From assembly GCA_007693455.1 (NCBI GenBank), contig REDP01000181.1:1-40783 (forward strand): a stretch of DNA of 40,783 nucleotides, given 5' to 3'. The DNA comes from Planctomycetota bacterium (GTDB lineage: Bacteria; Planctomycetota; UBA11346). Positions 1 to 40,783 of this stretch are shown in pieces. The position numbers were made by a program, and so were the translations under genes. How positions within the stretch are numbered: the first letter of the stretch is position 1; the number at the start of each line of letters is the position of its first letter. The notes beneath the pieces were generated by a model. It saw only the letters and a program-made list of their open reading frames with translations, had not been told where the DNA came from and searched no databases.

Positions 1-304
1 ACACACCGGTGTCATTCCCCTCGCCGCATCAAGGCGACGCAAAGCTTGCCCCAGAGATCGCCAATCTCCTGATCGGCCAGCAAAAACGCCCTGAATTTGA
101 CGCTTTTTGCACTAAACAGTATGACGCGAAGCGGGCATTCCTTCACGATGGCGAGCTTTGCGTTGCCCTGCCTCCACCCCTTTGCAAGATTAATGCCTCG
201 ATGAAAAGATGCCGTTATACTGAAACTACTGCAGGATGCCTCATTTCAGCCCTGTAACCATGAGATGTACGGTGAAGCAGTTGGACTCTCGAGCCCATAT
301 AACA
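1..304. other. No recognisable gene; region downstream of rplQ
   Basis: The track gives an 82-residue plus-strand ORF here (9-257), but its translation resembles no family I know, is rich in Cys/Lys/Arg without pattern and has no convincing ribosome binding site. A loose inverted similarity exists between a GCAAAGCTTGCCC segment near 40 and GCGAGCTTTGCG near 152. The stretch may be the end of the intergenic space beyond the ribosomal cluster; a gene could begin beyond the left edge. Confidence 0.5.
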
Positions 305-342
305 CGCAAAGCCAGATCAGTAAGACCTGATCTGGCTTTGCG
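305..342 (-). terminator. Terminator hairpin of the ribosomal protein cluster
   Basis: A perfect 16-bp stem (305-320 with 327-342) closes a 6-base loop. It lies 32 bases after the rplQ stop, where the cluster should end. On the minus strand the stem is followed by TGTTATAT and on the plus strand by TTCTTAT, so the U-tracts are only moderate but present on both sides; it may work in both directions. Stem strength and position make termination the best reading. Confidence 0.8.
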
Positions 343-374
343 TTCTTATACGGGCCAAAAATATATGCGCCGTC

Positions 375-749
375 TTAGACTAATTCAAATAAAGCCTTGG
401 GGGCATTATCTCCCAGACGGTAACCTGCGCGTAAAACCCTCGTGTAACCGCCTTGGCGATCAGTGTAGCGGGGGGCAACTTCATCAAAAAGTTGTTTGAC
501 CACTTGACTGCGATGCAGCTTTTTAAGAGCCAAACGACGGTAATGGAGCTGCACCGAAGGATCTTCACTTGCAGCAGCCTTCTTGGCAATGGTTATGCAT
601 TTCTCAGCCAGACGCCGGCCTTCTTTGGCCTTAGCGACAGTGGTGATAATGCGTCCGTGCTCGAAAAGGTTACTGACAAGATTGCGCAGCATGGCCTCAC
701 GATGGGCGGAAGTGCGATTGAGTTTACGACCTGCTCGACGATGTCTCAT
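375..749 (-). CDS. rplQ: 50S ribosomal protein L17
   Basis: L17 of the large subunit, lining the peptide exit region of the 50S particle. The N-terminus MRHRRAGRKLNRTSAHR and the following MLRNLVSNLFEHGRI are the classic L17 signature, and the C-terminus reaches the usual GYRLGDNAP region. I start at the ATG at 749, not at the track start seven codons earlier, because MRHR is the family start and GGAG lies about nine bases before it. The 124-residue length fits. It is the last gene of the cluster, about 126 bases after rpoA, and is followed by a strong hairpin. Confidence 0.97.
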   Translation of the reverse strand: MRHRRAGRKLNRTSAHREAMLRNLVSNLFEHGRIITTVAKAKEGRRLAEKCITIAKKAAASEDPSVQLHYRRLALKKLHRSQVVKQLFDEVAPRYTDRQGGYTRVLRAGYRLGDNAPKALFELV

Positions 750-833
750 GGGACAATTCTCCGTGTACAATGGGTTGCTGTGATGCCACGCAATAAGCCG
801 TACAAGGTACTATTGCGCTGGAGCGGCATAGAC

Positions 834-867
834 TGAAGGCTTGGCTGCAACCGATGGCCAGCCTTCA
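834..867 (-). promoter_or_regulatory. Hairpin between rpoA and rplQ
   Basis: TGAAGGC (834-840) pairs with GCCTTCA (861-867) and, after one bulged base, TGGC pairs with GCCA, giving an 11-bp interrupted stem. It lies nine bases beyond the rpoA stop on the transcribed strand. No U-run follows, so it is more likely an RNA stability or partial attenuation element than a full terminator. Function is inferred only from position. Confidence 0.4.
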
Positions 868-875
868 AAGGGTAT

Positions 876-1862
876 TCAATCGGTGGATGCGAGACGCATT
901 CCAAAGGTTAGGCCGTGATCGGCGAGCTTTTTCTTGAGCTCCTTGGCGCTAATCTTGCCAAGATTCGAAATGGAGCTCACTTCAGCCTCGTCCATCTGTA
1001 CGAGGTCACCAACGGTCTTGATGTTGGCGGCACGTAGGGCATTTTCAGAACGTACTGAAAGATCAAGGAAACTAATCTGCTTACTCAATTTAGAGGTGCG
1101 CTCATTATCTCCCTCAACCACCAAACCGGCAGCACCAGAGGTTTCCAGCTCACGACCTATTTCGAAATACTTAATAAAGGGATTGAGGTGCTTGCGTAGG
1201 ATATTAGTCGCTTCAACCAAGGCCAACTCAGGACTAATGGATCCATCAGTCCAAATTTCCAGCTCAAGCTTTTCAAAATCAGTGCGCTTGCCAAGGCGTG
1301 CGCCACTAACATCAAAAGCAACGCGAACTACAGGTGAATAAATGCTGTCGATAGCGATGGTACCAACGGGCTTTCCATCAATGGATTGCTGCTCGGCGGC
1401 GACATAGCCACGACCAGGTCCGATATCCAACTCTAAGCTGAATGAAATGTCACTGGTCAGGTTGGCGATAACCAAATCAGGATTGATGATCTCAACATCT
1501 TGATGCGGAGTGCAGTCGCCAGCGCAGACCTGACCTTCACCACTTTTTTCAAGGCGCACGACCACATCCTCATCACTATGCAGGCGTAGACGAAGCTTCT
1601 TGATGTTGAGGATGATTTGGGTCATATCCTCCAGCACACCGGGAATTACCGCGTATTCATTGTCTGCGCCTTCAACGCGCAGTGAGCGAACGGCAGCCCC
1701 TTGGATGCTGCTGAGCAGGACCCGACGGAGACTGTTTGCAATGGTGGTTCCAAAACCGCGCTCGAACGGTTCCGCGGAGAACTTACCATAGGTAGCGGTC
1801 GAGGTGGATTCATCCTTTTCGACTCGAGTGGGCATTTCAAAGCCACGCCAACGGATGCGCAT
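876..1862 (-). CDS. rpoA: DNA-directed RNA polymerase subunit alpha
   Basis: Alpha subunit, the dimeric scaffold on which beta and beta' assemble and which contacts UP elements and activators. The N-terminal domain is complete (FERGFGTTIANSLRRVLLSS near residues 35-55; assembly and dimer motifs) and the C-terminal domain carries the helix-hairpin-helix stretch SVRSENALRAANIKTVGDL. The ATG at 1862 is preferred to the track start five codons upstream because AGGGAG lies six bases before it and MRIRWRGFEMP is a typical planctomycete-like start. At 328 residues it has normal length. It lies 81 bases after rpsK; rpsD, which often sits between them, is absent. Confidence 0.97.
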   Translation of the reverse strand: MRIRWRGFEMPTRVEKDESTSTATYGKFSAEPFERGFGTTIANSLRRVLLSSIQGAAVRSLRVEGADNEYAVIPGVLEDMTQIILNIKKLRLRLHSDEDVVVRLEKSGEGQVCAGDCTPHQDVEIINPDLVIANLTSDISFSLELDIGPGRGYVAAEQQSIDGKPVGTIAIDSIYSPVVRVAFDVSGARLGKRTDFEKLELEIWTDGSISPELALVEATNILRKHLNPFIKYFEIGRELETSGAAGLVVEGDNERTSKLSKQISFLDLSVRSENALRAANIKTVGDLVQMDEAEVSSISNLGKISAKELKKKLADHGLTFGMRLASTD

Positions 1863-1916
1863 GAGCGTCTCCCTCATTCATTAATAGTAGGATGGTCTGG
1901 GTTATAAGAGGCACGT

Positions 1917-1935
1917 GGGGCTGCAACGCAACCCC
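1917..1935 (-). promoter_or_regulatory. Small hairpin and possible internal promoter before rpoA
   Basis: On the minus strand GGGGUUGC-GUU-GCAGCCCC forms an 8-bp stem in which one position pairs only as a G-U wobble on this strand. Downstream toward rpoA lies TTATAAC, a possible -10 box, but no well spaced -35 box is visible. This could be an internal promoter or a spacer hairpin; evidence is weak. Confidence 0.25.
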
Positions 1936-1943
1936 GCAGGATT

Positions 1944-2324
1944 CTATACGCGCCGCTTTTTACGGGGCCGACATCCATTGTGAGGTAATGGCGTGACATC
2001 AATAATCGCTTTGATGTTCACACCACTGTGCACCAAGGATCGAATGGCGCTTTCGCGACCACTTCCTGGACCCTTTACCCGCACTTCTGCTTCCTTGAGC
2101 CCAGCCTTTACGGCCTTCTCACTCGCGCGCTCCATAGCCAGCTGAGCAGCAAAAGGCGTTGCCTTACGGCTGCCCTTGTAGCCTACTGAGCCAGAGCTTT
2201 CCCAGCACAAGGCCTCACCGCGATCATCGGTGATGGTAATAATGGTGTTGTTGAAGGTGGCGTTCACAAAAACGATGCCCGAACGGGCCGTCTTACGCTG
2301 CTTCTTTTTCTTGTAGGTAGCCAT
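1944..2324 (-). CDS. rpsK: 30S ribosomal protein S11
   Basis: S11 of the 30S platform, near the decoding site on the E-site side. The 126-residue product shows the family blocks [37 protein letters not shown] and the C-terminal [18 protein letters not shown]. The start at 2324 gives the usual basic N-terminus [11 protein letters not shown]. It follows rpsM by 56 bases and precedes rpoA, the usual alpha-operon order minus rpsD. Confidence 0.97.
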
Positions 2325-2380
2325 AATGAGAAAGTATCCTTAAAGTTTGCAATCTATCCCGTAAAGCCGAGCGAACCAGC

Positions 2381-2758
2381 CTATTTACGCGCGATCTTTT
2401 TATTGGCGACAGTTTTCTTGCGGCCTTTACGTGTGCGCGCATTCGTTTTTGTGCGCTGTCCACGACAGGGCAAACTGCGAGCATGACGGAAACCGCGATA
2501 GCAAGCAATTTCCTTAAAGCGCTGGATGTTGGATTGTACTTCCCTGCGGAGGTTTCCTTCAACCACAAATGCTTCATCAATGAAGGTGGTCAATTGACCA
2601 ATTTCGTCTTCACTGAGCTGGAAAGCCCGCTTATCGACATCAATACCGCATTTCTCACAGATTAGCTTGGCACGATGCAAGCCAATCCCATAGATCGCCG
2701 TAAGTGCGTAAGGGACTTTTTTATTGTTTGGGATGTCGACGCCGAGCAGACGGGGCAT
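2381..2758 (-). CDS. rpsM: 30S ribosomal protein S13
   Basis: S13 of the 30S head, which forms the intersubunit bridges to L5. The start MPRLLGVDIPNNKKV, the helix-two-turn-helix AIYGIGLHRAKLIC and the C-terminal RGQRTKTNARTRKGRKK tail that reaches the P-site tRNA are all present in 125 residues. AGGAGAGC lies just before the ATG at 2758. It follows rpmJ by 27 bases. Confidence 0.97.
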   Translation of the reverse strand: MPRLLGVDIPNNKKVPYALTAIYGIGLHRAKLICEKCGIDVDKRAFQLSEDEIGQLTTFIDEAFVVEGNLRREVQSNIQRFKEIACYRGFRHARSLPCRGQRTKTNARTRKGRKKTVANKKIARK

Positions 2759-2785
2759 AGTGCTCTCCTCAATAACGGTAGGGTA

Positions 2786-2899
2786 TTAACCCTGACGCTG
2801 CTTATGCTTGGGATTGGTGCAGATGATGCGGATGCGGCCTTTGCGCTTGATAACCTTACAGTTTTCACAGCGGCGACGCACTGATGCGAGTACTTTCAT
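2786..2899 (-). CDS. rpmJ: 50S ribosomal protein L36
   Basis: Too short for the ORF track. Reading the minus strand from the ATG at 2899 gives a 37-residue basic protein beginning [20 protein letters not shown] and ending NPKHKQRQG before TAA. Cys11, Cys14, Cys27 and His32 form the zinc-binding C+ pattern of L36. AAGTCC precedes the start. It sits between infA and rpsM, the usual place. Confidence 0.95.
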
Positions 2900-2949
2900 G
2901 GACTTACCTATAAAAACACTGTGGGTGGATAGGAGCTCAATCGCTGAGT

Positions 2950-3168
2950 TCAGGCTTCGCGATAGACAATGCGACCCCGAGTGAGGTCATAAGGGGACAT
3001 TTCAATGGTAACTTTATCACCGGGAAGAATCTTAATATAGTGCTGACGCATGCGACCAGTAATATAGGCCAATACCTCGTGACCGTTATCCAATACCACT
3101 TTAAAGCGAGCATTGGGCAACTTTTCCTTCACCTTGGCTTCAAGTCTGATTGCTTCTTCTTTGGCCAT
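2950..3168 (-). CDS. infA: Translation initiation factor IF-1
   Basis: IF-1, a single OB-fold protein that occupies the ribosomal A site during initiation. The 72-residue length is exact for the family, and [33 protein letters not shown] and [23 protein letters not shown] match it closely. It lies between secY (42 bases upstream) and rpmJ. The adk and map genes that often separate secY from infA are absent. Confidence 0.97.
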
Positions 3169-3210
3169 ATAATCTATATCACATTTTCACAGGGATTGAG
3201 GGTGAGAACA

Positions 3211-4563
3211 TTAGAACCGTTTTCCGCCGCCACGCTTGGGCCCAGGGCCGCCATCACTGGCTCCCATAAGGCCCTGATATTGGTTGGCGAGCAGGAATGC
3301 AGATGTTTTTTGAATGATATCAAGGCTAACACCTACGACAATCAGAATACCGACACCACCTAAGACCATGTGGGCAATATTACCACTGATTTCCATTCCA
3401 CTGGCAATAAGACCTGGGCTGACAGCAACCAAGGCAAGGCTGGTTGCACCCACAAAGGTGACGCGCTTCTGTCTCCAGCGAATGTATTCAACTGTATTAC
3501 GACCAGGGCGCACTCCTCGGACAAAGAATCCAGCTTGTTTGAAGTGATTGGCCAGATCGTTTAGGTCAAAGGTGATGCTAATGTAGAAATACGTAAAAAA
3601 GATAATCAGAGCAGCAAAGATATAGCGATAGAGGGCCGTGTCATGATCAAGTATGCCGCCAAGATTTTGGATACCCACCCAACCAGCAGCCATAGTAAGG
3701 ATAAAGACCAGAGCCACCATTACTGGAGAAGCAAAAATAACTGGGATAACATTGGCCTGGTTGATCATCAGAGGCAACTGGGTTTGGCCGCCGCCGTAGA
3801 CTTTGTTGCCTTGAATACGGCGCTGCTGTTCAAGATTAATCCGTCGACGAGCGAGGGTAATCATCACCATGGCGGCGATGATGAGGACGAACAAGGCCAC
3901 AATACCAAGGAATCGGACAAGATCGAAATTATCAGAACGGAAAAGTTCTCCCATAGCCGCAGGCATACTGGCTAGAATGCTAATCATAATCACCACCGAT
4001 ACACCATTACCAATACCGTGACGAGTAATCTGTTCGGCAAGCCATAAAAGAATCATCGATCCGGTGGTTACCATAAGGGCACTTTGCACCGTAAAAAGAA
4101 GGACATTGTCGGTAGGAACAACAGGTAGACCCTCATGTTCAATACGTGTCAAGGCGACTGCAGCAAGTGCCCCTTGCGCCAAACAGATGACCACGGTGGC
4201 ATAGCGGGTATATTGTTGGATTTTACGTCGTCCGACTTCACCTTCTTTTTGCAACTGCTTTAAGGCAGGATAACTCGCCGCCAACAGCTGGAAAATAATG
4301 CTCGCTGAGATGTAGGGCATGATGCCCAAACCAAAAATTGAGGCATTGGATATGGCACCACCATTAAACATGTCAGCCCATGCCAGAATAGCAAATCCAG
4401 CGGCTTCTTGTCCCATAAAACCACGCAGGGTTTCGACATCTACGCCAGGAGTTGGGATCATTACACCAAAACGGTAGATCACCACCCCAAAGAGGAAGGT
4501 GATGAAAAACCGCTTGAGCAGTTGACCGTAGGGGTTGCCCCCGATGGGATCACCTGGCGCCAT
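3211..4563 (-). CDS. secY: Protein translocase subunit SecY
   Basis: SecY forms the channel of the inner-membrane Sec translocon with SecE and SecG. The 450-residue product has ten hydrophobic segments and recognisable blocks: RFGVMIPTPGVD in TM1, GIMPYISASIIFQLL, GNGVSVVIMISI, GGQTQLPLMINQANVIPVIFA and the cytosolic loop GFFVRGVRPGRNT that contacts SecA and the ribosome. The C-terminus ends in a Gly/Lys/Arg-rich tail GPGPKRGGGKRF. It starts five bases after rplO, as usual in spc operons. Confidence 0.97.
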   Translation of the reverse strand: MAPGDPIGGNPYGQLLKRFFITFLFGVVIYRFGVMIPTPGVDVETLRGFMGQEAAGFAILAWADMFNGGAISNASIFGLGIMPYISASIIFQLLAASYPALKQLQKEGEVGRRKIQQYTRYATVVICLAQGALAAVALTRIEHEGLPVVPTDNVLLFTVQSALMVTTGSMILLWLAEQITRHGIGNGVSVVIMISILASMPAAMGELFRSDNFDLVRFLGIVALFVLIIAAMVMITLARRRINLEQQRRIQGNKVYGGGQTQLPLMINQANVIPVIFASPVMVALVFILTMAAGWVGIQNLGGILDHDTALYRYIFAALIIFFTYFYISITFDLNDLANHFKQAGFFVRGVRPGRNTVEYIRWRQKRVTFVGATSLALVAVSPGLIASGMEISGNIAHMVLGGVGILIVVGVSLDIIQKTSAFLLANQYQGLMGASDGGPGPKRGGGKRF

Positions 4564-4568
4564 GGTAC

Positions 4569-5048
4569 TTACTCTGCTCCTGATTCAGCCGCTGCTGGGG
4601 CATCGTATTCACGAATGCTTCCACCGGCATCTTCGATCGCTTTGCGTACGGAGGAGGTAACGCGATGAATCTCTACCGTCAGCTTACGACCACCAACATC
4701 AGACCCGGAAACCAATTTGATACGTTCATTGGCGCTTACTAGGCCAGCCTTTTTGAGGCTTTCAATGCTAATAACATCACCTTCAACGCGTGCGAGTACA
4801 CGTGCCAAAGGAAGAACTTGGTAGGCAACGCGGTGACGATGGTTGCTAAAACCGCGGCGGGGAATACGCATCCACAGAGGATTTTGCCCGCCCTCGAAGA
4901 GTGGGCTGCGATTGGGGCCACCAGATCGAGAGCCTTCGCCCTTAGAACCGCGACCACAGGTTTTGCCGTTACCACTACCAGCGCCACGTCCAACGCGATT
5001 GGCTGGACGACGACCACTGTTACTACTGAGAATATCGTTTAGGCTCAC
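4569..5048 (-). CDS. rplO: 50S ribosomal protein L15
   Basis: L15, a late-assembling 50S protein. The N-terminal glycine-rich basic part (RVGRGAGSGNGKTCGRGSKG) binds rRNA, and the C-terminal globular part follows; length 159. The start is GTG at 5048 and overlaps the rpsE stop as GTGA, so the two are translationally coupled. rpmD (L30) normally lies between rpsE and rplO in many bacteria and is absent here. Confidence 0.96.
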   Translation of the reverse strand: MSLNDILSSNSGRRPANRVGRGAGSGNGKTCGRGSKGEGSRSGGPNRSPLFEGGQNPLWMRIPRRGFSNHRHRVAYQVLPLARVLARVEGDVISIESLKKAGLVSANERIKLVSGSDVGGRKLTVEIHRVTSSVRKAIEDAGGSIREYDAPAAAESGAE

Positions 5049-5602
5049 AGTTCCACCCCTCGTAATTCTTGATACTGCTCTTTAGTCTTAAGCTGAGAGA
5101 GCGCGTCGAAGGTTGCTTTCACAACATTGATAGGGTTGTTGGACCCATAGCACTTAGAAAGAACGTTGTGTACGCCCAGTTTATCGAGAACGTAACGTAC
5201 CGATTTTCCAGCAATAACGCCAGTACCATCAGATGCCGGCAGTAGACGTACGACAGAACTGCCAAAACGTCCCTCGACGGGATGGGGGATCGTGCCATGA
5301 ACCACTGGGTAGGCACGCACGGTGCGCTCTCCACGACGGACGGCTTTATCAATAGCTAGTGGCACTTGTCGCGCCTTAGCCATACCCCAACCCACTTTGC
5401 CTTTGCTGTCACCAAGGACAACAAATGCACCAAATGAGCTACGACGACCGCCTTTGACCACCTTGTCTACACGGCGGATAGAGACGACCTCTTCGTCAAA
5501 ATGCTTCGAGCGCGGTTCGCGCGTCTGACCTCCACCACGACGACCGCCACCTTGGCGGCCACCCTGATTTTGAGATCCTGATGAAGCCTGTTCACGTGCC
5601 AT
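5045..5602 (-). CDS. rpsE: 30S ribosomal protein S5 with Gly/Arg-rich N-terminus
   Basis: S5 shapes the mRNA entry channel and affects decoding fidelity. The double-stranded RNA-binding part ([23 protein letters not shown]) and the C-terminal domain ([20 protein letters not shown]) are intact. I choose ATG 5602, with AGGA nine bases upstream, over the track start 14 codons earlier. The 185-residue protein has an unusual leading tail of about 35 residues made largely of Gly, Gln and Arg ([20 protein letters not shown]) before the S5 core. Confidence 0.95.
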
Positions 5603-5704
5603 AGGATAATGTCCTGAATACGGTTGCAGCACCTCGTAAGGCAATCAGGCTCGTTCCTGATCGTCTGCAGAGGATGCAAAGGGGGACGGATTGTTGATTG
5701 GGGC

Positions 5705-6073
5705 TTAAAATTGCAAGCCCCGACTACGCGCGCCATCAGCAAGGGCTGCTATACGTCCAGTATAGCGGCGGCCGCCACGGTCGAAGGCTACCATTTCGAT
5801 GCCTTGGGCCTTGGCGCGATCGGCAAGTGCTTCACCAACCTTGGTGGCACTGTCCTTGGGAGTGAGGCTTTTCACCTGTTCCCGCAATTCTTTGTCAACG
5901 GTACTCGCAGCCACCAAGGTGCGACCACTCAGATCGTCGATGACCTGACCGTAAATATGACGCTCACTGCGATAGACCGATAAACGAGGACGGGAAGGAG
6001 TGCCTTCAATCGTTTTACGGACGCGCATGCGCTTTTTCAGCAGTGCTTTACGTTTGGTAATGTTTTTATCCAT
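5705..6073 (-). CDS. rplR: 50S ribosomal protein L18
   Basis: L18 binds 5S rRNA with L5 and L25 in the central protuberance. The 122-residue product has the basic N-terminus [20 protein letters not shown] and the family motifs [20 protein letters not shown] and [22 protein letters not shown]. It sits between rplF (40 bases upstream) and rpsE (102 bases downstream) in standard order. Confidence 0.97.
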
Positions 6074-6113
6074 GATATCTATCCTTTAGCTGTTACCACA
6101 AGTGCTGAAACCA

Positions 6114-6650
6114 TTACTTACCGGACTTACCGGCCTTGCGGCGGACTTGCTCGCCTTCATAGCGGATACCCTTGCCTTTGTAGGGCTCTGGCTTACGAAC
6201 CGCACGAATAACAGCGGCAGTCTGTCCAACCAGCTGCTTACTTGATCCACTGACTTCGATATGGGTGGGATCAGGTACTTTAAATTCAATACCCTCTGGG
6301 GCTTCAATATCAACGCTGTGGCAAAAACCGATATTGAGAACAAGCTTTGTACCCTGTAGCTGGGCACGATAGCCAACGCCCTGGATTTCCAGGCGCTTGC
6401 TATAGCCATCGCTGACCCCCGTGATCATATTGGCCACGAGTGCGCGCATGGTACCAAACATGGCACGCGCCACTTTATCTTGGTCATTAGGCTGAAATAC
6501 CACCTGATTATCATTCACCACCACGCTCACGGAGGGATGCGTAGGCAGGGTTTGCTCGCCTTTGGGACCCTTTACGGTAATGGACTCATCACCCACCGTA
6601 ACTGTCACACCACTGGGGATCGTTACCGGTACTTTTCCAACTTTACTCAT
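6114..6650 (-). CDS. rplF: 50S ribosomal protein L6
   Basis: L6 lies near the sarcin-ricin loop and factor binding site of the 50S subunit. The 178-residue product has two homologous domains and ends with the diagnostic PEPYKGKGIRYEGEQVRRK. ATG 6650 is preceded by GGAGAG at six bases. The space before it contains an unusual perfect hairpin (6671-6696). Confidence 0.97.
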   Translation of the reverse strand: MSKVGKVPVTIPSGVTVTVGDESITVKGPKGEQTLPTHPSVSVVVNDNQVVFQPNDQDKVARAMFGTMRALVANMITGVSDGYSKRLEIQGVGYRAQLQGTKLVLNIGFCHSVDIEAPEGIEFKVPDPTHIEVSGSSKQLVGQTAAVIRAVRKPEPYKGKGIRYEGEQVRRKAGKSGK

Positions 6651-6670
6651 GAGAACTCTCCGAGACTGGA

Positions 6671-6696
6671 AACAAAGAACGGTATTGTTCTTTGTT
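6671..6696 (-). promoter_or_regulatory. Perfect hairpin between rpsH and rplF
   Basis: AACAAAGAAC (6671-6680) and GTTCTTTGTT (6687-6696) make a perfect 10-bp stem with a 6-base loop. On the transcribed minus strand the descending arm GTTCTTTGTTT is U-rich, giving the hairpin an intrinsic-terminator flavour, and it ends about 20 bases before the rplF start. It could attenuate transcription or set the relative output of the genes before and after it. Function is not established. Confidence 0.5.
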
Positions 6697-6752
6697 CAAC
6701 GCAATGGGGGCCGACTTGTTCGCCATGGAGATACCATAGCGATAACACGCAT

Positions 6753-7151
6753 CTACTTGACGGTGCACAATACCTCACCACCAATATTACCACTACGACA
6801 CTTACGGTCAGAGATAATACCTTTCGCGGTGGAAAGGATGCTTATTCCGAAGCCGTTAATGACTGGCTTGAGATCCTTGCTGCCACTATATACGCGGCAA
6901 CCTGGCTTGGAAACACGGCGGATTTCGTTAATAACTTGCTCGCCGTCTTGTCCATACTTCAGCTGCACTTTGATAGTGCGTGCCGGCTGGGTATCCATCA
7001 CATCAACACGAGTGATGTAGCCTTCATCGACCAAGACGTGACAGATGCCTTCCTTGATCTTGGAGTGAGGGAATTTGACGGTGGACTTGTTAGCCTGCAC
7101 GGCGTTACGAATGCAGGTGAGCATGTCGGCAATAGGGTCGCTGCAACTCAT
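6753..7151 (-). CDS. rpsH: 30S ribosomal protein S8
   Basis: S8 binds the central domain of 16S rRNA early in assembly and in Escherichia coli is the spc-operon autorepressor. The 132-residue product shows DPIADMLTCIRNAVQANKSTV, LKYGQDGEQVINEIRRVSKPG and the C-terminal SILSTAKGIISDRKCRSGNIGG. ATG 7151 has AAGGAAG upstream. Whether autoregulation works the same way here cannot be seen. Confidence 0.97.
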   Translation of the reverse strand: MSCSDPIADMLTCIRNAVQANKSTVKFPHSKIKEGICHVLVDEGYITRVDVMDTQPARTIKVQLKYGQDGEQVINEIRRVSKPGCRVYSGSKDLKPVINGFGISILSTAKGIISDRKCRSGNIGGEVLCTVK

Positions 7152-7175
7152 GGGATACTTCCTTGGTAATTCGTT

Positions 7176-7481
7176 CTACCAGCTGGACTTGGTCAAACCG
7201 GGCAGAAAGCCGGCGTGGGCCATACGACGAACGGCAACACGGCTGATGCCCAGACGACGGCTATAGCCGCGTGGACGACCGGTGATGCCGCAGCGATTAC
7301 GCAGGCGCACCTTGGAACTGTTGCGCGGCAGCAAGGCCAACTCGGCACGAGCTTCCATGCGCTCCTCTAAGGTGAGGGTGGTGTCTACCGAACGCTTACG
7401 CAGTGCCTCACGGCGATCACGATAGCGATCACAGAGCACTTGGCGTTGTTGTTGACGTACGACTTTGCTTTTTTTAGCCAT
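7176..7481 (-). CDS. rpsN: 30S ribosomal protein S14 (zinc-free type)
   Basis: S14 belongs to the 30S head. The 101-residue length and lone cysteines (no CxxC pairs) mark the longer zinc-independent form. RNRCGITGRPRGYSRRLGISR and the C-terminal GFLPGLTKSSW are family signatures. ATG 7481, with AAGGAC eight bases upstream, is chosen over the track start nine codons earlier. The stop is TAG, at the exact family C-terminus, which matters for interpreting ureC in this window. Confidence 0.97.
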   Translation of the reverse strand: MAKKSKVVRQQQRQVLCDRYRDRREALRKRSVDTTLTLEERMEARAELALLPRNSSKVRLRNRCGITGRPRGYSRRLGISRVAVRRMAHAGFLPGLTKSSW

Positions 7482-7504
7482 GATGGGGTCCTTGTCCTGT
7501 TGAA

Positions 7505-8065
7505 TCAACGCTCGCGGAACGGCATTCCTATGCCCTTGAGCAGTTCGAAGCTCAGGTCGGGAGTAGTATTGCGAATAACGATGTTGACATGCAAGCCTTG
7601 GTTATGCTCTAAGCGATCGAGCACTACTTCAGGGAAGAGGGCCTGCTCACGCAAGCCTAGGCTATAGCAGCCTTGCTTATCAAAGCCACTGCGCGCACCT
7701 AAACCCCGAAAGTCTTTAATGCGGGGAATAGCGAGGTTGATCAGACGATCAAGAAAACCCCACATACGCTGTCCACGCAAGGTCACGCGTGCGCCAATTT
7801 TCATTCCCTGACGGGAGCGGAAGTTAGAGACTGATTTACGTGCCAGGGTAATGGTGCTCTTCTGCCCTGCCAGCTGGGTCAGATGCTCGGAGACGACTGA
7901 CAAGATATTGCTATCCTGGACTGCGCGACCAACACCCATGTTAAGGCAGATCTTTTCGATTCGCGGCGCGGCCAAGCGATTAGTGATGCCGTGCTGCTTG
8001 CACAATTCATCAAGGACTTCGGCGTAACGCTCGCGCGTTGGTTTTTGCAAGGTGGCTTCACTCAT
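7505..8065 (-). CDS. rplE: 50S ribosomal protein L5
   Basis: L5 binds 5S rRNA and P-site tRNA. The product (186 residues from ATG 8065) has RIEKICLNMGVGRAVQDS, the GARVTLRGQRMWGFLDRLI block and the late NIVIRNTTPD. An in-frame GTG two codons upstream (8071) is also possible; GAGG is ten bases from the ATG and four from the GTG, and ATG begins two bases after the rplX stop. I favour ATG. Confidence 0.96.
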   Translation of the reverse strand: MSEATLQKPTRERYAEVLDELCKQHGITNRLAAPRIEKICLNMGVGRAVQDSNILSVVSEHLTQLAGQKSTITLARKSVSNFRSRQGMKIGARVTLRGQRMWGFLDRLINLAIPRIKDFRGLGARSGFDKQGCYSLGLREQALFPEVVLDRLEHNQGLHVNIVIRNTTPDLSFELLKGIGMPFRER

Positions 8066-8067
8066 GA

Positions 8068-8451
8068 TCACTGTACCTCGAAACGATGTCCGCTTTTCTT
8101 CGACACACGAACAACCTTGCCATCATCGTTGCGCTCGCGACGCACACGTGTGGGCTTACCGGTTTCCGGGTCAAGCAAAGCAAGATTGCTAATATGGATG
8201 GTGCGTAAGCGGGTTACCCGCCCCCCCTCAACATTGGCTTGGGGGTTAGCCTTGACGTGACGAGTATCGACGGCTGAACACGGGCCCTCGACAAGGGCAC
8301 GCTGGCGACGAGGGAACACCCGGATCACGGTACCAGTTTGCCCACGGCGATCCTTGGGACCGGTCAACAACACGACACTGTCCCCAGTGCGGATGTGGCA
8401 CTTCGGCGGGCGGCCTTCATGTATTTTTGCCTTTTGGCTTTTAATCGTCAT
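8068..8451 (-). CDS. rplX: 50S ribosomal protein L24
   Basis: L24 is an assembly initiator protein near the tunnel exit. The KOW motif is seen in HIRTGDSVVLLTGPKDRRGQTGTVIRVF, followed by the RALVEG and HISNLALLDPETGKPTRV blocks. At 127 residues it is somewhat longer than the usual 100-110, with extra residues at both ends (KSQKAKIHEGRPPKC at the start). Standard position between rplN and rplE. Confidence 0.96.
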   Translation of the reverse strand: MTIKSQKAKIHEGRPPKCHIRTGDSVVLLTGPKDRRGQTGTVIRVFPRRQRALVEGPCSAVDTRHVKANPQANVEGGRVTRLRTIHISNLALLDPETGKPTRVRRERNDDGKVVRVSKKSGHRFEVQ

Positions 8452-8493
8452 AGTATTTCCTCAACTTCCATCGTGAACGGGCTATGCCGCCGA

Positions 8494-8862
8494 TCAGACC
8501 ACCTCAGGGGCGAGACTGACGATTTTCATATAATTACGGCCACGCAACTCGCGAGCTACAGCGCCAAAGATGCGCGTTCCACGGGGGTTGCCATCTTTGT
8601 CAATGAGCACAACAGCATTGGAGTCAAAGCGCACATAGCTACCATCTTCACGACGAATTGGGCTCGCTGTGCGCACGATAACCGCCTTGGTAACCGTCTT
8701 TTGCTTGATGTCCGATGTCGGTGTGGCCTTTTTGACTGATACAAGAATAACGTCACCAACGTGAGCATAGCGACGCTTTGAGCCACCAAGCACTTTGATG
8801 CATTGCACCTGGCGGGCACCACTGTTGTCGGCCACGCTGAGCCGGGTTTGCATCTGGATCAT
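8494..8862 (-). CDS. rplN: 50S ribosomal protein L14
   Basis: L14 forms part of the subunit interface and bridge B5/B8. The 122-residue length is exact, with [18 protein letters not shown], the [22 protein letters not shown] block and [21 protein letters not shown] 8862 is the usual family start. Lies 68 bases after rpsQ. Confidence 0.97.
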
Positions 8863-8930
8863 GTTCTCATCTCCGTGCGGTAAAATGTTGCCAGCGTATG
8901 AGCTCGCAACGACAATCTGGACATCTACGC

Positions 8931-9212
8931 TTAAATGGCGCGCTCAAGAACCTTCATAAGGCGCCAACGTTTGGTTTTGGACAGGGGACGAGTTTCGATA
9001 ATCTGCACCTTGTCACCAGTCTTGGAATCATTCTGCTCATCGTGCACATGGAAACGATCGGTGCGACGGAGGAACTTTCCGTACAAGGGATGCTTATAAT
9101 GTTCATCCACCTGGACTACACGGGTTTTGGACATTTTATCCGAGACCACGTATCCAATCACACGCTTACGGCTTCCACGTTGCTGATTCTCGGCGTTAGC
9201 TTCAGTGCTCAT
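8931..9212 (-). CDS. rpsQ: 30S ribosomal protein S17
   Basis: S17 is a primary 16S rRNA-binding protein with an OB-type fold. Motifs [23 protein letters not shown], the conserved [13 protein letters not shown] (usually K..HDE) and [15 protein letters not shown] are clear in 93 residues. The ATG overlaps the rpmC stop as ATGA, indicating translational coupling. Confidence 0.96.
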
Positions 9213-9430
9213 GCCTGACCCCCATGAGCAGCGGCACGCTGCTTCTCATTAATGATCGTCTCAATGCGAGCAATATCGCGACGGATGACACGGGCCTTCA
9301 TTCCTAAGCCCTGGCCTTCCACCGACTGCGACAGGCGACCGCGGAACAGTTGCTCTCGCTTGGCGTCGGCCTGCTGACGCAGCTCCTCGATGCTCGTTTC
9401 ACGCAATTCTTGCTTTTCGGAACGCTTCAC
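9209..9430 (-). CDS. rpmC: 50S ribosomal protein L29
   Basis: L29 lies near the tunnel exit, a docking place for trigger factor and SRP. The product has LRETSIEELRQQADAKREQLFRGR and the late RRDIARIETIINEK helix. The track start reaches into rplP; I choose GTG at 9430, which overlaps the rplP stop as GTGA and has AGGAGA six bases upstream. This gives 73 residues, normal for L29. Confidence 0.94.
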   Translation of the reverse strand: MKRSEKQELRETSIEELRQQADAKREQLFRGRLSQSVEGQGLGMKARVIRRDIARIETIINEKQRAAAHGGQA

Positions 9431-9852
9431 AGGTGATCTCCTCGCTTGATCATCCGGCAACGCACAGGCAGTTTGTGCGCTTGCCGACGCAGGGCTTCCC
9501 GCGCCATATCTTCGGTTACACCAGCCAATTCGAAAATGACCGTACCAGCGTCAACCTGGGCACACCAGTAATCCACATTACCCTTACCTTTACCCATGCG
9601 CGTGTCGGCAGGGCGAGAGGTCACTGGGGTGTGCGGGAAAATGCGAATCCACATTTTTCCTACGCGACCTAAGAAGTGGGTCGCAGTCACGCGCGCAGAC
9701 TCAATTTGACGAGAGGTAATCTCTCCGCTCTCAAGGGTCTGAATGGCATAGTCACCAAAAGCCACGGTGTTGCCACGCGTTGCCACGTGACCATGCCGCT
9801 GACCCCGGGTATGTTGCTTACGACGACGAACGTTATTGGGGACCAATGGCAT
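9427..9852 (-). CDS. rplP: 50S ribosomal protein L16
   Basis: L16 organises the A-site region of the 50S subunit. The product (141 residues) has the typical basic N-terminus, then FGDYAIQTLESGEITSRQIE, the VGKMWIRIFPHTPVTSRPADTRMGKGKG block that contacts tRNA, and KLPVRCRMIKR. It begins three bases after rpsC and overlaps rpmC by four bases. Confidence 0.97.
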   Translation of the reverse strand: MPLVPNNVRRRKQHTRGQRHGHVATRGNTVAFGDYAIQTLESGEITSRQIESARVTATHFLGRVGKMWIRIFPHTPVTSRPADTRMGKGKGNVDYWCAQVDAGTVIFELAGVTEDMAREALRRQAHKLPVRCRMIKRGDHL

Positions 9853-9855
9853 GAC

Positions 9856-10494
9856 TCAGTTCTCCTGTTCCTCATAGCGGCCATGATGCATCCACACCCG
9901 TACGCCGATGACGCCATAGGTGGTGCGGGCGATAGCATAACCGTAATCAATATTGGCCTGAAGTTGATTGAGGGGCACCGAACCTTGGCGCTCCGCTTCG
10001 GAGCGAGCAATTTCATTGCCTCCCAATCGCCCAGAAATTTTCACCATACAGCCTTTGGCTCCTTCGCGCATGGCATCTTCTACCGCTCGCTTAATCGCAC
10101 GACGGAATGAACCACGGCGCTCCAGCTGGTCAGCAACGTTTTCCGCCACCAACTGCCCGCATATTTGAGGCTTACGCACCTCAATGATGTTGACTTTAAC
10201 CTTACTTCCGCTGACCTTTTCCAGTTCGCGGGTAACATTATCGATTTCGGCACCACGCTTGCCAATAACCACGCCTGGGCGGCCGCTGTGCAAGGTTACC
10301 GTGAGACGCTCATCTTTGCGCTCGAGATGTATCTTTTCAATGGCAGCACTGCGAAAACGCTTCTTGAGGAATTCGCGGATATGGTGGTCTTGAGCTACCA
10401 TCTTCCCGTAATCGCGCCCACGCGCAAACCACGTGGCACGATGCGGCTCGGTAACACCGATGCGGAAACCCAAGGGATTGATCTTTTGACCCAT
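9856..10494 (-). CDS. rpsC: 30S ribosomal protein S3
   Basis: S3 lines the mRNA entry channel and contributes to helicase activity. The N-terminal MGQKINPLGFRIGVTEPHRATWFA, the KH domain with RPGVVIGKRGAEI and the C-terminal domain with SGRLGGNEIARSEAERQGSVPL are present. At 212 residues it is slightly shorter than the 230-residue E. coli protein because the C-terminal tail ends at RYEEQEN. Standard order between rplV and rplP. Confidence 0.97.
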   Translation of the reverse strand: MGQKINPLGFRIGVTEPHRATWFARGRDYGKMVAQDHHIREFLKKRFRSAAIEKIHLERKDERLTVTLHSGRPGVVIGKRGAEIDNVTRELEKVSGSKVKVNIIEVRKPQICGQLVAENVADQLERRGSFRRAIKRAVEDAMREGAKGCMVKISGRLGGNEIARSEAERQGSVPLNQLQANIDYGYAIARTTYGVIGVRVWMHHGRYEEQEN

Positions 10495-10531
10495 GTGACT
10501 GTATCCTCTATATCGCTAACGGTACGCGGCT

Positions 10532-10924
10532 TTAGCTACTTACCGCAACGGTAATGTGGGTGTTGCGACGGCGGATCACGGCACCACGGCCACGACCACG
10601 TGCATGCCAACGCTTGAAGGTGAACGCTTCGTCAGCAGTCGCATGCACCACCTTGAGATCCATGGGATCAAGGCCTGCCACCTGAGAGGCATTGGCTACA
10701 GCGCTCTGCAAAACCTTACGCACCATGCTCGAAGCACGACGATTATCGAACTCCAACTCGTTGAGTGCATCTTCAACGCGCTTACCGCGAATCAAAGTTG
10801 CCACCAAAGCCACCTTTCGGGGGCTAATACGAGCATTACGCTGTACCGCCTGAAAGCGGTGTGCGCGGCTCAAATTGGCAGCATTTCGGGCGCGCTTGGC
10901 GCTGGCTCGATGTCCGGTACTCAT
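10532..10924 (-). CDS. rplV: 50S ribosomal protein L22
   Basis: L22 reaches into the peptide exit tunnel through a long beta hairpin. The globular part (QRNARISPRKVALVATLIRGKRVEDAL) and hairpin tip region (FKRWHARGRGRGAVIRRRNTHITV) are clear. The first 23 residues form a basic, alanine-rich extension before the core. Length 130. Confidence 0.96.
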   Translation of the reverse strand: MSTGHRASAKRARNAANLSRAHRFQAVQRNARISPRKVALVATLIRGKRVEDALNELEFDNRRASSMVRKVLQSAVANASQVAGLDPMDLKVVHATADEAFTFKRWHARGRGRGAVIRRRNTHITVAVSS

Positions 10925-10943
10925 GTGCTAGAACTCCTTTGAA

Positions 10944-11216
10944 TCACTTCTTCTTACCAGCAGCATGCCCGCGGTAGTTACGGGTTTGCGCGAATTCACC
11001 CAGTTTATGGCCGATCATATTGTCGGTTATCTGAACTTGGATGAAACCTTTGCCGTTATGGACAGCGAAGATGTGGCCAATGAAATCAGGAACAACCGTA
11101 CAGGCACGCGACCAGGTTTTGATCGGTTGACGGCTATTGCCTTCTTCCTTTTGACGCTCAACCCTAGCTAGGAGCTTAAGATCGACGTACGGACCTTTTT
11201 TCGAACTACGACTCAT
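10944..11216 (-). CDS. rpsS: 30S ribosomal protein S19
   Basis: S19 of the 30S head, pairing with S13. The 90-residue product begins [16 protein letters not shown] and contains [27 protein letters not shown] and [24 protein letters not shown], all family-defining. Start at 11216 follows rplB by 47 bases. Confidence 0.97.
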
Positions 11217-11263
11217 GATGGACTACCTTCTACCTCGTTGATCGATAATACGGACACCAGGAC

Positions 11264-12091
11264 CTACTTCTTCCGCCGGCGGATAATCAGGGCGCTGGAA
11301 GGTTTATTACGCTTACGGGTCTTAACTCCGTCGATGAGACCCGTGGGCGAACAGTGCTGGCGACCACCATTGGAATGCCCCTCACCACCACCCAAGGGGT
11401 GGGCAACAGGATTCATGGCGTTACCGCGGACCGTTGGACGAATGCCCAACCAGCGTTTACGGCCAGCCTTACCAAGGCTACGCAGGTTAAACTCAGAGTT
11501 ACCCACTTCACCAATAGTAGCACGGCAGTCAGCATGCAGGCGACGCAGCTCACCCGATGGCAGCAGAACCACAGCCTGATTGCCATCAATGGCCATAAGG
11601 CGCACATGGGTACCCGCCGACCGGGCAATCTGTCCACCGTGACCAATGCTCATCTCGACATTATGCACCGACATTCCCTGGGGAATATCGCGCAAACGCA
11701 TGGCATTACCAACGGTCGGCTCGACCGGCGTATTGGAACTGACGATTCGCTGTCCCTGCTGCATACCCTTGGCCGCGAGCACATAACGCTTCTCGCCATC
11801 CATGTAATGGATCAGTGCGATACGGCAGTTACGATTAGGATCGTATTCAATGTGTTTTACCAGGCCCTCGATATCCAGCTTATTGCGCTTGAAATCGATG
11901 ATGCGGTACAGACGACGATGGCCACCGCCACGATGGCGTACGGTAATACGACCCTGATTATTGCGGCCAGAATGCTTTTTCAGCACTTCAGTCAGCGATT
12001 TCTCAGGTCGATTACGCGTGACTTCAGCGAAATCAGGCATGGTCGCATGACGCGTACCCGGTGAGTAGGGCTTGAGCTTACGTAGTGCCAT
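11264..12091 (-). CDS. rplB: 50S ribosomal protein L2
   Basis: L2 is needed for subunit association and peptidyl transfer. The 275-residue product contains [45 protein letters not shown] and [11 protein letters not shown]. The end differs from the usual SPWGKPTKG form: it reads [19 protein letters not shown], a variant I recall from planctomycete proteins. The stop codon is TAG at the expected C-terminus (RRRKK), a useful control for the ureC stop. Confidence 0.97.
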
Positions 12092-12092
12092 A

Positions 12093-12371
12093 TCACACTC
12101 CCTCGATAAATTCGCCTTCGGCGAGCGTCACATAAGCCTTTTTCCAGGATGCAGTTGTGCCAGTCCCAAGGCGGGTGCGGCGCTGCTTGCCACGGCAGTT
12201 CATAGTACGCACCGCCGAAACTTTTACCTTAAAGATCTCCTGAATCGCTTCGCGAATCTGAATCTTATTGGCCTGGGGATGCACCTTAAACGTATAGGTG
12301 TTGAGCTTGTTTTGCAGATGGACGGTCTTCTCTGTAAGCCGTGGCCGCTCAATTACATTATAGGGATTCAT
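12093..12371 (-). CDS. rplW: 50S ribosomal protein L23
   Basis: L23 lies at the tunnel exit and docks trigger factor and SRP. The 92-residue product has [39 protein letters not shown] and [30 protein letters not shown]. The ATG overlaps the rplD stop (ATGA), so translation is coupled; the stop is two bases before rplB. Confidence 0.96.
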
Positions 12372-13006
12372 TGACTTAACTCCTGCACCAGAGCGTCGAG
12401 GGCGCCCGCAGTGAACACCAAATTGTGCCGCTGCAAGACGGGGCCCGCACTCAAATTGCGCCGCTCAATCACTTCCACTTTTGGGATATTGCGGGCGGAA
12501 AGATACAAATGCTTGTCGTAGCCTTCACTTACCAGCAGAACACCAGCTCCAGCCAGACCACTACCCTTGAGAAAGGCTTGAATGTGCTTGGTCGCTGGCT
12601 TGTCCTGCAACTGCGTTTCCAGGCCTTCGACAGCAAACAAACGGCCTGACTCCAGGCGATAACGGATGCTTGAGCGCGTGGCCAAGCGGCGCTGCCTGCG
12701 CGGCAGAGCGTATGAATAATCGCGTGGCTTGGGACCATGGGCACGACCACCGCCAACCCAAATAGGCCCACGGGTAGTACCCGCACGGGCACGGCCGGTA
12801 CCCTTTTGGCGCCAGGGCTTCTTGGAGCCACCTGCCACCTGGCCACGGGACTTGGTGTTATGACTACCCTGACGCTGGGATGCCAAGTAGGCAATAAGCG
12901 CCTCTTTGAGTAAGGGTCGACGCACAGCCTTGTCTAAGGCCTTGGGGTCGATTTCAATTTCGCGGGTCTGGGACCCAGTGTGATCATAAACGGGGATGGC
13001 TACCAT
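12368..13006 (-). CDS. rplD: 50S ribosomal protein L4
   Basis: L4 binds 23S rRNA and lines the exit tunnel; in E. coli it also represses the S10 operon through the leader. The extended loop [36 protein letters not shown] is intact, followed by the C-terminal Rossmann-like part ([20 protein letters not shown]). Length 212. A structured leader exists upstream of rpsJ, but no L4 site can be proven from sequence alone. Confidence 0.97.
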
Positions 13007-13029
13007 GATTATCTCGCGCTCCTATCAAT

Positions 13030-13641
13030 TCAGCCGTTTTGCCGGATACCTACAAGTCCGCCGTTGGGTCCAGGGACAGCACCCTTTACCACTAGCAGCT
13101 CTTGATCAGCATCAATTTTTACGATGGAGAGGTTGCGCACAGTCACCTGCTCAGACCCCATATGACCAGCCATTTTCTTATTCTTAAACACTTTACCGGG
13201 ATCCATGCGGCAACCAATGGCGCCAGGACCACGATGCTTTTGGGTGCCGTGGGTTGCGCCATGTCCAGCAAAGTTATGCCGCTTCATAACACCGGCAAAG
13301 CCTTTGCCCTTGGATATGGCAGTCACATCAACGCGGACCTCGGCATCGAGCACATCGACACCAACCTTGGCACCTACCTCAATATCCGAGAGCACTGGGA
13401 TCTCGCGTAGAAATTGACGCGGGGCCACATCTGTCTTTTTATATTCACCGGCCAAAGGCTTACTCTTGACCTTTTTACGGCGGTCACCGCAAGCCACTTT
13501 CAGCGCCTCATAACCATGGCGCTCCTGTGACTTCACTTCGACTACTTCATTGGGAATCACGCGAATAACTGTCACGGGCGTAGCCACGTCACCGTCATAC
13601 ACACGAGTCATACCAATTTTTGTACCATAGATCGCTGGCAT
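13030..13641 (-). CDS. rplC: 50S ribosomal protein L3
   Basis: L3 initiates 50S assembly and reaches the peptidyl transferase centre. [18 protein letters not shown] begins the protein, and the core loop [27 protein letters not shown], carrying the Gln that PrmB may methylate, is complete. The end, [36 protein letters not shown], is typical. Length 203; AGGAGATCT precedes the ATG. Confidence 0.97.
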
Positions 13642-13668
13642 GGTTCAGATCTCCTTGGGACTCGCTCG

Positions 13669-13983
13669 TCAGCGCACAGTCTGGCGAATGGTGATGTCGA
13701 CACCTGCGGGCACGTCGACGCGGGAGAACAGCTCATTGGTCTTGGCCGTAGGATCGAGAATCTCTACCATGCGTTTATGGGTACGAATCTCGAACTGCTC
13801 TCGCGACTTCTTATTGACGTGCGGCGAGCGTAGCACGGTAAACTTTTCGACACGCGTTGGCAACGGAATCGGGCCTGCTACCTTGGCTCCGGTACGCTTT
13901 GCGGTATCGACAATATCCTGAACAGCTTTATCCAGAATGCGGTGATCATAGGCTTCAAGCCGGATCTTAATTTTTTCACTCAC
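13669..13983 (-). CDS. rpsJ: 30S ribosomal protein S10
   Basis: S10 belongs to the 30S head and also serves antitermination as NusE. The protein contains [62 protein letters not shown] and [11 protein letters not shown] choose GTG 13983 (VSEKIKIRL), with AGGGAG six bases upstream, rather than the track start seven codons earlier; this gives 104 residues, normal for S10. It is the first gene of the cluster here; no fusA/tufA precede it, since the neighbour is divergent. Confidence 0.95.
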
Positions 13984-14146
13984 GAGCAACTCCCTGAAAC
14001 CCAACGCACAGGCGCCGACGAGCTTCCCCCCCGCATTAATATCTCGATCGACATCAACACGGGCAGCTATGAGACCAGATTCTCACCATGAGAGTGGTCA
14101 GCTGTTGACATGACCCTTAACTGAAAATGCAGCGGGGATTCCTGTC

Positions 14147-14191
14147 CTTACTGGGCGCAGATCGATGGTTTATCGATAGGTCCCCAGTAAG
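14147..14191 (-). promoter_or_regulatory. Nested hairpin in the rpsJ leader
   Basis: CTTACTGGG (14147-14155) pairs perfectly with CCCAGTAAG (14183-14191), and within it ATCGAT (14161-14166) pairs with ATCGAT (14172-14177) around a 5-base loop. The nested form lies about 165-210 bases before rpsJ. Leader RNA that binds a ribosomal protein is a reasonable guess, because E. coli uses L4 this way, but no homology to that leader is visible. Confidence 0.45.
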
Positions 14192-14213
14192 TAAGGCATT
14201 GCCCTACCCCACC

Positions 14214-14234
14214 TGGCTTCGATCTACGAAGCCA
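14214..14234 (-). promoter_or_regulatory. Perfect 8-bp hairpin in the rpsJ leader
   Basis: TGGCTTCG (14214-14221) and CGAAGCCA (14227-14234) form a perfect stem around ATCTA. It lies just upstream (on the minus strand) of the nested hairpin, so the two would be consecutive stem-loops of one leader RNA. No U-run follows. Confidence 0.45.
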
Positions 14235-14364
14235 TACCACTACCAGGGGGTCGGGCCTGATAGGGTACCGGCGAGAGGTCCGAGCCTGGAGTGGCACGTA
14301 CGTCACACGGGAGGCGGGATGGTAGAGCGAACGAGAGGAGCGCAAGATCTTTTTTCTCGGCCAG

Positions 14365-14430
14365 CTCTTTTTGGCTCACCAGCCACCTCTTTTTGGCTCA
14401 CCAGCCACCTCTTTCTCGGCTTACCAGATG
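14365..14430 (+). repeat. 22-base tandem repeat, about three copies
   Basis: CTCTTTTTGGCTCACCAGCC plus AC occurs twice exactly (14365-14386 and 14387-14408), followed by a degenerate third copy CTCTTTCTCGGCTTACCAGA (14409-14428). A further weak copy (TCTTTTTTCTCGGCCAG) precedes the first. It lies 160 bases before the TPR-like gene. Could be a slippage-prone spacer or a set of protein binding sites. Confidence 0.85.
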
Positions 14431-14591
14431 CACTGGGAATCAGCCAACGATGACACAAGCCACCACCTGGAAAGCATTCGACACTGGACACTTTGCGCCG
14501 CATTACATCATGCGGGCCCAGTAATACAAGCCGTTCAGCAATGCTCGGCGGAGCCCCTTTCAATAATCCCTTCTTCGAGGATTCTTTCATC

Positions 14592-15419
14592 ATGGCCGAT
14601 CAAACCCCTTCGACTGCCTATTCCGATCCTTTTTATGATCGCCTTGAACGCACCTTCCATTGGCTTGGCAGACGCTGGCTAATCGTTGTGGCAGCCATTA
14701 TTGTCGCCGTGATTATTGCCGTCAGCCTGCGCTACAGTGCCGCAACTAGCCCTGAGGCAGCCAGCGCTGCCGCCCTTCATCAAGCGCAACAAGGCGGCCA
14801 GCGGGCTCTCGCCACTTTTGCTGCTGATGAAGAATTTACCCCTGAATCACGCGCCCGTGCCGCACTTTCGGTGAGCCAACAAGCCCTTGAAGAAGGCGAC
14901 CTCGAGCGCTCCCTACGCTTTGCCCGATTAGCCCGCGATTTGGCGGAAGAATCCACGCTTGCGAATTTGCGCGCGGCCGCCCACATGACCCTAGCCGCCA
15001 CCCTTGAAGCCAACGGTGATGTCAGCGAGGCCATTGAAGCTTACCGCTGGGTGGTCAGCTCCTTTCGTGGTCAACTCACCACCTACACCCGCAGCGCAGA
15101 TGTGAGCGCCGCCCTTCTATTGGCTGATAAGGCTGACAGTAACCCGGACCCAGAAGAGGCCACGGAACAACGACGCGAGGCCCTGAATATCCTTGCCGAC
15201 TACGCCAACAGCGATCCGCGCGATGGTGGCGAAATCGTTATCGCCGCAGCCACCTGGCGCTACTATCAATTACGTCGTAATTTTCCCGAACTGAGCCGCC
15301 AACTTGACCAGGAGTTAGGCCTCGAAAGCGATGACCACGCCGTTGATAGCAGCGAAGATCCCGCCCTTGAAATGTCCGCTCCCGCGCCGGACCTCGAGGC
15401 GGAACTGGGCCACGAATAA
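14592..15419 (+). CDS. Membrane-anchored TPR-like protein (YfgM-like architecture)
   Basis: From ATG 14592 the 275-residue product has a short cytoplasmic N-terminus, one transmembrane segment (about residues 29-47, WLIVVAAIIVAVIIAVSL) and an alanine-rich helical body with tetratricopeptide character: ARAALSVSQQALEEGDLERSL and ANGDVSEAIEAYRWVVSSF. The C-terminus is acidic. This layout resembles YfgM, the periplasmic chaperone-like ancillary of SecYEG, but the similarity is architectural. GAGG lies 11 bases upstream; the track's start 33 codons earlier would give a tail of low plausibility. A hairpin and then metF follow. Confidence 0.75.
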   Translation: MADQTPSTAYSDPFYDRLERTFHWLGRRWLIVVAAIIVAVIIAVSLRYSAATSPEAASAAALHQAQQGGQRALATFAADEEFTPESRARAALSVSQQALEEGDLERSLRFARLARDLAEESTLANLRAAAHMTLAATLEANGDVSEAIEAYRWVVSSFRGQLTTYTRSADVSAALLLADKADSNPDPEEATEQRREALNILADYANSDPRDGGEIVIAAATWRYYQLRRNFPELSRQLDQELGLESDDHAVDSSEDPALEMSAPAPDLEAELGHE

Positions 15420-15444
15420 TCTGGTCACACGAGCGCAGTATTAC

Positions 15445-15480
15445 CCATCCATCGTTTTATGTTGATATAACGATGGATGG
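15445..15480 (+). promoter_or_regulatory. 12-bp hairpin immediately before metF
   Basis: CCATCCATCGTT (15445-15456) pairs perfectly with AACGATGGATGG (15469-15480) around 12 bases. It ends six bases before the metF ATG, so the 3' arm contains the only purine-rich sequence (GGATGG) able to act as the metF ribosome binding site. It may sequester translation start, or terminate the upstream gene, though no U-run follows. Confidence 0.55.
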
Positions 15481-15486
15481 AACACA

Positions 15487-16416
15487 ATGTCATTCATGCG
15501 CCTGGATCACATACTACAGCGAGGCAAACGCTGCCTCAGTTACGAGTTTTTTCCGCCTAAAAGCGACCGCGCTTGGTATACGCTCGAAGATACCATTACC
15601 CAGCTTGCGGGGCTCGGTCCTGATTTTGTTTCGGTAACGTATGGTGCTGGTGGCTCGACCCGAGCCAAAACACGAGAAGTTATTGAGCATATTCAACGCA
15701 ATAGCCCCCTAACCGCCATGGCACACCTTACTTGCGTTGGCGCCACGGTAGCGGAAATCCGCGGCCTTCTTGATGAATATCACCATGCAGGGATTGAAAA
15801 TATCCTGGCCCTCCGTGGCGACCCCCCTCGTGATCAAGGCGCCTTTACGGTCACCCCTGGCGGCTGCGCGCATTCCAACGAACTCCTCCAGGTGGTGGCT
15901 GCTGATGGACGTTTTGCCAGCGTTGGCGCAGCCTATCCCGAGGGGCATCCTGATAGCCCCAGTCGTGAAGAAGACTGGGGACATCTTCTTGAAAAGTTCG
16001 ATAATGGCGCCTGTGCCGCCATTACTCAATGCATTTTTGATAGCAAAGACTACTGCGAGCTTTTGCAGTGGGTAGAACATCGCCGCAAGGGCAGCACCAT
16101 CATTCCTGGAATTCTCACGGTGGTTGACTATCCAGCCATCGAACGATTCTCTTCTTTTTGCGGCGCAACCATCCCACAGGCTCTCAAAGAGCTGATGGAA
16201 CCCCTGCAAGAGCGCCCGAGCGCGGCGCGCGCAGCTGGCATAGCTTATACCATTCACCTCTGCCGAGAACTCCTCGACCTAGGTGCGCCGGGCATTCATA
16301 TTTACGCCTTAAATCGCAGCACCGCGGCGGCCGAAATCACCACCGCACTACGTGACAGCGGCCACCTCCCGCAGCCATACACTGAAACAGAGCTTCGACG
16401 TGGGCCCCTCTCCTGA
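15487..16416 (+). CDS. metF: Methylenetetrahydrofolate reductase
   Basis: Reduces 5,10-methylene-THF to 5-methyl-THF with FAD, supplying the methyl group for methionine synthesis. The 309-residue TIM-barrel protein shows YEFFPPK with catalytic Glu20, DFVSVTYGAGGSTR (46-59), NILALRGDPP (105-114), the GAAYPEGHP block (147-155) and ACAAITQ (175-181). Length and order fit bacterial MetF. The gene starts six bases after a stable hairpin that covers its likely ribosome binding site. No S-adenosylmethionine riboswitch is visible upstream. Confidence 0.95.
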   Translation: MSFMRLDHILQRGKRCLSYEFFPPKSDRAWYTLEDTITQLAGLGPDFVSVTYGAGGSTRAKTREVIEHIQRNSPLTAMAHLTCVGATVAEIRGLLDEYHHAGIENILALRGDPPRDQGAFTVTPGGCAHSNELLQVVAADGRFASVGAAYPEGHPDSPSREEDWGHLLEKFDNGACAAITQCIFDSKDYCELLQWVEHRRKGSTIIPGILTVVDYPAIERFSSFCGATIPQALKELMEPLQERPSAARAAGIAYTIHLCRELLDLGAPGIHIYALNRSTAAAEITTALRDSGHLPQPYTETELRRGPLS

Positions 16417-16429
16417 GTAACGAGGGGCC
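16403..16429 (+). terminator. Hairpin at the metF stop codon
   Basis: GGCCCCTC (16403-16410) pairs with GAGGGGCC (16422-16429) around an 11-base loop that contains the metF stop TGA. The stem is GC-rich but no U-run follows, so termination is plausible rather than shown. Confidence 0.4.
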
Positions 16430-16667
16430 GAATCAGCCGAGCCTCAAATAGCCACCGTTTACAGCCAAAATAACGGGCTAGAGGGCGCCTTTTGGTTAGC
16501 GCTGAATGGGGATGGCGGCACCTCACACCACCCCATGGCAACCCTAAAGCCCACTTGCACGATACGATCCGCAGGAGTACTACCGCGGCCAGGCGACAAG
16601 GACGGTGCTTACCCCCCCATATGAGGGCGAACCAACGCTACAGATGGGGCGCTATTGCGGTTTGAGC

Positions 16668-18098
16668 TTAATCCCAGGAGGGCCCAGAGGGCGCCGGCCG
16701 ACTTGGCTGACGAGCCTCGTCAGATGTCGGCTGATCAGCGGTATCAGCCGATACGCCTGGCACCCACACTCTTGTACCCACCATAAGGCGACGAGGGTCC
16801 AATTCGGGATTTGCTGCGGCCAATTCAGCATGGCGGCGCGTAGTGCCATAGTAGCGCCGCGAAATCACCTGCAGGGTATCGCCTCGCTCGACTACGTGCC
16901 AGCGACCATCACCGCCCCTGCGCCGAGCATCCCCAGCCGCTGAGGGACCAGGCGCGGATGACTCAGATGCGGCGCCTGGAATAATCAAACGCTGGCCTAC
17001 ATGAAGGGGATCGCGATCGGAAATATTATTAGCCTCGGCAATCTCGCGCCAACGGCGGGAAGTACCATAATAACGAGCGCTAATATCACCAAGAATATCC
17101 CCTGATTCGACCACATGCACCACCTGCCCCTCGGCAGCTACTGGAGCAGACGGACGCTCGCGACGCGACTCCCGCGCGGCCGTTCTTGCGGCAGGGAGGG
17201 TAATTACCATTCCTGGCCGTAACTCATAGGGGTCTACGCCGTTGAGTTCAGCAATTTCACGGTGGCGGCGGGCATCGCCCAGTTGATCGCGGGCAATAAT
17301 ATAATAACTGTCACCGCGCTGCACCGTGTAGCGACGCTCTGCGGCAGCATGCCCCTTATCGACACCCTCAGGCGCATCGTCACGTGCAGCAACAGTGGGC
17401 GCAGCAGCAACCTCATCTTCTATGGCTGGAATAATCAAAACCATATCAGGCCGCAGACTACGCTCATCGGCATCATTGGCCTCTTGAATGCGACGCCACA
17501 TGCGAGTGGTACCGTAATATTGAGCACTGATGCTCTGATAGGTCTCACCCTCTACCACCACATGACGCTGCTCGCGCTGGGGTGCGGCAGCCACACGATC
17601 TTCATCAGCAGGACGCTCGTCACCACTGCCAGCAGAGGCCGCAGGCTCCCAGTCATCATCATCTGGAGCAACTGGCTGGGCCGTCTCGCGATGCACCGCC
17701 GCATCGTCAGTACTCGGTCGAACCACCAAGGAGTCACCCCCTGGCAAAGCTTCAATATCATCCCAGGTCAGCACTCGATCGCTGCCTCGCTGTGGCTGTT
17801 CTGGCACAGCAGGTTGCTCGGAAGCAGCCGTCTCTGACTCGCCATCCCCGTGTAAGTCCTCCCAACTCAGGGATTCCGTTTGCCGAGATCCATCATCTCG
17901 ACTGTCATCACTACGGGGAGCTAATGGCTGCATGCTGGGTGTTTGCGGGCTGCGCCGCTGTTCTTGCGGTTCCTGGCCAGCCAGGAGCAGATCATCGTCA
18001 GGGCGCTCACTTGGTGGCGTAAAGGCAAATACCAATACCAGCACACAAACCACTAGGATACCGGTTCCTAAGGTGATGTGTTTCGCTGCTCCGGTCAT
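16668..18098 (-). CDS. Membrane-anchored protein with four LysM domains
   Basis: From ATG 18098 (AGGGGG upstream) the 476-residue product has a single N-terminal transmembrane segment (about 8-27), a long acidic, low-complexity region and four LysM domains near 179-225, 256-302, 327-374 and 400-447. Each follows the pattern V-x-x-GDT-x-x-x-IS-x-x-YYGT ... LRPGM-x-IIP. LysM binds peptidoglycan or other N-acetylglucosamine glycans, so a wall-facing structural or adaptor role is inferred. No catalytic domain is present. The disordered part and tail carry three Trp-acid motifs (LSWEDL, LTWDDI, PSWD). The track start lies 31 codons earlier in a basic, unlikely tail. Confidence 0.85.
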   Translation of the reverse strand: MTGAAKHITLGTGILVVCVLVLVFAFTPPSERPDDDLLLAGQEPQEQRRSPQTPSMQPLAPRSDDSRDDGSRQTESLSWEDLHGDGESETAASEQPAVPEQPQRGSDRVLTWDDIEALPGGDSLVVRPSTDDAAVHRETAQPVAPDDDDWEPAASAGSGDERPADEDRVAAAPQREQRHVVVEGETYQSISAQYYGTTRMWRRIQEANDADERSLRPDMVLIIPAIEDEVAAAPTVAARDDAPEGVDKGHAAAERRYTVQRGDSYYIIARDQLGDARRHREIAELNGVDPYELRPGMVITLPAARTAARESRRERPSAPVAAEGQVVHVVESGDILGDISARYYGTSRRWREIAEANNISDRDPLHVGQRLIIPGAASESSAPGPSAAGDARRRGGDGRWHVVERGDTLQVISRRYYGTTRRHAELAAANPELDPRRLMVGTRVWVPGVSADTADQPTSDEARQPSRPAPSGPSWD

Positions 18099-18274
18099 AG
18101 CCTGCCCCCTTTGATGCTGCACACGATACCGCCAGCGACGATAGACGATGCGAACAAGACCAATATTTAGCGAATATACACTGGGACACAAGCAAGTATG
18201 CGCTACGTGGACCAGGGCGCTGAAAGCATTGCCTGCGGTCCGTCAATGGAGACTATGCCAAAATGGAAGGCATC

Positions 18275-18511
18275 CTAAGCGGCTACGGCTTGCTGCCGCG
18301 CTGCCACATCACGGGCGACACGCAAGAGCGTCGATAAGGGAACATGCTGCTGACCGGTGCGGCTACGCTGTTCGGCGGCGGCAAGCACCTCTCCCCAAGG
18401 CCCCTGAAGCCAGTCTGAACTAAGGGCGGGGGGATGCTGATTGCGATCATTCCAGCATGCAAGAATGAGTTGTTCTGCCAAAACACTGCTGTGCTGCTCA
18501 TCAACGGCCAT
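18275..18511 (-). CDS. Hypothetical protein, 78 residues
   Basis: I do not recognise this family. It is supported by a very good ribosome binding site (GAGGAG six bases before ATG 18511), by the absence of a competing long ORF on either strand, and by fitting neatly between cinA and the LysM gene in the same direction. The product is soluble and helical with one Cys (LACWNDRNQHPPAL) and an alanine/arginine-rich C-terminus (RVARDVAARQQAVAA). A 176-base space separates it from the LysM gene. Confidence 0.6.
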   Translation of the reverse strand: MAVDEQHSSVLAEQLILACWNDRNQHPPALSSDWLQGPWGEVLAAAEQRSRTGQQHVPLSTLLRVARDVAARQQAVAA

Positions 18512-18569
18512 GAAACACTCCTCATTGGGCTTTACGACATGAAGAGCATATCAGCGGGCTACGCCATTG

Positions 18570-19835
18570 CTAGTGCTGAGTTTTTTTTGACCTACGACCT
18601 CTTGTGCTCAATAGGGTTTTCACATACTGCCACGTGCACAGCATGGCTTGCTGCGCTGCGCGCTGCTGAATATGCTCGCGATCCCCCGCCAAATGCACCT
18701 GACGCGCCTCACAACCCTGTGCACTTGCCACCGCGATCCAAACCGTCCCCACGGGCGTGCGTCGCGTCCCGCCTCCTGGGCCAGCAACCCCCGATACCGC
18801 ACAACATAGGTCACTGCCACAACGCAAACGGCCGTTGATAGCGAGCGCACGCACACATTCCTCACTCACCGCCCCAGGGCCATTGAGAACTACCTCCGGA
18901 ACCGCAAATTCACGCGATTTCACCGCATTAGCATAGGCTATGGATCCCTGACAAAAAACTTCCGATGCTCCTGGCACGGCAGTAAGCGCGGCAGCAACCC
19001 GCCCCCCCGAACAACTTTCCACGGTGGCTAGCGTCCATTGTTTCTCGCGCAAGGCCACCACCAGGCTCTCGGCAAGACCTGGCTCTGGCAAAAGCCAATC
19101 CTGCAGCATCTTATGCAATGCACGCCGACGGCGCTCGACCGCCTGCGCTTCACCAACGGCGCGAATGGTAATAAACCCGCGTTCATGCACGGTAATGCCC
19201 ACCTGCACCGCATCGTCATCCAAGAGCAACCCACCCAAATGGTCCTGCAGAGCGCTTTCGCCAGCACCTGCACAATGGAGCTCCGCCACAGCTGGAGCAT
19301 CAAGACCCGTAATCAAGCGCGGTAAACGGGTCCCTAAACGTTCCACCATGGCCGTCATCTCGACAGGAACCCCTGGCAATGACGCCACCCACGTACCATC
19401 CACCTGCATCAATAGACCCGGAGCAGTGCCTCGGTCATTGCGCAAAATCTGCGCCCCTTTGGGAATCAAGGCCTGGCGTCGATTGCTCTCTGGCACAGCT
19501 TCGCCTGGCTTGCGTCGGCGATAATACTGCTGAATAGCCCGCCATGCCGACGCAGACTCCTCGAGACTACGTCCCGCAGCCATAGCCACAGCATGCCGCG
19601 TACGATCATCCACGGTTGGACCCAAGCCACCAGTCAGCAGCACCAAATCCGCATCGCGCGCCAGTTCACGCACGGTTATAGCGATCACCTCTTCATTATC
19701 ACCAACCGTTCGACAGGTATGGACACGCAGACCCTGCTGACTGCACCAGCGAGCCAAAAAGGCTGCGTTGGTATCCACTGTTTTACCAAAGAGTAATTCA
19801 TTTCCGATGCTCACAATCGCCGCACGGCCAATCAT
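18570..19835 (-). CDS. cinA: CinA family protein (competence/NMN amidase)
   Basis: Two-domain CinA: an N-terminal MoCF/molybdopterin-binding-like domain (about 5-170) with VSIGNELLFGKTVDTNA and LLTGGLGPTVDD, and a C-terminal PncC nicotinamide-nucleotide amidohydrolase domain (about 255-405) with TVESCSGGRVAAALTAVPGAS, GAVSEE and VSGVAGPGGGT. Family members deamidate NMN to NaMN in pyridine nucleotide recycling and some hydrolyse ADP-ribose. At 421 residues length is normal. ATG 19835 overlaps the preceding gene's stop (ATGA) and has AGGAGGGG seven bases upstream, so it is clearly coupled; the track start is 30 codons too far. Confidence 0.94.
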   Translation of the reverse strand: MIGRAAIVSIGNELLFGKTVDTNAAFLARWCSQQGLRVHTCRTVGDNEEVIAITVRELARDADLVLLTGGLGPTVDDRTRHAVAMAAGRSLEESASAWRAIQQYYRRRKPGEAVPESNRRQALIPKGAQILRNDRGTAPGLLMQVDGTWVASLPGVPVEMTAMVERLGTRLPRLITGLDAPAVAELHCAGAGESALQDHLGGLLLDDDAVQVGITVHERGFITIRAVGEAQAVERRRRALHKMLQDWLLPEPGLAESLVVALREKQWTLATVESCSGGRVAAALTAVPGASEVFCQGSIAYANAVKSREFAVPEVVLNGPGAVSEECVRALAINGRLRCGSDLCCAVSGVAGPGGGTRRTPVGTVWIAVASAQGCEARQVHLAGDREHIQQRAAQQAMLCTWQYVKTLLSTRGRRSKKTQH

Positions 19836-20338
19836 GACGCTGCCCCTCCTGCCTGGGCCAGGGCGCGTTGATACAAGGGGTATATCCAGTGCTGAGATAA
19901 GGGCCGACAAGCCCCCTGCCGCCACTCACCCAGAGTTTGCGCCATGGTATCCCAGGCATAGGCATCATCAGACACCCTGCCAGAAGCCACGGCAGCACGA
20001 AAATCCCCATGAGAACACCACTCAACCCCGCGCCCGCGGTCAATTATCAAAGGAGGTGGGGTAAGAAGGTCATGGCCGGATTCAGCGTAACGACCGAGTA
20101 TCTTTGCAATTTTATCGTAGGAGCAGCCACTAAGATCATGCCCCTCCCAGGCCACCAGAACGAAGGCTCCATCTGTCACTACCTGAGCACCACCGCACAG
20201 ACAACGTCCCTCGCGAGCAAACTGCACAAAGAGCTTATCGAGAGCCGTGGTAAGCTCCCCAGCAATCTGCGCAGGAAGCGGCGGGTAGGCCGGATACACT
20301 TTCAGTAAGGCTGTTGCCGCCAATTGATCCAGGTCCAT
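19832..20338 (-). CDS. Uncharacterised protein with SGCSxDK motif
   Basis: A 168-residue soluble protein from ATG 20338, preceded by GGAGG; a GTG four codons earlier lacks a site. The central block VAWEGHDLSGCSYDKIAKIL, with a possible metal- or thiol-active CLCGG before it, recalls a family often mislabelled 'ABC transporter ATPase' in Bacteroidetes genomes, where an SGCSxD sequence is the hallmark; no Walker motifs exist here. This recall is tentative. Translational coupling to cinA suggests co-expression. Function unknown. Confidence 0.75.
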   Translation of the reverse strand: MDLDQLAATALLKVYPAYPPLPAQIAGELTTALDKLFVQFAREGRCLCGGAQVVTDGAFVLVAWEGHDLSGCSYDKIAKILGRYAESGHDLLTPPPLIIDRGRGVEWCSHGDFRAAVASGRVSDDAYAWDTMAQTLGEWRQGACRPLSQHWIYPLYQRALAQAGGAAS

Positions 20339-20726
20339 GACACCCTCCACTAAGTAGTGAGTAGTACGAATGCAATCACGCCAAATGTAGCCTCGTGCGG
20401 CGCTTGTCCATGAGAGAACGCCCTGGCGCTCCAGGGCGGCTCAAAGCTTACCTTGGGTAAGGAATTCCCGCTTTGCGGTGTATGCTTTTGGCGCAAAAGT
20501 ACTTTATTAGGGTTGTTTTTGCTGACGGACGCTGCGATTAAGCATAAGCGTTACACGCCACAACGAGAATCATTTGTTGCAATCAATCCGTTGGCAGCGC
20601 GTTCGCAATCGATGGTCCTTCTCGGACCTCGGCAAAAGCCATGCCATAGGAAGCCAAGCCAAAAACAATACATGTCTTAGCTTCTCATGGCTCAGTAGCA
20701 CTCCTCTCTCATCCTTACACCAACCC
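20339..20726. other. Intergenic region without a supported gene
   Basis: Nearly 390 bases separate urtE's stop from the gene coupled to cinA. A 75-residue plus-strand track ORF here has no family resemblance. The region holds a perfect hairpin (20419-20438), a small CTTACC-TTG-GGTAAG palindrome (20447-20461) and T-rich GTTGTTTTTG near 20513. It must contain the promoter of the SGCSxDK-cinA pair, but I cannot identify it. Confidence 0.5.
20419..20438. promoter_or_regulatory. Perfect 8-bp hairpin upstream of the cinA pair
   Basis: CGCCCTGG (20419-20426) and CCAGGGCG (20431-20438) pair around the 4-base loop CGCT. No U-run follows on either strand. It could be an operator-like palindrome or an RNA stem; no further support. 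Confidence 0.35.
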
Positions 20727-21464
20727 CTACACCGACAGGTAGCGGGCCACTAGAGCGTCGCTGAGTTCGCTCATGTGGTCGCTGGCGACATGACGGCCGC
20801 GGTCCATGATGACAAAGGTGTCGCCGATCTCGCGCACAAAGTCCAGGTACTGCTCCACCAAAATAATGGTCATGCCCCCTTCAGCCAAGCGCCGCAGCAC
20901 GCGACCGATCTCTTGGATAATATTGGGCTGGATGCCTTCGGTGGGTTCGTCGAGCAGCAATACCTTGGGGTCACCCGCCAAAGCGCGGGCGATTGCCAAT
21001 TGTTGCTGCTGGCCGCCCGAGAGATCGCCCCCCATGCGCGCGCGCATGGGACGGAGGATCTCAAACAAATCCCAAATCGCGTCCGGAGGTTGCCGACGGC
21101 CATCGCTACGAGCCTGGCACCCCACCATGAGATTCTCGGCGACCGTGAGTTTGGGGAAAATCTCGCGGCCCTGAGGAACCAAACCAATGCCCGCGCGAGC
21201 ACGGCGGTGGGCGGGCAAAGAGCTGAGGTTGCGGGGGCCCAAGTGAACGCTGCCCGTTTTCAGCGGCAATATGCCACAGATGGTTTTCACCAGGGTGGTT
21301 TTGCCCACGCCATTGCGGCCCATAATACAGGTGATGGCCCCAGGCTCTGCCTGCAGATCAACCCCATTGAGGGCGGCAACCCCGCCATAGGAGAAATGCG
21401 CGCCGCTCACACGCAGGGTGGTTTCGGCAAGGGTGGCGGTATCAGGTCCTGGATCATCACTCAT
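20727..21464 (-). CDS. urtE: Urea ABC transporter ATP-binding protein UrtE
   Basis: One of two ATPases of the high-affinity urea importer. The 245-residue protein has Walker A GRNGVGKTT (49-57), the Q-loop region VPQGREIFPKLTV, signature LSGGQQQQLAIARAL (148-162) and Walker B LLLDEPTEGIQPNIIQEIG; the last stretch is characteristic of UrtE rather than LivF. It starts three bases after urtD and is the last gene of the urea locus. It looks intact. Confidence 0.94.
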   Translation of the reverse strand: MSDDPGPDTATLAETTLRVSGAHFSYGGVAALNGVDLQAEPGAITCIMGRNGVGKTTLVKTICGILPLKTGSVHLGPRNLSSLPAHRRARAGIGLVPQGREIFPKLTVAENLMVGCQARSDGRRQPPDAIWDLFEILRPMRARMGGDLSGGQQQQLAIARALAGDPKVLLLDEPTEGIQPNIIQEIGRVLRRLAEGGMTIILVEQYLDFVREIGDTFVIMDRGRHVASDHMSELSDALVARYLSV

Positions 21465-21467
21465 GGT

Positions 21468-22364
21468 TTAGCGTCCCAAATAGGCTTCAATGACGCGGGC
21501 GTCACTTTGGATGGTACTGAGGCTGCCGTCGGCCAACACTTTTCCCTCATTGAGCACGGTTACCCGGGAGTCGAGCAGGCGCACAAATTCCATATCGTGT
21601 TCGATCACAATCAGCGTATGTTCCCCCTTGAGCTCATTGAGCAGTTGCGCCGTAAGGGCGGTTTCGTGATCGGTGAGGCCGGCTGCCGGTTCATCCACCA
21701 ATAAGAGCTTGGGCGCGGATAAAATTAGCCCGGCAATGGCCAGCCACTGACGCTGGCCGTGGGAGAGTTGCCGCGCCAAAGTACGGCGCTCGGCCAGCAA
21801 ACCCACCCGTTCGAGTAATTGGGTAATGCGGTCCTGGCGTTCTGGGGTCACTCGGCCACCCAGGTTACGCATGCGGTGCCAGAGACGATAGGCCGCCACC
21901 CCCGCCGGGCCACTCAAGCGTGGTTCGTAGGCCTCAATACGCCTGGCAATGGCGGTATCATCTTCGCGCAACGCCGGCAGCGCCAGTAACATATTTTCCC
22001 ACACACTTAAACTATCAAATACATTGGGGGTTTGAAATTTACGCCGCACGCCACGGCTGGCAATGTCAGCCACATCCAGTTGCGTAATCACTTGGCCATT
22101 AAAATACACCTGGCCGGTAGTGGGCCGGGTGAGCCCTGACACCACATCGCACATGGTGCTTTTGCCCGCGCCATTGGGGCCGACCACCACCCGTAATTCG
22201 TTATGACAAATACCAAGATCGGCAATATTGAGCGCGGTGAAACCATCAAATACGGCCGATATATCCTCAAGATAGAGCAAGTAGTAACGATCCCACAAGG
22301 CACTATTGCGCGGCCCTTCCAGCAAATAATTATACACATCAACACTTTGCGCAAGTTCAGTCAT
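21468..22364 (-). CDS. urtD: Urea ABC transporter ATP-binding protein UrtD
   Basis: Second ATPase of the urea importer. From ATG 22364 (GGAGG seven bases upstream, overlapping the urtBC stop as ATGA) the protein has 298 residues. Walker A GPNGAGKST is at 62-70, then GVRRKFQTPNVFDSLSVWENM, the signature LSHGQRQWLAIAGLI and Walker B LLLVDEPAAGLTDHE, all typical of UrtD. The N-terminal 30 residues (LLEGPRNSALWDRYYLLYLED) are longer than in LivG. The track start 80 codons upstream lies inside urtBC and is not used. Confidence 0.93.
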   Translation of the reverse strand: MTELAQSVDVYNYLLEGPRNSALWDRYYLLYLEDISAVFDGFTALNIADLGICHNELRVVVGPNGAGKSTMCDVVSGLTRPTTGQVYFNGQVITQLDVADIASRGVRRKFQTPNVFDSLSVWENMLLALPALREDDTAIARRIEAYEPRLSGPAGVAAYRLWHRMRNLGGRVTPERQDRITQLLERVGLLAERRTLARQLSHGQRQWLAIAGLILSAPKLLLVDEPAAGLTDHETALTAQLLNELKGEHTLIVIEHDMEFVRLLDSRVTVLNEGKVLADGSLSTIQSDARVIEAYLGR

Positions 22365-25318
22365 GACTGATCCTCCGCAGCAGAAGCTGGCTGCCGTCGG
22401 CGCAGTAGCAAAGCCAACCACGCCACGATGGGGATGCTGGTCAAACCACCTGGCAGGAAACGCGGCACCAGAATAAACAATCCGCCCAGCAAGAAGGGCC
22501 AATATTGTGGCGCACGAATGGTCAGCATCTCGTACAGCAGATTGACCAATACCGCGCCCAAAATAGCCCCCCAGACACTGGCTCGCCCACCCAGAGCCAC
22601 CCATACCACCACCATGATCGAGGCCATGGGTGCCATCTCAGCCGGGGTAATAATACCTTTTTGCGGCACATAGAGCATACCGCCAATGGCCGCCAGCATG
22701 GCCGCCAGGGCAAAGGTGGTGGACTTCACCATCCAGGTACGATAGCCATTAAAACGCAGGCGAGTCTCGTCATCACGAATGGCCACTAACACCCGACCCC
22801 AACCAGAGCGCACCAACCACTTACTGCCCACGGCGGCAAGAATTAAAATAACAGTGGTAGCAATATATAACCAGAAACGGGTTTGCGCAAAGGGTCCGGC
22901 ATCGGCTTGGGTGGCAATGGGGAAGCCGAGAATGGTGGAAAAGCCGGTCAGCCCATTGGTGCCGCCCAGGCCGATATCGTTCTTCTGGAAGACCAGCCAA
23001 AAGGCCACGGTAATTGCCTGGGTCAGAATAGCAAAATAGACCCCGCGCATTTTCGAGCGAAAGGTGGTAAAACCAATCAACAGCGCCAAGAGTCCCGGAA
23101 TCAATAAACCTAAAAAGACCGCCGCAGGAAAATTGGCAAACCAACTGATAAACACGGGAACCTCACCCCCAGAAGACATATTATAGGCAAGCGATTGGGG
23201 AATCCCGCCAATCTGCGGGCCGTGATTAATCAGGTAGATCCCCATGGCATAGCCACCCAGGGCAAAGAATAGAAACTGACATAAAGAAAGCGTCCCCATA
23301 TAGCCCCAAATAAGATCCAGGCCCACCGCGCAGATGGCAAAACTGGCAATATAGCCCAGCTTATTGACATACTCCACATTCATCCAGCCCATGCCATAGC
23401 AAAACGGCACCACAATCAGCCCCAGGAAAATCAAGAGGGATCCCGCGATTACATCACCACTACGACTGGCCGGGCGCATCCATGGCATGGCCGTACGGTC
23501 TGCCTGGTCGGCTTGCCGCCCACGGTCAGGGAAAAGTCCCGAGGGCCGCCGCTGCATAATAATAATCACCAAAAATAAGACGAAAACCTGCGACCAAGTG
23601 GAATCGAAAAAGCGGAATGGTTTTTCCATAATGGTGATGGGCTCCACCAGTTTTTCTACCATTCCCAAACCCATACCCGAAAGCACCACGCCAAAGAAAT
23701 TTCCCACACCCCCGACCACCGTCACCAAAAAGCTTTTAACGATATAGGTGGTACCCATGCCCGGACTGGGATTGGTGAGCAGTACCATGCCGTAACCGGC
23801 AAGACCCGCGAGACCACAACCCAAGGCAAAGGTGAGTAAATCCATGCGCCGAGTATTGACCCCCATAGCGGCAGCTATTTCACGATTTTGCACCGTGGCC
23901 CGCAATAACAGCCCAAAGCGGGTTCCCCGCAAGATGAGCAATACCGAAATCACACAAAAGATCGCCAGAGCAATCAGGAAGAGGCGGTTCCAGGGGAGGG
24001 TGACATCCTGCATGATTTCCCAGCCCCCGGAAAAAAGCGCTGGGGTACTCATGCCCAAATTGTCTCCGCGCCACTGGCGCACCGCCTGGATCAGCACCAA
24101 GCTCACGCCAATAGTCGCTAATAAACTATCCAACGGCCGCTTATAGAGATAGCGCAGGAGACTAAACTCCATCACCATACCCACTCCCGCCGCCACCAAA
24201 AAAGCCATGGGGAAGGCTATGGCATAATACCAGTCACCCACATGTGGCGATAAAAACTCAAAGCAGGCCCAGGAGGTCACCGCCCCCAGCATGAGCATTT
24301 CGCCGTGGGCCATATTAATCACCCCCATCACCCCAAAGGTGATGGCCAGGCCCAAAGCAATAAGCACCAGAATGCTGCCCAGGGAGACGCCAGCAAAGGC
24401 ATGACCAATCCAATCGGTGCGCCATTGATGCCAGCGAATGCGACTGATTGCTGCCGTCATGGCCTCCTGTTCATCAGCGCTGACCTGCAAGGTCCCCTCG
24501 TCCACCGAGCGCTGCCGCCGCTCCAATACCGTTAAACCACGCAGGCTTTTATAGCGACCTAAGGTCTGTGCGGCGGTGACCCGTTCTTCTTCGCTGGCCG
24601 CATCCGCCGCAGCGGTGAGATGAATCAGGGATATGGCCACCGCAGCAGCACGGCGCACCCGGGAATTGGGATCGTCTTCACGCAACTGGGCCAGCAGCGG
24701 CAATGCCTCCACCACCCCGCGATTACCCAAACGATCTGCCGCCCGCCGCCGGTTATCCGCATTGGGCAGCAATAAGCCCACCATGGCCAGGGCTTCTTGG
24801 CTGGCGCGGCGAACGGCTCGATGCACGCGAAAATTGTCGAGTTCCGAACGGTCGACCGTAGCCAAGGGTTCATCGACAATTCGCTCGTCCTCATCGATCG
24901 CCGCATAGGCCGTATAGAGCTGCGATTTGCCACCCTCGCCGGTTACCACATGGACGGCACGTCCCTGCCATAGGGAGATACTGCGATCCATAACCCGCTG
25001 CAGGGCCCATTCCACTCGCTCATCGGCAAGGCTCACCATTGCCGCTACCGCAGCTGGCCCCTGCTCACGATCAAGCAGCTGTAAGAGTAAGGCTTCGAGG
25101 CGCTCTTCGATTTCTTCGCCGCTCAGGGATTCCTCATCGGCATCCCCAGCAGCGACCGCTGCCGCATCAGCTGCCGCTGACTCCAGAGGATTGGCTTCAT
25201 CCTCTTCTTGGGCCCCCAATAGGGCCATGCTGCACAATAACGCACATACAATACCACTGCGCACACTGCGCACTAAACCGTGCACACTCAACCGTGCAAA
25301 ACCGTGCACTAAATACAC
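22361..25318 (-). CDS. urtBC: Urea ABC transporter permease, UrtB-UrtC fusion
   Basis: One 985-residue ORF carries both permeases of the urea importer. Residues 1-36 look like a signal sequence; 40-300 form the N-terminal extracytoplasmic domain usual for UrtB, with HEAT-like alanine-rich helices; 305-598 is the UrtB membrane part (GVMGVINMAHGEMLML, ending RPSGLFP); 599-620 is a short polar linker (DRGRQADQADRTAMPWMRPA); 621-985 is UrtC (WGYMGTLSLCQFLFFALGGY, IRDDETRLRFNGYRTWMVKS, VPQKGIITPAEMAPMASI). In most bacteria these are separate genes. The start is GTG 25318 with GAGG five bases upstream; GTG codons a few residues on are alternatives. Confidence 0.93.
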   Translation of the reverse strand: MYLVHGFARLSVHGLVRSVRSGIVCALLCSMALLGAQEEDEANPLESAAADAAAVAAGDADEESLSGEEIEERLEALLLQLLDREQGPAAVAAMVSLADERVEWALQRVMDRSISLWQGRAVHVVTGEGGKSQLYTAYAAIDEDERIVDEPLATVDRSELDNFRVHRAVRRASQEALAMVGLLLPNADNRRRAADRLGNRGVVEALPLLAQLREDDPNSRVRRAAAVAISLIHLTAAADAASEEERVTAAQTLGRYKSLRGLTVLERRQRSVDEGTLQVSADEQEAMTAAISRIRWHQWRTDWIGHAFAGVSLGSILVLIALGLAITFGVMGVINMAHGEMLMLGAVTSWACFEFLSPHVGDWYYAIAFPMAFLVAAGVGMVMEFSLLRYLYKRPLDSLLATIGVSLVLIQAVRQWRGDNLGMSTPALFSGGWEIMQDVTLPWNRLFLIALAIFCVISVLLILRGTRFGLLLRATVQNREIAAAMGVNTRRMDLLTFALGCGLAGLAGYGMVLLTNPSPGMGTTYIVKSFLVTVVGGVGNFFGVVLSGMGLGMVEKLVEPITIMEKPFRFFDSTWSQVFVLFLVIIIMQRRPSGLFPDRGRQADQADRTAMPWMRPASRSGDVIAGSLLIFLGLIVVPFCYGMGWMNVEYVNKLGYIASFAICAVGLDLIWGYMGTLSLCQFLFFALGGYAMGIYLINHGPQIGGIPQSLAYNMSSGGEVPVFISWFANFPAAVFLGLLIPGLLALLIGFTTFRSKMRGVYFAILTQAITVAFWLVFQKNDIGLGGTNGLTGFSTILGFPIATQADAGPFAQTRFWLYIATTVILILAAVGSKWLVRSGWGRVLVAIRDDETRLRFNGYRTWMVKSTTFALAAMLAAIGGMLYVPQKGIITPAEMAPMASIMVVVWVALGGRASVWGAILGAVLVNLLYEMLTIRAPQYWPFLLGGLFILVPRFLPGGLTSIPIVAWLALLLRRRQPASAAEDQS
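25276..25308. repeat. Three direct copies of AACCGTGCA at the urtBC 5' end
   Basis: AACCGTGCA occurs at 25276-25284, 25290-25298 and 25300-25308, covering codons 4-14 of urtBC. The repeat creates several in-frame GTG triplets, which makes the true start of the signal sequence uncertain. Confidence 0.7.
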
Positions 25319-25395
25319 TATTACCTCGACATAATGAGTGGGGGAGGGATGAGATGATGGCGGGAAGCTCAGGTTCGGATGACTACGGAGCTCAC

Positions 25396-25428
25396 ATCAC
25401 CACAGAGGACACCGAGAGCACAGAGGAA
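25396..25428. repeat. CACAGAGGA-type intergenic repeat
   Basis: Between urtBC and the urtA remnant lies TCACCACAGAGGACACCGAG followed by AGCACAGAGGA, with CACAGAGGA at 25401-25409 and again at 25420-25428. Similar CACAGAG/ACACGGAG intergenic sequences are, from memory, dispersed in planctomycete and other environmental genomes. No function known. Confidence 0.5.
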
Positions 25429-25497
25429 GATTTGAGTCGACGGTTTTTTCTTCCGTGCTCAATGCGCTTGAGTGGGAGCGTCACTGTGGCCGAAGCA

Positions 25498-25532
25498 ACC
25501 CTCCGCAACTGCCTGAGACAGGTACGGAGGGT
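25498..25532 (-). terminator. Hairpin downstream of the urtA remnant
   Basis: ACCCTCCG (25498-25505) pairs with CGGAGGGT (25525-25532); inside, CCTG pairs with CAGG around AGA. It lies 25 bases beyond the urtA stop on the transcribed strand. No clear U-run follows. In an intact operon it might reduce read-through from the abundantly needed binding protein gene into the permease genes, a common arrangement for ABC importers. Confidence 0.55.
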
Positions 25533-25556
25533 GCGGCATTAACGAAACACGATGGG

Positions 25557-26458
25557 CTATCTGGGACCACCAGTGGGTTCAATGGCTTCCAGCTCTTCGG
25601 GGGTATGCAGCAGGCTGGAGTAGCTATCAGGCTCCACCAAACCATCGCTGGACCACACGATATCGAACTGACCGTCTTCACGGATTTCGCCAATGTGTAC
25701 CGGCTTAAAGGTGTGCTGATTGGTGGGGTGCATTTTCTTGGGACCACCGGGGGCGTCGAATTCCAGACCGTACACGGCTTCGCGCACGGCATCCACATCA
25801 AAGCTGCCCGCTTTTTCCGCGGCAGCTTTCCATACATGGACACCAAAATACGAGGCTTCGATGGGGTCGCAGGTCACACGATTGCGGCCTCCAGGCAGAT
25901 TATTGCGCTCGCAATAAGCCTTAAAAGCTTCGACAAAGGCATTGTTTTCTGGGGTGTCGATAGACTGAAAATAATTCCAGGCAGAGAAGTGGCCCACCAG
26001 ACGGCTGGTATCCATGGTGCGCAATTCGTCTTCGGAGACGGAGAAGGCAATGATGGGACACTCGTCAGAGGTCAAACCCTGGTTGGCAAACTCGGTGTAG
26101 AAAGGCACATTGGAGTCGCCATTAATCGTGGAGAGCACCACCGCGTCGCCGCCAGCGGCAAACTCACGGATTTCCGCGACAATGGTCTGATAATCCTGAT
26201 GATGGAATGGGGTGTAGACTTCGCGGATGTTTTCCTCGGGCACGCCTTCTTGTAAAAGGTAGGCCTTGAGCACGCGGTTGGCGGTGCGGGGGAAGACATA
26301 GTCGGTGCCCAAGAGGTAGAACTTCTGGGCTTCCAGTTCTTCAATAGCGTAGGCGGCTGCGGGCACCAGCTGCTGAATGGGCGAAGCACCGGTGTAAAAA
26401 ACGTTGAGGCTTTGCTCTTCGCCCTCGTACTGCACCGGGTAAAAGAGCAGGCCGTACT
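25557..26458 (-). pseudogene. urtA: Urea ABC transporter substrate-binding protein, 5'-truncated
   Basis: The frame from about 26458 encodes the C-terminal two thirds of UrtA, beginning at YGLLFYPVQYEGEEQSLNVF, a block that normally lies some 130-150 residues into the protein. Later blocks NIREVYTPFHHQDYQTIVAEI, GRNRVTCDPIEASYFGV and MHPTNQHTFKPVHIGEIREDG are well conserved, with no internal stop. The signal sequence and first lobe are missing: upstream DNA encodes the start of UreF in another frame. A secreted urea-binding protein cannot be made from this copy. The track's 292-residue ORF starts at an internal GTG (26435). Confidence 0.9.
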
Positions 26459-26749
26459 GGCGCGGCGCACGCTGGGAGTGATCATGGTAGCATCGGCGTG
26501 GCGATCCAAGGCGATGATCCGCTCTGGATCATGGTGGGCCGCGTTAATATAACCCATGCTACTGGAAACGGTATGTACCGCAGCCCAGCGCAGCCAAGCG
26601 CGTAGCGCCGCGATATCATTAATCAGCCCTGCTTGGGTGGCGGATTCCAATCCTCCAGAATGGGCAAAGGCGCCAGTGGGAAAGGCCGAGTCGGCCAATT
26701 GCCACAGGAGCCATTCCTGCCGCGATGCACTCAGTGGAGAGACCGTCAT
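26459..26749 (-). pseudogene. ureF: Urease accessory protein UreF, 3'-truncated
   Basis: UreF with UreD and UreG loads nickel into urease. ATG 26749 lies four bases after the ureC stop. The first ~97 codons are convincing UreF: LLWQLADSAFPTGAFAHSGGLE and ALRAWLRWAAVHTVSSSMGY, continuing to about ATMITPSVRRAS. From there the DNA encodes UrtA in a different frame; the track's 225-residue ORF merely continues out of frame. The C-terminal ~130 residues, which contact UreG/UreD, are missing. Confidence 0.9.
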
Positions 26750-26753
26750 GGAC

Positions 26754-28493
26754 TCAAAATAAAAAATAACGTTGGGCTAAAGGAAGCTGCGCTGCGGGCT
26801 CGCAGGTAAGATGCACCCCATCGGCAGTGACGCGGTAGGTTTCCGGGTCGACCTGAATATCGGGGGTCGCGGCATTGAATACCATATCGCTCTTACGCAC
26901 GCTGCGGCAGCCACGCACTGGGCTGATGGTTTTCTTCAGTCCGTAGTTAGCAGCAATACCCGCGGCAACACAGGACTGGGACACAAAAGCAATGCTTGTG
27001 GGCCCCACGGCAGCGCCAAAAGCGGCAAACATAGGCCGCATCAGCACTGGCTGCGGGGTGGGGATACTGGCGTTGGCATCACCCATTTGCGCCCAGACAA
27101 TGCGGCCGCCTTTGATAATGAGTTGCGGCTTGGCTGCAAAACAGGCCGGATCCCACAGTACCAAGTCTGCCAGCTTGCCGGGGGCAATAGACCCCACTTC
27201 ATGCGCCATACCATGGGCGAGGGCGGGATTGATAGTATACTTGGCCAAATAGCGCTTAATGCGAAAATTATCGGCGCGGCGATTGGCCGGACTGTCATAG
27301 GCGCTGGGCGGTGCGAGATGACCGCGCTGCTGCTTCATCTTGTGCGCCGTTTGCCAGGTACGAGTAATCACCTCGCCAATGCGACCCATGGCCTGGGCAT
27401 CTGAGCCCATAATCGAAATGGCTCCCATATCGTGTAAAATATCTTCGGCGGCAATGGTTTCGCCACGGATGCGCGATTCGGCAAAGGCCACGTCCTCAGG
27501 AATACTGGGATCCAGGTGATGGCACAGCATAAGCATATCCAAATGCTCATCAATGGTATTGACGGTATAGGGGCGGGTTGGATTGGTACTGGAGGGGAGA
27601 ATGTGCTCCACCCCACAAACGCGAATAATATCCGGGGCATGCCCCCCACCAGCCCCTTCCGAGTGGTAGGTGTGGATAGTGCGGCCACGAAAGGCCGCGA
27701 GAGAGTGCTCGACCGACGCCGATTCGTTCAGGGTATCGGTATGAATAGTCACCTGAATATCGCAGTCCTCGGCCACGCTTAAACAACAATCAATCGCCGC
27801 TGGAGTAGTGCCCCAGTCCTCATGCAGCTTGAGGCCAACGGCACCACCGTCGATCTGTTCTCGCAAACCCGCTGGCTAGGCCGTATTGCCCTTACCAGTG
27901 AGGCCTATATTCATGGGAAACGCATCAGTGGCCTGCAGCATCATGCGCAGATGATGGGCGCCAGGGGTGCAGGTGGTGGCATTGCTCCCCGTGGCTGGTC
28001 CAGTGCCACCACCCACTAAGGTGGTGAGCCCAGAGGCCAGGGCTTCAGGCAATAACTGGGGGCAAATAAAGTGCACATGGGTATCCAAACCGCCAGCAGT
28101 GACGATCATCCCCTCGCCGGCAATGACCTCGGTAGTCACTCCCACAATAAGATTGGGATCCACCCCAGCCATGACATCGGGGTTTCCTGCCTTACCCAAA
28201 CCGACAATACGCCCGTCTTTTATACCAATATCGGCCTTTACAATGCCTGCTGCGACATCCATTACCAGGGCATTGGTGATCACCACATCCAAAGCCCTGT
28301 CGGGACCAACGCCACAAGCCTGCCCCATGCCTTCGCGCAGGACTTTGCCACCGCCGAATTTACACTCATCGCCATAGTGGGTATAGTCCGCCTCCACCTC
28401 CGCCCAAAGATCGGTGTCGCCCAGACGTACCGCATCGCCAGTCGTGGGGCCAAACATGGCAGCATAAGCGCTGCGTGGCATTTCGTAAGCCAT
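26754..28493 (-). pseudogene. ureC: Urease alpha subunit with internal amber stop
   Basis: The catalytic subunit of urease (urea to ammonia and carbamate). The frame is full length (~579 codons) but has TAG at 27876-27878, within [11 protein letters not shown]-stop-PAGLREQ. Klebsiella-type UreC has Gln there (GKGN..QP..LREQ), so a single CAG-to-TAG change explains it. Every active-site element is kept: THVHFICPQ His pair, the lysine that is carbamylated (GLKLHEDWG), [21 protein letters not shown], the flap [20 protein letters not shown] and the Asp of GSDAQAMGR; the C-terminus AQRYFLF is intact. Both halves are in one frame (offset 633). Start ATG 28493 or GTG 28499, overlapping the ureAB stop. 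Confidence 0.93.
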
Positions 28494-28495
28494 GC

Positions 28496-29269
28496 TCACT
28501 CACCCTCCGCATTCGCGGTATTGGCAAAGCCGCGCTCAGCCACCGCCGAACGATAGCGAGCCAATACCTCGGGGTCATCGGCGGCCCCATCAGCCAGGGC
28601 ATTGCCGCCACGAATAACTCGCTCACCGGCAATGGGCACCAGCTCCACCGTCTTGGCCTCACCGGGCTCAAAGCGCACGGCTGTTCCAGCAGGAATATTG
28701 AGACGATGACCGAAAGACGCCACACGGTCATAACGCAGATAGGGATTGGTTTCGCCAAAGTGGAAGTGACTGCCCACCTGAATGGGCCGATCCGAGGTGT
28801 TGGTCACGCGCAAGCGCTGCACCGGCCGATGGGCATTGAGGGTAATGGAACCTTCAGCCAGGCGCAAAGCTCCTGGTTCAACCTCCTCGCCATGGGTGTC
28901 AAATAGGGAGCTATCCGGCACCGGCAAAAAACTTCCATACAAAGCCATTGCCAAATCGCCATGTTCAGCGGCGATGGGGTGGTGCACGGTTACTAATTTG
29001 GTGCCATCGGGAAAGGTACCTTCCACTTGCACATCGTGAATTAAGGCAGGCACTCCCGGCATCACCTGGCGGCGCCCCAAAAGGCTGGCCCCCAAGGCCA
29101 TAAGCTCACTCACCGAACGCCCGTCACGAATGAGCTCCAACACCACGCTGGCAATCAATGCCACTGCCTCGGGATAGTTTAAGCGCACCCCCCGCGCTAA
29201 ACGCTTTTGCGCCAAGGCGCCCACTTGATGAAGAGTGAGATGATCCACCTCACGAGGACTCAAACGCAC
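28496..29269 (-). CDS. ureAB: Urease gamma-beta fusion subunit
   Basis: Residues 1-100 are the gamma subunit ([60 protein letters not shown]), residues ~133-235 the beta subunit ([54 protein letters not shown]). In between lies a spacer (~101-132). The fusion parallels Helicobacter UreA; most bacteria have two genes. Start is GTG 29269, with GAGGAGG five bases upstream. It lies between ureD (91 bases upstream) and ureC (overlap or 2-base gap). It looks intact. Confidence 0.94.
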
Positions 29270-29360
29270 AGGAACCTCCTCATACTACTCAGAGCATGGT
29301 ACAGGCTGAGAGAACTAAGCCGGCAGAATGATGCGTCAGTAAGCATTTCATAGGCCATGG

Positions 29361-30185
29361 TTAGAGCAAACTACGCCAGGGATCGTCACCCAACTGGGGG
29401 ATCAACCACTGACTGTGGGCGCAGCAGAAGGCCCGGGCGGACTCCACATCGCGCGCCAATCCGCGCACCACGCAGCCATCGGCGATGGGGCTCACACTGA
29501 TCCGACAGCCATCAATGGCCTGACCCTGAGCAAGCGCCTGTACGCCTTCCTGGCATCGAGGTCCGTACATGCCCAGGGTGAACATACAACGCCATTGAGC
29601 CAGTTGCGCACGCAGGTCATCCCCCTGTAAACTGATGCGGTCACGCACAAGCACCGTCTCCCCCACTTGCAGCGTGGTAGCCAGGTGCAAGTGACTGGCA
29701 TGCCAATGTTCGCCCTGATCTGGACGCCCAGCACTCACACATTCCCACCAGCAACAGCTCCCCCCGGGCTGACAGTGGTACAAACTCTCCTGGCGATAAT
29801 GGGCGCCCGCATAGGCGGTGAGTGGGTGCGGTACATGCGCCAATAACGCGCCATCGGCAATGCGCCCGGTCATGCCCTGACGTGAGCCCTGAGCCTGGGG
29901 ATCTTTATAGACTTTGCTCGCCCCCTGGGTGCTCAACAAAACGCTGGCAGCAGCCTCCACGTCCACCGCCATATCCAATTGATCCCCTGCCACCACGCCA
30001 CCACCAAAGGTGAGATGACACAGCCACACTGCTGGGCCGCGGGCATACGGCGCCAAAAGCTTGGCAGGAGTACGAGCCTGCTGTGCCAGTACAGCACTTG
30101 CCCCATCCACCCAGCCAATACGCGCCCGCGCCTCGCCGGGGGCAAGGGTGACTGGTGACGATTGCACAGGGAGGGAAGTACTCAC
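29361..30185 (-). CDS. ureD: Urease accessory protein UreD
   Basis: UreD (UreH) binds apo-urease and passes nickel from UreG. The 274-residue product shows GGGVVAGDQLDMAVDVEAAASVLLSTQGASKVYK, the family core, then ALLAHVPHPLTAYAGAHYRQ and WWECVSAGRP. Start is GTG 30185 with only a weak CAGG site. It is the first gene of the urea locus and is divergent from dinG, so the operon promoter should lie between 30186 and 30282. It looks intact, with no frameshift. Confidence 0.93.
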   Translation of the reverse strand: MSTSLPVQSSPVTLAPGEARARIGWVDGASAVLAQQARTPAKLLAPYARGPAVWLCHLTFGGGVVAGDQLDMAVDVEAAASVLLSTQGASKVYKDPQAQGSRQGMTGRIADGALLAHVPHPLTAYAGAHYRQESLYHCQPGGSCCWWECVSAGRPDQGEHWHASHLHLATTLQVGETVLVRDRISLQGDDLRAQLAQWRCMFTLGMYGPRCQEGVQALAQGQAIDGCRISVSPIADGCVVRGLARDVESARAFCCAHSQWLIPQLGDDPWRSLL

Positions 30186-30282
30186 GCCTGCAGAATATCC
30201 CTCGCCCTAGGCTCAAGCAAGGCGAGAGTGAAGGGCGCAGCCTAGCCCTTGAATGGAACGGTATTGACCCTACTGTGCGGGC

Positions 30283-32250
30283 GTGCATACCACTGACGAT
30301 ACGCTCCCTCTCTTGGGTCCTGAGGGTCTCCTGGCCAAGGAACTCCCAGGATACGAACATCGCCCACAGCAACTCACCATGTCATCGTTGATTGGTGAAG
30401 CCATCGCCAATGGCCAACATGCTGTGGTCGAAGCCCCGACTGGGGTGGGCAAAAGTCTCGCCTACTTAGTTCCTGCGGCGCTGCATGCGATACGCAATAA
30501 ACGCAAAGTCGTCATCTCCACGGGGACCATCGCTCTGCAGGAACAACTCATCCATAAAGACATCCCTACCCTACAAAAAGTCCTGCCAGGACTACGGGCA
30601 GTATTGGTGAAAGGGCGACAAAACTACCTCTCGTTGCGGCGCATGGAATATGCCACATCAGGGCAGCAAGCCCTCTTTGAACAGCGCGAACAGGCTCGTG
30701 AACTGCAGCTCATTAAAGAATGGGCTGCCACCTCGAATGTGGGTGATCGTGCCGACTTAGGCTACGACCCCCATCCAGCAGTATGGCGGCAAGTGGTCAG
30801 CGATGCCAATAACTGTCTGGGGCGTCGCTGCCCGCGTTATGATAGCTGCTTTTTCTACCAAGCCCGGCGGGCCATTGAGGAAGCGGATATCCTAGTGGTG
30901 AATCATCACCTCTACTTTGCCGACCTGGCTTTGCGCGGTGAGCATGCTGCCATTCTTCCCGCCCATGATGTGGTTATTTTTGATGAAGCCCATGGCCTTG
31001 AAGATGTCGCCACCGATCACCTGGGAACCTCCATCAGCGATGCGCAAATTCGCTATTACCTCGATGGCCTCTGGTCTGCCAAAGGCAAAGGCCTCTTGGC
31101 CGAGAGCCCCTGGGGAGATGGGCGGATGGCGGTCGAGCATTGTCGTCAGGCAGCCGACCTCTTTTGGCGCGACGTGGCTGCGCTTAATCTTCGTGCAGCC
31201 AATGATGAAGCAGTGCAACGCATTGCCCAAGCTGATGCCATTGACAATAGTCTCTCCCCGCAGCTCGACCAACTCGCCAAAGCGTTACGAGCCTTTGCCG
31301 GCCAAGCCGAAAATGCCGATGAAGCCAACGAACTCAAAGCGCAAGCTGATCGTGCCGACCTCTTTGCGGGCACCCTGCGCGCGCTCATCAGCCAACAATG
31401 GGAACACTATATTTATTATAGCACCGTACCCGCTGATCGCGGCCCAATCGCCCTGACCGCCAGCCCCCTTTCGGTGGCAGAGTTATTACGCGAACATCTC
31501 TGGGACGCCACGGGAAGCGTGGTCCTTACCAGTGCTACCCTGGCGGCTGATGACTCGGATCGCTTCCTTTTTTTGCGCAAGCGTTTGGGCCTCGAGGACG
31601 CCATCTGCAAGCGTCTGGATTCCCCCTTCGATTATCAACGACAAGCGCGACTCCTGGTCAACGAAAGTCCCCTTGATCCCAATAGCGAACGCTTTGTTCG
31701 CGCTACGGCACAATGGGTGGGGGATTTTCTCGACCAGTCCCCTGGGGGCACTTTTATTCTCTTTACCAGTTACCGACAAATGCAGCAGGTCCACGACCTC
31801 CTGGCTGGACGCCTGGAACGACGGCAACGCTTTGTTCTGCGCCAAGGCGGCCGCATGGGTCGCTCGCAAATGCTGGATGTGTTCAAAAGCACGGGCAATG
31901 CCATCCTTTTTGGTACGGCATCCTTTTGGGAAGGCGTTGATGTTCGCGGTGAAGCATTACAAAATGTAATTATTGTAAAACTGCCCTTTGAAACCCCTGG
32001 ACATCCTCTGGTTGAGGCGCGGCATCAAGAGATTCGCCGCAACGGGGGCAACCCCTTTATGGAACGCTCAGTACCTGAAGCCATCCTCCGCCTCAAGCAA
32101 GGAATTGGCCGCCTCATTCGCACCAGTAGCGATAGTGGAACCCTGGTCATTCTCGACCATCGCGTGCTTACCAAGCAATACGGCCGCTGGTTTCTGCGTG
32201 CTCTTCCCACAATGCCCACCGAACGCATTCGCATCGATCAGCAGCCCTGA
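30283..32250 (+). CDS. dinG: DinG-like Fe-S DNA helicase (XPD/Rad3 family)
   Basis: A superfamily 2 5'-3' helicase related to DinG/YoaA. The 655-residue product shows YEHRPQQLTM, Walker A APTGVGKS (51-58), an Fe-S-like insertion with Cys178, Cys183 and Cys189 (NNCLGRRCPRYDSC), DEAH (234-237), ILFGTASFWEGVDVRGE and motif VI QGIGRLIRTSSDSG. The first of four expected cysteines, in VKGRQNYL-x-LRR, is Ser117, so the cluster may be incomplete or Ser-ligated. The GTG start at 30283 gives a family-typical N-terminus (LLGPEGLLAKELPGYE), though its site is weak. Gene divergent from ureD; no SOS box is seen. Confidence 0.92.
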   Translation: MHTTDDTLPLLGPEGLLAKELPGYEHRPQQLTMSSLIGEAIANGQHAVVEAPTGVGKSLAYLVPAALHAIRNKRKVVISTGTIALQEQLIHKDIPTLQKVLPGLRAVLVKGRQNYLSLRRMEYATSGQQALFEQREQARELQLIKEWAATSNVGDRADLGYDPHPAVWRQVVSDANNCLGRRCPRYDSCFFYQARRAIEEADILVVNHHLYFADLALRGEHAAILPAHDVVIFDEAHGLEDVATDHLGTSISDAQIRYYLDGLWSAKGKGLLAESPWGDGRMAVEHCRQAADLFWRDVAALNLRAANDEAVQRIAQADAIDNSLSPQLDQLAKALRAFAGQAENADEANELKAQADRADLFAGTLRALISQQWEHYIYYSTVPADRGPIALTASPLSVAELLREHLWDATGSVVLTSATLAADDSDRFLFLRKRLGLEDAICKRLDSPFDYQRQARLLVNESPLDPNSERFVRATAQWVGDFLDQSPGGTFILFTSYRQMQQVHDLLAGRLERRQRFVLRQGGRMGRSQMLDVFKSTGNAILFGTASFWEGVDVRGEALQNVIIVKLPFETPGHPLVEARHQEIRRNGGNPFMERSVPEAILRLKQGIGRLIRTSSDSGTLVILDHRVLTKQYGRWFLRALPTMPTERIRIDQQP

Positions 32251-32303
32251 AAGGGTGTACAGCATCGCGCTTGCGCCGATGCTAATGCCTCCACCATCTC
32301 CCC

Positions 32304-33707
32304 ATGCTTGCCGCTCACCTAGGAATCCGCTATCTGCGCAAACGTCGCGCTGCTTGGTTGGCACTGGCGGCGGTGATTCTTTCTGTGGCCGTACCAATTG
32401 TGGTTCTGGGAGTTATGCAAGGCATTGTTGATGCCACTCGCACCCAAGTGCGCGCCTCTGAAAGCGACCTCACGGTACAACCTGCTGGTCGGCGTATTGG
32501 CATGGCCGCAGATGGCGGGGAACATGCCGCCCTTGCCGCCATTCCTGGAGTGCGCGGAGTAAGCCCATTTATTGGTGGCGTGGCTTTTATTAATAGCCGT
32601 GCAGAAGGCTCGCGAGCCGATGCTCGTAACAACCATTTCACCACCATTGATGGCATCGACTGGAACCAAGACTGGGCCGCTGGACGCCTCCACAAAGGCC
32701 TATTACACCAACGACCGGTTACCGAGCTCAGCGATCCGCCCCTGCGCCCCGATGAACGGGGCAGTGGCTTTCTTACCCCCGATTGGCGTCATCATATGGT
32801 ATTGAGCGGCTGGAATATCGCTGCCGATCTCGGGGCCATGCCCTTACCACCGCCACCATCCCAGCGCCCGCTTCCAGGGATTATTCTTGGCCGCGAACTC
32901 ATCTATGGAGTGGGGGGTATGGCCCCCTGGTCACCACTGCGGCCTGGCAGCCAGGTGAGCATGATTATTCCCGATGGCCGTGGCGGGACCATCGGCCGCG
33001 TATTGGCCGAGGTGAGCGATACCATTGCCGTGGGCGCCTTGGAAATTGATCGCTTTGCCAGTGTCCTCCCCCTGCCCCTGGCGCAACGCCTTACGGCAAT
33101 GGATGGGCGCCATCCCGACAGCAATGGCCACAGCGAAATCAGTGGCTATCGGATTATGCTTGATCCCCGCGCATCGGTGGAAGACGTACGCCAACGCATT
33201 GAAACAGGCTTCCCCCTCTGGGCGCAAACCTGGCAAGAGCGGCGCGGCAATTTGGTGCGCAGCCTGGAAGTACAGCGCAATATTTTGCTCCTGGTCATGA
33301 TTCTTATTCAGGGCATTTGTATCTTTATCATCTATGCCGTATTTAGCACCCTGGTGGCGGAAAAACGCCATGATATCGGCGTCCTCCTCGGCCTCGGGGC
33401 AGCCCCTGGTAGTATCGCTGGGGCCTTTATTTTAGCTGGTCAAAGTGCCTGTGTGATCGGCGGTGTGATTGGTTGGGCGCTGGGATGGTTCGCCTTGGCC
33501 AGTCTCAACCCCCTCTCCGAGTGGCTGGGAGTGCCCCTATTTCCACAGGCAGTATTTTATAGCCCTGAGGCGCCTATTAGTTGGGATGCGCGGCTGCCCC
33601 TGCTCTTTGTTGGGGTTATTATGCTGGTGGGCCTGGCCGCTAGCGCCCTACCAGCATGGCGGGCAGCGCGCATAGATCCCGTCAGCACCTTGCGGGAGCA
33701 TGGCTAA
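32304..33707 (+). CDS. Lipoprotein-releasing ABC permease, LolC/E or MacB type
   Basis: A 467-residue inner-membrane protein with one N-terminal transmembrane helix (about 17-40), a large periplasmic domain (~40-325) and three C-terminal helices, the FtsX/MacB_PCD layout of LolC, LolE and related permeases. Motifs near the cytoplasmic coupling loop are clear: FSTLVAEKRHDIGVLLGLGAAPGSI and the ending WRAARIDPVSTLREHG. It is probably the sole such permease, acting as a homodimer, with lolD overlapping its stop by one base (TAATG). Which Lol subunit it represents cannot be decided. Confidence 0.9.
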   Translation: MLAAHLGIRYLRKRRAAWLALAAVILSVAVPIVVLGVMQGIVDATRTQVRASESDLTVQPAGRRIGMAADGGEHAALAAIPGVRGVSPFIGGVAFINSRAEGSRADARNNHFTTIDGIDWNQDWAAGRLHKGLLHQRPVTELSDPPLRPDERGSGFLTPDWRHHMVLSGWNIAADLGAMPLPPPPSQRPLPGIILGRELIYGVGGMAPWSPLRPGSQVSMIIPDGRGGTIGRVLAEVSDTIAVGALEIDRFASVLPLPLAQRLTAMDGRHPDSNGHSEISGYRIMLDPRASVEDVRQRIETGFPLWAQTWQERRGNLVRSLEVQRNILLLVMILIQGICIFIIYAVFSTLVAEKRHDIGVLLGLGAAPGSIAGAFILAGQSACVIGGVIGWALGWFALASLNPLSEWLGVPLFPQAVFYSPEAPISWDARLPLLFVGVIMLVGLAASALPAWRAARIDPVSTLREHG

Positions 33708-34417
33708 TGCGACTCCAAGCCCAACATCTCGCCAAAGCATTTGATGCACTCCACGTACTTACCGACACCAACCTCCAAGTGGCCGCAGGAGAAGCTGTCG
33801 CCATTCGTGGCGCCTCTGGAACGGGTAAAAGCACCTTGCTCAACTGCCTTGGTTTACTCGACCGCCCCGACAGCGGCAGCATCTTGCTTGATGGAGAAGA
33901 TCTTGGGCAACTCCGTCGACGGGCACGTGGGCGCGTGCGCGGCCGCCGCATTGGCTTTATTTTTCAAGCCTTCCATCTCCTTCCCGAGTTTACAGTGCGC
34001 GAAAACGTACTCATGGCTGCTCGCTGCGCCGGCTTACCAACAAAACACTGGCACGAACGCTGCAGCGAACTACTCGGCCGACTCGGCCTGCAGGAGCGAG
34101 CACACGCCGATGTGCGGATTCTCAGCGGCGGCGAACGTCAGCGGGTGGCCCTTGCTCGGGCGCTTCTATTGCGGCCGCAATTGGTGCTCGCCGATGAACC
34201 CACGGGCAACCTTGATCCCCACACCGCCGCCACCGTACTCGAGATTATGCTCGACTTGGTGCGTGATGAGCAATCAAGCCTGGTTCTTGTCACCCATGAT
34301 GCCAGCGTTGCCGCCTATGCCCATCGCCAACTTGAGCTCCGCGATGGACAGCTGCATGCGCTCCCTGCAACGAATGCCGCCAACGACGGTGGCCCCAGCC
34401 TTAAAAACCCAGGCTGA
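33707..34417 (+). CDS. lolD: Lipoprotein-releasing ABC ATPase LolD
   Basis: ATPase partner of the permease. From ATG 33707 it has 236 residues: Walker A GASGTGKST (35-43), then IGFIFQAFHLLPEFTVRENV with the LolD-like Q loop, signature LSGGERQRVALARALLLRP and Walker B LVLADEPTGNLD. GGGAG precedes the ATG, which overlaps the permease stop. The track start 17 codons earlier lies in the permease. Its last 17 bases overlap the 3' end of the convergent kinase gene. LolD is preferred to MacB because the ATPase is separate and short; assignment within the family is by context. Confidence 0.9.
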   Translation: MRLQAQHLAKAFDALHVLTDTNLQVAAGEAVAIRGASGTGKSTLLNCLGLLDRPDSGSILLDGEDLGQLRRRARGRVRGRRIGFIFQAFHLLPEFTVRENVLMAARCAGLPTKHWHERCSELLGRLGLQERAHADVRILSGGERQRVALARALLLRPQLVLADEPTGNLDPHTAATVLEIMLDLVRDEQSSLVLVTHDASVAAYAHRQLELRDGQLHALPATNAANDGGPSLKNPG

Positions 34418-35333
34418 GATTAATCGCCGAATAATTCTGCTGATCAGGCGTTTCTGGCTGCAAGCTTTCTGCCACCTGGCGCAAGTTTCGCGCCACCTCC
34501 CGCGGACTGGAGTAACGCTGGGAATCGTCGGGGTGGACACAGCGCTCAATCACCGCCACCACACTACTGGGAACCCACGGAGCCACTGTCGCCAGTGATG
34601 GCAAGGGCTCATGGACCGCCTGTCGCAATAGTTCGTGCTGATCACCGGTCGCAGGGCGAGGAGCACGACCGGCACACAGGTGCCAAGCCGTAGCCCCCAA
34701 CGCAAAAATATCGGAGCGCACGCTTTGCCCCTGGCGATTGGCATGCTCGGGACTCATATAGCCCGGAGTACCCTCCCAACGCCGCGCGGTAGCCGCCTGC
34801 TCCTTGGCCTGCAAGGAACCAAGATCAGCCAGTAACGCACGATCATCTGCAGTGATGAGGATGTTTGCGGGTTTAATGTCACCGTGCAATACTCCATGAT
34901 CATCTAGATGCGCCACCGCATCGGCAATCTGCGCCATCCACGGCAATACACGACGCAGGAGCTGGGCACGTGAGCAGCCGCGCAAAGCGCGTAAGCTATC
35001 GCCACGGGCAGCATGACTCAGGGCCATATAATGCCAGTCACCATCGTTCCCCGCAGCATGACAGGTAAGAATGTGGGGATGATCATAACGTCCATAAGCC
35101 GCCGCCTCTGCCCGAAAAGCCGCCACCGCCTGGGGCTGCACCGCCATTTCAGGACGCAATACCTTCAGTGCCACCAGCCGTCCCACTACCGCCTGACGTG
35201 CGGCAAACACATGCGAACGCCCACCTTTGCCAATGCGTTTGCGAATAGTACACGCTCCAAGTGAGCGCGGCAGGCGTTTGGATACCGATGGCGCAGGTAC
35301 CGTTGGCGGGGTGGCTTCACACATAGCAGGCAC
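34401..35333 (-). CDS. Cytosolic Ser/Thr protein kinase, non-RD type
   Basis: Hanks-type kinase of 310 residues without a transmembrane segment. The glycine loop RIGKGGRSHVFAA (33-45), Lys57 in ALKVL, catalytic loop LHGDIKPANILI (HGD in place of HRD, Asp152), DLG instead of DFG (170-172), activation segment GTPGYMSPE (188-196) and RSDIFALGATAWHL (206-219) are seen. All catalytic acids and the lysine remain, so it may be active but regulated without the Arg-dependent switch. Start is GTG 35333 with AGGAG eight bases upstream. The 3' end overlaps lolD. A ~20-residue tail follows the kinase core. Confidence 0.92.
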   Translation of the reverse strand: MPAMCEATPPTVPAPSVSKRLPRSLGACTIRKRIGKGGRSHVFAARQAVVGRLVALKVLRPEMAVQPQAVAAFRAEAAAYGRYDHPHILTCHAAGNDGDWHYMALSHAARGDSLRALRGCSRAQLLRRVLPWMAQIADAVAHLDDHGVLHGDIKPANILITADDRALLADLGSLQAKEQAATARRWEGTPGYMSPEHANRQGQSVRSDIFALGATAWHLCAGRAPRPATGDQHELLRQAVHEPLPSLATVAPWVPSSVVAVIERCVHPDDSQRYSSPREVARNLRQVAESLQPETPDQQNYSAINLSLGF

Positions 35334-35347
35334 AGCATAGACTCCTG

Positions 35348-35372
35348 ACAGGGGATCATGGAATACCCCTGT
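35348..35372 (-). promoter_or_regulatory. Hairpin between aroK and the non-RD kinase gene
   Basis: ACAGGGG (35348-35354) and CCCCTGT (35366-35372) form a 7-bp stem with an 11-base loop. On the minus strand it ends two bases before the AGGAG of the kinase gene, so it could affect ribosome access or end aroK transcripts. Confidence 0.4.
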
Positions 35373-35444
35373 ATTATCACCCCAACATCCAGCCTTTCAC
35401 CATTTTATGACGGTAGCACTGATCATCCAGGTATTCTTGCAGGC

Positions 35445-35963
35445 TCAATCATAGAAGCTGCGAATGATCTCCTCCACCACTGCCTCTTGGGGCTGTGTGG
35501 CATCAACCATACAGTCCGCTACTGCACGGTACCAGGGATCGCGACGGGCGAGAATCGGCGGTAGTTCATCTGCGGGATGCTGATTCCCTGACAAGGACGG
35601 ACGGTCGCCGCAGTGCTGGCGCAAGCGTTGCTGCAATACCTGAACTGGAGCCTCAAGATAGCATACCATACCAGCTTCGGGCTTGCTGAGCATACTACGG
35701 TTTTGGCTACGCTCGACTATCCCGCCCCCAGTGGCGATGATCTGGGGAGGGTTCTCGGCAAACGCCAAACCCAGACAGCGGCTCTCCCAATCGCGAAAAC
35801 CGCCTTCCCCATACTGGGCAAAAAGATCTGGAATCGGAGCCCCAGCCACTCGCACAATCATCTCATCCACGTCCACCCAGGGCCAGCGCAAGCGCTGCGC
35901 CAGGGCGCGGGCAATAGTGGTTTTTCCAGAGGCACGGTAGCCCACCAAAGTAATGCGTTGCAT
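35445..35963 (-). CDS. aroK: Shikimate kinase
   Basis: Phosphorylates shikimate at the 3-position in aromatic amino acid synthesis. From ATG 35963 the product has 172 residues, the usual size: Walker A GYRASGKTT (8-16), DVDEMI (31-36) with the shikimate- and Mg-binding Asp residues, FRDWE with Arg57, ATGGGIV (77-83), and the lid Arg121 in DRPSL. The frame extends upstream; ATGs at 35975 and 35993 are possible but no site stands out. No other aro gene is nearby. It lies in the same direction as the non-RD kinase gene, with a 111-base gap. Confidence 0.93.
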   Translation of the reverse strand: MQRITLVGYRASGKTTIARALAQRLRWPWVDVDEMIVRVAGAPIPDLFAQYGEGGFRDWESRCLGLAFAENPPQIIATGGGIVERSQNRSMLSKPEAGMVCYLEAPVQVLQQRLRQHCGDRPSLSGNQHPADELPPILARRDPWYRAVADCMVDATQPQEAVVEEIIRSFYD

Positions 35964-36072
35964 GTGGCTAGACATGCTGCCGTCATCCGCCATCGACACA
36001 AGCCAAGGCCGCTGAATGCACCTGGACATCCATGCATGTGCCTGATCAGGCGATCGACATCTCAGGGGCGAG

Positions 36073-38994
36073 TTGTACACCGCCAGGAAGCATGCGCAAC
36101 GTCTTGACTTGCCTTACCCCAAGCCACGGCAACATGGTGTTGTGCCAACATTAAAACCAGGGCAAATTATTGGTGGTCATGAAATCCTTGGCCTACATGG
36201 CAAGGGTGGAATGGGCGAGATCTTTCGCGCGCGGCAGCTCTCCATTGGGCGAGAAGTGGCGCTGAAAGTTCTCTCGCCCGAATTAGCCCGTAAGGACCCC
36301 CAATTTGCCGTCAAGTTCGTTGAAGAAGCGCGCGGAGCCGGCAGACTCAATCACCCCAATATTGTCGCCGTCCATGATGTGGGGAAAATCAAGGTCGCCG
36401 ATCGCGATGAGTACCTGCATTACTTTAGTATGGAGTTTATTGATGGCGAAAATCTGCGGCAGATACTGGAACGCGAAGGAACATGCCCTCAGGACCTGAT
36501 CAACCGCACTATGCAGGGAATGGTTGAGGCGCTCGCTTACGGCAAGCTCATGGACATGGTGCACCGTGACATCAAACCTGAAAATATCATGGTGACCAGT
36601 GATGGGCGCATTAAACTAGCCGATTTTGGCTTGGCTCAACATGGTGAAAGCGGCGACAACGAGACCGAGCGCGATGAAAAAGGCCGTGTGCGGGTTATGG
36701 GTACGCCGCGCTATATGAGCCCTGAACAGGCGCGTGGTCGCACTCTCGATTGGCGTAGCGATCAATACTCGCTGGGCGCCACCCTCTTTCACCTCTTGAC
36801 CGGATCACCTCCCTACCGCCGTGAAAGTGGTCGCGCCACCATGAAGGCGCATGTCACCGATCCCGTTCCCGATCCTGGCGATATTATTCGCGTCAGCCCT
36901 GCCTGGCGGGCTGCCTGCATGCGGATGATGGCCAAAGATCCCGACGAACGCTACCAAAGCACCGATGAGCTTCGCGATGCCGTCAATGCCGCAGCTACCG
37001 GCAAAAATCTTCCCTCCAATAGTGGCGAACGCCCCATTCGCCATCGCGCACGACAACGAGCGAGCGCTCGGCGCTCACGGGGCTTCCCCCTCATCGCGGC
37101 GATCATTATTATCGTCGTAGGCGCTGCGGTAGGAATGCACATGCTGCAACAGGAAGAAGACATCACTTCTGGAGCTGTGGCAGATCGTAGCGCCGATGAC
37201 CCGCTCCCTGAGGACGCTGAACACAGTCATCCTATCGAGGACCAGGACAGCGAGGAAAGCGACAGCAGCCATACGGATCACCGTGAGGATCCCACACAGC
37301 GTCGTGCACAAGAAATTCTTGATCGTCTTGGTGATGATCATCAGCAAGCGATTACCATACTCTCCAACAATCTCACCAACCCTTATTACAGCGAGGACAG
37401 TGCTGGCTACCAACTCCTGAGCGAAGCATTGGAACAACGGCGACACCTTCTTGCCGAAATACGCAGCCAGCAGCGCGAAATCGTTGATCAGCACCTTCGT
37501 CGGGCTCGACGACTTGCTACTCATGGTTATTTTGATCGAGCCACGCGATTAATACGTGATATGGATGAGGAGTTACGCACCCATCATCGTCATGTTATCG
37601 ATGAAACCAGCGCCTTCATCCTTGAAACAGCCAACCAGCTCGCCCTGGAATATCGCCAATCGCTCGGTGAAGCGGATTCTCTTGAAGCCCTGCAAGAAAT
37701 CCACCAGCGCCTGCAAACACACGGTTTTCCACCATCTTTGCACGAGGAACTTCTCGCATTATACCAAGAACGTGAAGCGTCGCTACGCGAACACCATCAA
37801 CAGCAGCAAGCCATTGCTGCCAGCGCAGCAATCCGCGAGCAACGCTTAGCGAGAATGCTGCAAACCCTCCAAGAAGCACGGGGTACACCACAGCGCCCCC
37901 CCAATATCGGGCACTTTATCTCGGTTGCAGCAAGCTATCGACAACGCTTTGAGGATGAGACTTTACGCAGCCTCTGCCAGGATCTTGAGAACATAGGCAG
38001 GCATGCACTTGCCATGCACCAGGCCTTACAGCGCCATATCTCTGAAGATCAACCAACCATCTCCATCGTATCCACTGGCACCACCTACCGTGCACGCATC
38101 AATAGCATAGAAAATCACCGACTCTGGGTCACCATTATTGATAACGGGGTACGTATTCGCAAAGCCCTCAACGATGACGACGTGGATCACTTAGCACTAG
38201 TCACCCAAGCCCATGCACGTTATGGCGAAGATGCCGACCAACTCGCTGCGTACTGCTGGATGTGGCAGCTCGAGCCCCAACCAACGTTCGGCACCCAGCA
38301 ACTACTAACAGCCAGTCGTCAGTTTATCACAAGCAATAATGGCCGTCCTCAAGAAGAGCGTATCGTTGATTCAGAGGATCCCTCTCAGCCATCCGAATCA
38401 GATATTACACCCATATTTATGCGTGAAACCACGCGTATAACTTCAGATCACCAAGACCTCTTACAGTGGTTTCAGGGGGATGGTGCCACGGTATCAGATG
38501 AAGGATTGCATTGGCATTGCAAAGAAAGCGTTCGCCTATCAACACTCAACGAAGAAGCTCTTCCGACACTACACCTGACACACCAACTCTCGCCCCCCCT
38601 ACAAATACGGCTCACGCTGCAAGTGCATGGGGGAAGTCTCGCCTTAGTGGGACTTCGCCAACAATTACAGGCAGTTCGCTTGGGATTCGACACACGGAAT
38701 ATGCGCCTTGGCGGCATTCTCAGTGATGATTCCGGGCAAATACAATCGAACCCTCTGCCCACGGCTAACAATGCTCTCACGCGACCAATTGATCTGACTA
38801 TTATCATGGACAATGATGGACAGATCCGTTTCACCATTAATGGCACCGCATATCAGGCACCACCAGAACTCTTCACCCTTGACCCTGGCTCTCCTGTTGA
38901 ACTTGTGTTTCAGGGATTAAATTCGACCAACACTGCCCAGGCGACTCGTGTAACGATCTCTGAGATACATATACAATCAAACATCCAACCGTAA
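36073..38994 (+). CDS. Large membrane Ser/Thr protein kinase with extracytoplasmic region
   Basis: A 973-residue protein. Residues ~34-310 are a canonical kinase: HGKGGMGEIFRA loop, Lys65, HRDIKPENIM (catalytic Asp166), DFG at 184-186, GTPRYMSPEQ at 210-219. A basic stretch and one transmembrane helix follow (~338-357). Outside, an acidic low-complexity part, a long coiled-coil-like helical part (~430-650, rich in Gln, Glu, Arg) and a C-terminal beta-rich domain (~830-973) resembling LamG or family-16-like jelly rolls (GFDTRNMRLGGILSDD, FTINGTAYQAP). The extracytoplasmic part may sense a ligand. Start is TTG 36073, after a weak AGGGGCGAG; GTG at codon 24 is an alternative. Divergent from aroK. 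Confidence 0.9.
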   Translation: MYTARKHAQRLDLPYPKPRQHGVVPTLKPGQIIGGHEILGLHGKGGMGEIFRARQLSIGREVALKVLSPELARKDPQFAVKFVEEARGAGRLNHPNIVAVHDVGKIKVADRDEYLHYFSMEFIDGENLRQILEREGTCPQDLINRTMQGMVEALAYGKLMDMVHRDIKPENIMVTSDGRIKLADFGLAQHGESGDNETERDEKGRVRVMGTPRYMSPEQARGRTLDWRSDQYSLGATLFHLLTGSPPYRRESGRATMKAHVTDPVPDPGDIIRVSPAWRAACMRMMAKDPDERYQSTDELRDAVNAAATGKNLPSNSGERPIRHRARQRASARRSRGFPLIAAIIIIVVGAAVGMHMLQQEEDITSGAVADRSADDPLPEDAEHSHPIEDQDSEESDSSHTDHREDPTQRRAQEILDRLGDDHQQAITILSNNLTNPYYSEDSAGYQLLSEALEQRRHLLAEIRSQQREIVDQHLRRARRLATHGYFDRATRLIRDMDEELRTHHRHVIDETSAFILETANQLALEYRQSLGEADSLEALQEIHQRLQTHGFPPSLHEELLALYQEREASLREHHQQQQAIAASAAIREQRLARMLQTLQEARGTPQRPPNIGHFISVAASYRQRFEDETLRSLCQDLENIGRHALAMHQALQRHISEDQPTISIVSTGTTYRARINSIENHRLWVTIIDNGVRIRKALNDDDVDHLALVTQAHARYGEDADQLAAYCWMWQLEPQPTFGTQQLLTASRQFITSNNGRPQEERIVDSEDPSQPSESDITPIFMRETTRITSDHQDLLQWFQGDGATVSDEGLHWHCKESVRLSTLNEEALPTLHLTHQLSPPLQIRLTLQVHGGSLALVGLRQQLQAVRLGFDTRNMRLGGILSDDSGQIQSNPLPTANNALTRPIDLTIIMDNDGQIRFTINGTAYQAPPELFTLDPGSPVELVFQGLNSTNTAQATRVTISEIHIQSNIQP

Positions 38995-39020
38995 CATAGT
39001 ATTAAACTTTAGGAGTACCT

Positions 39021-39950
39021 GTGACTGTAGCCAGAAAACTGCTGACCCTCGCCGCTGTACCGACCCTCGCCGTTCTCAGCAATATCCCGCTAGAAGCCGA
39101 GGAGGACGCGCTGAATGCTGCACCGGAAGAGAATGAGGCGATTGCTGAAGCTAACCCATGGTCCTACAATCTGCGGCTGGGTGCGTTTCTTAATCAAGTG
39201 GCCACACGGCGCGCAGGCTCAAGTCGTGACAGTACCATCGCCAGCACCACCGAAGCCATTAGCTACCGCCTGAGCCTCACTGGCGACCTCACCTGGGAAG
39301 AAGGCCCCAACGAACTCCGTCAAGAGCTGCGTCTGCGTTATGGCCGCAGCAAAGAAGCTGATCGATCCTGGATTACCAATCGTGATGAGATTCGTTACGA
39401 TATCACCGGATTCCGCTTTCTCGATGAGCCACGCATCCAATTCGCTTATGTTTCAGGCCGTGCGCAGACAGTCTTTGAAGGACCCGATGACAACCCCAAC
39501 CGTGGCAACCGCAATCTTGATCCAGGTTCTGCATTTATTGCCATAGGCTACGGGCAACGCCATAAGGATATTTGGCTTCCCGAAAGCGACCGTGTTGAGG
39601 CTCGTGTGGGTGTACGGGCGCAACGCCGCTGGGGCCGGGATCTCTCTAGCGATGAAACGGAGGTTGATATTGGGATCGAGGCAATATTTGACTATCGCAA
39701 CCAACTGCGAGAAGACATTGAATGGAGCTTTTATGCAGAAAGCTTTGCCCCCTTCGATGACCTTGGCCACATCACTACGTGGGCCGAATTAAGCCTAGAT
39801 TTCCAAATTAACACCTGGGTCACCGCCAATATGGGCGTTCGCATCTACTACGAAACCGACCCCAAGGATGCAGATCGCTTCCCCGGCGATGGATATAATA
39901 GCATGAGCATTCGACAAGAGGCCCTCATCGGTATTACCTACACCTTATAA
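39021..39950 (+). CDS. Probable outer-membrane beta-barrel protein
   Basis: The 309-residue protein has a signal sequence (MTVARKLLTLAAVPTLAVLSN, likely cleavage after LEA), then alternating hydrophobic strands ending in aromatic residues and a C-terminal ALIGITYTL, typical of outer-membrane barrels. The style (NPWSYNLRLGAFLNQ, repeated strand-turn-strand with EELR/ELRLRYGR) recalls DUF3078 or DUF481 proteins; family not certain. Start is GTG 39021 with AGGAG five bases upstream. It lies 26 bases after the large kinase gene, so the two are likely co-transcribed. A strong terminator follows. Confidence 0.8.
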   Translation: MTVARKLLTLAAVPTLAVLSNIPLEAEEDALNAAPEENEAIAEANPWSYNLRLGAFLNQVATRRAGSSRDSTIASTTEAISYRLSLTGDLTWEEGPNELRQELRLRYGRSKEADRSWITNRDEIRYDITGFRFLDEPRIQFAYVSGRAQTVFEGPDDNPNRGNRNLDPGSAFIAIGYGQRHKDIWLPESDRVEARVGVRAQRRWGRDLSSDETEVDIGIEAIFDYRNQLREDIEWSFYAESFAPFDDLGHITTWAELSLDFQINTWVTANMGVRIYYETDPKDADRFPGDGYNSMSIRQEALIGITYTL

Positions 39951-39980
39951 CCGCTCGTCCGGACGCACGAACATTGCAGG

Positions 39981-40019
39981 GCCCGCAGAATACGCATTAC
40001 TTGGCAGCATTCTGCGGGC
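39981..40019 (+). terminator. Terminator after the outer-membrane protein gene
   Basis: GCCCGCAGAAT (39981-39991) pairs perfectly with ATTCTGCGGGC (40009-40019), an 11-bp stem with a 17-base loop, followed by TCTTTGCTC. It lies 31 bases after the stop and separates the plus-strand unit from the convergent FecR-like gene, for which it may also serve. Confidence 0.75.
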
Positions 40020-40091
40020 TCTTTGCTCATGCGTTCACCACCTCCACCGTAGTAATATTCCCGCACCGGCGAGTAGAGGCGCTATTCGGAT

Positions 40092-40783
40092 TTACTGCTC
40101 ATCGCTCTGGCTGAGAAGCTCCAACTGCTCACTTGAGGTTAGTGCCGTGTCATAAACGGTAACCTCTAAAAGTTGTCGCTGGCGCTGGGGTATGCGCAGC
40201 TCGGCGCTAGCATTCTCACTCAACAAACGCAGTACTTCTCGTATGTGCTGCTCCCAAGCAGCAGGCCGCACTTGTTCTGGTGGCTTCATGTCAGGATGGA
40301 TATTGATCACCAAAAGATCTGGGTGCGGGAGATGACTGGGGGCATTAAATCTATAGTAATCACTATTATCAAAAGCGAGTGACAGTAAGGGCGCTTTTCC
40401 TGTTTCTGGTCCGGGAGCAAAGGAAAGGACGAAACTTATTCCCTGGGGAAATTCTTCCCCCGATAGGGTCGCAGTCCATTGATCCTCATCATTTAAACGA
40501 AGCATTGTTGATGCATCATCGGTAGTTGATGCATGGCGATCCTGAGGATGAGGATGCCAGCGATAACGGACCTGAGGAAGGTCCAAACGATTCGCAACAG
40601 TGATAGTGGCATCTGCGCTGAGACGGCCTTCCTGACCAGCACGCACGCGAGCCTGCTCAGTTCCGCTATGAAGCACGACCTCACCGCGAGACACCGCACA
40701 CACATCGCCGTCGTCCCCAGCACTGCCAATAAATTCGGTTCCTATCACCGTCACTCTGCACTCGGGAGTGTGCAACTGCCACG
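40092..40783 (-). CDS. FecR-domain protein, partial at window end
   Basis: The minus-strand frame is open to the right edge (reads WQLHTPECRVTVIGTEF at the edge), so the true start is outside. The visible N-terminal ~60 residues are the second half of a FecR domain: VTVIGTEFIGSAG..VCAVSRGEVVLHSG..VRAGQEGRLS. In planctomycetes such domains occur in extracytoplasmic proteins near sigma factors or kinases. The remaining ~165 residues are a beta-rich domain of unknown family (VLSFAPGPETGKAPLLSLAFDNSD) ending in helices. No transmembrane segment is visible in this part. Confidence 0.75.
   Translation of the reverse strand, partial: WQLHTPECRVTVIGTEFIGSAGDDGDVCAVSRGEVVLHSGTEQARVRAGQEGRLSADATITVANRLDLPQVRYRWHPHPQDRHASTTDDASTMLRLNDEDQWTATLSGEEFPQGISFVLSFAPGPETGKAPLLSLAFDNSDYYRFNAPSHLPHPDLLVINIHPDMKPPEQVRPAAWEQHIREVLRLLSENASAELRIPQRQRQLLEVTVYDTALTSSEQLELLSQSDEQ

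Follow-up and report, generated by a model that had tools for sequence, protein, structure and literature searches.

The stretch of DNA analysed here, hereafter the window, is the entire contig REDP01000181.1 (C318), 40,783 bases long. It comes from an assembly of 3.63 Mb in 334 contigs that is 91.4% complete with 6.1% estimated contamination. A single-strand cluster on the minus strand carries, in order, ureD, ureAB, ureC, the start of ureF, the end of urtA, urtB-urtC, urtD and urtE. On the urease side, ureD (29361–30185; PF01774) and ureAB (28496–29269) are intact. The latter fuses the gamma and beta subunits (PF00547 and PF00699) and is 84% identical to its counterpart in a genome of the same genus (G001). 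ureC (26754–28499) is interrupted solely by a TAG codon. Next come a remnant of ureF (26456–26749) and the C-terminal three quarters of urtA (25557–26455), which has neither a start nor a signal peptide. On the transporter side, urtB-urtC (22361–25318; TIGR03409 and TIGR03408), urtD (21468–22364) and urtE (20727–21464; TIGR03410, above cut-off) are intact. The best match of urtD is TIGR03411, just below that model's cut-off, so that UrtB, UrtC, UrtD and UrtE are all represented.

UrtB and UrtC form one in-frame protein of ∼985 amino acids. This run-on reading frame was considered as a third lesion and rejected, because the same in-frame fusion occurs in three related loci (L057, L058 and L074; Phycisphaerae, Algisphaera and Phycisphaerales records) and is natural. 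The two genes are separate in the family relatives L030 and L052. Between urtA and urtB, a stretch of ∼30 bases (∼25395–25430) has 88–93% matches at three other sites in the genome and resembles a dispersed short repeat.

The ureF and urtA remnants are bounded by an ATG at 26749 and a TAG at 25557 on the minus strand, as an earlier sequence-only reading had placed them. That reading had also described a switch from UreF to UrtA coding, in different frames, within a few bases. The switch is real in the sequence and lies at 26455–26450. The UreF frame runs from the ATG to S98 (26458–26456) and covers 98 of ∼226 codons. It falls short of the length that a Pfam UreF match requires, and was recognized by its 74% identity over 88 amino acids to the intact UreF of G001 (E = 3e-44). 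The UrtA frame runs from GGC at 26453–26451 to the TAG, and matches positions 92–361 of TIGR03407 and 93–360 of PF13433. It begins at the point where relatives read NGLLFYPVQYEG, and TIGR03407 positions 1–91 are absent together with the signal peptide. Because the two frames differ, the ureF reading frame continues past the junction (26450–26456) as 127 missense codons, to 26072.

The changeover falls within six bases, ACGGCC (26455–26450). All six are compatible with urtA, where relatives read AAC GGC CTG, and at least the last three are compatible with ureF, where the same-genus gene reads GCC. A microhomology of 3–6 nt, and nothing longer, may thus be present at the junction; chance yields such a stretch easily. 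None of the 13-mers around the junction recurs in the sequence searched from this genome, and a genome-wide DNA search of the assembly found no second copy of the junction DNA.

The interruption of ureC, overlooked in the sequence-only reading, is a second lesion of the same operon. An in-frame TAG lies at codon ∼206 of ∼579 (27876–27878, minus strand), where the window reads GNTA*PAGLREQ and G001 reads GNTAHPAGLAEQ. Related sequences have K, R, H, L, N, S, Q or F at this position, and none of those compared has a stop there. The TIGR01792 match spans the stop continuously, with positions 2–200 before it and 205–568 after it, and amino acid identity to the G001 UreC is 94% before the stop and 89% after. 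Reassignment of TAG was rejected: L2, a cinA-like gene, urtE and urtA all end in TAG in the window, so the codon is a stop here. It precedes the lysine of GLKLHEDWG, the residue known to bridge the two nickel ions of urease. With a nonsense codon of its own in ureC, the urease is broken twice.

The surroundings of the cluster bear on whether the contig is sound. A 172-amino-acid gene without an assigned function (19832–20350, minus strand) adjoins urtE, and a dinG-like helicase gene (30283–32250, plus strand), present in 20 of 23 family genomes searched, adjoins ureD. Together they bracket the whole ure-urt cluster (20351–30282). In ten other family loci (L157, L158, L159, L161, L164, L165, L166, L169, L171 and L174), a homologue of the 172-amino-acid gene lies near dinG in divergent orientation. 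Since this neighbour relation is kept in the family, the two sides of the contig that meet across the cluster truly belong together. A gross chimera is thereby rejected, and any assembly error must be internal and local. As the two flanking genes are neighbours without the cluster in those ten loci, the comparison suggests that the ure-urt cluster was inserted as a unit at this site. No shared repeats of at least 8 bases were found between the two ends of the cluster.

An undeleted version of the arrangement occurs in one relative. In Phycisphaerales bacterium RYN_433 (JAQGHM010000044.1; L100), ureF, ureG, urtA and urtB follow one another on one strand, in the order expected for the window before a deletion. 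The points that match the window junction are ∼1.67 kb apart (6719 to 8388). This locus differs from the window in being intact, and its UreF and UrtA are 41% and 70% identical to those of the window; ureC lies outside the stretch compared. Comparison with relatives' gene order, proposed earlier as a check, thus found the expected order in this locus, but in six family loci where both clusters are visible, urt precedes ure, the reverse of the order in the window.

The same-genus genome resembles the window in carrying ureD, ureAB, ureC, ureF and ureG on one strand (L025), and the C-terminal part of its UreC is 89% identical. It differs in that every reading frame is intact and the ure operon lies at another genomic site. 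It also has TRAP-type transporter genes that separate ureD from ureAB and are read in the opposite direction. They encode a TRAP-type transporter and a TAXI-type binding protein (G001:C143, 823–3980), possibly another urea importer. No close urtA was found in this genome. Its contig ends ∼290 bases past ureG in a short-unit repeat, and is therefore silent on the gene that follows. The same repeat opens another G001 contig, on which there is no urt gene.

The genes missing from the window were not found elsewhere in the assembly. A genome search had been proposed for the ureF end, ureG and the urtA 5′ end, and none of them turned up. No TIGR00101 match for UreG and no PF01730 match for UreF were obtained, the UrtA query matched the window only, and same-genus DNA covering the ureF end and ureG returned nothing of note as a query. 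Since the assembly is 91% complete, these genes could possibly lie on an unbinned fragment. The sequence-only reading had also counted ureE among the deleted genes, which was not borne out. UreE_N has no match in this genome, nor in five family genomes tested, so ureE need not have been lost; its loss was rejected, and the gene was probably never present in the cluster.

Set against a functional urease operon (structural genes plus ureDFG), the window retains an open ureAB, while ureC is interrupted, the UreF C terminus is gone and UreG is absent. Set against a working UrtABCDE system, a complete exported UrtA is wanting, its N-terminal part and signal peptide being lost with no other UrtA in the assembly. 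We think it probable that a chromosomal ureD-ureAB-ureC-ureF-ureG-urtA-urtBC-urtD-urtE operon has recently lost its function through two or more events, among them a deletion and the ureC nonsense codon. A single short deletion would have joined ureF at codon ∼98 to urtA ∼92 mature residues in, removing the ureF end, all of ureG, and the UrtA signal peptide and N-terminal part. If the ancestor resembled L100, as the lineage's former gene order presumably did, the deletion would measure ∼1.7 kb. Its mechanism would have required little or no homology. The nonsense codon would truncate the catalytic subunit before the bridging lysine.

Urease and ABC-type urea uptake are both likely to be dead as a result. 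The UreF C terminus and UreG are required for urease maturation, as established for the Helicobacter and Klebsiella proteins (PMC3792862). With both gone and ureC cut, the urease should be inactive. Likewise, a UrtA that lacks the signal peptide and the N-terminal part would be expected not to deliver urea to the transporter. The earlier proposal of a single ureF-to-urtA deletion in a ure-urt operon remains, apart from ureE, the best reading, given the one-strand cluster, the L100 order and the absence of UreG, another UreF and another UrtA. Against it stand the occurrence of the ure-urt order in one relative only, and the fragmentation and estimated contamination (6%) of the assembly.

These last features bring in a local assembly error: the DNA that separates ureF from urtA would have been dropped during assembly, and the real operon would be unbroken at this point. 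In that case the TAG in ureC would be an error of the consensus, a variant among strains or an independent genuine mutation. A metagenome-type assembly in 334 contigs with 6.1% contamination makes such an error plausible, as does the near-absence of decay beyond the two lesions. However, no repeat of at least 13 bases lies at the junction in the sequence searched and the junction has no second copy in the genome, so a misjoin has no obvious cause. Searches of the rest of the assembly did not recover the missing genes, flanking synteny is kept, and a misjoin would by coincidence have struck an operon that carries another lesion. The sequence-only reading had given a mis-join equal standing with a deletion. 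It is less likely than that, since on either side of the cluster lie genes that are neighbours elsewhere in the family, and we regard it as an unlikely account that still merits a real share of the doubt.

A tandem duplication of a urt-ure operon is far less probable. Six family loci do have urt before ure, and this very junction would arise if the segment from urtA through ureF had been duplicated, with intact urtA and ureF-ureG copies lying outside it. Yet ureD adjoins dinG and urtE adjoins the 172-amino-acid gene, the contig carries no additional copy of any urt or ure gene, and a second UrtA, UreF or UreG is absent from the assembly; the outer copies would require further deletions. Least credible of all is that translation passes the ureC TAG by readthrough or recoding, leaving ureC unbroken and the deletion alone to matter: many residues are tolerated at the site and ureC is well conserved after it, but TAG ends four other reading frames in the window and the urease would still lack UreG and the UreF end.

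The age of the two lesions was gauged by counting private changes at positions that do not vary among family outgroups. For UreC the count is three in the window genome and two in G001, and three is at the low end of the relatives' range (2 to 11). UrtA has six in the window genome, the highest of 15 sequences (the others have 0 to 5). The ratio dN/dS against G001 is of little use, as synonymous sites are near saturation. By these counts, further decay beyond the two lesions appears slight at most. The inactivating deletion and nonsense codon thus look recent, because the coding around them shows little further decay. Near-absent decay fits an artefact equally well.

Two independent lesions in quick succession, with the rest of the operon intact, might be read as selection for loss of urea use in this lineage, perhaps as guanidine or some other compound took over as nitrogen source; we hold this improbable. 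Elsewhere in the genome (L149; G000:C21, 9496–13560), two DUF1989-like genes are followed by a gene for an 891-amino-acid urea-carboxylase-like protein without the biotin carboxylase part. Judged by its neighbours, this urea/guanidine-carboxylase-like gene may serve the use of guanidine and not of urea. A similar gene is present in G001. In another family member, G002, urtABCDE is followed by urea-carboxylase-like and allophanate-hydrolase-like genes (L052; G002:C27, 8847–18716), and no UreC match was found in that genome. Its gene content suggests that uptake was kept and urea is hydrolysed by another route.

If real, the double inactivation makes it wrong to score the genome as urea-using, despite the presence of most urease and urt genes. 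More broadly, scoring by gene presence in metagenome-type assemblies would need a check for intact frames. The locus would also offer a clean example of one deletion that costs nickel loading and urea capture together. Unless the deletion is an assembly error, the event is a commonplace instance of gene decay, of a kind already known. According to the account in PMC7913351, which cites Chouikha and Hinnebusch (2014), the urease of Yersinia pestis was silenced by the loss of ureD. There, as here, a urease operon that keeps most of its genes is inactivated through damage to an accessory gene. The cases differ in that the ureD loss, in the same account, is tied experimentally to flea transmission, whereas the window combines, with no known benefit, two lesions, one of which also strikes the urea transporter.
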